64,000 nucleotides of DNA from Gossypium raimondii. Taxonomy: Eukaryota > Streptophyta > Magnoliopsida > Malvales > Malvaceae. A model generated the notes under the pieces. It ran no database searches, was not told the origin of the DNA, and worked only from the letters and a program-made list of their open reading frames with translations. Shown here in pieces: positions 1 to 64,000 of this stretch. A program made the position numbers and the translations under genes. The stretch covers positions 59,963,980 to 60,027,979 of the forward strand of contig NC_068575.1 in assembly GCF_025698545.1 (NCBI RefSeq). Direction: 5' to 3'. Position 1 is the first letter of the stretch, and each line of letters opens with the position of its first letter.

Positions 1-537
1 CGAGCCTTGTCAGGACGAGTTGGGTGGTTAACTCGCACAATGGAAGGGTGTTGACGGTACTCCCAACACCTCACTCTCTGCAAGAACCTCATAACATCGG
101 ACTGCTTCTTCCTCCATAGCTCTGACACGTACTTGTAAGCTCCTAGATTCACAAAATCACAACAAAAAATGAAATCATTAAAAAGCATAACTCAAAATGC
201 CAAATCAAATATATATAGCAATCAAATATAATTATTTTCATTTTGAGAGACCTACAATGATCAATTTAGCATCTACTCTTTGAATCTAAAACACATAGCA
301 AAACAAAAACAAAGCTGATAAATTACATTAGTGATCAACTTATAACCAGACCTTCAAAAGTCGTTAGATTTACTCAATAAAGGACAATAAACCAAGCACA
401 GAAAATCCCATTATTCTGCCTGAAAAATCCTAGATATAAATCATCGTATCAACAAAAAACGAGAAAGAAATGAGGAAAAAGTTTGTGGTTAAATCATGAT
501 TTTTAGATGCGAAATGCTATAAAAATGGCGTACCCAT
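1..537 (-). CDS. RPL15: 60S ribosomal protein L15 (eL15), 5' part, runs off the left edge
   Basis: Structural protein of the cytosolic large ribosomal subunit. On the minus strand the first coding exon is only ATGG (537-534). It is followed by a GT-AG intron (533-143) and an exon from 142 to the window edge. The joined reading starts [18 protein letters not shown] and continues through [15 protein letters not shown] and [10 protein letters not shown], the highly conserved eL15 N-terminus. About 49 of roughly 204 residues are present and the rest lies outside the window. A four-base first coding exon is expected here because the phase restores the second codon (G|GA). The upstream region carries a telo-box and a site II motif, as in many plant ribosomal protein genes. 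I am very confident of the family. Confidence 0.95.
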
Positions 538-623
538 GGCTGCTTGAGCTCCCTGCGGTCTCTGGTTCCGGATAAGGAGCTGCCAAGACTTGAGATGAAT
601 AAATATGACGATTTTGGAGTCGC

Positions 624-634
624 ATTAGGGTTTT
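624..634 (-). promoter_or_regulatory. Telo-box upstream of RPL15
   Basis: On the minus strand the sequence reads AAAACCCTAAT, containing the AAACCCTAA telo-box. It sits about 90 bases upstream of the RPL15 start codon. Telo-boxes are known 5' or proximal promoter elements of plant ribosomal protein genes. Its role here is inferred from motif and position. Confidence 0.6.
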
Positions 635-794
635 AGAAGGCATGGGTAATTTTATTTGACGACGTTACCCTTTTGGGAGTTCAATCTAAGTGGTCTGTTT
701 GGTCAATCCAATAACTGGACCAAGATTGAAACGGGGTCCAAGTCGACTCAGTTTAATTTTTATCGTATATAGTACTAATGGGGCCACAGTATTT

Positions 795-800
795 TGGGCC
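795..800. promoter_or_regulatory. Site II-type motif (TGGGCC) upstream of RPL15
   Basis: TGGGCC matches the TCP-bound site II consensus TGGGCY. It lies about 260 bases upstream of the RPL15 start and about 160 bases beyond the telo-box. This pairing is common in plant translation genes. The motif is short, so chance occurrence is possible. Confidence 0.4.
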
Positions 801-1482
801 AACCCCAATAGCTATTTGGTGAAGGGAAGAAAATCCAAGAAATGACAAGAAAATAAAAAGTAGAAGATGAAGAAATAGATTAAATATAAAATAAAAAATT
901 AGATTTGTATATTAATTAATTATAAATATATAATTATTTTTATTTTTAATTTAATTTAATTTTAAAAAGTGATATGTATTACAATAGATTAATTAATGAA
1001 TATTTTGTACTTTTTTAAGAAATTAGTTCCTCTATTTTCACTTTTCAAAATTCATGTGCAACCATTAACATTGCTAAACTTTTTGGTTAATATTTTGGTG
1101 TGACATTTTGAAAAATTAAATTAAAAAATTCACTTCGTAATCATGTAATTATAAAATGACATGATCCTGAATTTAATAAAAAAAGTAATAGTGTTAGTAA
1201 TTAGACCTAAATTTTAAAATTTGAAAAATATATAAATTATAATTATTTTAGACTGTCACCACAACCAATCGAATAAAAATTTAATAATTTAATCGATATA
1301 ACCACAAATCTAATTTTAAAGCATTAATTTTAATACCGAAGAGATCACGTTTTAATTTAATTATAAATATATAATTTTAATCAAAATTAACTTAATTGAC
1401 ATTGTATTCTTATTTTAAATTTAAAATCAGCTTTGTATTTTTAATTTAATTTAATTATAAATATATAAATTTTTAAATTTAA
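801..1482. other. AT-rich intergenic spacer
   Basis: Very AT-rich, with repeated ATTATAAATATATAA-like strings (for example near 920, 1365 and 1450). No coding region or clear transposon end was seen. Confidence 0.5.
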
Positions 1483-2052
1483 TTTAAGAATGTGATATGT
1501 GTCACTAAACTATTAGTATATTTACGTTTTAGTCATTTAATTTTAAAAATTTACACAAATGGTCATTAAATTATTCAAAAAATTTCATTTGAGTCATTGT
1601 ATTATTCAAAAATTTTTATTTAAGCCATTAGACTGTTAAGGGATTTTTTTTTTTAAGTTCAACTAGCAAGCTCCAAGTGATGATCCGACGATCGGTATGT
1701 TGGACCAATACCTATCGATGAGTAGAAGAACATACATTAGATCCAAGTCAATCTACTTGTTAGTGTCAAAGATTAGAAAATAATGCTTTTTGGAAATTGA
1801 TTCATAAATTCGTGATATTCAAAGTTATTTTATGAAAAAAAATGAATTGTAGAAGAGAAGGGGAATGAAAGCTTTCAATTGGTGTATGTAGTGCGATCAG
1901 AGAATGTCATATATCAATTACTTTAATAGCCTAACCTAGTGACATAAATGGAAACTTTCGAATAGTTTAGTGATCATTTTGTAACTTTTAGAAGTTGAGT
2001 GATTAAAATATATACTTATAAATAGTTTAGTGATTTTGAATGTAATTTACCC
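1483..2052. mobile_element. MITE, long-TIR AT-rich family, copy 1
   Basis: About 570 bases without coding capacity. The right end, read in reverse, runs GGGTAAATTACATTC then AATCACTAAACTATT. The left end mirrors this with GTCACTAAACTATTAGTA. Both ends contain repeated 'CACTAAACTATT / TTTATTTAAGTCA' blocks. The interior (GTTCAACTAGCAAGCTCC, CCAATACCTATCGATGAG, GAATTGTAGAAGAGAA) matches the copies at 25.7 and 12.6 kb in the same order. Ends are approximate and no clean target duplication is visible. Long inverted repeats suggest a Mutator-like MITE, but this is not proven. Confidence 0.6.
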
Positions 2053-3559
2053 TAAAATCAAATAATTATTTTGCAATAAATATTTGAAATCTTTTGGATA
2101 GATTTCTTTTTGGTCATAATTCTTTTGATATATTACGAAATAGGAAAGAAAATGTATTCTTTGAACTTTGAAATCTTGAATAAAAAGAAAGTACTAAAAT
2201 ATTTTATTTGTATTTAATTGCAAAGGTTGAGTCAGAGAAAAGAAAGTTAGGGACTAAAATGAAAGATTAATTTAAGAGCGTGGGTCCCTCGAAATAGATT
2301 TTTTTTTTCGCAGCCGAAAGAGACATACTAATACGTGGCACCTAGAGGATCATATGTAGTGAAAAATTAAAGGTTAATATCGGTCATAACAAAATAAATA
2401 AATCACAAAAGCCAAATTATGAACTTTTGTTTTCTTCTCATTTATTCTCGCAATGAACATTGCCCCATGTATCATAAACTTAAAAGTGATGAGTTTTCGT
2501 TACTTTAGATTTCCAAATTTTGGTTCAATCTTTGAAGATATGTTAATCGTTTTTTTAATTTTACTCAATAATTTATTATAGTTATTAAATACATTTTAAA
2601 AATTAAACGTTAATTTTTAATAAATTAAATTTGATTAATATATCAAATACACCCTTAATTATAATTAAATTAGTTTTTTACTTATGCAATGCATGAATCA
2701 ATTACGTCATTAAATAATAATAATTTTAATTTTTAAATAATATAATTGTGCAAGTTTGTATTTAACTTTTTAAATTTGTATTTAACTAAATAGGTTTTTT
2801 TAGCATAGTGGAAAAAAATTAATTTAGAATAGTTGAGGGGGTGGTCGGCTCTTTCGAAAGAAGCTTTCAAAAGTGTATTTGCAAGATAGCTAATTGAACT
2901 CTCAATAATCAAATATATTATATTAGGAAAAATTTTTACCATGATTTTTAAAAGACAGGTTTGTCGTGAGAAAAATAAAATTAATTTATTGACCAAATTA
3001 ATATAATTTGTTATGAAATTAGAATGTTTATTGTTTAAAAATATATTAGGAATTTATTATTGCTTTTTTTAGAATATATTATGATTGAATTTTAATAATT
3101 GAAATAGATAAAAAAAGATTATATTTTCTATTCATTTCTTTTTATTTAATATTTCTTTTGCTGCATTAAGTAGAGAAGAATAAAATGTAGCATGTCTAGC
3201 TAAAAATGGAACCAGTCATAGATAGCCACATGAAATAAAATAAGGTGAAATTGAGGGTCCTCCACTTCCATAGAATAAAAAAAAAGAAAGAAATAGCACT
3301 CTCCTCCTGTTCAATTGAATCCCACCCTATTTCCTAGCCAAATTCCAAACTTGAAAACTCCAAAGAAACTTACCTCGGAAGCATCAACCGAACCAAAAGA
3401 TTGGTCATCAACCGTAGGTCGGTTAAGATTAGTGCGAAGATAAAGGGAAACTTTAAAAATTCCATAGCAGTACCAGATCTTACTACTTGCTTGATATTTC
3501 CAGTGAAAAGGATAACAAAGACAGAGAGAAAAGAAACCACTGAAACACATATATATGTT
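2053..3559. other. Intergenic spacer and promoter region of the next gene
   Basis: AT-rich spacer. Several weak open frames are present, but none has codon structure or a motif I recognise. The last 250 bases, with purine-rich AGAAAGAAA and pyrimidine-rich CTCTCCTCC stretches, are a plausible promoter and leader for the gene starting at 3560. Confidence 0.4.
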
Positions 3560-6300
3560 ATGATGTTTGGTGGAGGAGGTAAAGGCATGGGAGGTGGTGC
3601 AAGAGGAGCCAACATGTTGAGAGCAGTAGTTGGAAGAACAGCAGTTTCCGGGACTGGTAACCCTACTTCAAGTTTGCAAGAAACACTGCCTTCATCTACA
3701 TCTTCTGCTTCTCGGAGGCATAGTAATAATAATAGTAATGGTTATCTTTCTGTTTCTGCGAGTTCTTCTTTGGGTTCTTATAGCAATAACAGTGGTGTGC
3801 CCATTAGTGCTAATTCTGGGTTGCCGAGTAACTGGTTTGTGTCGCCTGCTTCCTCTGCTACTCCTTGTTTTGATGACTTTGAATGGGTGTCTGTGGACGC
3901 CATTGAAGAGGATAATAAGCAGCAGCCGCATGATTTTGATTTTGTTTTAGGACCTGTTCCTTCTATTGCTGAAGTCCAAAATGCGATCTCTGCTCTTCAA
4001 AGGTCAGGTTTTTCTTTTTGTTTGTTTCTTTATTTATTAAGGGTTTAATTTGTGAATTTAAGTGAAAATTAATGTTTGCTTTACCCACTTCTCTGATGAA
4101 ATTATTTATCTTCTCTTTTGCAACAGTGCAACTGCCATTTTTGTTTTGATTTGCAAATAGGGAAAAAAAACTTGTTCTCTTATCAGTGCATATTGCTTTT
4201 TTTTTCCTTGGTCTAAAATTTAGGAAAAAGTACCATTGACCGCATTGTACTGTGAATCAGATTTTCCCCTTCTTCCATGTACGGTTAATTTAAGTAGCAA
4301 ATTAGTTCTTCAATTAAAAATATGATCTATTTTTACAGTTAAAGTTAAAAATTAGTCTTGTATATACACATCAATTCGTAACAGAAGTAACTAGTTTGCT
4401 TTATATCTAATGCAAAGGGAATAATTTGTTTATTTTTTAAGTAAAAAGGATAAAATACAATTTAATTATTAATACAGGGCCTCTATCATATTTTATCCCA
4501 AAATTTACTATTTCTACGGATGATTCAACTTTTCTTCTCTGTTTCTAATGTGAGGATTTTTGTGTTGGCGGTATTTGATAGTGATGGCGAGCCAATAGCA
4601 TATAAAGTCAAATAAGATAATATGGTGCAAATTTGCAAGCATAAGAATGATTTGAAATCTACATGTTTTATTTACCAAAAAAAATTAAAAAATGATTGGA
4701 AAACGAAATAAACAAAATAGTTTAATTGCAGTAAGAAAGGAATGATTACTACTGTTTACTCAACTAAGTTGCTATTAACATTGTTTACTCAACTAAGAAA
4801 GGAATAATATATTTAGCAAAATAGTTGCTATTAACATTGTTTACTCAACTAAGTTGATGCGGGTTTTTTTTACCTTTTTTTATGTATTTACGTGTTAGCT
4901 ATAGATTAGTGAAGCTAGTTGATGTTGACTATGGCTTCAGATGTAGTGGTTAATTTGTATTCATCTAAAAAAACTGATTTCTACAGTAATTTAGCTAAAA
5001 TTTGAACAGGAATGTGTGTACTTTGTGCTTTCCCCTACAAGCACTTCACTTGAAAAAGAAAAAAAGACCTTAAAATACGAGAGGAAAAGCCAATAACAGG
5101 GTAAAATGAAGAAAGAAGTCTAGATCATGTGAAAGTCATACTGTTATCACTAGAATAATTGTAATTTACGACTAAAGTTTGATGACTAGACGGGGACAAC
5201 AGCTTCAATGGGTTCTTCAACTTGTTTACATTGATGCTTTTATGGTGAAATTTAGGAACTTTGGCAGTCATTGGTGCTGAATGTCTTTGGTAATTATAGG
5301 GTTTCCGGAGTAAGCTCGTGTCCGCCGCTTACCAGGGATAGGTTCTTTCATAATGCTGGCAGGGAAATAGCTTATCCGAGCCCAAGTAGTGGCTCGATGC
5401 ACAGGGTTCATTCTGTTGGGTCTGAGTTGGATTGGATGGAGCCTTCTATGCAACTTTATAACACACGAGCATTTCAACCTTATGTGTCAAACAGCGTTTA
5501 CGATGCTTTCCATTTGTTGCAGACAGATCCAGCGATTCAGGTCTCTTTTTTTGCCACTCTTGGATATAAGAATTCTATGGATTTTCTTAGAGGATGGTGC
5601 AGTACTGTACATTATGCACGGTATTATATCAATTATGAATAGACTCAATCTAAACAGTCCGTATTTATGTTTTGGCAGAAAATGGTACTTTCATTATCTT
5701 CCGATGAAGCTGTTTGGAATGCTGTTTTGAACAATGAGGTGGTGAGGGAGCTGAGAGAGACATATTATGCAGGTTGGTCTGAATTCTATGAATGCTTTGG
5801 ACGATGGCTAATATTATGTAGTGTTACTTAAGGGTACATGCTAATATTTTATTTACTTAAGGGACCATGGCATCTCTCAATTCCTCTTTCCCCCTGGCCC
5901 CTATGTCGATCAATTGGTTATATTATAATATTATAAGCTTCCAGAAGAACATGGAACAAACATTATCACCATATCATGAGAAATACATATTGACATTGAT
6001 GATTATGCAGCTGAAGACAGTAGTCCAATGAGTTTTGATGAGAGTTCAGTTGAGGATTCCGATCAATCAGACAAGACAACGAATATAGTGGAGTGGATTT
6101 TTTACAACACTAAAGAAAAGGTCCTGGATTTATTCGAGAAACTAACAAAGCTCGTCAACGAGTTGTTTAAGCTGCCTGTGGATAACGATACGAGAACACC
6201 AGGAACTCCAGACCCATTTGATCAAAGGCTAAGAACCTCATTCTTGCTATCTGTTCTAGTCTTGTTGATTGTGGTTGCGAGTCGAGCTAAAATTACTTGA
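3560..6300 (+). CDS. Plant-specific conserved protein with C-terminal membrane segment
   Basis: Four coding exons: 3560-4002, 5300-5540, 5679-5772 and 6011-6300. The phases fit throughout, giving 355 residues. The N-terminus is glycine-rich (MMFGGGGKGMGGGARG), followed by a serine/asparagine-rich low-complexity part. Then comes a conserved-looking core: DDFEWVSVDAIEED, EVQNAISALQR, HRVHSVGSELDWMEPS, YVSNSVYDAFHLLQTDP and EAVWNAVLNNEVVRELRE. The last residues (FLLSVLVLLIVVA) are a hydrophobic span only a few residues from the stop, a tail-anchored-like arrangement. From memory it resembles the Arabidopsis At4g25170/At5g61490 uncharacterised family (UCP012943); I could not verify this. Function is unknown. 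The frame is open upstream to an ATG at 3401, but that part looks like leader. Intron 1 is long (about 1.3 kb). Confidence 0.85.
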
Positions 6301-6438
6301 ATTCGACGACATGACGGATTGTGTTTAGCTTAATATGTTTTAAGATAATATATATGGATATTAGGACATATTTAAGCATTATGTTATTGTTTCAAAGGCA
6401 TTTTATTATAGTTCATGATTGTTAAGATGTTGATGTTC

Positions 6439-7439
6439 TAGAGGTGTCCATGGGCCGGGTTGGGCCCAGAAAATTTTTTGGCCTGCCTCTTAGGCTCAGG
6501 CCCGGCCCGAAATATGGGCCTGCGATTTTGTTTAGGCCCGGCCCAGAGAAAAGATATGGGGCCCGAGCTTGGCCCGGCCCATTTTTAATTAAAATTAAAA
6601 TTATTTTTTTAATAAAATTAAAATTAATTGTTATTAAAATTATCAAATTATTAATTGTTAATTGTATTAATTGTTGTAACAAAATCTAACATTTGATTAG
6701 TAAAATTATCAAATTATTAATTGTATTAATTGTTAATTGAATTAATTGTATTAATTGTTGTAACAAAATCTAACATTTGATTAGTAAAATAAACTTGATG
6801 TTTTATTATTATTTTGTATTAATTGTTGTAACAAAATCTAACATTTGATTAGTAGAACAAACTTGATGTTTTATTATTATTATTTTATTATTATTATTAT
6901 TTTGTAACAAACTTGATTGTATTAATTGTTAGTAAGTTGAGTGAGTCTCTTTCTTTTAACTGGAGTTATGTATTATTAAACTCATACAATACATGGATTT
7001 ATTTATTCCATTTCTATTTCTATTTTGATATTTCCGGCCAATAAGTAAATCTGTTCTATTTCTTATTTATACATAAATTAGTTGGACAAATAAAAAAACT
7101 TAAAATAAAAACTATTATAATTTTAAAATAAGGAAATGAAAGTAAATGAAACTTAAAATAAAAAACTATTAGTTGGATAAATTAGTTGGCCAATAAGGAA
7201 ATGAAAGTAAATGAAACTTAAATAAAAAATTATTATATTTAAAAAATATATATTTAATATATTTTCGAGCAGGGCCGGGCCTGGGCCAAAAAAATTTTGC
7301 CCAAGGCCCAGCCCGTTTTCTAAACGGGCCTCAATTTTTGCCCAATCCCATATTTCGGACCTATATTTTTACCCGAACCCTCCCATATTTCGGACGGATT
7401 GTTGGGCCGGGCCGGGCCGCTCGGCCATGGACAGATCTA
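6439..7439. mobile_element. Non-autonomous hAT-like element, copy A
   Basis: A 1.0-kb element. The left end is TAGAGGTGTCCATGGGCC; the right end in reverse is TAGATCTGTCCATGG. Both ends are followed inward by GGGCCGGG-rich DNA, while the middle is almost pure A/T. It belongs to the same family as the copies at 27916 and 31055, whose 8-bp duplications point to hAT. This copy has no matching flanking duplication (TGATGTTC versus ATCTACAC), so it is older or rearranged. The interior holds direct repeats: a unit with GTAACAAAATCTAACATTTG occurs three times between about 6670 and 6860, and AAGGAAATGAAAGTAAATGA occurs twice near 7140 and 7195. It begins 138 bases after the stop of the preceding gene. 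Confidence 0.7.
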
Positions 7440-8305
7440 ATCTACACCGAGTTTAACATGCTACCCTGTCAGCATCACCGAGTGAGCTTTGTTAAAAATA
7501 GCTGATAGGAAAATCGAGGTGTAATTTGACCTCTGTGAGCTTTAAATTTTTAATAGCCCATAAGCTTGCACCATTTAGTTTAGCTGTCAACGTCTTGATC
7601 TCAATTATTTAGCAACAGTAGTTAATTGTCCTTGCAAAGATTGCATGTTCACAGAAATAATTGCTAATGGAAGTACCATAAACCTCACCTCAAAACTGTT
7701 TGCATTCAGAATGGGATTGTACCTTATCTCTTTTTTTATTTAAAAGATAGGTTAATAAGTTGTTACACGTTAAATCAAAAAATAAATTATCTATTTTTAT
7801 TGTTAAAAATTAATTTTTTTTATGTTAACATAAAGTATACATAGCATGTTATATGTCACTATTTGATTATTTTATTAGTGATGAACTGTAAAATAATATT
7901 GTTCTCAATATTGCTTTCAGTTTCTTTTGGTAGTTGACTGTACTAATATTTTTTTACTTTTCATGCTCATATTATTATTTATTTTTGGGGTTCGTGATTG
8001 ATTCTCCTAATAATGTCCTTTTTAAAGTTCAAATTCTGTTTTCTCTTTAAAAATATAACGTGTCATACCACTGCATCCGACATTTATTAGTATTAAGTGT
8101 ATGATATATAAGAAATAACAACTTGATGATTGACAACTTGGAAGGAAGCTTAGCCATTGAGTCTGCATTATGGATTTGCATTATTAAGAAAGGAAATTGT
8201 TTTTTTTATTAATTGCTTGTGGAGAGAATTGGAAGAACTCAAAAAAAGAAAAGAAAAAACCAATGTGATACATTTTTTGTTGATTTTCAATAATGTGGGT
8301 AATTT
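7440..8305. other. Intergenic spacer
   Basis: No gene seen. AT-rich spacer between copy A of the hAT-like element and the 3' end of the dioxygenase gene; it probably includes that gene's 3' untranslated region. Confidence 0.4.
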
Positions 8306-9388
8306 TTACAAAGTGTCACAGTTTCCTGCAAAGTCTTTGACAGTAAATCCAACCTTCTCAAACTTGCCCTTTTCACTGATTAACCTAAATTTCAAATAAT
8401 CTGCACAAACAAATGGCTTATAGATCCTTGAATGATCTCCAACGACTTCATTAGGGGCAAATATTACCTTTTCATTTTCAAAGCACCAAAAGAAAGCCAA
8501 AGAGAACCGATCAACATTTCTTTTCAAAACAACTCTATGTTCTGAGGACCTTAACTTGCCATTGCTCCATGCATGCATTAGGTCCCCAACGTTGACGACA
8601 AGTGTGTCCTCAGAAGGGCTTATGTCCATCCATTTCCCTTCCTTTGATCTCACTTGAAGTCCCCCAATTTCATGTTGATAAACGATTGTGAAGCAGCTCA
8701 TGTCTGTGTGCATGCCTAGCCCTTCAATTTCATCTTCTTGTTGATCTTCTTCTTCTTCTTCTTTCATGATATTGAGAGGACTGTAATTGCCTATTCTCAA
8801 ATAACCATGACAATTTCTGAATTCAGACTCTTCAAATCTCTTCCCCAAATCTTCTCTCACCAAGCTTTTCAGTACAGCTTTTACTATCTCCTTTGATAGC
8901 TTAGTCATCATGTTCCCATATTCATCCAATACCTCACTAGCAAAAACAAGCAAAAAAACACATACATGAACCCTTGCCATGCATTTTGATAAAACGAGAA
9001 GCACATATAGATATGGTGACTATAAATACTACCTGAAGTCGGACTTTGGGTGGTCGAAAAGAACATCCACTGAACTTTGTGCAGAAGAAAAGAAGTCGGG
9101 TCCGGACACAAGAAGACTCTCGTAGAAAGGTGAAGCGATGAAAGGAGGGGTGTAGGTTTTTAAGGAGGAAGCTGGACCGACCTTGAGTTTGGAGCCAATG
9201 GGGAGACTGAAGATATGATTTGAGAGGGAATAGAGATTGGTGAAAAGATGTTTGGGGACTCCATGATTGGTTATGCGGAAGAATCCCCATTGAGTACAGG
9301 CTAGATAGAGGGAGGAAAGGGAGGATGGACTCAAGGGCTGGGAGACGTCAAATACAGGAAGCTCTACGCAAGCCTTGGGTTCAGGCAT
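8306..9388 (-). CDS. 2-oxoglutarate/Fe(II)-dependent dioxygenase (gibberellin 20-oxidase-like)
   Basis: Soluble plant oxygenase of the 2OG-Fe(II) (DOXC-type) superfamily, 328 residues. Two exons (9388-9033 and 8936-8306) flank a 96-base intron that splits a Ser codon (AG|T). The DIOX_N region (LPVFDVSQPL, LACTQWGFFRITNHGV) is at residues 10-45. The iron ligands are His195 and Asp197 (GMHTDMSC) and His252 (SSEHRVV). The 2OG-binding Arg262-x-Ser264 (DRFSLAFF) is present, so the enzyme looks catalytically complete. An acidic insert (EEEEEDQQEDEIE, about 178-190) sits just before the first ligand. From memory the closest match is Arabidopsis At4g23340, annotated gibberellin 20-oxidase-like; the true substrate is unknown. 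A (TA)n run at about 9443-9461 lies just upstream of the start and may include the TATA region. Confidence 0.9.
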
Positions 9389-9442
9389 TATTTTATCTCT
9401 ACATATGAAAATGGGTTACTTTGTTAAGTAGGGTTGAGGTCT

Positions 9443-9461
9443 TATATATATATATATATAT
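9443..9461. repeat. (TA)n microsatellite in the dioxygenase promoter
   Basis: About nine TA units, 55-75 bases upstream of the dioxygenase ATG. It could overlap the TATA box and is likely length-variable. Confidence 0.7.
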
Positions 9462-11161
9462 AATTACCTGGAGAGAAAGAAATGTATATATAGACATTCA
9501 AATTCACATGGCAGATGTATTTAATATATGGATGCATATTTGAAACATACATTAATCGTAAATCACACGCTGTACTTTGTACCTAAAACCTGTATTATTA
9601 TGCACATAACAAAACTACCCTTGATGAAATCTTTGTAGTCCTTGGCAATATATATGTATATATATGATGATCCAAATATCTAATCCCTCCATATGATCTG
9701 AAGAGATCCCATCATATAAAGACATTTCTGAAAGAAAGAAAGCTGCAGGGAAGTCAAAAGAAGAACAGGAAGAATTGATTCTAATTTACAGGAAGGAAAA
9801 CTGGAAGTCTTGAAACAGCCTGCCGAAGAAAAAGGCAAGCAAAGCATTTATAATTATTCAAATCAACAGAAATTCATGGTCTGAAATCTAGACACAAATG
9901 GTTAATAAAATACTTGGGTGTTAATAATATAAAAGGGCCTCGTATGTAGTAGTTTTGTTTGTATGTTAAGGTCAACCAGGAGTAGGACAAACTCACAGTT
10001 GTCAAGAAGAATCCCGTAGGCCAAATGCGACCAAATGAAGGGTTGACTGAAGTTAATGTGGAGAGTCCACAAAACAGCTTGGCTATTTCTTTAAACAAGA
10101 ACAATTTGGGATGTTATTAAATGGGCATAAGTTCATTAAAAACAACACAAAAAGATGGCTGCTTTGTTTACATAAGCAAGCATGTTATATAGGGGGCATC
10201 AGGCAGGAATGATGGCAGTGTGCTGCTCTGCTGTACCTTTGATATTTTATGTCAATGCACAAGGTTTGTTTTTTGAGCTTGGATTCTTGTGAAGCAAGTA
10301 TGACTACCTAATATTCTAACCCACATCAGGCTAAATAATCCCACATAAAGGTTCCAATCTTAAGAGTCTTTTATATATGTGTTATGCTGCAAAATGCCTT
10401 AAAACTCTTAAAATTTCTTTGATTCTCTCAGGTTTTTATACTGCCAGGAGCAAATAAGTTCTGAAGTCAAATCGGCAGATTCCTAAATGTAGAGAAAAAT
10501 ATTGGATGTGCATAAAATAATTCGATTAAATTGATTGAGTCTTAACTCGATTGGTATAAATATTATGTCAAAAAGAGTAATGCTGAAGCATATTATCTCT
10601 CCTATTTATAGGTTAAGTTAAGGAGGGGTCTATAATATAACTAGACCATACCCAAATAGTACACTCAAACCTAATTATTTTATGATTTTTAAATAAATTG
10701 TTCATATGATAACAATCTTTTAATTTTAAAAGTTATTTTTGCAAAATAATGACAAAATTTTAATTTTAGGACATATTTTATTTTTAAATATAATTATATG
10801 ATATTTTATCAATCTCATTTAAATAATCTAAAAATTTGTTGATGAAAGATTATATATTATTATATATTATAGATTATTTATATGGTTTGATAACCCAATA
10901 AAACTAATGGATATGATTTTTCTACAAAAAAAATGTGGAAAATGATAAGATATATTACCTACTTATTACTTAATAGAGAATAAATTCAGTTGTTCTTTTT
11001 ATTTATTCTATTTCATTTAAGATTATATTATCATTTATTAAATAATCTAATTATACTCATTATTTAATTTTAAATAATACACCAAACGAGTTTTATAACT
11101 TAATTTCAGCACTTAATTATTTTAACAACTAAATTATATAGTATTTATTATTCCTTATTCA
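9462..11161. other. Intergenic spacer
   Basis: No gene supported. An open frame at 9874-10104 (minus) has no recognisable motif. From 10.5 kb onwards it is AT-rich repeat-like DNA. Confidence 0.4.
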
Positions 11162-11542
11162 GGCGTGTTTGAATTTGATAAACTGAAAAAAGTTAAGTGC
11201 TAAATAAATAAGTATTGAATTTTAAATTTTAAATTTTATAAGTACCAAATATAATTATTTTGTGTGATAAAAATAAATCTTGATTTTGAAAATTTATTAT
11301 TTCATAATTTTAATCTGATTGATATTGTATTACTTATTTTATTTTGAATAGTTTAGGATAAAAGTTAAATATAATATTTTAATAAAATGAAGAAACAATT
11401 TATTTTAAAATTTCCTATATTAAGTGATAAGTAGTTATTTAATTACTTATCATATTCAACATTTTTGGTTGAAAACTTTATATTAAGTAAAAAGTTAATA
11501 TGATTATAAATAAAATTTAATAATGGTTTATCAAACACACGC
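11162..11542. mobile_element. Candidate small MITE
   Basis: The left end GGCGTGTTTGAATTTGATAA and the right end in reverse, GCGTGTGTTTGATAAACC, form a similar inverted pair around 380 bases of AT-rich DNA. The GCGTGTTTG start with TTAAGTGCTAA-type inner sequence is common in plant MITEs. The flanks (CTTATTCA and TTAATCAA) are only partly alike, so no target duplication is certain. Confidence 0.4.
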
Positions 11543-12339
11543 TTAATCAATGAGCGATGATAAAGATAAAGTTTAAAAGAAAATACTCTAACAAATATAA
11601 ATTTTAGGTTTTGTTATGGGAATTTTTTCAATTATTGTAAATAATATTTTATAATAATTACAAGTTATATTAAACATAACATATAAAAATTTCCAGAAAT
11701 TCAATTTTTGTTTGGAGTTGAAATAAAATTTTAGAAATAAAAAAGTATTTAATTAAATTTAGATGAATTTTGGGTTTCAAATTTAGTTAAATTCAAGCCT
11801 ACTACAATTAAATCAAATTGTGGGCTATTTCAGAAATAAAACATAAGACCCATTAAATCTAATAGGTGGGTTAGCCCACGCAGTATGAATGAGGAAAACC
11901 CAAACCCAAACCCAAACCAATTTTCTATTTTCCAAAGCAGGACTTTGTTAATGGTCTGTAAATCACTGTACTGAGAACTGAGAAGTGAAATTCATTTAAA
12001 AATTTTAAACGACTCTCCTTCTCCGTCTCTCAACTGTTTTTTCAGTAGTGGTGCTCCTTGTTGAGCTGCACTTGGTTGTTTTCCTAGCAATTTTCTTACA
12101 TGGTTTCACATAGTGTTTTGTTCTGCTGCACGCAGTGAAGTTACCAGTACCTGAGATGATGATGTTTCGGCAAATAATTTCATATATATATGGTAATCAG
12201 TGTGAACTTATACTCAATATTGCTCTTTGCATCTTCCCCACATTGTTTCAGCTATTTCCCAAAATAGTTTTAGCTTGTATTACATTTCTACCCGGAATTG
12301 ACTGATCTGTTCAAGAGCTAAAAACTGTCCTTCCTTCGC

Positions 12340-13300
12340 AGTATTTGGATAGCAAGAAACGCTATCGTCTTTAATAAGCCGTATGATGAAGACTCCGTTA
12401 TTCTTAAGGTTCTCTCTCTCGCGGGCGAGTTCTCGGCTTTTCCGTTGCACCTTAAAGCCAAAGGACCTCCTAGAATTATTCATGTCAAGTGGTTTTGTCT
12501 TCCATTGGAATGATTCAAGCTTTATTGTCATAGATCTTCCCTTGGAAATCCTGGCATTGCTTTGAGACTAGAATGGGCATTGGCCTGCTGGTTCTCATAG
12601 GTCTGTGGGTACTATGTTTTGGTTACTCATTTTTAAAAAATTACAAAATAGTTATTAAATATTCAAAATTTTTTATTTAAATTATTAGACTGTTAAAAAT
12701 TTTTCATTTAAGTTACTGAGCTATTAAAATCACATCTTTTCTACTCGCAACATCTGCACCAATTGAAAGTTTCCCCTTTTTTTTATGAAATAACTTTAAA
12801 CGTCATGAATTTGCTAACCAAAATCCAAACAACTTTCTTCTTCGATTTCAGACACTGAACATCTAATAGGCTTAGATCCAAGGTATGTTATTCTACTCAT
12901 TGATGGGTACTAATCTAGTATACTGATTGTTGCTTGGAGCTTGTTAGTCAATTTAAAAAAAAAAAACTTAACAACTCAATACTTTAAATAAAAACTTTCA
13001 AATAGTTCAATGATTTAAATAAAAAGTTTAGAATAATTCAATAATCATTTAGTGAATTTACACTGAATTTGTTGATATCTCTACGACTGCTGAACTATGC
13101 GATGTTAGGGATGGGCTTCAACTTGCTAAAATTCAACATATTTCTCGTATCATTGTTGAGCTTGATGTATTTATTGGGACTATCATTAAAAATTCAAGAA
13201 AATGATTTATTTTATCCTCTTATTACCGATTGAAGGACTTTATTAAGAAGCTTTCAATATATTATTTGTTTCATATCTATTGAGAAGATAATTAATAGAC
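12340..13300 (+). pseudogene. Decayed RNase H fragment (LINE-type or RNase H-like), split by a MITE
   Basis: Two pieces read as successive parts of the plant RNase H-like domain found at the 3' end of LINEs and in 'ribonuclease H protein' genes. The first (12340-12620) gives IWIARNAIVFNKPYDED, then RIIHVKWFCLPLE, then RSSLGNPGIA. It matches the usual W..ARN..VF / V.W..P..W.K.NTDGSSLGNPGIAG pattern, but the catalytic-Asp region is corrupted (KLYCHRSS). A stop and a frame change follow, with GLWVLCF still recognisable. The second (13065-13300) gives ISTTAELCDVRDGLQLAK and ISRIIVELD, the second half of the domain, then stops. The 445 bases between are a MITE. No intact open frame remains. The identification comes from pattern memory. 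Confidence 0.6.
12620..13064. mobile_element. MITE, long-TIR AT-rich family, copy 2 (inside the RNase H fragment)
   Basis: Shares the order of blocks with the copies at 1.5 and 25.7 kb: TTACAAAATAGTTATTAAAT, TTTATTTAAATTATTAGACT, CAATTGAAAGTTTCCCC (the complementary orientation of the interior), TACTCATTGATGGGTACTAA, GCTTGGAGCTTGTTAGT, and a closing ATAATCATTTAGTGAATTTA. Its interior runs in the opposite orientation to the other two copies. The interrupted RNase H reading frame on both sides independently brackets its ends. Ends are good to about 10 bases. Confidence 0.6.
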
Positions 13301-14414
13301 AGGACATTCTTATTAGCGTTATTTTAAATAAATAATTTATATGAAATTAAGAATTTATTTGACCGAGTTGACTTTCTTATTTAGGGATCTATAATTAATG
13401 GATGTTAGGTTTTTGGTAGAATATAAATTTAGAATATATTTAAGCCAACTTTAATGTTAGTGTAATCCATCAAGTGATTATCGAATATTATCTTGAATCA
13501 ATTTTCTATATAGTGTGGTGGATCATTCGAATAACGGGTTGATCAATTTCACCTTCATTTAACTTAGTTATGGAATCAACAATTTTATTATGTTTGTATA
13601 ATTAATGAATGTTAGTTTTATTGAAAAAAAAGTTACTTCAAATACTAGTATACTATTGCAAGTGTATATGTTTTCTAGGATCTTAGATATCATAGTAAAC
13701 TCCATTAACGCTCAAGTAAAAGGATGTGTAGTTGTGTACAATGCTTGGTTGATTTCTTGACTATAAAGAAGGCTCCGCTCTCCAAATCCCTTCTGTAGCT
13801 CTCACAATCTTGTCTGAGATTAGTGATATCAAATCATGTATAGTACAAAAAGCTTATTACTGATCGTTTACCAAACCTGAACGAGTGAAGAATCCATTGT
13901 AATGCTGGACTAGTGATTCACAAATTTGTTAAAGATTTCTATTGCTCACATTCCAAAGTGTAAAAAAGGAATGTTCAACATTTGCTGAATCTGAGTATTA
14001 AAATTTCAACATCTACCAAATGGTAACTCGAAACTTCAAAGCAACTTTTTAACCTCATTAAGCTTGATTAGTCCCTATAAAAAACCTATCATTTTTTTCT
14101 TAAGAAATGCATATTCAATCTTTAACACTAGATTAGTGTGAACAAATCCCAAAAAACGAGTATTAAAATGGAGAATCGAGGAAGCAGTAGAATCAAAACC
14201 ACCATTGCTTTCTTTCATTGACCGTCAATGAGAAAAAGTAGTGACAGAGCCGCAACAAGTGAGTTTTTTTTTCTTGTCTTTAACTGGTGTTTTTACATTT
14301 TAAACGCCAAAGGGTAATGACTAATGACCCTATATATATGTATGTATAACATATATTGAGCTCCTCCTCAGTTTCACAGAATTTTCCTTTTCACCAATTT
14401 CTGCTATCTCAAAG
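13301..14414. other. Intergenic spacer, promoter and first leader exon of the ARABIDILLO gene
   Basis: No coding region seen. TATATATATG (about 14331) and pyrimidine-rich DNA precede a probable non-coding first exon ending at 14414. Confidence 0.4.
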
Positions 14415-14898
14415 GTATATTCATTGATTCTTTATGCTAAACTTTGAATTTTTCTTTCTTTCTCTTTTCTGCGCTGGGGTTGAGTTTTTGGAGAATCGAC
14501 TTTCCGGGTCTGTGGGAATTGACGGAATGATGCTTGTTTTACTAAATGTTGATTAAATTTGAGGACTTCTTTTTAATGGGGTTCTGTAGTTTTGAGGTGG
14601 GAAAAATGAAGCTTGTTTGATCAGATATTTTATCTGTTTACTGAAATTCAAGATTGATCGTCATGTTTCAGTGTTTATTTTATAGTTCCTGGGAAAATGA
14701 GTACTTGAAATTTGAGGTTTTCCTTTGCTGGGTCTGTAATATTTGGGAAAAGAATGAAGCCTGTTTATTGAAATTCTTTCATTGTTTTTTCAATTGAAAG
14801 ATTACTTGTGTTCAAGCTTATGAATTTTTTTCCCTTAAGAATTTGGAGTTCTTATTGAGTGAACCTGTGATTTTGTCATATTATTTCTTTGCTTGCAG
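14415..14898 (+). other. Probable 5' untranslated intron of the ARABIDILLO gene
   Basis: A CAAAG|GTATAT donor at 14415 and a TTGCTTGCAG|TG acceptor ending at 14898 enclose a T-rich stretch typical of plant introns. The ATG follows 21 bases later. Inferred from sequence only. Confidence 0.55.
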
Positions 14899-14918
14899 TG
14901 GTCCAAAACTTGTAGGAT

Positions 14919-17900
14919 ATGAGTGAAAGAGTGAGGCAAAAATGTTCACATAGTGAGGAAAAATATCAGACAAACATTAGTTTGGAGACACTCGATAGTG
15001 GATGTTTGAATTCAGCTACAGTTTGTGGAGTTGATTGGACAACCTTGCCTGATGATACAGTTATTCAACTCTTCTCTTATTTGAATTATCGAGATCGAGC
15101 TAGTTTGGCATCAACTTGTCGAACATTTAGGCTCTTAGGTTCTTTGCCCTGTTTATGGGGGTCACTGGACCTCCGGTCTTACAAATTTGATACTGCAGCT
15201 GCAGTCTCACTCTCCTTGCGATGCAAGAATCTCCAGAGACTTAAATTTCCTGGAGCAGGCTCAGCAGATGCAATAGTTAGTCTTCAAGCAAGGGAACTTC
15301 GAGAAATAAGTGGTGATTTTTGTCGTGACATTACCGATGCTGCACTTTCTGTGATAGCAGCAAGACATGAGATGCTTGAGAGCATTCATCTTGGCCCAGA
15401 TCCTTGTGAGCGGATCAGCAGTGATGCAATCAAAGCACTTGCATATTGCTGCCCAAGATTGAGGAGGCTTTGGATGTCAGGTGTTAAGGAAGCTAATGGA
15501 GATGCCATAAATGCTTTGGCTAAGCATTGTAGGCAGTTAATGGAACTTGGGTTTGTGGAATCTGACAACATTGATGAAGTAGCTCTTGGAAACTTGAGTT
15601 CCCTAAAATTTTTATCTGTTGCTGGGACGAGAAACCTAAAATGGGGATCTGTAGCACAAGTTTGGAGTAGATTACCTCAATTGGTGGGTTTAGATGTCTC
15701 AAGAACTGATGTAAATCTTAGTTCTATTACAAGATTTCTGTCATTGTCCCGAAATTTGAAAGTATTGATTGCCTTGAATTGTCCAGTTTTTGAAGGCGAA
15801 GTTGACAGAAACACAATGCATAATAACAAAGGCAGAATTTTGCTTACTCTTTTCAGTGACATTGTCAAGGGAGTAGCATCATTATTCGCTGACAATTTAG
15901 AAAGTGTTACTGATGTGTTTCAGCATTGGAAGGAAATAAGGAATGGAGATAAAAACTTGGATGAGGTTGTTGTTTGGATTGAATGGGCCATTTCACATTC
16001 ACTTCTGCGTATTGCTGAAAACAACCTGAAGGAGTTTGATGATTTTTGGCTCACACAAGGGGCAGCAGTATTGCTCAGTTTATTGCAGAGTTCACAGGAG
16101 GAAGTTCAAGAAAGAGCAGCTACTGCTGTTGCAACCTTTGTAGTCATTGATGATGAAGATGCCACTGTTCATTGCCAGAGAGCTGAGGCAATTTTATGTG
16201 GAGATGGAATAAGGATGCTTTTGAACCTTGCAAGATCTTGTCAGGAGGTCCTTCAGTCTGAAGCAGCTAAAGTATGCATTGCCTCCATTATGAGAATATA
16301 TTACATACCAGAAGAACAAAAAACCCTTCTTTATAATTCACAGAATATAAGGAAGTTTAGAAGTTACCAGGATTGAAGTTAGATGATAAACCTCAAAATA
16401 TTGTTTAGAAATTATTCTCTTATAAAATGCTCCACTTCATTTAATGAGTTGCTTGTAAACTGCACATTATGGATGCAGGCTATAGCAAACTTGTCCATTG
16501 ATTCTAAAGTTGCAAAAGCTGTTGCTGAAAGTGGAGGAATCGATATCCTTGCTAATTTAGCAAAATCAACGAATAGATTAGTGGCAGAAGAGGCTGCTGG
16601 AGGGCTGTGGAATCTTTCTGTAGGGGATGAGCATAAGGTTGTGAAAACTGAAGAACTTGATTGAGTTATCTTCCAAATAGCTATCTTTACTCAACACAGT
16701 TCCTTTTCAGGGTGCTATTGCAGAGGCAGGTGGTGTAAAGGCTTTAGTTGACCTTATATTCAAATGGCCACCTTCCAGCACTGATGTACTTCTTGTATGT
16801 ATCTTTTAACTGTTCCTTCCAACACATATTTGTCAACTTGCTTGAGATAAATTGTGAGCCCTTTCTAAATGATAGGAACGTGCAACTGGAGCACTGGCAA
16901 ATTTGGGAGCTGATGAAAAATGCAGCATGGAGGTGGCTTTGGCTGGTGGTATCCATGCTTTGGTAATGCTTGCTCGGACTTGCAAATTTGAAGGAGTGCA
17001 AGAGCAGGTGTTTTGGGTTTCCTTTCTATTTACATTGAGAAGCATCAATGATCATTTTTGTGATGAGGATGGTTTTTGTTTTTGTTAGTTTGTTATTGAT
17101 CAATATACTTTAGGATAATAAATAGATATTTTAGAAGCCCTTTTGAAAGATTATGGATCTGCATTAATGAGAACTACGAGATGATTAAAGCATTGACCAA
17201 GACTATTTATGTCATGCATACTAAGGTGATATAGTTATTAGTAACTTAGAACTGAGGCCCTGAAGTCCAGATTATCTTTGCATTTACAATTGAATGTGTA
17301 TCTAATATTCACTTAGAATGTATAAAGGTTATAGCTCCTTCCACTCTATGTTTATCCAACATGGTATTGAAGAATGTAATAAGGATATTCTTTTATCAAG
17401 ATTTTTAGTTCCAAGACAAGGAAAATTGTCATATTTGGTTTTTAAATTATCCTGTGGATTGATAAATGATATAGCAGATGATCTTCAACTTTTCTGGTCA
17501 AATAAGATTTTCTCCTCCTCTTGTCTAGGCTGCTCGTGCGCTGGCTAATTTGGCTGCTCATGGGGATAGCAACAGCATTAATGCTGCTATTGGGCAAGAA
17601 GCAGGTGCATTGGAAGCATTGGTGCAACTTACTTATTCCCAAAATGAAGGCGTAAGGTAATCTATTTTACTTTTATATTTCCGGGTTTAATAATAGCCAC
17701 TTCTAGAATGTACTTAAGGAGATGGCAATTTATCGTGTATTCATTATCACTTACCTAGGCTCTTGGGATTTACCCAAAATGTTACAGAGACTGTAATTGG
17801 ATGTATTAAGCTATGTCCTGACTCATAACTCCATCCTTGGAAATGCTATTTTATCTTTTCATATCTAATAAAGCAGGCAGGAAGCGGCTGGTGCTTTATG

Positions 17901-20719
17901 GAATTTGTCATTTGATGACAAAAATCGAGAAGCAATTTCAGCAGTTGGTGGTGTTGAGGCACTGGTATGGTTAAGTGCATGATAAATCTTATTATTTCAT
18001 CTTTCAAGTAATTATTATGCTGTTTTATTTTACATCTGATGGATCAAAAAAGCAATTATCTCAAGTTTTGCATATTTGTTGATCATATCCCTGGTTAGAG
18101 CACGCCCTTGGTAATTCCTATGCAGCTTGCAGTTATAATTACTGTAATACCAACAATGTGATCCAATATTGTTGACAACACATAGTTCTTTCAGGTAGCA
18201 ACACATAGTTCTTTTGAATATTGACCAGATTTTTCTCATTGTTCTTACCGTTCATAAACCATTTTGATTCTGCTTTTCACTCATGAATGGATATCTTGGT
18301 GTGAATTGAGGGGTTGTTGAAGGTTTCTTCAAAGAATTCCCAAGGATGATATTGTTTGATATTGTGAGAGCAATTTATGTTGATGAATCTCTTTGCCTTA
18401 ATGAATCTATTAGCATTAGCAACTGCCCCCTAAACAAACTATGAACAAGAAAGTTTATAATTCTATGGGCTTTAACTGATAACCCTCACCTCAGTTGTAG
18501 CTTTGGCAAAGATATATTATTTATCTATCAGCTTCCTTGCAGGTTTTGAAATTTTACTCTGATTTTGCATGATTAGGTTGCCCTGGCTCAATCTAGCTTA
18601 GATGCTTCCCAAGGTCTTCAAGAAAGAGCTGCAGGTGCTCTTTGGGGATTGTCAGTATCTGAAACTAACAGGTGTACTAGGAAACTGAAACTTCTTTGCT
18701 TTAATTGTTCAATGTTTAAATTATGAAATAATATTTGTATAAATGGTTCTTAGGTGAAATATGTTCCTCTTTTCTTTGGTACTATATAACATCATATCAA
18801 GATATTTCGGCGTAACCAAATTGAAGTGATGATGGCCTTGTTCATGCTGTTTACTTTATAATTTGAAGCATTTAGTACATGTATAAACCTTAAGCTCTGC
18901 TTTTAATTCATCTCATGTGTTCCATGTCTCAACAGAATGTTTTGGTCTACAATTATTTAGGCTTCAGTAGTTTAACATTATGTCAAACTGAAAAAGTCAA
19001 TCTCTTTATTCTTTTTGTTATAAATGGTCTTTTTGATATATTAGTGTCAGATTTCTTAAAGAATGGCATCTCCTTGCAATTTATGATACATATTGATGTA
19101 TTTTATATTCGTGCAGCACTGCTATTGGACGACAAGGTGGTATAGCTCCACTTATTGCATTAGCCAGCTCAGATGTTGAAGTAAGTTTTTCACTCTCGAC
19201 TCTCTCAAATGAGCCGTTTTTCTCAAAATTAGTTCAAGATGATGTTCCTTACATATTGTAATTCTTTTGTGAATACTCACTATCTGTCAGCTCTAGTGCA
19301 TTTGCCTTAATTCCTTTCATTGTTGATATGTTACTAATGCATCTTTTGTAACAAAGTGCAATATGCATTCCTCTGGACTGACCATTCATAAGTTGTTGAA
19401 CTTAACAGCATGGTAAGGCCTTGGTATTTGTTTGATTTTCAGGATGTCCATGAGACCGCTGCCGGAGCTCTCTGGAATTTGGCTTTTTATCGTGATAATG
19501 CTCTTCGTATAATACAAGATGACGGAGTTCAACCCCTTGTTCATCTATGCTCTTCATCGAACTCAAAAATGGCACGTTTTATGGCTGCATTGGCCTTGGT
19601 TTACATGTTTGATGGGAGGTATGTCAAACCATTTTCTGAAAGTTATCATGAATAGGCAAAGGCTAATATGAAGGCACATTTTTCATGGGAAAAATGTTAT
19701 GAGACTGCTTTGAAGAGAACTAAATATGAAGATAAAAGAATCTTAATTAATATTTGGTAAATAAATGGCATTGATTTTAAATTTTACTTTTGAGGTGTAA
19801 ATTTTGGCTTATCAATTTACAGAATAGACTTAGCGGTGCCAGTGGGGCCTTCGCCTTCATCACAGGGCAGTTCAAAGAGTCTGAACATAGATGGGGTTGG
19901 AAGGATGGCCCTGAAACATGTCGAAGAGTTTGTGAGCTCATTTTATGAACCACAAACCTTTAATGCTGCTGCTGCAACATTAGTCCCCACAGCTTTGGCA
20001 CAGATAGCAGAAGAAATAAGAATACCTGAAGCAGGGCATCTAAGATGCAGGTTTGGTTTTTCGACATTAGTATTTTATACTCTAAAGATGAAACTGATGA
20101 TTTCGTATCTATTTTTGGTAGTAAGATTTAAGAAGTAACAGCTAGTGTTTGTACTAATTGCATATACTATTAATCTATTTAATATTTTAATCAAGTCTCT
20201 AACACTATCCAAAATCCGCATTGCTTGTAGAACATATGATATTTGCATGCACTTGCCACTTCTCATGGTTCTTACCTTTTCTATTTCATAGTTATTACCT
20301 TCAGAATCATCTATGTGTTCTAATATGTTATCTATCACTTTCCTTTACGTGCCTCTTCAGCGGAGCTGAGATTGACAGATATGTGAGAATGTTAAGAGAC
20401 CCTTCTTCCATACTAAAGTCATGTTCTGCATTTGCTCTTTTACAGGCAAGCACCTATTCTCCCTCTCCTTTTTACTAAAAATGATTATATTTTGAATTCA
20501 ATTAATAAAATGCTACAACAACTTAAGAATGCTTTTTCCCTGCAGTTTACGATGCCCGGGGGACGGCATGCAATGCACCATTCATGCCTCCTTCAGAAAG
20601 CAGGAGCAGCTAGGGTCTTACGTGCTACTGCTGCTGCATCAACAGCCCCTATTCAAGCCAAAATTTTCACTAAAATTGTACTTCGGAACCTTGAGAACCA
20701 CCATGAAGTCTCAAGTTAG
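14919..20719 (+). CDS. ARABIDILLO: ARABIDILLO-type F-box and armadillo-repeat protein
   Basis: A beta-catenin-related plant F-box protein that promotes lateral root branching in Arabidopsis; it probably acts as an SCF ubiquitin-ligase adaptor. Twelve coding exons: 14919-16271, 16479-16637, 16711-16794, 16876-17007, 17529-17656, 17877-17964, 18577-18671, 19117-19180, 19443-19618, 19823-20050, 20361-20445 and 20546-20719. All phases join, giving 921 residues against about 930 in ARABIDILLO-1. The F-box is at about 40-86 (WTTLPDDTVIQLFSYLNYRD). LRR-like segments follow to about 290 (ISSDAIKALAYCCPRLRRLW). Armadillo repeats run from about 365 to 800, including AANLS-type helices such as LVAEEAAGGLWNLSVG and EGVRQEAAGALWNLSFDD. 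The C-terminal block is GAEIDRYVRMLRDPSS and TMPGGRHAMHH. Intron 11 has a GC donor. The gene looks intact. Confidence 0.93.
20446..20545 (+). other. GC-AG intron in the ARABIDILLO gene
   Basis: The exon ends TTTTACAG and the intron begins GCAAGC, not GT. It ends TTTTTCCCTGCAG. Joining gives ALLQ|FTMPGG, the conserved family reading, and no GT nearby does so. CAG|GCAAGT-like donors are the usual form of the rare GC class. Confidence 0.8.
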
Positions 20720-21400
20720 TTGTGAGGAATGGATACATTATACAAATACTATAGTTCTTTCTGAATGCTACAATCTTGTTCAGAGCTGAACCAGGTGGCT
20801 GGAGCAGGCTACAGGCCACCTCATCCCCCTCGGCTTTCCCCAAGGATAACCGATCATTGGCGTTTGTAATTGTATCACCCTCCATTACTTTGTGTAAGAA
20901 AACAAAAAGGAGGCCTGCGTGTTCATGTAGATCATTATACAGATGTTAATGAGGTCTAGCACTACAGGAGAGGGAGGATTCTTTCTCCCTTTAATAACCT
21001 GAAAAAACCAAATGCAAAAAGGAGGGAGAAATGAACAATAATACTATCACAATAGAAGAGTTCCATCCTTTTTAAAATATACATATAGTTTGCAGTCTTT
21101 TCGCAATCATTGGACTAAGATATGTATGTATGTATGTATGGATTGGGGGAGGCTGATATTTTAAGAACTTTTCTTCTCCCAAGTAGAAGAAAATCGTAGT
21201 ATTTGCAGAGGTAATAAATGTGCATATTATTATAGTAAAAAACCGTCTTACCTTGCACTATTATAGTAAAAAGTGTTTATATTGGGGTGAAGTTATATAT
21301 TTTGGTATTTAAAGATAGATGTTAGATTTTTTTATGTTTAATTATATGTTTTAGGGTTGATTTGATGAAAATTCATAATTAATTAATAATACTAACTGTT
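20720..21400. other. 3' untranslated region of the ARABIDILLO gene and spacer
   Basis: Probable 3' end of the transcript in the first 200-300 bases. A (TATG)n microsatellite is at 21121-21140. No gene seen. Confidence 0.45.
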
Positions 21401-22170
21401 GACACTATTTTTTTGAAAACGGGGTCGACTTGGTTTTTGAAAAAGAAAACGAAAATAGGAGTTGCCACAAATCTTTTTTTTTATGAGATGTGATCGGGTC
21501 ACATTGTAAAATGATTATTTTTAATAAACGGTTTAGATTTATTAAAACAATGCTTTTGGTCTGCGAAATTCAAAAAAATAGATTCGGGAGTCGGCTACGT
21601 ACGAGGAAGGATTAGTACCCTTGTAACGCCCAAAAATTGGTACCTAATTGATTAGTTAATGTCTTAATGTCAAAATTAGAAACTTTAAAGAGATTTAAAA
21701 TACGATCCTTTGTAAAAAAAACTTATATAAAACAAGTTACCCGTTAAGAACCTCATATTTCGGAGAGAGAAAATGTCACACCCAATGAGTTAGGCCATGA
21801 TATTTTACCTCCTCAAAAATGTTTAAGTCAGATGAAGAAATCGCAGCCTAATACATTAGGGCACAACCTCTCAAAATTCTAAACATTGAATATTTCCTTT
21901 ATTATTATTTTTTTAAAAAAATCTTCATCTCGAGAAAACGTGTCATATCCAATGCGTTAGGACACAACGTACTGAATTCCCAACAATGAGCTTTTTGTGT
22001 TTTTTTTATTAAAGAGCATTCGCGATTATTAGATTCAACGAAGAAAATTAGAACCCAATACGTTAGGACTCAATTCTCTCGAATCTAAACACGAAATTTT
22101 ACTTATTTGAAAGTCGAAACTTATGCATCGAGATAAATTAATCTAACTTTAGATATAATGTTTCATCATA
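21401..22170. mobile_element. Fossil repeat of LTR-retroelement type
   Basis: Contains phrases I recall from a widespread plant repeat usually classed with LTR retroelements: ACGGGGTCGACTTGG, GATCGGGTCACATT and GAGGAAGGATTAGTACCC. After it a degenerate unit with 'CAATGCGTTAGGACACAAC'-like cores recurs about four times (near 21781, 21850, 21950 and 22055), giving a roughly 100-base period. Family is not assignable by eye. It is broken, old and non-coding. Confidence 0.35.
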
Positions 22171-22280
22171 AAATAAAGTCACCATCCAGAACAACTTGGA
22201 AAAGAGGAAGCTATCAGATCAAAGCATCTCAAGAAAAGCAACTTTATAACCCTCCTCTCGACTCAGAGGAGAGAGAATAT

Positions 22281-22786
22281 TGTTATACCCCATTCGCGTC
22301 GAGACATATGGCAAGCCAAGAAGGCACCTGAACGATAAGCCTACCACCAACAGATCGAAAGGTCACCTATGAGCTTTTCGAGATGCCTACCCGGGTAATG
22401 GATGACCTAATCTTCATTGGAAACACGAAGTTGTTGGTCACCAAACACCACGTGAGCTCAACTACTTGTCATAAATATCCTTATCTTATTGAAAATATCT
22501 CTTCCATGTGCTTCGTAATGATGACTAGATGGCAAGTCCAACACGTTAACATCATCTTACACGGAACTCCTGCCTATAAATACTTCCGGGAACGATGAAA
22601 AAAAGATCAACCCTTCAAGAATACTAAGCCTACAAGTACTTTGTCAACACTTCTTCAGCCCTCAACCTTTACATTATCTTCATCACCACTCTTCATAACC
22701 TCCAGCTTTCTACCTCGACTGCATAAATCGACCTCCAAAATAACCACTCTCTTCTCTTCTATACTCCTTTATTGTACGGTGTATCA
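22281..22786 (+). mobile_element. Possible solo LTR (fossil)
   Basis: About 506 bases starting TGTTATACCCC and ending GTGTATCA, the TG...CA ends of an LTR. A TATA-like CTATAAATAC lies two-thirds of the way along (about 22570), as expected for a U3-R boundary. The flanking five bases are AATAT and AAAAT (4 of 5 alike). No internal retroelement region is next to it, so it would be a solo LTR. Family is not assignable. It is probably old, given the imperfect flanks. Confidence 0.4.
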
Positions 22787-24945
22787 AAAATTTATTATCA
22801 TTATTATATGAAAAATAAGAAGGCACATTCGATTATTAAAAAAAAAACCTTTGTGAAGTGTATAATACTGATAAATGTAGTTGGAACAACGAACTTTGTC
22901 ACATAAGATGAGAGTGATTGTTATTCTGATATGAAAAGCTATGATATATGCAGGCTAGAAGCGAAGAACATGCATCAGCATATGAACCATCAGTATGGCA
23001 TATGTTCTCTAAAATATCATAGTTGGGTTGTGCCCCCGATGCTAATAATATACCATCAAATTATGTGGTTGTTGGCTTGTTGCTTGTTGCTTGCATACAA
23101 CCTATTCATGCCCAGGTGATCTGTCTCAAAATTTAATAATATATAAATAATAAATAGCGAAATGGATATTGGGTTGGTTTGAATTCAAACTAGAGGCATT
23201 TATGGGTTAAATTGTATCCTTATTCCAAAAAAAATTTCAAGCTTGATTTGGACCATCCAAATAACCTGCTGTAGTGTATAAAAATAATAAAATGTAAAAA
23301 GTTACATTTTATATTAATAGGCATAAATATAATTTTATATTAATTATTATATATATTATAATTAAATTTATATAAAAATATTTTAAAATTTATTTAATTT
23401 AACTACTTTATTCATCGACAAGTCTAATTTGACCTCGAATTTAAAACAACTTTTAATTTCGAATATTAACTTAACCCATAGATAAATCTTGTATATTGTT
23501 CCCATTAATCTAGTCTCGAATATAAGGCAGGTATTTTTTTATTTTAATTTTTTAGTACAATGATAATTCAAAACCCAATTATTTTTTTAATATAAAGAAT
23601 GCCATAATTTTGAGAAAAAAAAAAGGTTGTCGATGCTTAAATCACATTTTGCATGCCTGTTATGTAAACTTGAATTATATGGAAAGCTGGCCTAGCTAGC
23701 CCCAGACCCGACCAATCCACAATACAACCAGCAAGTTGGGCAACCTCTGAATTTGGAAAAGGAGACACCCAATTATTAAATGTTAAAATTGATGAGATCA
23801 TCTGAATGAAGGCTGGATGACGACGATGATAGTACTAATTATATCCCTTTAATTAATGTCTTTGCGTAAAAAGTTCAGTTTTTGTTTGGTTTGCAACTTG
23901 GTTTTTAGCTTTTTTTGTCCATCTCTATCCTTTACAACTGGTTAATAATGCACCATCCATCCATCTTTATAGATTGGGTTGTGAAACGCACAAGGTGACA
24001 AAACTCCGGCAACTGCATTATTTAGGGGTCCCCCTTCCTTAGTTTGCTGCATGCAACTTGTTGCCTCTATTCTATCACTTTCTCCTTGGAATTTCATTCA
24101 CCCCTATGGCTAAAATATTTACAGTGCTACATGGTATTATGGTCTGATTTCGACATAAAGCTTGCTTTTAATTTCAACTAATTAAATGCTTGGGTTGACT
24201 TGGCTTAGTCTTCCCTTTAATTTCATCTTGCATCTCTTGAAATCTTTTTAGTTTTCTTGGTAAGGAAAAAATTAATCCATTTGTTTCATCATGGAACTAT
24301 ACAATTCGGAACAAAAAGGAAATAACATTCACTAATAGCAGTAAAGAGTAATTTCTGTCGATATAACCTTAAAAAAACATTATAAGATGTAGAAAACCGA
24401 TTTTATTATAACTCAACGCAATATATTACATAACTGGAATGATTGTAGCGATGATAAAATAAAAGTCATTATTTTTCATAGAAAATTATGTTGAGAAATG
24501 ATAATAAAAATGAGTGAGTAAATATTAAAATTTGAATTCTAAATAAGTTAATTGACACTTTTAAGTCTTTAAAAGGGCTTTTAAAACACATATCAACCCA
24601 ATTAAAATTCAATTTCATTTGATTAAATCATAAAATATATCCCTTCTAATTGATTTATTTGATTAAATTATAAAATATCTACACTTCAATTCAATACAGT
24701 TGAACAAGGGGTTTCGAAAATAAAATCGCATTCAAATTCCTTGATGTCTGTACGTACTAGCATTCATTGATGGCACTGATCAAATTTAAGATTTTCTCTT
24801 TGTAATCACTGATCAAATTCCAACTGAACTTGCAAAGCAACTCAATAACTAGACTTATAAATATACATTTTTTGATGTTGCGTGATTTAAATGCCTTCCT
24901 TTTAACAGCTTACCGTATTCACATTATCTATCATGTTATCTACTT
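22787..24945. other. Intergenic spacer
   Basis: No supported gene. AT-rich, with short open frames that lack motifs. The final part is the probable 3' untranslated region of the minus-strand ERF gene. Confidence 0.4.
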
Positions 24946-25602
24946 CTAATTATAATGGTGACAGGTGATATTCTGACCATCAATAGGCTTATCCTCTTCT
25001 TCCTTCACCACCGCCGAAGCTAGCTCACTACTAACTAGTGACATGACGTCACTTTCCGGCGACTTATTTCCCTTCTCTTTTCCCCTTTTCCTACAAGTCG
25101 TGGCTGGTGGAGTAGCCTGTCCAGCTTCCAGTGGGAAATTCAGTATTGCTTTCTGCCCCCTCATTTTAAATGCTGCACAATCATAAGCCTTGGCAGCATC
25201 GACATCAGTATCGAAAGTACCTAGCCAAACCCGACGTCCCTTCCTGGTCGGGTCTCGGATCTCTGCAGCAAACTTGCCCCATGGCCTTCTCCGCACTCCT
25301 CTGTAATGCCTCCTCTCTTCACAAACCAACACCTTCTGCTCCACTTTCGACCCTGAAATGAACACACTCGGAGATTCCAGCTCAACAACCCCAGGTTTTA
25401 CGTCATAGCTGAAGATTTCAGGGATTCCGCAATTCGGGTCAGATACGGGAGAGTGAGGTTGATAAAGTTCGGGAACCTGGTAATTTTGTAGTTGAGAGAG
25501 GCCAAAATCAAGGCTACTTATAAAAGCATCAGCCGAAGGGAAGTCTCCAAGGAGGTGCTGATGAATGAAATCGAGTGTCGTTGATTCTTCAACGCTGGTC
25601 AT
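24946..25602 (-). CDS. AP2/ERF transcription factor, group IX (ERF5/ERF6-like)
   Basis: Nuclear DNA-binding regulator of ethylene, jasmonate and stress responses; this family binds GCC-box promoters. Intronless, 218 residues. The single AP2 domain is at about 99-157: [20 protein letters not shown], then [19 protein letters not shown] and KAILNFP. It has the Ala and Asp of the ERF (not DREB) subgroup in [10 protein letters not shown]. The N-terminus has an amphipathic acidic motif ([12 protein letters not shown]) typical of group IX activators. The basic stretch CRKRGKEKG after the domain is a likely nuclear signal. The tail ends [10 protein letters not shown]. The next gene rightward is another group IX ERF, matching the Arabidopsis arrangement in which ERF5 and ERF6 neighbour ERF2 and ERF1A. 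Exact orthology is not proven. Confidence 0.9.
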
Positions 25603-25707
25603 TTCCTTGAAAACTTTTTCAAGAATTAATAAATGGAAGCGGCACTGGGTTAGAATATAATATATTTATATACAGGAAAATTGGAAAGAAAATATTCAAA
25701 ATTCTTT

Positions 25708-26272
25708 GGGAAAACTACACCTAAGGTCATTAAAGTATTAGTAAGTTTACGTTTTGATCACTTAACTTTAAAAAATTATAAAATAGTCACTAAACTATTT
25801 AAAAGTTTTCATTTAAGTTAGTAAACTATTCAAATATTTTTATTTAAGTCACTAAACTATTAAGTGTTTTTGAACAGTCCGGCTATCAAGCTTCAAGTAA
25901 AGTTACGATTTGACAATCAATATGGTAGATCAATACCCATCAATGAATAAACGACCATACTTTAAGTCCAAGTTGATTTAACGGTCAGTATTAGAAATCA
26001 GAGAAGAAAGTTATTTAGATTTTAGTTCGTAGATTGATGACATTCAAAGCTATTTCATGAAGAAAAAATGAATTGTAAAAGAGAACGAGAAGATGAGCTT
26101 TTGATTGTTGCATGGAGTGTGGGCAAAGAAGGCCATACAATTGTGATTTTAATAGCCCAGTGATTTAAATGAAAATATCGAATTGTTTAGTAATCAGTTT
26201 TTAACTTTTTAAAGTTCAGTTATCAAAATATAAACATACTAATATTCTAGTGACCTAAGGTGTAGTTTACCC
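25708..26272. mobile_element. MITE, long-TIR AT-rich family, copy 3 (best preserved)
   Basis: 565 bases, no coding capacity. The left end GGGAAAACTACACCTAAGGT and the right end in reverse, GGGTAAACTACACCTTAGGT, are near-identical. Similarity continues inward for about 60 bases (CACTAA...TATTAGTA.GTTTA). Flanking 9-mers AAATTCTTT and AAAAAGTTT agree at 6 of 9 positions, suggestive of a worn 9-bp Mutator-type duplication. It sits about 100 bases upstream of the minus-strand ERF start codon, so it lies in that gene's promoter. Confidence 0.7.
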
Positions 26273-27907
26273 AAAAAGTTTCCACGCTTGCAATGACTCT
26301 GGAACTAAACACAGCGTGGGTCTCACCTGAAATTTATTGTTGTTTTTGTTTTACCCAGTGTTTGGAGAGAAAGAGAGGATATTTGTGCACACGGGCTTTG
26401 GTTTCTTTTCACACAAAGTTGTGTGCTGGAAATTGGATGATCTTATCCTAGGCAAATTAATTATAAAATAATAAAAAATGGGGGACCCCTTTAAAGGCGA
26501 GTTCCAAGTTGGTACTAGGCAAAAAAAGATGGTTCATGTTTGTATCTTTGTGTGTTGGGGGACCTTCCAACTTGTGTGAGGCAATGCATCCGTAGCTGTG
26601 GTGTGAGCATAAAGGGGGGATGTATTGGGGGGTTAACAGTGGCGACAAATTTGGAGACAAAGAACAGTGTGCAACTGGATTACTTGGGAGCCTGGAGGGC
26701 TCCACTGGCAACTAACTCTCGTAAAGGTTCTTGTCATTTTATTTGACAGCTTCATCATTAAAATGACCAGTTGCAAAGCAATGTGATTCTCTAGGTTTTA
26801 TTATTGCTGCTTCATCCCAAACTTGCAAATAAGTTATGGTAATTGTATAAATCATTGAGTGCTTAAGATTTGACCTTCGACGTGAGTGTATAACGGTTAT
26901 TTGTTCTCGTAGTGATGAATTAAAGTTGCCTCTTTGTGTCGGTAACTAAACTATGAGCTTCAATGCTCAAAGACCACAAAGCGAAATATAACCCATGAGT
27001 ATAGGCAAAAAAAAAAAAAAAAATGTCTTTTTAGGAAACAGTTCGTGACTCAAGTAAGATTTTTTTAACCCGAGTCTAACCTGAATATGTAAAAAAAAAA
27101 ATTTATTTTTTACTGTTTTGCTACTATTTTTCTCACTTTTTACTATTATTTCACTATTATATTATTAACATTTTATTATTATTATTTGAATATTGTATAA
27201 CCTTTATTTTATTATTAATTTTGCTACTATTTTAGAAACATTAGCTTGTTAAGTTACACATGTATTATTGTTATCTAAGTATAAATATTTTTAAAATTTT
27301 ATTTTCAATCATAGAAATATTTATTTTAATATTTTTAGTGTTTGATGTAATATATTTTTTTAAAAATATATAAATAATATAAAAGATTTAATACGATCGA
27401 ACTCAAATTTTAGTATTTTTATTTAGGCCGAACTTGAGTAAAATTTTAAATTCATTTTTCATGCCGAATCGAGCCCAAACCTATTAAACGAGTTTAAAAT
27501 TTTATCAAGACTCAACTCGAACTTAACTCGACCCGAACATGAAGAGGTATACGTATCCGTACCTACAAGAAGATAAAAACCAAGGTGTATCCGGTCCTAA
27601 ATGCAGAGTGATATCATTCCCCAATCCATTAACCATTACAAACTAAATTTCTCTCATCCAATCCAGTATCCCTCACGTGTCACATGAATTAATGCCCCTT
27701 CACTCCCAATTTGCCCACTTGCATACTTTTACAAATTTCATAATCATTTTATTATTATATTTAAGTAAATCATAAAATTATGATTAATTTTAATAATAAA
27801 TTAAAATCTAATATCACTAAAATATTATGAATAATTTTAGATGATGTTTATACATAGTTATTAAATTAGATGATGTTATTTCAAAGCTACTTGCATACAT
27901 CATATAT
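26273..27907. other. Intergenic spacer
   Basis: No gene. Poly-A run at about 27007-27023. Segments near 27420-27550 (ACTCAACTCGAACTTAACTC) look like another worn transposon, but no ends could be fixed. Confidence 0.4.
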
Positions 27908-27915
27908 GTGTTTAT

Positions 27916-28568
27916 TAGAGGTGATCATGGGTAGGGCAGCCCGGCCAGGTCTAACGGCCCGCCCGAAATATGGGAGGGTTCGGGTAAAAATATAGGCCCG
28001 AAATATGAGTTTGGGTAAAAAATAAGGCCCGTTTAGAAAACGGGCCGGGCCTCGGGCAAAACTTTTTTTCCTTGGCCCGACCCGAATATATAATAAATAT
28101 ATATTTTTATTTTTAAAATACATTTCCCATTTCCCCATTTCCCATTAGACATTTAGTATTTATATAATAAATATATTTTTTATTTTAAAGTATTTTTAAA
28201 ATACTTTTTTATTTTTAAAATACATTTCCGAATATAATAAATTGGTTGCAAAAAGGACGATGAGGATGATGTTTCTTTGGTTGCTTTTTAGGATACTTCC
28301 TTTATAATTGTTGAAAATTTAATTTAGCTTACAATTTATATTTTGTTATAAAATTAAATATGTTAATCGGTTAATGTATGGATATTCTGGTTGGTTGATT
28401 ATATTTTGCAGGTTTTTTATACAATTTTGGTGTTTACTAAAAAAAAAAGGGCCAGGCTCGGGCTTAGGAATTTTTTCCCTGACCGGGCCTGGACAAAATT
28501 TTAGGCCCATATTTCGGGTCGAGTCCGGGCCAAAAAGTTTTTCTGGGCCCGGCCCATGATCACCTCTA
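27916..28568. mobile_element. Non-autonomous hAT-like element, copy B, with perfect 8-bp duplication
   Basis: 653 bases. Ends are TAGAGGTGATCATGGG and, in reverse, TAGAGGTGATCATGGGCC. Both are flanked by GTGTTTAT (27908-27915 and 28569-28576), a perfect 8-bp target duplication. Eight-base duplications plus a TAGAGGTG-type terminus fit the hAT superfamily. The ends are rich in GGGCC blocks and the middle is A/T-rich. A short middle segment (about 28245-28300, GACGATGAGGATGATG) is less A/T-rich and may be a remnant of parent-element coding DNA. No transposase frame. Confidence 0.85.
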
Positions 28569-28953
28569 GTGTTTATACATGGATATTAAATTATATGATG
28601 TTATTTTTATTGAGTGACATCGATTGATGAGAATATAAATATTAGAGTTAAATTTTTTTATATTGAACTTTTTTTTCTCGTTCAAAACATTTTTCACAAT
28701 TTTTACACTTATCATAATTGTAATTATATTTTAATTAGATGACATTAAAATTAAATATATTAATCTCTAAAATATTCCCAATTTTTAGTTACCAATTAAT
28801 TAATCTCACTTTATTTTTTTCCTTCTATAAATATCCCCCTCTCTCTTTCTAAATTAAGTCCCTTATTAGTTTCTTTCTTTTCGTATTTGGTGTTCTTTGC
28901 TTACAAATTTGGTATTGGATCGAAGCCAAATCTCAAATCGTAAATTGCATAGA

Positions 28954-29637
28954 ATGAACGAGATTAGTCTGTGTGAGTATAGCTTTTCTCATCAATATCC
29001 TCGAAGTCCAAGCTTTACTTGTCTTAACTCTTGCCTGACGGAACGATGGGGCGATTTGCCCTTGAAAGTCGATGACTCTGAGGACATGCTTATATACAAC
29101 TCCCTTCACGAAGCTCTTAATTTTGGATGGTCTCCTTCCGATTCAACGCTGCCAACTGCCATTAAAGACGAGCCTGAGGTGTTGACACCAGTAATCAAAG
29201 TGAACTCCATCGGGTCGACTCAACCCGTAGCTGCTGCAACAACTCAAATGTTATTCGGAACTGCTTTCATGGGAATAAGCAGTGAAAACGAAACCGCCTT
29301 TTTTATGGGAAAACAAGAAAAGTGCTTTAGGAATGGGAATCAAAGAGTAGCTAAGGGGAGGCATTACAGAGGAGTAAGGCAAAGGCCGTGGGGGAAATTC
29401 GCGGCGGAGATAAGAGACTCAGCTAGGAACGGGGCAAGAGTTTGGCTAGGCACGTACGAGACCGCCGAGGAAGCTGCTTTGGCTTATGACCGAGCGGCTT
29501 TTAAAATGCGTGGTTCCAGGGCTTTGCTTAATTTCCCGCACAGGTCACGGCTAAGCGTCGGGAAAATGAGCCTTCTTCGTATAATACACCTTCGCCTAAG
29601 AGACAGAAAAGTTTGGTTACTAAACAAACCGAGTTAG
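28954..29637 (+). CDS. AP2/ERF transcription factor, group IX (ERF1A/ERF2-like), with frameshifted tail
   Basis: Intronless, 227 residues as it stands. The start is ATG 28954; the frame is open further up, but only from a TTG. The N-terminus has [20 protein letters not shown] and ALNFGWSPS, the hallmark of ERF1A/ERF2-type factors. The AP2 domain is at about 137-195 ([46 protein letters not shown]) and looks complete. After NFPHR the frame changes: the protein ends in an unrelated tail ([17 protein letters not shown]...). The expected tail is still readable in another frame to a stop at 29720: [18 protein letters not shown] and VFQLGHQMGLMPLGEQLLVN. A deletion of about ten codons, not a multiple of three, explains both the missing linker and the shift. 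It may be a truncated activator or a young pseudogene. Confidence 0.85.
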
Positions 29638-29720
29638 AGAGAGACATGGAGTTGACTGTGTTTCAATTGGGACATCAAATGGGCCTAATGCCACTTGGAG
29701 AACAGTTATTGGTGAATTAA

Positions 29721-31054
29721 AATTTCTTATCTTTTATCTGTTGATCTGCTGTACGTACTAAGAGCATGAAAAGTAGTAAGAGACAGAACCATTAACTTAT
29801 GAGTGCACTTTTTTTTTTTTTTTTGCCTTTGCTTTTTTTTTCTCTGAGGGGATAAATAAAACCTTTGAACCGAATGTTTTTGATTAAAAAAAATTATTAG
29901 GTGTAATCTCTTATATGAAAAAAAAAATCTATGAAGGGTCACATGCATTTTAGTTTGGGTGGATAAAGTGGAGCATTACTTACCATAATTTACCAAATAA
30001 TAAATAATGGCAATGAGAAGTAAGAAATTGGAGCCACTTAATTAAAACTATAGCTTTGTGCTTTTATCAACAAAAATGCAATAATTACATCACATGAATC
30101 ACAATTTCACACACACAAAATATAATAATTAACCAAAAAATATAATAATTACATATCCCCATCATAAGTTAATTAACCAAAGACAATTTATGGGTTGATG
30201 TAGGAATAAACTTTAGAAAATAAAGAGAGATGTGATAATGTTAGCGATATAGACATGTAGCTTATTATAAGTTACCAAAATTATATGCAAAATTTAACAC
30301 AGATGTTTTCTATTTATTTTAGGGTTGATAAACAAATTGCAAAGATAACATGAAGATCATGTACTTGTCCACCATGTCTGATCTTATAAATATTTTAAAA
30401 TACGATGAATGAGCGATAAAACCGATTTATTTATTGTTATCACTTTTAACTACTAACCAGTGAAGTGATAATACTATGTAAGAAATGTGTTTTCCGTTAC
30501 TATAGGGATGTAAAAAAGAAGAAGTTCAATTACGTTAACAAAAATGCTTTTATAGATATTTAGATGTCGGCTTTAAACAAAAAATAGAAAAGGTCATTGT
30601 TGTTGAATACATATATGTATAGTTAGAATTTAAATTTTGAAAATGGGAGCCATGTGGGAAGAACAAAACTTTGTAAAAACCCAACGCTTAATTGCAGTCA
30701 ACTATGAAAGGGATTAAATCTGAAAAGAAGAAGAAAAAAAAGAACAAAATTCTGCTCCCAAAAATTCAACCAGAATTTATATATTATATATATAACATCA
30801 TACTTGTTTTGGTCTATCCGCCACGTTAAAGATTAAGAAATAAGAAGACATTTACATGAATCATTTTACTTGCTTTTTTTTTTTTTTTCATATAAAACCA
30901 AAAAGATTGACATATAAATATATAATGATGAATTATTAACGTTCATTACTTCAAGCCCTGCCTTATTTTCCGATATCTTCCTGCGTCAAATGGAGGATTC
31001 CGCCGGACCCAACGACCGGCCATTAGCTATTAAACTAACATATAAAGTATAAAT
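29721..31054. other. Intergenic spacer
   Basis: No gene seen. Includes poly-T and poly-A runs near 29811-29840 and 30873. Confidence 0.4.
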
Positions 31055-31492
31055 TAGAGATGATCATGGGCCAGGCTCAGACAAAATTTTAGGCCCGTTT
31101 TCTAGGCCCGGCCCGAACCGAAATATGGGACTAAAATTTGTCTAAGCCCGGCCCGAAAAATTACTAAGCCCGAGCCCGGTTCAACCCGGCCCATATTTGA
31201 TTAAAAATAAAAAATAAATATATTTAATATATAATTCGGATTAAAAGTCCAAAAAATATATATATTTAATAAAAGTATATTTGATTAAAAATAAAAATAA
31301 AAATAAATATTAATATATAATTCGGGCCGGACTCGGGCAAAAAAATCTTACCCGAGGCCCGACCCGTTTTTTAAACGGGCTTCATTTTTTTGCCCAAACT
31401 CATATTCCGGGCCTATATTTTTACTCGAACCCTCTTATTTTTTGGGTTGGCCGTCGGGCCGGGCCGGGTAGCCCGACCCATGATCACCTCTA
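31055..31492. mobile_element. Non-autonomous hAT-like element, copy C, with perfect 8-bp duplication
   Basis: 438 bases. Ends are TAGAGATGATCATGGGCC and, in reverse, TAGAGGTGATCATGGGTCGG. Flanks GTATAAAT (31047-31054) and GTATAAAT (31493-31500) are identical. Inner structure is as in copies A and B: GGCCCG-rich subterminal blocks and an A/T-rich core. It is too short for a transposase and would have moved with a helper. Confidence 0.85.
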
Positions 31493-31500
31493 GTATAAAT

Positions 31501-33820
31501 ATTGTTGGTGAAATTTTTTAGATTACACCAATTAATTGAGGGTGTGAAAAGTGTTGTATTTATTTATAAAATTATTTTTTAAAAGTTTTTACTACACTTT
31601 ATAATATACTTCTCAAACTCTTAATCTATTAGTGCATCAAATATTTTCTTCCATATTTATAGGTGAATCTAGGCGGCTAGTAGCCCCCAAATATAAATTT
31701 GTTATGTAGGCTCTTTAAGGGTTTTAAAATTTTAAATTAATAAAGATAAAATTACACTTTGACCCTCTAAAATTATAAAATTTAATTTAATCCTTTAAAA
31801 TTATAAAGATATAGACTATAAAAATTAAAATTTCATTCGCCCTGCCTATATTATTTGGTATAAGGGTAAGTATTTGGTACATTGACGGTGTACATTTTTA
31901 TTCTATAAACAGTCTTAAAATTTTGACATGTGCCATTTTTAAAAATTTTATTATACCTTATCGGACATTTATTAACTTTCGACCCTAATTTCCACTAACA
32001 ATATACTAAATAATTTCCTTAATATAATATTTTTGTTAAATTAAATTTTTTCACTTTTAACAGTGCATTTTAAAAAACAATTTTAAAAAATAGAAGGAAA
32101 GACTTTTTTTTTCCACCAAACGTCAACGCTAACCAAATGGAATTATAGTTGGATATAAATATCTTTATCATATATTGAATATTTTCGTAAAGGAACTGCC
32201 TATATTAAGTTTTAAGCAAATAATAAAAAAAGGAAAATTTAACATTAATATGATGTACCAAAATCAAATACAGAAAAGACAAAAGGATTGTTTCATTGTT
32301 ATCATTAATATTTGATGGGTAACTAAAAAATATATAATCCCAGAATTCATTTGGTGGGTTAGGGAGCACTGCAATCTTTTTTATTACTGCTCTCTGCCTA
32401 ACCCGCCCAAGGGGCAGGACAAGATCCCATCAAAGTACCTAAATGCATCCGACATAAAATCTCCTTTAATTATATGTATTTTTACAAGTGAAAATTAAGC
32501 AAAATATGAAAGGAATAAACTAAGATCCACCATGGTTTCACACGTATCTCAAGCTTAAAGCCTTGCACAACTAACTTTGATTTGTCCTTTCCTAACATTT
32601 CATAATTGATCTCTCTTTGTACCCCACAAATCACAAATTTGTATAGAAAAGTTGAAGCCAATGAAAGCTGCCTTCCACAGTCTCCTTTGCATATAATTTT
32701 ACTATTGACTTTGAAACTGCTAAGAGCTCATCATACTTTAGAAGTACCTTTGGATCAGTTAGTAAAATCCTTCTCTTCCGGTTAATAAGTAATCACGGCA
32801 GATTCAAGAAAAGTTTGCAATTTTTTTTTCAAAATTGGATTTGATGTATTTTGGATTTTATCTTATACGGTTGCTATGGTTTATCTTGTACTAATTATAT
32901 TTTTGTATAATTTATTTTGTACAGTTTCGATTGAACCAATTGGTGTACACCATTCTGGTAAATTCCAATCGCACTAGCTGTGCATGAATAATATTAAAAA
33001 TATAAAACTTTTAACTGTTTACTATTAGACTAAAGACTTAATTGGGATATATTAATTAATGAAAGAATTATTACAGCGAAAAGCCGAGTTTAATTTTTTT
33101 TGGGGTCATGCTTTCACATTTAAAATATAAAAATTAAAATATACTAAAAAATTCACTTACCTTCTTCGGTTTCTTTTATTGAAAAAATTCTCTCACTCTT
33201 CAATTTCTTTTTCTTATTAATTTTGAATCTATTAAAGAGTATTTTATATACATATATTAAATATTTTTAAAAATATTGATAAATTCAAAATAATACTCCA
33301 AAATAAATGATATCAATACCATCTCTAATAATAAAAATGATGTATTTAAGATGTGATAGTAACTGCCTTGTTCTCGTCTCATTTCATTTTACTACACTCA
33401 AATATATATATATATATATATGTATGTATATTTATCATCTTAATTCAAGATTTCAAGAATTTAATACTAACATGATTGAAATTGAAGAAAGCCTTTTCTA
33501 TGGCTTCCATGAAAAAAAAATCAAAAGTGAGAAAATATGGCCGAGAAATGAAAAAACACTAACACTGCCACCAATCAAGCAATATAATTCGTACAGGCTA
33601 AATTGTAGAATTTGATTCATCTGGAATATATTCCTGTAACTATGTAATCTATGATTTGTTTTTCGGATTTTAGTTTCAATCTCCGTCATTCTTAGTTGGC
33701 AGTAGTGTTGCAGCAGCGGCAAAGTCGAAATTTCAGATCTGTCTACCGGTTGTAATGATTAGCTAATCCAGCTCCTGCATTTCATTTCCTCCGTAGGTCC
33801 TACGGCTTTAAATGTTTCCA
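31501..33820. other. Intergenic spacer
   Basis: AT-rich, no gene supported. A (TA)n microsatellite lies at about 33402-33420. The open frame at 33307-33615 lacks any motif. Confidence 0.4.
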
Positions 33821-36800
33821 TCAACAGAACCAAAACTGTTGTCTCAACCTTACGAGCTCTTTTTCAACTTTCCACATACCCTTTCTCTCATCAGGTAACT
33901 CTGAAGTGCAACAATAAATCAATCTCAGGATCGTACGTAAAAATCTTATAGTCGGTGTTGAAGTAGCGGTGAAGCCTTTCTGATCAGTTCGCTGAAAAAC
34001 GAGGTCTGCGATTTTATCTTCCGATTGTAATAAGTCGCAAATCAGGCTCCTCCAGGTCATTTCTGTTGGGTTTAATATGGTAAATGTTTCCATCAACAGG
34101 ATACCAAAACAGTATACATCAGTTTTTTCGGAAACATTTCCAGTTGATTCATACTCTGCATGGAAGATAGTAATAATAGGAATTATAAAAACTTTATCCA
34201 TACTTGAAAACATTATACAGAAATAAACCCAAGAATTTAGATCACCTGGTGCTATATAACCAGGAGTTTCTGCCATTGTAGTGGTTATTGTTGCAGCACT
34301 TCCTTTGTCTAAGACTTTGGAAAAGCTGAAGCCACTTATGCGAGCAACCTGCCACACCCCACTCCAAACCAAAAATGAAAATTGAGTACATATCAACATC
34401 ATATATTCATAAGATGAATCACATAAGCATGCAATGCAATAGACAGTTTAAGTTACCATATCCTCATCTAGCAAGACATTGGTGGGGTTTAAATTGCAGT
34501 GAATGACACGCATAGAATGAAGGTAAGACAAAGCAGATGCCACGTTTATCATTATTTCGAGCCTTTGGTGAAAGTTGAAGATATTCATGCCAGGGTGTAG
34601 ATAGTTTTGGAGAGACCCGTACGGCATGTATTCTACCACCAAGGCTTTGAAATCAATGTCAACGCAACATTTCAGGAGTTTAACAACATTCCGATGACGA
34701 ATACATGACAATGCTTGACAGTGAGCTTCAAAACCTTCTAACCCTCTTTTCTGTAGATCAAAAATCTTTATTGCAACAACGCACTTGTCTTCCAGAGTTC
34801 CTTTGTACACAAAGCTAGATTTCCCCGAGTCAAGCAGGTTTCTTTCACTAAATCCATCTGTTGCTAACATGAGCTCTCGAAACAAAATCCTAGGAGGCAA
34901 TGCCATTTGGGTTACTTCACATTCTTCTATCAATTTGGCATCTCTTAAAAAGCGGGATTTTATCCTACAGAGCTTGCACTGAACTTCTATCATAGTCTTC
35001 CTCTCAGAAAACGACTCTACAGTACAAAACCAAGCAACATTCATGATTGATTTTATGCATCTTGTTTTAGCTGCTATGTCTTCTTGATCATTTTTCAGCA
35101 AAGTGACATCAGTGATTCTGTCCACTGCATTAGGTAATGACTCAAATATCCAGCTCCTCAAATTCATTTCTCCATTAAATGTATTATCTGTAGGCTTCTT
35201 TCCGGTGAATGTTTCCATCAGTAGAATACCGAAGCTGTAGACATCTGTTTTTTCAGATACAATTCCTCTCGATCCATACTCTACAGTTTAGTACATTGCG
35301 TCAATAACAATTGGCTTTCAAAATACAAACCACAGAGAAATCACACACATGAATCAAATTTCAGATATAACATTAGTACCTGGTGCCATGTACCCAATAG
35401 TGGCCATGGTCCCTGTTTGCACTGCAGCATCTCTGCCATCTAGGAGTTTGGCAATGCTGAAATCACTTACACGAGCAACCATGTCTTCATCCAGCAGGAC
35501 ATTGCTAGGTTTCAAATCACAGTGAATGATATGTTCTGAATGAAGGTAGCTCATAGCTGATGCAACTTCTATCATTATATCAAGTCTTTGCAAGAGATTC
35601 AAAAAATAATTGTGAGTGTAAAGCCACTTATCCAGGGTTCCATTGGGCATGTATTCCAGCACCAAGGCTCTGAAATTATTATCACTGCAGCTGTTCATTA
35701 GTTTGACAAGATTAGGATGACCAACTTTAGTCAGTAATTCAGATTCAACCTGAAAACTCCTCATTCCTCTCTCTAGAGTCAAATCGAAAACCTTTATGGC
35801 AACGTTCTTCTCCTCTTTCATTGTTCCCTTGTAAACAAAACCAAAACTTCCAGTGCCAAGAAGGTTGCTTTCACTAAATCCATCTGTCGCTAGCACAATT
35901 TCTTGGTACAAAATTGTTCTGTTTGTTGTTAAGAGTGGATCCTCTTCCTTTTCCAGGCAGTGTTTTATGACCCTGTATACTGGTGATAGGAAACAAATTG
36001 ATGCAGTAACCGGCAGCAGAATCATTGTAAGAAGCAAAATAGTCTTCGGCAATCTTTTACCAGTCGATTTAGTCCTGCAATGCCGAACTTGCAATCGTGC
36101 TGCACCGCAAAGTGCATTGTTCATCAAATATGATTGGGCTCTGAAGTTAGCAAAGGATCCCGCACCGGGTATCTCCCCTTCGAGTTGATTAAAAGACACA
36201 TTAAAATATATAAGGTAATGGAGTTTTTCCAAGGATTTTGGAATAACGCCGGACAAGTTGTTACGAGAGAGATCCAAGAATTCCAAGGCCACAGCCAAAC
36301 CAAGGAATTCTGGAATGGGACCATGCAATCTATTTACTGCAAAAGAGAGGTAAACTAGATTTTTCAGTTTCTCAATACTGACTGGGATGTGGCCTGATAA
36401 CTGATTATTTGACAAATCAATTTCGACCAAAGCTTTCAGATCTCCAATTCCTGATGGGAGAGACCCCTGTAAAGAATTTGATGACAGGTTTATGGCCAGT
36501 ATATCCACAAGGCTCCACAAGCTGGACGGTATCGTGGAAGTCAATCTATTAGAGCTTATGCTGAGGTTCCTCAGAGCGGTGAGATTACTTAGGCATTCTG
36601 GTATGGATCCAGAGAGCTCATTGCCACCTAAAAACAATTCAAACATCCTTCCCAACAGACAAAGATCATAAGGAATGAATCCTTGTAATTTATTACCTTG
36701 AAGTTGCAAACTTTGCAGGTTTTCCAGATGTCCAATTGTATCTGGAATAACACCTGTCAATGCATTGTTTCCTAGCTTTAAGGAAATCAAGCTGCTTAAG

Positions 36801-39491
36801 CTGCCAATTTCAGCGGGAATGCTGCCCTTAAGTTTGCAATTAGTTAACTCAAGATATTCAAGAGAAGTGGAGAGATTTCCAATAGACATAGGGAGCATGG
36901 TATCCAGAGGATTGCCTGATAACACTATCTTTCTCAAATTCCTGTTATCTGTTAATGAATTTATAAAGCTTGATTCTGGAGTGTAGGATTCACTGCTTAA
37001 CTGATTGTGTCCTAAATCAAGTTTTTGGAGATTTTTCATACTGCCAATTGTCATAGGAATAGGGCCAGTAAATGAGTTATCAGCCAAGTCCAACAAAGTG
37101 AGCTTAGATGCATTAGCGATGGAGCTAGGAATGGTTCCCTGAAGTTTATTTCCCCGAAGTTGAAGCTCAAGAAGATTTGGAAGGAAGAGGCCAATCTCTG
37201 ATGGCATTGCACCTGCCATAAATAAAACGTACATGCCCAAGTCAGAGTCACAAGATTTGCTTTCACTGAATTCTGCACTTTCTACTAACATTGTTACTTG
37301 AGCTTTCATTAGGAAGTTAACCATTAATTAACGGGGCTATTTCTAGAAAAAAGCCTTAACTTTTACAAAGGGGGCTGAATGAAATACACAAGCACTATAA
37401 CTTTATCATAGTCAACATGATGCAACCTTCCTAAAACAGGTAATAGCTGATTCTATCTCCCAAAAAGAAGCCAGGTTTTGTTCATCCCCTACACAACAAA
37501 AGGTCACATACGAACTTACCCTGCTTGTTTCTACCTGTACTTTTACAAGATATGCGAAATGCATGAGATATTAAGCCTTGCAACTAGTAATGCAAATGAG
37601 TTTCTATCAGTGGAAGATTTCCTAAGTCATTTATGCCACATCCATGGAAGAGGATGCATACCTGATACAACATACATATGTATACCCAGAATCGGGCGTG
37701 AGTTTCAAATATGGGTATGCATCTCACAAGGTCATTTCTTCATTTTTATTTTTCAATTGTGTCCATGTATTTAGAAGGCCATATCCTCGGACAAATTCCC
37801 GAAAGTGTGTTGGACATGCTTCAAAAACTTTGAAGAGTCCATGCAACATAGCAATAAATTCCTCTAAGTTTAAGCTAAATTGCTTGAGCCCCCCACTCTG
37901 GCCATCAATTTTCCCCTTAGTCCTTTTTGGCATCAAGATATATTTGATCAACCGGTATAAGAAAAGACGTTGCAATTACTTCAACCCATTTTGTTTTGCG
38001 ACCCAGGCAAACAATCAGGTTTGTAAACCTAGCTTAGCTAAGTACTATGATATACCTTCCAAGTTGTTTTCGCTGAAGTTTATTGTCTTGAGTGATGAAC
38101 AGTTACCAATACTGCTTGGAATGCGGCCTACATTAAAACAATTACAAAGAAACATCTTGGTAAAGTAAATACTGAAAACGGAAATTATGAACTGTGTCTA
38201 TATATTGTCAAGATAAATCATCTAATGAAACACTACCATTAAACTGAAAAATGGTATAGAGAAGTACGAAGAAAAGTTCATTATTAGGTATGATTTTGAT
38301 CCATTCATTTCATGTGGTCATGACTCCAGATCAATATCATCAATTTTATAATATGAGTTAGATAATGTATCATTTTGATGACTTGTACTACAAGAAGGGT
38401 TAATCAAAAAAGAAGAACCAAATTTTAAAATATTTTTACCATCAATCTTAGAAGCTAAAGATGACAAATTCAAATGAAACTTACTTTCAAGATATAGAAT
38501 TAAACTTTATGATCAGTTAAAAAACCTGCTACTAGTAAAAATTGCAGTTAATTAGTCAGTTTTACAGCTAATAGAAAAAGTCCTAGTAGATGAATTCGTG
38601 AAGTTCAAAGCTTATTGACTTTCCGAATCAAGACAAAAAAAAAACATGTTTCAAAGATTGGTAGTTATACTAAAAATGGTCTGATTCAAATAGGCAATCA
38701 GGCATACCTTCAAAGTTGTTAGTGCTAAGATCCAAGTCCTTGAGCATGGTCAAGTTCCCAAGATTTATAGATATATTTCCTGTGAAACTGTTAGAAGACA
38801 AAGATAGTACTTTTAGCTGTCGGCAGTTGAACAGACTGCTTGGGATCTGTCCATAAAGTTGATTCCGAGAGAGATAAAGCTCCTTTAATTCTGGAAGACG
38901 GTTGGCCATGTCTGCTGGAAGATTACCAGCTAGCATATTGTGGCTAAGATCAATTATTTGCAGTGAAGACAAATTAAAAATGGTAGAAGCAATGGAACCT
39001 GAGAGCTTATTGTAGCTCAAATCGATCTTCTTCAATGAAGTTATGCTGCCTAAAGCTGATGGAGTTGTACCTACAAAATAGTTTTCCATGTTTAGAACCA
39101 TGAACCATGTTCGTAGGCAGGCTCCTTACAGTTCAAGGAATTGAGTCTACTCTTCTCAAGGTACAAAACTAACTGGTTCCGAAAAGAACCATAAAGTGTG
39201 TAATAGGTTACCAACTGGAGGGAGGGTGCCATCTAGACCCATGGACGAAAGGCTCAAGGCTACGACCCTCTGGGGTTGGCCACCACAAATGACACCAATC
39301 CAATTACAAACTGAAGTAGCTGTTGTCCAGTTGTTTGCCAAGACATTTTGCGGTTCAGGACTGATATAGGCTTTCAAGGCAAGAAGAGCAGATGACTCAT
39401 CAGAATTTAATGAATAAACATGTGCTATAAACAACATCAAGAAGTGGGCTGATACCAGCCTTGGAAAGGAATAGATTTCTATGACTGACAC
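33821..39491 (-). CDS. LRR receptor-like kinase with fused second (pseudo)kinase domain
   Basis: Best model: seven exons, 39491-39212, 39070-38708, 38127-38056, 37212-35380, 35280-34457, 34348-34246 and 34155-33821. All phases agree, giving 1269 residues. A signal peptide is followed by an LRRNT_2 cap (DESSALLALKAY, CNWIGVICGG). LRRs run to about 590; exon 3 is exactly 72 bases, one LRR. The TM segment (TILLLTMILLPVTASICF) is near 625-645. Kinase 1 (about 673-950) has GTGSFG, VAIK, non-RD HCDLKPSN, DFS in place of DFG, and APEYG. The frame then continues in the same exon into kinase 2 (about 980-1265), with a ruined glycine loop (DSGKSS), VAIK, HCNLNPTN without the catalytic Asp, and GFS for DFG. 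Subfamily XII (EFR/Xa21-like) members are pattern-recognition receptors with one kinase. The first LRR looks worn, so the N-terminal exon join is less sure. Confidence 0.8.
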
Positions 39492-40456
39492 CGGAACAGA
39501 TTGATAAACGAACTATTATATAAATAAAGAGCTCAAATATATGAAAACCTATATAAATTTTAGAGCTATTAAAAGGAAAATAAATTATGACTAAAAACCA
39601 AGGCGGCTGCGACCAGAAAAACGTCGAGTCAACATATAATACGTAATATTCTTTCATTTATGTGACCGTAAATGACTGGAAATTTCGGCACCACTTTCAC
39701 GGTAAATAACAAAAATTAAATTACCCTATATTTATATGGGAGTGGGGGAGGGAGAAGGAAATAAAATCATATTGTTTGAATAGAGATTTTAATTTAAAGA
39801 GATAATATGTAGTCTCTCTTTGAGATTGTTTTAGTTGGTTTTACTTAATTCATATGTATTGATATGATATTAATAGTTAATCTTATAATAATACGTGATT
39901 TAACATAAATTAAAAATTTTAAAATATTTTAAAAATATAAATTAATTTTAAAATTATAATTTTGGATAAGTTTATATCTTGGCTAAGTACCTTTTTAACA
40001 AATTCAGTTGCTTTTAGACAAGTTCAAGGGTAAACTATATGTTAACTCTTAAAAATTTTATGCAATTAAGAAATTAAACAATATGTGTAACAAAATAAAA
40101 ATTTAAAAGTTTAAGTTCCAATTAAATACTTTTTAACAAATTTAAGGAGTAAACTGCGTATTAACCCTAATTTAAACAATGAAATTAAGAATTCTTTATT
40201 TTCTCCAATTTTTGTTTGGGAAAACTAGAAAAATAAAATAAAACAAAATTTTAAGATAAAATATTTTTATCAATTTTATATTTTATAAATAGTTTTATGA
40301 AAATGTTAAAATTATATAAAAAAGTCATTATAATTTCGTTTGCCAAAAGAAAGGATATTATTACTAAAAATAAGAAGGCATTACTAGAAAATTCATTATA
40401 ACTAATCATTTCTTTTCATTTTCACTGTTTATTCAAAAAATAATATAATACGTATT
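39492..40456. other. Divergent intergenic region between receptor kinase and NLR genes
   Basis: AT-rich. It must hold the receptor-kinase promoter (reading left) and upstream parts of the NLR promoter (reading right). No gene seen. Confidence 0.5.
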
Positions 40457-40977
40457 GATTTGCTTTCTTTTAACTTTTCTCTATTTTCTTTTCTTTACTG
40501 CTGTATTCCATATCATCACTACATATGAACAAAATAATCAAGGCATTTCTTTTTCCACGGAATCAAATAGGGAGGATATTGCAAAATTGACTCCTGCGCA
40601 TGGACCCAAAAAGGAGAGTTCTTCAGTGTTGATTTGCTTTCTTTTAACTTTTCTCTATTTTCTTTTCTTTATGCTGTATTCCATATCATCACTACATATG
40701 AACAAAATAATCAAAGCATTTCTTTTTCGACGGAATCAAATAGGGAGGATATTGCAAAATTGACTCCTGCGCATGGACCCAAAAAGGAGACTTCTTCAGT
40801 GTTGATTTGCTTTCTTTTAACTTTTCTCTATTTTCTTTTCTTTACTGCTGTATTCCATATCATCACTACATATGAACAAAATAATCAAAGCATTTCTTTT
40901 TCCACGGAATCAAATAAGGAGGATATTGCAAAATTGACTCCTGCTTTTGGACCCAAAAAGGAGACTTCTTCGGTGTT
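40457..40977 (+). repeat. Three tandem copies of a 174-bp unit upstream of the NLR gene
   Basis: Unit starts are 40457, 40631 and 40804 (spacing 174 and 173), each beginning GATTTGCTTTCTTTTAAC. Copies differ at only a few positions: one base is missing in the middle copy, and GCGCAT changes to TTTTGG in the third. The array ends about 120 bases before the NLR ATG, so it lies in that gene's promoter or leader. The frame is open across parts of it but has no ATG at its start, so coding is unlikely. Confidence 0.9.
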
Positions 40978-41094
40978 TACCGACTTCGATCTTCAAGAAA
41001 TGTTCTCAGTTTAAGGCAATTATTGCATACTGAAGTTCATTGTAACCCTCTTCCAAAAGAATAAAATCGTTCCAGCCACCTGTGGCCGGTTAGC

Positions 41095-43767
41095 ATGGCG
41101 GAAGCTGCACTTTCCTTTGTTGTAGAAAGACTACCTGACATACTGGAAGAAATTGATTTTCACACGGATGTTAGAAAACATGTGGAGCGTCTACAAGAGG
41201 AATTGGTTCGGATGAGATGTTTCTTAAAGGATGCAGAAGCAAAGCAAGATGATGACGAGAGAGTGCGCAACTGGGTGTCCGATATCAGAAATGTTGCTTA
41301 TGACGCTGAGGATCTCATCGACACGTTCCTCCTCAGAATGGAGTCCCTCAAGAAAAACAACTTCTTCAAAAGGTCTGCTTCCGTTTTCAAAGAATGGAAA
41401 CATCGCTCCAACATCGCTAATGAGCTTCTTCAGATCCAAGGAAGAATCGCTAATATATCTGCTAGTCGTGAAACCTACGGCATCAGAAACATTGGGGAAG
41501 GGATCAGTACTGCGAGGGAGAGGCTTCGGAAGCTGAGAAGATCATCTCCTCGCGGTGAAGAGAAGGATATTGTTGGCCTGGACGAAGACATAGATAAGCT
41601 TGTGAAACAACTTGTCAAGACCGATGACCAATGGCATGCGATTTCAATAGTCGGAATGGGGGGCATCGGCAAGACAACTCTGGCAAAAAAGGTTTACAAT
41701 CATGGTGATATCCAGGCTCGTTTTCCTTCTCGAGCATGGGTTTATGTTTCCCAGGAATTCAGTCGTAAAGACCTACTTGAGGCAATTATAAAGCAAGTGG
41801 GATCACCAAGAAGGAAATTGGAAAGTTTCGGAGAAGAAGAACTCGAAGGTATTCTCTTTGAACACCTAAGAAGGAAGCGATATTTGGTAGTCTTGGATGA
41901 CGTATGGAGTACCGAAGCATGGAATTCGATTGCAAAGGCTTTTCCTGACAGAAGTAATGGAAGCAGAGTGATGCTAACAACACGCAACAAGGGTATTGCT
42001 TTGAAAGCAGATGCTCAAAGTATTCCCTATCATTTGAATTTTCTTAGTGAAGAAGATGGCTGGATGTTGTTCTGCAAGAAAGCTTTCATTCATAACAACG
42101 ACTCATACGGTTCACCGCAGTTGGAGGAAACAGGGAAAGAGATTGTAGCAAAATGTGCTGGATTACCACTTGCCCTCATTGTGGTGGGAGGATTGCTTTC
42201 AACGAAAAAAAATCTGGGGGAATGGAAAAGGGTTCTTTCCAACATGCACTCACTCTTCGCACGAGATGCAGATGGAGTGTCAGCCATACTAGCTTTGAGT
42301 TATAATGATTTGCCATATTACCTCAAATCTTGCTTCCTACATCTTGGCCAATTCCCAGAGGACCGCTTGATTCCCTCCCACAAACTATTTAGGCTGTGGA
42401 TTGCAGAGGGTTTGATTCCGCAGCAAGGGGAAAGGATGGAGGACGTAGCAGAGGATTACTTGAATGAGTTAATCGAGAGAAACATGGTTCAAGTAGCCAA
42501 ATGGAGTGTCAACGACAGAGTTAAACAATGCCGTCTTCATGATCTACTACGAGATCTATCCCTCTCAAAGGCCAAAGCTGAGACCTTTCATGAGATTCAA
42601 GGGTATCAAAATATCCAGCCTTCAGCAAAATCTCGTCGTCATGCCATTTACTCAACCTTTCAGTGGCCTCAATGCAAGTATTCGAATCCCCAACTCCGGT
42701 CACTCCTATTCTTTAGAGTTGATCATAACCAAAGCCAGGTTAATTATTACATAAATGATCCTTATAAAATGGAAGTCAGTGATCTGGACTATATTGGCAA
42801 AAGCTTCAAATTGCTCAGAATCCTAGAGTTGGAGGGCATACCATGTAGTAAGGTTTCAAGTATAATTGGGGTGCTAATTCATTTGAAGTACTTAGGGTTG
42901 AAGGAGACCAACTTGCAGGAGCTTTCGCCATCCATAAGTTCTTTGCGAAATCTGCAGACACTTGATGTTGCAGCAAATCTTCATCTGAAAATTATTCCCA
43001 ATGTAATATGGAAGCTAATTAAGTTACGACATCTTTATATGTGCGGCCATAAATACGGAGGGCCACTGCGAGTCGACACACTTCTGCATCTCCAGGTTCT
43101 ATCAGAAATAAATGTAGAAAAATGGATGCAAAACAACCCTGCAAAGTTAACCAGCCTGCGAAAATTGGGAATCAGAGGAAACTTCAGCTTTAAAGCTACT
43201 GAAATATTCAATTCCATTTTGGCACTTGTACAACTTCAATCCCTGTACCTGCGTGCTGAAGATGCTGATTTTCCACCACTCACTCAACTTTCTGCTCTTC
43301 AAAATCTCATCAAGTTGCATATCAGAGGAACGGTAAGAAAGTTACCTAGCTCACATGAATTCCCACCAAATCTGTCTCAGTTGACATTAGAACATACTCA
43401 TCTCAAGCAAGATTCGGTGAGGGTAATTGAGAATCTGCCGAGATTACTGATTTTGAGACTAAAAGCACATTCGTATGATGGACAAAAAATGACAATATCA
43501 ATCAACGGCTTTACCCAACTTGAGTTCTTAGAGTTTCACTCGCTAGAATCCTTGGAAGAGTTATATCTTGAAGAAGGTGCAGTGCTAAGGCTTAGGAGTT
43601 TTCGGATCATCAATTGTGTAAACTTGAAGATGCTTCCCGAAGGAATGAAATCACTTGGTGCTCTCCGTGAGTTGGATATTGAAGAGATGCCAAAAGCATT
43701 TGTGGATAGGGTTCGAGCTGAAGATTTTTACAAAGTTCAGCATGTGCCTTCTATCTTATTTGTTTAA
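41095..43767 (+). CDS. CC-NBS-LRR disease resistance protein (RPP8/RPP13-like)
   Basis: Intracellular immune receptor, single exon, 890 residues. The Rx-type coiled-coil N-terminus (MAEAALSFVVERLPDILEE) has an EDVID-type motif AEDLIDTFLL near 70-80. The NB-ARC domain shows the P-loop GMGGIGKTTLAKKVY (from about 187), kinase-2 LVVLDDVW (about 264), RNBS-B GSRVMLTTRN, GLPLAL (about 355) and RNBS-D CFLHLGQFPEDRLIP. The MHD position reads LHD (CRLHDLLRDL, about 480), a normal substitution in this group. LRRs fill 520-880. All key motifs are present and the frame is intact, so it should be functional. It lies 1.6 kb from, and divergent to, the tandem-kinase receptor gene, and the 174-bp tandem array sits directly upstream. 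The start is chosen as the first ATG in frame, which gives the standard CNL N-terminus. Confidence 0.95.
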   Translation: MAEAALSFVVERLPDILEEIDFHTDVRKHVERLQEELVRMRCFLKDAEAKQDDDERVRNWVSDIRNVAYDAEDLIDTFLLRMESLKKNNFFKRSASVFKEWKHRSNIANELLQIQGRIANISASRETYGIRNIGEGISTARERLRKLRRSSPRGEEKDIVGLDEDIDKLVKQLVKTDDQWHAISIVGMGGIGKTTLAKKVYNHGDIQARFPSRAWVYVSQEFSRKDLLEAIIKQVGSPRRKLESFGEEELEGILFEHLRRKRYLVVLDDVWSTEAWNSIAKAFPDRSNGSRVMLTTRNKGIALKADAQSIPYHLNFLSEEDGWMLFCKKAFIHNNDSYGSPQLEETGKEIVAKCAGLPLALIVVGGLLSTKKNLGEWKRVLSNMHSLFARDADGVSAILALSYNDLPYYLKSCFLHLGQFPEDRLIPSHKLFRLWIAEGLIPQQGERMEDVAEDYLNELIERNMVQVAKWSVNDRVKQCRLHDLLRDLSLSKAKAETFHEIQGYQNIQPSAKSRRHAIYSTFQWPQCKYSNPQLRSLLFFRVDHNQSQVNYYINDPYKMEVSDLDYIGKSFKLLRILELEGIPCSKVSSIIGVLIHLKYLGLKETNLQELSPSISSLRNLQTLDVAANLHLKIIPNVIWKLIKLRHLYMCGHKYGGPLRVDTLLHLQVLSEINVEKWMQNNPAKLTSLRKLGIRGNFSFKATEIFNSILALVQLQSLYLRAEDADFPPLTQLSALQNLIKLHIRGTVRKLPSSHEFPPNLSQLTLEHTHLKQDSVRVIENLPRLLILRLKAHSYDGQKMTISINGFTQLEFLEFHSLESLEELYLEEGAVLRLRSFRIINCVNLKMLPEGMKSLGALRELDIEEMPKAFVDRVRAEDFYKVQHVPSILFV

Positions 43768-46700
43768 TGTGCACTTTCTAGTGGCAAATTTATGGAATCA
43801 TTTTTCAAGGTATGGTTTCTCTGCATCAATCTGATCAAACTAATTCCGACTATGCAATTTCATGCTCACAAACTTCATTCAACCCTATCACATTATCGAC
43901 TCGGAATTGTCAATATTATCAAACTAATTCCGACCCACTTAATCTCGCATAAATTCTAGAGGGGTCTTGCATATAAATTGCATGCTCACAAACACGAATT
44001 CAGTTTTACCATTATCATTATCGACTCGAAATTGTGTTTAGCAGGAATCGCAGCAGTCACTGATGAAACCAATGCACTTGTGCAAGCCAAATCAGAAGAA
44101 ATGGCAGTGAAGCATGGTTCTTCTTGTTAAAAGCTAGAAATGACTGAACCAGATTTTAGAATCTAGTAATTCTGAAGTTCTTCGCTGCCTATCCTCTGTT
44201 CCAGGTGCTTTTATTTGTTCTTTTGATGGCGGTTCTCGTATTTAAGAGATTCTCATTTATCCTTTGTTGTCAGAGATGTTGTAATGACTAACTGAGGGGT
44301 TATTCACCATAATGTCTACTCGAGGGGACTACTTCTCTATAATCATTTGCTAAGCAGTAAATCGAAACTTCTTTTATTGCATTTGAATATAAGAGATTAA
44401 ATAACTTATACAATAGCTAATAAATTTGAACAAGCACTGTATGTTCAAATTTCATTTACTTAAAGCTCAATTCAAATTTCAAATCGACCAATAAATTAAT
44501 AGGTCTAATGTGTTTTAATTTTAAAATATTTCCTTTTTTGAATATTGAATTATCAAAATCCCGGTTACGTTACCAAAAAACAGAATAATTACAGGGGACA
44601 TTACTTGCACAATGGTCATCACTCATCATCAGAAAGGAAATGTTCTTCTCATCCATAGCTTTAATATTAAAGCTATGTAGGAAGGTGTCCTAAGATTTCT
44701 TTTCCAAATTCATCATTTGATGATTATCAAGACATTGCAAGCCTACTAGATTCTTTTCAAGATTGAAATAAAAAAATACACTGAAAAATACTCAATTGAA
44801 ATCTTTAAAATCATAGTTAAGCAGATTCAGAAGCAATGGTTTGAACATCACTCGATAATGAATATCTCAGTTCAAGTGTTGGATTATATGTAATATTATT
44901 GCTTCATCATCATCAACTACCAAAAATCCACACCAAACAATATATTTCACTAAAAATAAGAAACCAAAAAAATTGAAAAAACACTCATGATTTATTAAAA
45001 AAAAAAGTGAAAAAAAAAAGAGATTGCTCAGTGGTGGCGAAAAAGTTATAGGTTCGATTCTGCCAGCTAATTTCTTCAACAATATCGGAAGAGGGAGCTG
45101 TTAATCCTCATTGCAACCTCCAACATTCACGTTTTCAAAAAAAATAATGAAATAAATTTTAAAAGGAGAAAGAGAGGATTAGATCGCTCAGTTCAGCGGG
45201 GTGGTCGACACGCAAAGTTCTCAGATGAGAAGCCTGCATTCCGGTCTGTTGAGCTTGAATTTCATGAGGTCATCACTGCGATCTTATATACGATTAACTT
45301 CTCCGATGGAAAAAATATAAAACTAAAACAAAACAATCGAAAATTTTTTAAAAAATTCAAAGGAGATACATGAATTTAAAAAAAAAAAAGAAAAATCAAA
45401 GTGAGAAGCAGATAACAGGATGCGAGCAGCGCAACTGCGACGAAGAAAAATACTATGGTGGCTATGTATTTATAGGAATAAAAATTAGGGTTTTAGTAGA
45501 AGAATGAGAATAACCTAAACCTAAAACCAGTGAGATCGATGAAGCCCGTGGGAATGATGTGGGTCCTTGTTCCGGCCTGGATCCACGCTTTTACTTATTT
45601 GGGCTTAATGAAAAAATCTACGCTCTATGTTTCTTTGAACAATATTATTTATGCTGAAGGTCGCATTTATTTAAATATCCATTATAAATAGGATTCCTTT
45701 TAAATCAATAATTGAAATAAAAAGAGGAAAAAAAATGTTAATTCACAGTTGATAGATTTGCAATAAAGAAATAAAAATATAAAAGTAATTAATTTAACAT
45801 ATTCATGTCATCATCTCAATTTCTTAATATTTGATGTGGCTTAATGAAGTGATTATAATTTTTATATTTATCTTTTAATCACTGTTGTTGATTTAAAAAT
45901 ATCTTAACAGGATTCTACTATAATAAGATATAATAAAATCTGAAGAAAAATTTATAATTTTAGATACAGTACAAATGCATACTTAAAATACGAAATGAAA
46001 AAATTATGGCATGATTGGAGATTTAGACAAAGCAATAAAAATACAATAATATGCTAACAAATAAGTATAAAATTTAATTATGATACAGTAATTTTGGTTA
46101 AAATATGTTGTTATTCTTTGTATTTTGATAAAATTTAAAATTTAATCTCTATACTTGAAAAGTTAAAATTAAGTCTTCTTATTTTGAGTCTTATCATTAA
46201 CATTGTTAATACTTTCTATCAAAATTAAGGGTTGCAGTGACCCTAACCCTCTAAGTATTGTAAAAAAAAACTTAAGTGTTTTTGAGTTTTAAATTTTTTA
46301 TTTTGATGTTATAATTAGTGTCTAAGAAGAAGATATATTTGTGTTTGGCCCCAAAGTTTTTCAAAATTCTTTTTTAATTTTATTTCTTTTATAGAATTTA
46401 TAATTTTTATGATAAATTTAGTAACATTTTAGTTTAATTAGGTAAATTGATATAAATTATAAAGTAGTATTTAAATATTAATTTGGTAAAAATAATGTTT
46501 AATAACTGCAATGTTTAAGGATAAATAGTATCTAAATAATAATTAGGTAAAAATAAACTTCAATAATTATAATATCTAATATAAATTGAGCATTTAGCTT
46601 ATTTTATTTTTCAGTAAATTTTGGTGATCAAGATTATACGAATATGTCTAACTTGGCATATTGATTAGATTGCCATCATATGACATTGCATGTGATTGAC

Positions 46701-46942
46701 AAAAACTAAATATGTTAAGTTGACAAATTTTAAAAAATTACGAACAGCAATAATGATTGAGATTGAAAAAGAAGGAGATTGAATTTTTTACTTGTACAGG
46801 GACTAAATCTTAAATTTTGGAGAAGTACATGGACTAATAGCAATTTTAATCAGTAATATTTCAAGTTCAAGTTGGCGTTTTCATTCTTTGGATGATGTCC
46901 ATTACAAGTTCTTTGAACACCTTCATTAGTCGTTTCAGCAAC
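43768..46942. other. Intergenic spacer with a weak tRNA-like segment
   Basis: The first 400-500 bases are a likely 3' untranslated region of the NLR gene. At about 45025-45070, TTGCTCAGTGGTGG followed by GGTTCGATTCT resembles tRNA A and B boxes at a shortened spacing, perhaps a SINE relic; this is weak. A short AAAAATTAGGGTTTTAG near 45480 is telo-box-like. No gene otherwise. Confidence 0.35.
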
Positions 46943-48139
46943 TTAGTTATAAGTGGTGTGACTGCAGGAAACACCGTCGTAGATGAAGGTGAAGATGCTT
47001 AAACTACTTGGTGTGCAATGGTAGTCGTTGCAGTGTTGTATGTGAAAAGCAACGCAACGGCACAAATATGAAGCTCCAACTGCAATGGAAATCTGTTTGT
47101 AAGGGTTTCGATCATGAAAAGCGATATCGGAAAACCTAATGAGTATTGCTAGATGCAGAATAGTATTGCCTAGCTCGTCCTTGAGATTTAAGATGTCTTC
47201 TTTCTCCATCTCTAGAATCCATTCAACCATAACTTTAATGGCCTCAAACTGGCTGTTCTTACTGGCTAGGCGCAAACCAGTTTCTCTTTTAACTGTCACA
47301 CCTTCAATACACTCTGCCACTACTCGAAAGCATTTCGCTGATTACATTAACCCTCCCTTTCATAGCTGCAAAATGGAGGGGAGTCTTCTTCTCTCTTCCT
47401 TCTAGGCAACATAATATCGCAGTTGATTTGAAAATTTTATACAAAACCAATTATTTTATCCCAGAGGTTAGTTGGAAATAAATATTTTTTTAATCCATTT
47501 GAAATTGAACTTTCCATTCGAATTTCAAGCCAACCATGTAAACCTTGTACGTAGAATTAAAGAAAAATGATACTTATCCTGCAATCCACATTAAGAAGTA
47601 GCTACCATCTAAAAAACCTGATGTTCAAATTTCAATATTTGCAACTCCTTTCCTTATTATTAGATTACGGCTTCTTTTGTCTAAAAACGATGGTTGTCAT
47701 GAGAGACCCTAGCCTAGGGAAAAAGATACATCCCTGTATTTCAGTTATTTACTAATTAAGATAAGTGCGAGGCATTGAATCCCCTTCTGTAATAATCTAC
47801 TAATATATTTAGCGACAAAGTGGGTAGAAATTGCAAACAATGGATGATTGACTGAAATATCAGGGGTTATATAATACGCAACAAAAACCTGCTTATAGCC
47901 ATGGTATGGATTCAAGGCTGTATTTTTCATGGAATCAAGAATCCAATAGGAAGCTTTCAGACTAGATGAAGGGTTGGGTTTGCTACTTCTGCTAGCCAGG
48001 CCGTGACAGATATTCGATCCGTAAGGAATGGAGCCATGGTCTCTGGTTCAGTCTCATATTCTAGATAGTGCACAATTCCTTCCATGCATGCACAAAATAA
48101 GGCCACGTGTGACGGTTGGAGCATCAAGTCAGGATCCAT
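46943..48139 (-). pseudogene. Broken ankyrin-repeat gene (BDA1/ITN1-like)
   Basis: On the minus strand, 47403-47331 reads EGREKKTPLHFAAMKGRVNVISE, an ankyrin repeat (TPLHFAA). After a frame change, 47320-47140 reads AECIEGVTVKRETGLRLASK, NSQFEAIKVMVEWILEMEKE, then LNLKDELGNTILHLAI, two more repeats. The usual GxTPLHLA becomes TGLRLAS. The rest of the frame to 46943 is not ankyrin-like. About 650 bases upstream, 48139-47957 (MDPDLMLQ, ALFCACMEG, YLEY) resembles the start of the same family (MDPRL..., LY.CI.ENP..LE). No intact open frame spans it. The family membership of the repeats is clear; the upstream exon is a guess. Confidence 0.5.
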
Positions 48140-48430
48140 ATTTACATGAAAACAAACGATTCAGTTAATGGAAACGCTACGAAAGTTCAAGATCAATGGC
48201 CTTCGTGAAAAGTTGTGCATGTGCAGTTTCAGCTGCTGAGTACACGGAGGTCTGTTGTTTGCTCTTATTATTCATCGATGTTACAGATGGATAAAGCATA
48301 TACTTTTTAAATTCTAATGAGTGCAGGACACAAACTTCTTTTACTTTCAAGCTTCAAAATAGGGAGATTTTTTTAGAATGAAGATAGTCCGCTGTTTTGG
48401 GAGAAATCTCAGAAGAGTCATCCTCTGAGC

Positions 48431-48833
48431 GGTTAATCCGAACCGTTAACAATGAAAAGTATTGTCCCGTTGTTGGGGTTTTGCCCTGGCCATCCGCAGA
48501 GAGCCGTGAACGGTTTACGAAAGAGGATGCTTCAATTCATGGAGATCAATACTTGCAAGATTTAGGGTAGGTGTTATTATAGGGCGTATATATCTATATA
48601 AGGCCTAATTTTGAGGTTTGAGCTATGGCACACTAGATATATAACTCCTTAATTATTCACATGTCCAATACTAATTCACATGTCCAACACTAACACATAT
48701 CCCACGTCTTGTATGTATTGATCTCCATAAATTGAGGCACCCCCTTCATGAACATACAAAGCTCTCCGCGAAGGGTGGGGACAAAACCTTGACAATGGAA
48801 CAATATACCTTCCATTGTTAACGGTTCGGGTCG
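48431..48833. repeat. Imperfect inverted repeat (foldback), about 135-base arms
   Basis: The left arm GAACCGTTAACAATG (from about 48440) pairs with CATTGTTAACGGTTC (48813-48828). TCAATTCATGGAGATCAATAC (48532-48552) pairs with GTATTGATCTCCATAAATTGA (48716-48736). In between, GGTTTTG, CCGC.GAGAGC and GAGGATGC-type blocks pair imperfectly. The spacer is about 150 bases and contains CTATATAAGGCC. It could be a MITE-like foldback element or two inverted copies of one repeat. Confidence 0.65.
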
Positions 48834-50352
48834 ACTACCCAGAAGTCAACACTTCGAAAACTTCTCCCATAGGAGTTGGTTCCCCTGTCAACACAACTCA
48901 AGTGTTGGACTTAGAATAGTAACAATTCATTTGATCCATTCTGGTGGCTATGCCTCCATGATGTGATTTTGTATCCATAGCGTTCACGTTTTTATTGACG
49001 TTATTTCTTAGGGTCAGATGTTTTTTTCTAGTATGACTTAACTTTTAGTTAAACATTCATGTATTTTTTTTTATTATGTATTTCTTTGAACTTATTTTTT
49101 AATGTATGAGAATCATTGTAATTATTTTCTTTTGATTATAATGATTTACATATTAATGAATTTCTCTTCAAACTAAAATTAAAATATCAGCAAGCATGCA
49201 TTGAGAGCATGGAACTAGTTAAAGTCTAGTATTAGCCCATGCATATCTGGCCATTGGCACGGGATAGCTAGTACATGTGATGCTAATCCAATGTCCAAAG
49301 AGAAAACATGCTATAATATGCACCCTTAAGCGTTTTATACAGTAAAAAACCTTAGATCGTACCTTGAAATTCCCAAGCCCAAGTAAGTTGAAGCATGTTT
49401 GACAACAAAACTACTGTGAAATGAAGTGATCAAATTGAAGTATATGGCCGACAACCTAATCTTATGTACCAAAAAAAAAAAAAACAAAGTGGATAAAAAC
49501 TTTATGTACCAAAAAAATCCGAGGCAGTGAAAAATCTTCAAAGGGAAGTCATTTTCATATTCTTTCTAATCTTATATTCCCCTTCTTTGTACCACCTCAC
49601 GAATCTATTTTATGTCATACTGATGCAAAAAATGGATACTGTAATATTTGCTTGAACAAGCAAAAAGTAGATTCATGTAATGGAACAGCAAATTGATCAG
49701 GCAGAAAGTGATGCAGGCTTTATCCACAATTCCACATTCCTTAACGGACAACTTTATTCCCAATGTTGTTTATACCACCAAGCAATGAAATTCATAAATC
49801 AAGCGTTGTGGCCCTTTGCCTTTCCTTAAAAGACAAGTAGGTAAGGACCGTAAGGTAGTGTTTAAGATACTTTGTCTTTACTTGCTTGGAATCACACACA
49901 TGCACTAGTATGATATTATCTTTAAAATACTAACTTAGAATTCTTTTTTGTACATTAGAATATATTTTACATGTGGGTTTTCTTTTCCCAGTATCACAAT
50001 TGAAAAGAAAAAAAAGGAACTAGCACATGTTTTAGGTTATTGAACAAAATAGCATGTTTTGCCTTATTGTGCTTCCACCGTGGCGCTACACAATCCGTCA
50101 GTTCGTCAAATCTTTCTTCTTCTTCTTTTTTTTTTTTATTTTTAAAACCTTAACAGTTGGATCCAATGATAAAAAATTAACACCTTTGATTATTTTTATT
50201 TTTTCCTTTTCAATTAAATAGGAAACTTAATAATTGCTTTAGGTATTTTAGTTAGTAAAATGCTTTTAGTTAGAAGCCATTTTTTGGGGGGATTTCTGGA
50301 TAAGTATTATCCTTAAGAAAACATGTTTTTCAATTTATTTTATTACGGAGAA
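48834..50352. other. Intergenic spacer
   Basis: No gene supported. AT-rich, with A-tracts near 49470 and a T-rich run near 50127. Confidence 0.4.
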
Positions 50353-50808
50353 ATTTTTTCATGGCCTTTTCCATCATATTATTTATTGCCCCTTTTTAAT
50401 TATTCAATAACATTTTAATAATTCTTTTTATGTCATAATTTTGGCAATTTTTTTATCGCTAAACCTTGAATTTTAAATTCCGAATTCTAAATCCTGACCC
50501 CAACTCTCGAATCTCGAATCCTAAACTCTAATCTGAACCCTTAACTTGAGCTCGAGCCTTGAACCCAACCTCGAACCTCGATCTCCAAACTCTAAACCCA
50601 AACACTAAACTCTAAACATTTCGAATTTAAGTTTGAGTTCGAGGTTTGGGATTAGGATTTGAGATTTATAATTCAAAGTTTAGGGTTTAAGACTCAAAGT
50701 TCGAGGTAAAAATTACGAAAATTATATGTCAATAATATAAAATAATTACTAAAATATCATTAAATAATTAAAATAACCATAAATAATGCCGTAAAAGGTT
50801 CATAAAAT
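50353..50808. repeat. Foldback element with telomere-like interior
   Basis: Left arm (50353-50455: TTCATGGCCTTTT, AATAACATTTTAATAATTC, TGTCATAATTTTGGCAATTT) and right arm (50705-50808, in reverse TTATGAACCTTTTACGG, TAATGATATTTTAGTAATT, AATTTTCGTAATTTTTACC) are inverted copies. Inside, degenerate CTCTAAACCC/TCGAACCT repeats run toward the centre (50465-50620) and flip to GGTTTGGGATTAGG/TTTAGGGTTTAAG strand sense (50640-50700), so the inversion continues to the middle. No coding capacity. Confidence 0.7.
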
Positions 50809-52584
50809 AAAATTATTTTATTTTATTTTCAGTAAAGTGTTTGTAGATAGAAGAGTTTTTCAAATACCCAGTGAATCTTGAGTGTAGTATTATTTGGTCT
50901 TTTCTAATATTTTAATTTATAATTCATATCTAGTAACAATAAAAGGTTTTGCATATTTGAGAAGAGTTTAATTTTCGCAATATAATTCGGTGCTTTTCAT
51001 TTTCACAATCAAAATTCGTAGTTCCTAGAATGTAATTTACATTAGTTTTAGACTTCTTTTTATTATACAAGTGTTACTCACATTAGTCCTTGAGGCTAAC
51101 TTCGGTTACTTTTTAAATTTTAGTGACGGAAACTAATATATCATTGTGACATGTATTATTTATTTATCTATATATTTATAAACATATAAAGAATGTTTTC
51201 ATTTTTTGAAATAATTTAATCTTGAATTTTTGTTTTGTATTACAAATCTTTGATTTTTCTTCTTCCAGATTCTCCCATCTCTCTCAAACATTTCATCAGT
51301 ACCAATTTTTGGAGCCTTTTATTTTATTCTGAACTCTGCTTTAGATTTTTTTTCCTCTGTGGGTTGTTCAAATTCAAATATTGAAGAATAGTACCAAAAA
51401 TAATAATAATAATCAAGAAAACTCAAATAGACTTCCCTACTCATCCATGTCTCATTCATTGCTCTATTCCTCCACAATAAATAAAAGTACCCATTTTATG
51501 ATAGTAAAGAATTGTCTCTAACACTAATTGATATTAATTTTGTTTTTTTTTTTGTTTTACTTACACCTTTAGTATTTGGAAAAAGCAATATAAGAAATAG
51601 TTTGAGTTGAAGCCATGAGATGGGGATGGAAAAGACGTAGATTTTCATGAATAAAATATAAAAAGAAAAAGAAAATTCATGGAAACCGAACTTTGTACAA
51701 AGAAAATGAAAACCCAGAAAAGTCGGATTTAAAAAGAAATTTATATTATTTTCTGAGATTCTGTTTAATATATGTACAAGGCGATTTCTTAGGATTTTTC
51801 TCTCACAGTTTAATATATTTTCTTTATTTTCTTTAGGTTTTCTATTAAGCATTTATTATGTACTTTTCTATTTTAAGATTCTTCACATATTTTCAGACAA
51901 AAAAAATTGAATGTTGATTTACGAACATTTGGAGATGAAATTGTTGTTGGTAAGTGTTTGAAACCATGTGCTCAAAATCAATCTCCATTTGGTGAAGAGA
52001 TGAGTGAGTCGTTAGGTAAGGGAATTGATTCTAGACTTCTAGATGGTGATAAAGAGAGTCAAAAGATCAAGAAGAGCTAAAAGACTATGGTAATATTTTT
52101 TTTTTTGAATTTTTAGTTGTAATTTTTATTTCTATATTTTTGTTGTTTAGATATTTTATTTTATTAAATTAATTTATATATAAATTCTTTATTTATACAG
52201 GGTTGATTGATTTTGTCACAAATAAAAAAAAAGTTGATGACATTAGTTGTAGGGCTGGTCTATATAACAGTTGTTAAGTTTAGAGTTAATTATGACCCAA
52301 AAAGAGTTTAAGGTCTAATTTGAGAAAAATTATTAAGTTCAGGGATGGAATGTATATATTAAGCCTTAAATTTATGATTTTTCCCAACGCAACACTAAAA
52401 TTTGACGCAATTCTGAATTGGGAAATCTAAAACCCCATGGGCAGTATCAGTGTCACTTTGGTCAATTTCAAAAAGGACAGTAAATTCCGTGGCACTCCAT
52501 GTAAATTTTCCCTAAAAAGAGGGTATATGAATATTCATCGCCCACCTCGCCTACATCTCTGGTTACATATTGACCCCTCCTCTT
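50809..52584. other. Intergenic spacer
   Basis: No gene supported. The frame at 51496-51852 (minus) is composed of A/T-rich codons without a motif. Confidence 0.4.
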
Positions 52585-52772
52585 AACACGATCTCCAATC
52601 TCTCTCTCTCTGATCGCCGTCTCTATCTTGCCTCGTCTTTTTTTTTCTTTAAATTATTTATTTATTTTCCTCTAAAATAACACTGAGATATAATAAACGG
52701 AGCCTAAATAAAATCTTTCAATCCATATTTTTGATAGATCAATAAGGCTTCGGTTTTCCTCAGCTGATCCAG

Positions 52773-53135
52773 GTAAAAATTTCAGTACCGATAATTCTTC
52801 ATGTTTTTAGTACTAGATCTATTCCGTTTGCATTGCTGTAATCTGAATTTTTTCATGCAATGATTTTATTTATGTTGTTTTTCGTTGCTTTTGTTTGAGA
52901 AATTTACAGATCAAGTTTTTAGATCGGTTCTGTTATTAATATTTTGACGTTTTCGTGATGCATGTAGCGTTTTATAAGTTTAAACGATGAATTGTCGGTC
53001 GTTTCGAAGATGCTATTAGTCCGATGTTACAGATCTGGATTTGTTTGAATTCTATTATTTAGAATTGCAAATGTTTTTTGTATGTTCATAGAAATACTGA
53101 TGTAGAAAGTGGACTGTTTGCTAATTTTTATGTAG
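52773..53135 (+). other. Probable 5' untranslated intron of the Tudor-SN gene
   Basis: A GATCCAG|GTAAAAAT donor and a TTTTTATGTAG|ATC acceptor enclose a T-rich intron. It is preceded by a CT-rich leader (TCTCTCTCTCT near 52600) typical of plant 5' leaders. The ATG lies 17 bases after the acceptor. Confidence 0.6.
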
Positions 53136-53151
53136 ATCTTAGCCGTTGGCG

Positions 53152-56100
53152 ATGGCGGCTTCAACTGCTAGTGGCACGGGATGGTACAAAGGGAGAGTCA
53201 AAGCAGTTCCATCGGGGGATAGCTTGGTGATAATGGCCTTGACCAGTAACAGGCCTGGACCTCCACCTGAGAAAACCATTACCTTGGCTTCTCTCATTGC
53301 TCCTAGACTGGTAAAGCTCATTTGAATGCAATTTTGCTTTTGGATTAGTTCGCTATTAAATTTGATGGTTTGCATGTTTGTTTTACTTTTTCTTGCTGAT
53401 TAATTTAGTTTTTGTTTGGATAATGATTTTGTTGGATGAGAGTCGCTTTATGTGTTTTGATTGTATAATTTCCAAGGTCTAAGATAAACATTTTTGTTGC
53501 ATGTCTTTTGAGTAAAACTTCCAGCTGATGCTTATTTTCTTGCTCTTCCTTTTTCCTCTAATTAATAGGCCCGAAGAGGAGGTGTTGATGAGCCATTTGC
53601 CTGGGACAGCAGAGAGTATTTGAGGAAGCTCTGCATTGGAAAGGTGCTGTTTCTTTTGAATTATTCTGGTTATTGTTTTTACTTGTTATAGGTGACACTT
53701 GGTTGTTTAGAACATTTGTGTATCTAAATTAATTTATTCTGTGTTCAGGAAGTCACTTTTAGAGTCGAATATGCAGTACCAAGCATAGGCCGAGAATTTG
53801 GGTCTGTCTACCTTGGTGGTGACAAAAATGTTGCAATGTTGGTTGTCTCTGAAGGCTGGGCTAAGGTAATTTGCTTTTCAGTTTGTAAAAACACTGGGAA
53901 AGGTTTATTTTTTTTGGTACTCAGTTTAACTGAGCTGGGCCTCTACAGGTTAGGGAGCAAGGACAGCAGAAAGGGGAAGCAAGTCCTTTTCTTGCTGAAT
54001 TGCTACGTCTTGAAGAACAGGCCAAACAACAAGGTGTGGGTCGATGGAGCAAGGTAATCTTTTTCCCCTTTGTAGCAGTCCATTATATATTTGACTCACT
54101 GATTTAGCAAAGAGTAGTTTTTAACGATCATGATCTTTGTAATTGTGGTTGTAGGTACCTGGTGCTGCTGAGGCTTCTATACGTAATTTACCTCCTTCTG
54201 CCATTGGTGACCCAAGTAACTTGGATGCCATGGGTCTTCTGGCTGCAAATAAGGGCAGTCCAATGCAAGGTATTGTTGAGCAGGTTCGCGATGGTAGTAC
54301 TGTTCGAGTCTATTTGCTTCCAGATTTTCAGTTTGTGCAGGTCTTTGTTGCTGGCATCCAGGTACAAGTTCTAATTCATGACTTTTAGTCTCTACTTTTT
54401 GGGGTACATCATATGAGTTTGCTTTTTGAATATCCTTTTCCTGTTTATTTAGGCCCCTTCAATGGGTAGAAGGGCTGCTGCCGAAACTGTTGTTGAAACA
54501 GATTTGACTTCTGATGAACAAAATGGAGATGCTTCAGCTGAGCCACGGGCTGCCTTAACATCAGCACAGAGGCTTGCTGCATCATCGACAGCTTCTTCTG
54601 AAGTTTCTTCTGATCCGTTTGGACCAGAAGCAAAATATTTTACAGAAGTTCGCTGTTTGAATAGAGAGGTGAGGGAATGAATACTTTTAAGTTGACATGT
54701 ATAATTCATGTCTGCATTCTTTTTGTATAATAGCCTAAACTCAGGGTTGATGTTGTAGGTTCGTATTGTCCTCGAAGGTGTAGACAAATTCAGCAATTTG
54801 ATTGGGTCAGTTTATTATCCTGAAGGTGATACGGCAAAAGACCTCGCTTTGGAGCTTGTGGAAAATGTATGTTCTTGGCCCCAACATTGGTTTAATCAAT
54901 GATATAACATTGGACTATTACTGAATTATAATTTATAGAATTCATGTTTTTTATTTAACATAAGTTATTTTTTCTTCTTTTGCTTGTAAATTTTATTATA
55001 CCCTCGTCAGTTTATAGCTAAACTGTTTCTTGTTTTATCGAAGTCATTTCATCCTGATATTTTTACGAAACAAAACATGCATACTTCCTTTCCATGAATT
55101 TGTGTTGATATATTCTGAATTCTCTCTCTCCCCTCACCTCTCATCCTAACCATTTCTTCTCAAATAAAGGGTCTAGCAAAATATGTTGAATGGAGTGCTA
55201 ATATGATGGAGGATGATACCAAGCGGCGTTTGAAGTCTGCAGAGCTTCAAGCCAAGAAGGCTCGGCTGAGGATGTGGACAAACTATGTACTGCCAGCTAC
55301 AAATTCCAAGGCAATTCGTGATCAAAACTTCACAGGAAAGGTAATAGAATTAATCTTTTCATGTTATTGTATTAGCAGGTTCTTGATTTTGTAATTATTT
55401 ATGGAAGTATATTTTTTTCTCAGGTTGTGGAGGTTGTTAGTGGGGACTGCATTGTTGTGGCTGATGATTCTATCCCTTATGGCAGTCCTCTTGCTGAGCG
55501 CCGAGTCAATCTTTCAAGCATTAGATGTCCAAAAATGGGCAATCCTCGAAGAGATGAAAAGCCAACTGCCTATGCCCGTGAAGCAAGGGAATTTTTAAGA
55601 ACACGCCTTGTAGGAAAACAGGTTTGAACACCTGCTCATTTATATCTTATTCTGGTAGTGTTGAACATATATTTATAATTTGTCAACTTGCTTTTATTAG
55701 GTGAGTGTACAAATGGAATATTCCAGGAAAGTCCCCATGGCAGATGGAGCTCCTGCTGCATCTGCAGATTCAAGGGTAATGGATTTTGGCTCAGTCTTCC
55801 TCCTGTCTCCCGTCAAGGGTGACGGTGATGAGGTTTCTGCAGCAAACGCATCTGCAGCTGGCAGCCAGCAGCCTGGCCTGAATGTGGCCGAGTTGGTTGT
55901 TGGACGTGGCTTTGGCACTGTGATAAGACATAGAGATTTTGAGGAAAGATCAAACTATTATGATGCCCTTCTGGCTGCTGAATCCCGTGCTATTTCTGGG
56001 AAGAAGGGAATTCATTCTGCGAAGGATCCTCCAGTCATGCACATTCAAGACCTTACAATGGTTGGTGATCTCCTTTTATTTTGATTATTTTCTTGCTGTT

Positions 56101-57962
56101 ATATTTCTATTTCTTATCTGAATTCCAATTTCCATTTCTTGTCTACTACCAGGCATCAGCCAAGAAAGCTAGGGATTTCCTGCCATTCCTGAATCGTGGC
56201 AGGATTCCAGCTATTGTGGAATATGTCCTAAGTGGTCATCGTTTCAAGTTGTTGATCCCAAAGGAAACTTGTAGCATTGCCTTTTCATTTTCTGGTGTCA
56301 GATGTCCTGGTCGCGAGGAGCCCTACTCAGATGAAGCCATAGCTCTGATGAGACGAAAGATCATGCAGAGAGATGTGGTGGTATGGGTCTCTCTCTGTGA
56401 ACTGCTTGTCTGCCATTTTTGTATTTGTTTTTGTTTTTAATTAGTGTATGTTTTTCTACACAGGTTGAAGTGGAAACTGTCGATAGAACTGGAACATTTT
56501 TGGGATCTTTGTGGGAGTCAAAAACCAATGTGGCTGTGACGCTTCTTGAGGCTGGCCTGGCTAAGCTACAAACTTCATTTGGTAGTGATAGGATTCCTGA
56601 TGCTCATCTTCTTGAACAGGCTGAGCTATCTGCCAAGAGGAAGAAGCTGAAAGTAAGAAGCAGTTAATATCTTTCTTTTGCCAATTTTCTTTTGCTAATG
56701 CTAATTAAACTTTCTGGCTTTATTTATCTTTACGCTTTTATGTGTAGATTTGGGAGAGTTATGTTGAAGGAGAGGAAGTTTCCAATGGACCTGCCACTGT
56801 TGAAAACAAACAAAAAGAACTGCTACAGGTGCTCTAAGAACCCAACTAAATGGTGCTTTCCTACTGTCAAGAAACCGGTTAATTTACTTTTCTTGTTATT
56901 TTCAGGTGGTGGTTACAGAAATATTGGGTGGCGGAAAATTTTATGTCCAGACAGTGGGAGATCAGAGAGTATCAGCTATCCAAAAACAGCTTGCATCTTT
57001 AACTATCCAAGAAGCTCCTGTGATTGGTGCCTTTAACCCTAAGAAGGGTGACATCGTCCTTGCTCAGTTTAGTATGGATAATTCCTGGAATCGTGCAATG
57101 GTTTGTTCTAACTTCTTTGTGTCCTTTGTTTTATTCTTTTCAATTCTTATTTGTATGGCTTATATTTTACATATTTGTGGGGATGGCCTTTTCCTTTCTT
57201 GCTTGCCTGTTATGCAATCTTTGTATGCCATTCTGACATGTTCTTGTGTTCCACTTTTGCCTTGTGAAGATTGTCAATGCACCTCGAGGAGGAGTTCAAT
57301 CTCCTAATGACAACTTTGAAGTGTTTTATATTGATTACGGGAATCAAGAGGAGGTTCCATACAGTCAATTACGACCTCTTGATCCTTCATTATCAGCGTC
57401 TCCTGGGCTTGCTCAGCTATGTAGTCTTGCATTCCTTAAAGTTCCGAGCCTGGATGATGAATTCGGTACCGAAGCTGCTCAGTTTTTGAGTGAGCAGACA
57501 ATGGGAAGCTCACTGCAGTTTAATGCTATGATAGAGGAAAGGGATGTTTCTGGCGGGAAAGTCAAGGGAAAAGGAACTGGCACCGTTCTCATTGTAACTC
57601 TCGTTGCTGAGAAGTCAGACCTTAGCATTAATGCTGCAATGCTCCAGGTTTGAATGAATTATACTTTACTATTTACCAAAAAAAAAAAAGAAAGAGACAA
57701 AGACGATCATCTACCATGCTTATCTCGTTTCTTGACTGGTTGATAACTATTTCAGGAGGGACTAGCTAGGTTGGAGAAAAGGAAGAGATGGGAATCCAAG
57801 GATAGAAAATCGGTGATTGACAATTTAGAGAACTTTCAGAAAGAGGCAAAAACTGGTAGGCGTGGAATTTGGCAATATGGAGATGTGGATTCGGATGATG
57901 ATGAGGATCTCCCTACACTTGCAGCAGCTGCTGCTAAGAAGACTGGGGCTGGTCGCCGATAG
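53152..57962 (+). CDS. TSN1: Tudor staphylococcal nuclease (Tudor-SN)
   Basis: RNA-binding and processing scaffold of stress granules and the ER surface; in Arabidopsis it stabilises stress and GA20ox mRNAs. Sixteen coding exons: 53152-53310, 53569-53643, 53749-53865, 53949-54053, 54155-54361, 54453-54668, 54759-54866, 55170-55340, 55424-55621, 55701-56060, 56153-56380, 56464-56652, 56748-56828, 56906-57100, 57270-57647 and 57756-57962. Every intron is phase 0; the product is 997 residues. SN-like repeats fill about 10-700 (GWYKGRVKAVPSGDSLVIMA; GIVEQVRDGSTVRVYLLPDF; IPAIVEYVLSGHRFKLLIP). A Tudor domain follows at about 770-850 (FEVFYIDYGNQEEVPYSQLR), then a truncated fifth SN. The C-terminus is acidic then basic (DSDDDEDLP, KKTGAGRR). 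Length and order match plant TSN1/TSN2. Intact. Confidence 0.95.
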
Positions 57963-59899
57963 ATATATTAATATTAATCACTTGAAGGTAAACCCCGCCT
58001 TCACTTTGGGGGTTATGATTACCCCAAATGAGTACTTTTAGTAGTTTTATAGGTAGTTAAAAGAGCACCTAGAAGAGATTCTCAGCCTAAACTTGCTTAA
58101 ATTTTGACTGCTTTTCTTTTTTCTTTTTCTTTATTTAATCTTTTATTTTTGGTAGCGCGGCTGACAGTTGTTTTGAACATGTTTAAATAAGGTTGAACTG
58201 TAGCACTTCTCTTTTGTTTCCATGCGAGGACGTTATAGACATTTTCTTTTCCCCGTTGGAAATAGTTTATGGATGTTTTCTTGTTATCTTCTATACTTGT
58301 TATAAAACCAAAAACCATAACCTCTGAGTGATTGAGTGAGTTGGTGTTAGTGGAAAAATTAATATATTTTTTCTTTTAAATCATAATAATTAGTGGGTTT
58401 TTTTTTCTTTAATAATAAGATTTATAAACTAGATTTTTATCACTCCACTTATCAATATTGTTAATAATATTTTTAGAAAATATTTTTACGTATTCGTTTA
58501 GCTTCAAAAATAAAGTATTTGTTTGGAAAAAAAGTCGTAAAATTATGTTTACAAGCAAAGATAAACATCAACTATTTCATTTTGTAACATAAATAAACAG
58601 ATTTATTCATATTATGAATTTGGGTTTTAAATTGTTCGGTCACAGTATTTGCTTAAAAATTTGAGTTCTGGTTTTGGATTATTTTCAATTTACGTTTGAA
58701 TATTTTGAGTTATAATTATTTTATTAGATTTAAATTATTTTGAATTTGAATTATTTCAAGTTATGTTAAGTTTAAGGTGTAAATCAAATTTGATCGAGTT
58801 TGAGATATTTTAAGTTTAATTTTGGATTTTTAAAATTTAAGTTGTAAATAAAAAGTAAGTTTAAATTTAAATAAATGAAATTGGATTTTCAAATTTTATT
58901 TGAAATTTGTACATCAAACCAATAAAAGTACAATATAAGATAAAAGTAATTCATTGCTACAGTTATTTTGTGAGTTGAGAATTTTGTTGATTAATTATCA
59001 GTCTACAGTAAAATATTAAATCAGGTTTGGTTTTATGATTACTTTTACTGCTACTGTTCTTTTTCTAAGCGTTTTATATACACGGAAAAATACTTGGAAA
59101 ATATTACCAAAAAAAGGAAAATTACTAGGAAAAATGTTAATTGTACCAATCACTTTTAAGAGGTGATTAAGAATGTGATGCTAGATTTTGAAATTATTAT
59201 TAAACAAAATTTAAATTTTTTAATTTTTAATTTTTACTAAAAAGCAAGTTTAAAATTTTAATATTTTATTAACAAAATTTAGTTTATTATAAAAACACAA
59301 AATTTAATCAATTTATTTTTAAAAAATAAGCAAATTGATATAGATTAAATTTAAAAAATTTAAATGAATAACGTATTTAATTAAGAATATATATTAAAAT
59401 TTAATTTCTTAAATAAATATTAATTTTTTCTCAAAATACAAATTTTATAATACGACAATCCTATTCCATTCCAACCATATTTCTATTATTCTATTCTATT
59501 ACAATCCTATTTAATTCCAACAAACCAATCATATTGTAATATTTAATTTTTTAATATTACTTTTGTTTTATATTTTTAAAAATCAATAAATTAAAAAAAA
59601 TTCAATAAAAAAGTTTGTCAGATCGAAAATTCTTGTCGAGATTTAATGGAGTCCTCATTGGGTTTTCAGGTGTTAATAATGATTGAAGTGGATTAGCAGG
59701 CATATCATAAACCGCCAGTCTACTTGGGCAGGAAAAAAAACCGTCTCATTTACAATTTTCCTTTCATTCATTCATACATTAAAAACATTCAGAAATCAAC
59801 AATTACCAAAAATGTTTCAGCTACGGAAACACCTAAACCGCAAAAAAAAAAAAAAACTGCGCAAAAGTGAAACTGATAATCACCAGCCAAGCCAAGCTT
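57963..59899. other. 3' regions of the convergent Tudor-SN and calnexin genes, and spacer
   Basis: Tudor-SN and calnexin converge here. The first 300 or so bases probably hold the Tudor-SN 3' untranslated region. The rest is very AT-rich with ATTTAAATTTT-type strings and no gene. Confidence 0.45.
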
Positions 59900-62434
59900 T
59901 CAAGTGTCACGCCTCCTTTGGCGGGGAGCAGCACCACCAGTTTCATTCTCCTTTTCCTCCTCCTTTTCCTCTTCAGCTGGCTTTTCTCCACTGCTTCCTT
60001 GATCATTTGATGTATCAGCAGCCGCCTCTGTTTTCTTCTCTACTCTTGGCTGCTGCGCACAGTTTTATCCAATCAGTTATTCAAACACGAAAACACGGTT
60101 ACCAGTCACGAAATACTCACTTGTTTCTTCCCACTAAAAATGAGCATGAAGATAGCTGTCAAGATAACCACCACAATGGAGACCAGGACACCAATGGTGA
60201 GGTTGGGTTGTTTCTCAGCCTTCTCAATGAAGTCCTACAAGAAAAAAAAAAACTCATGTTTTTGATGTAATCCACCAATGAAACAATAATCTGCATATGA
60301 AAAAGGACACTAAAGGAACTTACAAGAATTTGGAGCTTGTATTTGCTTAAGAAAGGAATATCAGCAAACTTGTATAGGACATCGAAGACGGTCTTCTGCA
60401 GCAGAGGTATGGAGAAGTTCAGTTATATGGTATAAAAGAGTGAATCACCAAAATAAGTAAGCATGCAAGAGCATTTACCTGGAAGCCACCGAGATCATCC
60501 GAACCTGCAGCTTCTTCCTCCGCCTTCTGTTTTTCCTTCTCAACCACAAACTTTGGTTTCCATGTGGTGTCCCGGTATGACTCAGCAACATTCTCGTCTT
60601 TGGCTATCAAAATATTGTCAAACAATATACCTTCTTGCATTGTCCAAATCTCGATACCAATTGCAGCGATAGGGTCAAAGTAAGGCTTGTCAAGCTCGAA
60701 GTAGTTAGGGTTTGGGATGTCCCTAGGCTTCCAAATACCCTTGTAATTGGGGTTGTCGACTAGAGGAGGATTCCATATTCCTTTAAAAGCTGGGTTCCTC
60801 TTCATCGGTCTCTTCCATTCACCACAACCAGGAGCTGTCTGACACTTTGGGTTATCAATTTTGGGGGCTTCCCATACACCATCCTCTTCATCATCCCAAT
60901 CTTCTGGCTTGGTTGCCTCAGGATCATCTATCTCTTCAGACTCATCGTCTAACCATCCTTCCGGTTTCACAGCCTCCATATCTTCAATTTCCATGGGTGC
61001 ATTCTCATCCCAATCATCAGGCTTCACAGCATTAGGATCAGGAATTCTGACTCTATCGTCCCAGTCCTCGGGTTTCTTTTCATTTGGGTCAGGAATAGTC
61101 TTGGCAGGGGTAATTGGAGGATCAAAATCTTGAGCTGAGAGGAAGTTTCCCTTCTTCTTCACCTCTCCATCAATCAGAATGCTAATCTCATTGTCAGGCT
61201 TCAAGATGGCAGTATAGACATGAGAAAGCTTGTCAGATGGGACGCGCGGTGGGTCAATAAGATGATGTTCAACATATTCCCCAGATTTAGGATTCTTCTG
61301 CTTCAGGATAAAGTGCACCTTGTTTGTTAATCCACATATGTCAGGTCCAAACATGATAGAGTAAGGGGATCCATTGTCAAATTCCTTAGGCTTCCACCCA
61401 GCTTCCTGAGGTCTAAGGTATTTCAGGTATGCACCACCACATTCAAGTCCATTCTGGAAGCGAGCCTCGTACTGAAGCACAGTGGTTCCATCCCTGAGAT
61501 TCACAGGCTCCTCCAGCTCTTTCACTATTGCGTACTTCCGTGCCTTCTCGGTCACTAGAAGCCCATAGTCATCGTGCCCTTCACTCTTTGAATGCTCCCA
61601 TATACCTGCAACCCCCAAAACCACATCAACGTAAATTTGTCACTCCATAAAACATGCAATATGCACATTGAGGTACATTAAATGGCAAAAAACCGGAAGT
61701 CCAAAAGATTTCAGGGTATACAATTCAACATCAGAAAAAAAAAATCATTAAATTTCCAATGCATCACAAAGCTAACAAAACAGGATCCAAGACATGGTAT
61801 AAATTACAGCCATCATTAAAGCACCTTATCACCATTTCCACTTTTTTAATGATCCATCTTTTTATCTTTCCTTCTATGCATATTTGGCTTCTATAATTTC
61901 AGATTATTAAAGAGCATTTTCCTTAATTCTATTTCAAGTACAATGTTCCAATCCAGGCTATAATGTTCATATCATTATTCCAGATAGTATCTTCTCTAGT
62001 ACGATAATAAGCTTGCATGATCAATACATTCTAAATAGCAAACAATCAAATAAGACAATCCAAATATCTAATAAATCAACATTTTCAAACAAAATAAGAA
62101 GAAGACGAATGACAGAAACCGAAATCTATACGATGATTTCCACCGATGAGAGCCATGAAAGGAAAAACAATAACATTCACCTTTATAATCATCTTTATCA
62201 GAGACGATCCATCGCCCATTGAATGGCTCTTCAAATGAATCATAAAAAATCTAAAGCAAATCCAAAGAAAACAAAAATTACATTCTTAATTATAACAGAT
62301 TCAATTATTCTTAGCAGATCGACGTGAATATAAAAATGAAATACCGCAGCATCATGATCAGCGGCAATGCAGAGAAGCTGCATCGACGCGAACGCTAAGA
62401 AGACAAGAAGCGCAAAATGCCCCATCATTATCAT
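59900..62434 (-). CDS. CNX1: Calnexin
   Basis: ER-membrane lectin chaperone that holds monoglucosylated glycoproteins for folding. Six coding exons (62434-62345, 62250-62181, 61605-60479, 60395-60324, 60234-60121, 60052-59900), 541 residues against about 530 in Arabidopsis CNX1. The signal peptide is GHFALLVFLAFASMQLL. The lectin domain includes CGGAYLKYLRP and YSIMFGPDICG. The P-domain has four type-1 units (IPDPNEKKPEDWDD; IPDPNAVKPDDWDE; MEAVKPEGWLDD; DDPEATKPEDWDD) and type-2 units (GEWKRPMKRNPAFKG; GIWNPPLVDNPNYKG; GIWKPRDIPNPNYFE). The TM segment is LTIGVLVSIVVVILTAIFML near 465-485, and the cytosolic tail is acidic, ending in a basic RRRDT. The last intron ends in a CAGCAG tandem acceptor. 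Intact. Confidence 0.95.
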
Positions 62435-64000
62435 CAATCCAAAGGACCCTACCACTGATTACAGATTGGAAATCTTTTCTTTCTTATATATTCTTTTAAT
62501 CTGAATCCTAAATCTAAGACTAAAAATCGAAGCTTTAACCGTATGTTGCTGATTTTTATAGATCTTCATGGCACTGTACAATTCGTGCCACGTGAAGTCA
62601 GCAAATTGATTTTTGACACGTATGCAAATCAAGCAACCTACCTTATGCAGGATATTTGGAATAGAATTTTTTTTGGAAAACCCGTTTTTAGTTATTCTTT
62701 GCTTAATTGCTTTGCCGGATCTAAAAGAGGGAACGGTTCGGGTCAGGGCCCATTGGTGGATCTTGATTTCCATGCATATACCATCATCAACTTAATAGTA
62801 TTCATCGTTTTATAAAAGAAAAGAAAATGGTTTAAATTGGATAAGATGATTTTCTTTTTCCACATATACACTTGCAGCTGAGGCAACATCTAACACAAAT
62901 TATGAGGATGTAAGGGAATTTAATAAATTTGGCAAGTCTTGTAACTCTTGTTCCACCAATAAGAAAGGCAGGGAAATGTCCCATGGCATGGACTGGTTTT
63001 GTCGTGATTTCTCAAATGAATCATGGTTGTAGGGAAAGAGGTATTCAGGAGCTGTAAAGGAAAGGCGGCATTTGTGGTCATTTTCAGATTAGTTTGCAAC
63101 AATTTCATGATTAAAAACCCATTGTAGCTTAAGTGAAACTCTTTTTTTATTAAAATAACTTCAAGCATGTTTGATAATAATCACATATTAGACATTTAAG
63201 TAAACGCCCGAATGGAAATCTGAGAGTATTACAGCTAAGGGTGGTGGATAGTCAGAATATGTTTTGGTCATGGTGGTGAAGCTGAGTTCAACGATATTCT
63301 GGTTATTTGTCTTTTGTTGTTTTATTGTGATCCTTGTAGTAGGTTTGATCTGGTTGATGTTTCTTATGATGTAGCTTCAGCTTTGATGAAGGTGTGTTGT
63401 CTATATGTCTTTTGTTTGATTGGGGGGCATCTGAATAAAGTATTTATTTGTAAGTTTGACCACTCTGGTCTTAAGCTGCTTTTGTCTTTATAAAGAAATA
63501 AAATATTGCATCATAATAATAATAAAATGTCGAAGAAAATTGCACAATTCAGAGATAGAAATGTTGGAGAGAGGATATATTTCATATTGGTTTTATTTGT
63601 ATTTTAATTTATTTTTTATTGATGGCTGTTGTGGAGTGTTTTTTATAGCCAAAAGAGAAAATAAGAGAGTAAACATGGGAGTTTATTATCTGTTTTTGAA
63701 AATATGAGAGAAATTACTCATACTTTACCTCTTAATACTATCTTTATGTATCTGATTTACCAAATCAGGCTCTCCAAAACACCCTATCATCTTCCTTGTT
63801 TCTTTTTTCTTTTGTGAAAGTCTTGTCCTGTGTAAGAGTTGGTCCCTTTTCCCTCATAAAATAAACTTCAAAGATCTATTATGCATTATAGGCAAGACTA
63901 TTATTTTGTTATGATTGTGAGTATTGACCTTAGTAGCCAAGTTGTTAGATAAGCCATTGTTAGGACTTCAACCCAATTTATTGCAGTAATGTTAATTCTG
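62435..64000. other. Calnexin promoter and intergenic DNA to the window edge
   Basis: Probable calnexin leader and promoter for the first few hundred bases, then AT-rich DNA. Small open frames (for example 63456-63707) have no motif. No gene supported. Confidence 0.4.
62589..62594. promoter_or_regulatory. G-box (CACGTG) upstream of calnexin
   Basis: GCCACGTGAAG lies about 155 bases upstream of the calnexin ATG. Plant ER-stress genes are driven by bZIP60/bZIP28 at CCACG-containing elements, and this CCACGTG core could serve. It is not a full ERSE (no CCAAT or ATTGG at the right spacing was seen), so the role is a guess. Confidence 0.35.

What the first reader, a model, noticed from the sequence alone, without database searches (positions are those of the whole stretch)
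33821..39491. LRR receptor kinase fused in frame to a second, degenerate kinase domain (membrane-bound tandem kinase)
Seen: exon 35280-34457 reads without a break from the C-lobe of kinase 1 (SEKTDVYSFGILLMETFTG) into the N-lobe of kinase 2 (ELMLATDGFSERNLLDSG). All later phases fit to a single stop at 33821. Kinase 2 lacks the catalytic Asp (HCN for HCD), the DFG Asp (GFS) and an intact glycine loop, so it should be a pseudokinase. Known: tandem kinase and kinase-pseudokinase proteins such as wheat WTK1 (Yr15) and barley Rpg1 confer resistance, but those best-known cases lack an LRR ectodomain. Inference: a surface receptor with a built-in pseudokinase decoy or regulator.
Basis: partly seen in the sequence, partly recalled or inferred. 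Interest (0 to 1): 0.88.

Follow-up and report, generated by a model that had tools for sequence, protein, structure and literature searches.

The report
Plant immune-type receptor with doubled kinase
A plant cell-surface receptor gene reads in frame through a normal-looking kinase into a second, long-diverged kinase copy that has lost its catalytic residues; such doubled kinases are already known in plants, so this is one more case, and whether the gene is still working is not settled.

Summary
On the minus strand, a seven-exon model (39491-33821) keeps one frame through LRRNT cap, LRRs, transmembrane segment, kinase 1 (K1) and kinase 2 (K2). Pfam finds two kinase domains. K2 has lost six of nine catalytic residues checked.

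New here: K1 and K2 are old duplicates (51% amino-acid identity, dS about 1.1). The estimated K2-branch dN/dS is 0.46 (0.28-0.70), so K2 was constrained for much of its history, though it changes faster than K1. K1 and K2 share one kinase intron position; K2 has one intron more. A third, broken C-lobe copy follows directly, and the stop at 33821 lies inside it. The gene's kinase end was duplicated more than once.

Against a working receptor: the only in-frame ATG (39437) leaves a very short leader, the first LRRs look damaged, and the last third of K2 is relaxed. No transcript or plant genome could be searched, so decay or a recent fusion stays open.

Tandem kinase-pseudokinases and LRR receptor kinases with two predicted kinase domains are in print. 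Verdict: real, a new member of a known kind; decoy or regulator role untested.

The parts
39212..39491 (-). exon 1: leader, LRRNT cap, first LRR; only in-frame ATG before the cap at 39437-39435
   Evidence: LRRNT_2 by Pfam
39071..39211 (-). inferred intron 1 (141 bp); its 5' part still reads on from PPVG as NLLHTLWFF, so it may be damaged LRR coding sequence
38708..39070 (-). exon 2: LRRs
38056..38127 (-). exon 3: 72 bp, the length of one LRR
35380..37212 (-). exon 4: LRRs, transmembrane segment (starts about 36050), juxtamembrane, K1 up to APE
   Evidence: hydropathy windows over 1.6 only at residues 626-636
35281..35379 (-). intron in K1 at AP|E (phase 1, 99 bp)
34457..35280 (-). fusion exon: K1 C-lobe, short linker, K2 N-lobe to DEDM
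34349..34456 (-). intron present only in K2 (phase 0, 108 bp); if kept, the frame stops at 34448
   Evidence: K1 reads DEDMVAR without a break
34246..34348 (-). exon 6: K2 activation segment (VARISGFSFSK...APE)
34156..34245 (-). intron in K2 at AP|E (90 bp), same position as in K1
33821..34155 (-). exon 7: K2 C-lobe and stop
33645..33841 (-). third, broken copy of the kinase C-lobe (starts near the FG of VYSFG; lower end approximate), with a 2-base gap against K1 and K2 and a TAA in its own frame at 33761; overlaps the end of exon 7

Best explanation
One gene for an LRR receptor-like kinase of the FLS2/EFR/Xa21 kind (LRR-XII; placement from memory and motif likeness, not from a tree). Its intracellular part, juxtamembrane plus kinase, was duplicated in genomic DNA by unequal exchange, giving K1, K2 and a broken third C-lobe in a row (shown: homology and shared intron position; inferred: the exchange). 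K1 keeps the catalytic residues and is non-RD. K2 lost catalytic residues but kept fold residues and was under purifying constraint for much of its past (shown, on estimates). Most likely mode (inferred): the receptor signals through K1, and K2, held next to it at the membrane, works without catalysis as a docking or regulatory domain for K1 or its partners. A decoy for effectors that attack receptor kinases is the second choice.
For: Single open frame of 1269 codons over seven exons; two Pfam kinase domains. K2's homology begins in the juxtamembrane region right behind K1's last helix, leaving no room for a second ectodomain or an intergenic promoter. Intron at AP|E shared by K1 and K2. K1 and K2 are both three residues shorter before HxD than BRI1 and, counted by eye, than FLS2 and SOBIR1. 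They align along their length without a frameshift. dN 0.376, dS 1.12; differences by codon position 104/76/136 of 296, P 1.7e-6; K2-branch dN/dS 0.46 (0.28-0.70), 0 of 1000 bootstraps at or above 1. Unconstrained drift of 0.1 per site would give 3.4-3.7 stops on average, P(0) 0.02-0.03. Six of nine catalytic residues lost while HxD His, DFG Phe, APE Glu, alpha-F Asp and subdomain XI Arg are kept.
Against: Start and signal peptide are doubtful. Intron 1 looks like damaged LRR sequence. K2 changes faster than K1 (38 against 17, P 0.006) and its last 76 aligned codons have dN/dS near 0.73 (0.59/0.81). Drift up to about 0.05-0.1 per site cannot be excluded, so K2 may have been constrained as part of another gene and fused or released recently. 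Excess loss at catalytic sites is not significant (Fisher P 0.06). No transcript and no plant relative were available. Nothing in the calls bears directly on docking or regulation.
Confidence: 0.5

Rival explanations
1. A decaying receptor gene: the fusion is a by-product of unequal exchange, and the locus is now a pseudogene or is expressed only in part.
For: No in-frame ATG before 39437 and a very short leader; damaged first LRR stretch; third dead C-lobe copy; K2 C-lobe relaxed; drift of 0.05 per site leaves no stop in 14-16% of simulations.
Against: One stop only, at the end, in 1269 codons; K2-branch dN/dS below 1 in 1000 of 1000 bootstraps. Those speak for past constraint, not for the present.
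Confidence: 0.33
2. K2 is a built-in decoy: a copy of an effector target that traps effectors aimed at receptor kinases and triggers defence, perhaps with the CNL gene lying head to head.
For: Loss of catalytic residues with kept fold residues; faster change of K2; open CNL frame 41095-43767 on the other strand, 1657 bp from the ATG at 39437. Passages in PMC12830362: the tandem kinases Sr62 and RWT4 rely on a helper NLR. PMC6170490 proposes a decoy role for tandem kinases (passages).
Against: No effector, interaction or co-expression data; receptor and NLR genes often lie close together in plants (recalled); the tandem kinases with known NLR helpers are cereal proteins, and most described ones lack membrane-targeting motifs.
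Confidence: 0.1
3. Two separate genes, K2 starting inside or just behind K1.
For: A Met lies near the start of K2 (TQMALPP).
Against: K2 has no ectodomain, no membrane segment of its own and no intergenic space; the linker lies within one open exon.
Confidence: 0.04
4. Assembly error.
For: None seen; only one assembly at hand.
Against: K1 and K2 differ too much (65% DNA identity), and so does the third piece (70-73% over the first 102 shared columns, 52-55% over 226), to be one copy misassembled; the junction lies in one clean exon.
Confidence: 0.03

Closest known systems
Plant tandem kinase-pseudokinase proteins (WTK1/Yr15, RPG1)
   Same: Kinase and pseudokinase in one polypeptide; WTK1 kinase I is non-RD; 52 of 92 attributed to duplication (PMC6170490, passages).
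   Different: The 92 proteins of that paper are said to have no additional conserved domain; here an LRR ectodomain and a membrane segment precede the kinases.
[quoted passage not shown] three soybean and two foxtail millet genes)
   Same: LRR receptor kinase genes predicted to hold two kinase domains: 2 of 329 in Medicago, 3 of 467 in soybean, 2 in foxtail millet (total not in the passage seen) (passages only).
WTK7-TM (Pm36)
   Same: Membrane-associated tandem kinase; mutants show both kinase domains to be needed (PMC11006675, passages).
   Different: Membrane segment at the C-terminus; described as a 667-residue protein of two kinases and that segment.
LRR-XII receptor kinases (FLS2, EFR, Xa21)
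   Same: LRR, membrane segment, non-RD kinase; FLS2 is among the PDB chains matched by K1 and K2, below BRI1.
   Different: These have one kinase domain (recalled).

Membership tests
LRR receptor-like kinase | LRRNT cap and LRRs | tested here: met
   LRRNT_2, LRR_8 and LRR_1 above their cut-offs
LRR receptor-like kinase | signal peptide | tested here: inconclusive
   only in-frame ATG at 39437 leaves about 12 leader residues; hydropathy only, no signal-peptide predictor
LRR receptor-like kinase | single transmembrane segment before the kinase | tested here: met
   19-residue hydropathy windows over 1.6 only at residues 626-636 of 1269
LRR-XII subfamily | non-RD kinase | tested here: met
   HCD in K1
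LRR-XII subfamily | kinase groups with FLS2/EFR/Xa21 in a tree | not tested
   no plant proteome at hand; the PDB ranks BRI1 above FLS2 for K1, so the placement rests on motif recall
Tandem kinase-pseudokinase protein | two kinase domains in one reading frame | tested here: met
Tandem kinase-pseudokinase protein | one domain lacks catalytic residues | tested here: met
   K2 lost 6 of 9 checked
Tandem kinase-pseudokinase protein | no additional conserved domain (as stated for the 92 proteins of PMC6170490) | tested here: not met
   LRR ectodomain present (statement of the paper). Later papers allow further domains
Tandem kinase-pseudokinase protein | one transcript spans both kinases | not testable with these tools
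   no RNA data

The most novel reading that the evidence does not exclude
A surface receptor that carries its own constrained pseudokinase decoy or regulator on the inner side and works as a pair with the head-to-head CNL gene: extracellular sensing, effector trap and NLR executor in one locus.
Probability: 0.05. Interest if true: 0.85.

Novelty: new member of a known kind. Interest (0 to 1): 0.36.

Why it matters
If made as one protein, it shows in a single gene how a receptor can gain a linked pseudokinase by doubling its cytoplasmic module, and gives a testable case of what the second domain does for a membrane receptor. It also warns that such genes sit in loci that may decay by the same exchanges.

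Tried and rejected
Whole genome of the window: none held. Relatives by protein pattern: genome contigs 72 and 45 pattern matches, viral contigs 5 and 85, 0 confirmed by tblastn in all four; these collections are not plant genomes, so this is no evidence of rarity. Other copies of the gene in the window, with 33400-39700 masked: 0 by blastn at E 0.01 and 0 by tblastn at E 1 (repeated with exit status checked and the unmasked window as positive control). Openness of the linker as proof of fusion: rejected, 20-28% by chance. Enrichment of change at catalytic sites: Fisher P 0.06, not used as proof. For the whole of K1/K2, NG86, LWL85 and YN00 gave dN/dS of 0.375/1.061, 0.341/0.786 and 0.389/1.178; YN00 gave no value for the C-lobe segments; one search uses my own NG86-type script on a slightly different alignment. 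dS near or above 1 is close to saturation. Structure prediction was not run, since the spliced proteins are not contiguous translations of the window as the tool asks.

Papers: nine searches. I read passages only, of PMC7555646, PMC4776374, PMC12111010, PMC5955557, PMC6170490, PMC12830362, PMC11006675, PMC11968617 and PMC12835825. The survey of tandem kinases by Reveguk et al. 2025 is not held; from memory its abstract says that close to half of plant tandem kinases have extracellular domains, which would make this architecture common; not seen here. 'LRR-RLK' with 'double kinase domain' or 'two protein kinase domains', and 'TKPs' with 'extracellular domains' and 'pseudokinases', gave 0 papers; tandem kinase with NLR, head-to-head and pseudokinase gave three, listing seen only.

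Full report
What is there. The window is AT-rich (33.7% GC) and by its genes plant nuclear DNA; of nine further ORFs scanned, seven had Pfam matches, among them NB-ARC, AP2 (two), F-box, calreticulin, 2OG oxygenase and Tudor. The organism is not known to me. On the minus strand, 39491-33821, a seven-exon model has one stop, at its end, and GT...AG at its six introns; the sites were chosen by hand to fit homology and frame. The joined frame is 1269 codons: LRRNT cap and LRRs, one hydrophobic stretch at residues 626 onward, K1 at residues 658-968, K2 at 969-1269.

Two kinase domains, one degenerate. K1 and K2 both pass the Pfam cut-off (170.0 and 130.8 bits), and both match plant receptor kinases of the PDB, BRI1 first (60 of 524 and 60 of 246 matches shown). 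Aligned with K1 and BRI1, K2 lost two of three loop glycines, the alpha-C Glu, the HxD Asp, the HxD+2 Lys and the DFG Asp: six of nine catalytic positions. It kept one loop glycine, the VAIK Lys and the HxD+5 Asn, and the fold residues HxD His, DFG Phe, APE Glu, alpha-F Asp and subdomain XI Arg. K1 and K2 both have Ser at the DFG Gly, so that is not a sign of decay in K2 alone.

Origin. K1 and K2 share the phase-1 intron at AP|E, which speaks for copying of genomic DNA. K2's homology begins in the juxtamembrane region. Both are three residues shorter before HxD than BRI1 and, counted by eye, than FLS2 and SOBIR1. So they are likely close kin, though some other kinases (IRAK4, recalled) are short there too. 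Without plant relatives I cannot tell a duplication inside the gene from a join with a close neighbour. K2 alone has a 108-bp intron between DEDM and VAR. Directly after K2 lies a third piece of C-lobe, 33841 to about 33645: local alignment score 86 with K2 and 75 with K1, against the best of 500 shuffles at 45 and 42; 70% and 73% identity to K1 and K2 over the first 102 shared columns, falling to 52-55% over 226. It has a 2-base gap against both and, in its own frame, a TAA at 33761. The gene's stop comes from reading into this piece out of frame.

Selection. Over 296 aligned codons dN is 0.376 and dS 1.12 (three methods agree on dN 0.34-0.39 and dS 0.79-1.18). With BRI1 as outgroup K2 has 38 changes of its own and K1 17 (P 0.006), giving branch dN/dS of 0.46 for K2 (0.28-0.70) and 0.21 for K1 (0.11-0.33) if dS is split evenly. 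BRI1 is a distant outgroup and dS is near saturation, so these are estimates. The drift that K2 can have had without constraint is limited to roughly 0.05-0.1 per site, since P(0 stops) falls from 0.14-0.16 to 0.02-0.03 over that range. Constraint is thus supported for much of K2's past, but the present, and the time since the fusion, are not resolved: K2 could have spent that past in a separate gene. By segment (NG86) the N-lobe and the catalytic part have dN/dS near 0.34 and 0.26, and the last 76 aligned codons near 0.73.

Doubts on the whole gene. 39491 is GTG. The in-frame ATG at 39437 gives a leader of about 12 residues; an upstream exon could supply another start, but none was shown or sought by a gene finder. 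The first LRRs run into a 141-bp stretch that reads as damaged LRR sequence and is removed only if spliced as intron 1.

Compared with what is known. Tandem kinase-pseudokinases are an established kind (PMC6170490, passages), with a membrane-associated case (PMC11006675, passages) and cases with further domains (PMC12835825, passages). [quoted passage not shown] wheat has receptor kinases with two kinase domains, and cotton kinases with two to four, some of the RLK group (passages). The architecture is therefore not new; what is added is the detail of its making and the evidence for past constraint on the pseudokinase.

Mechanism. I put docking or regulation of K1 by K2 first, since K2 kept fold residues under constraint and lost catalytic ones; decoy second. 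Neither was tested.

Noticed in passing
41095-43767 +: Open single-exon CNL resistance-type gene (Rx_N, NB-ARC, winged helix, LRR), head to head with the receptor gene, 1657 bp from its ATG at 39437.
   Followed up: partly
40455-40977: Three copies of a 173-bp tandem repeat, 96% matches, between the two genes and just before the CNL.
   Followed up: no
34456-34349 -: Intron found in K2 but not at the same place in K1: a possible intron gain after the duplication.
   Followed up: partly
24946-25665 - and 28870-29637 +: Two AP2-domain (ERF-like) ORFs about 3 kb apart on opposite strands.
   Followed up: no
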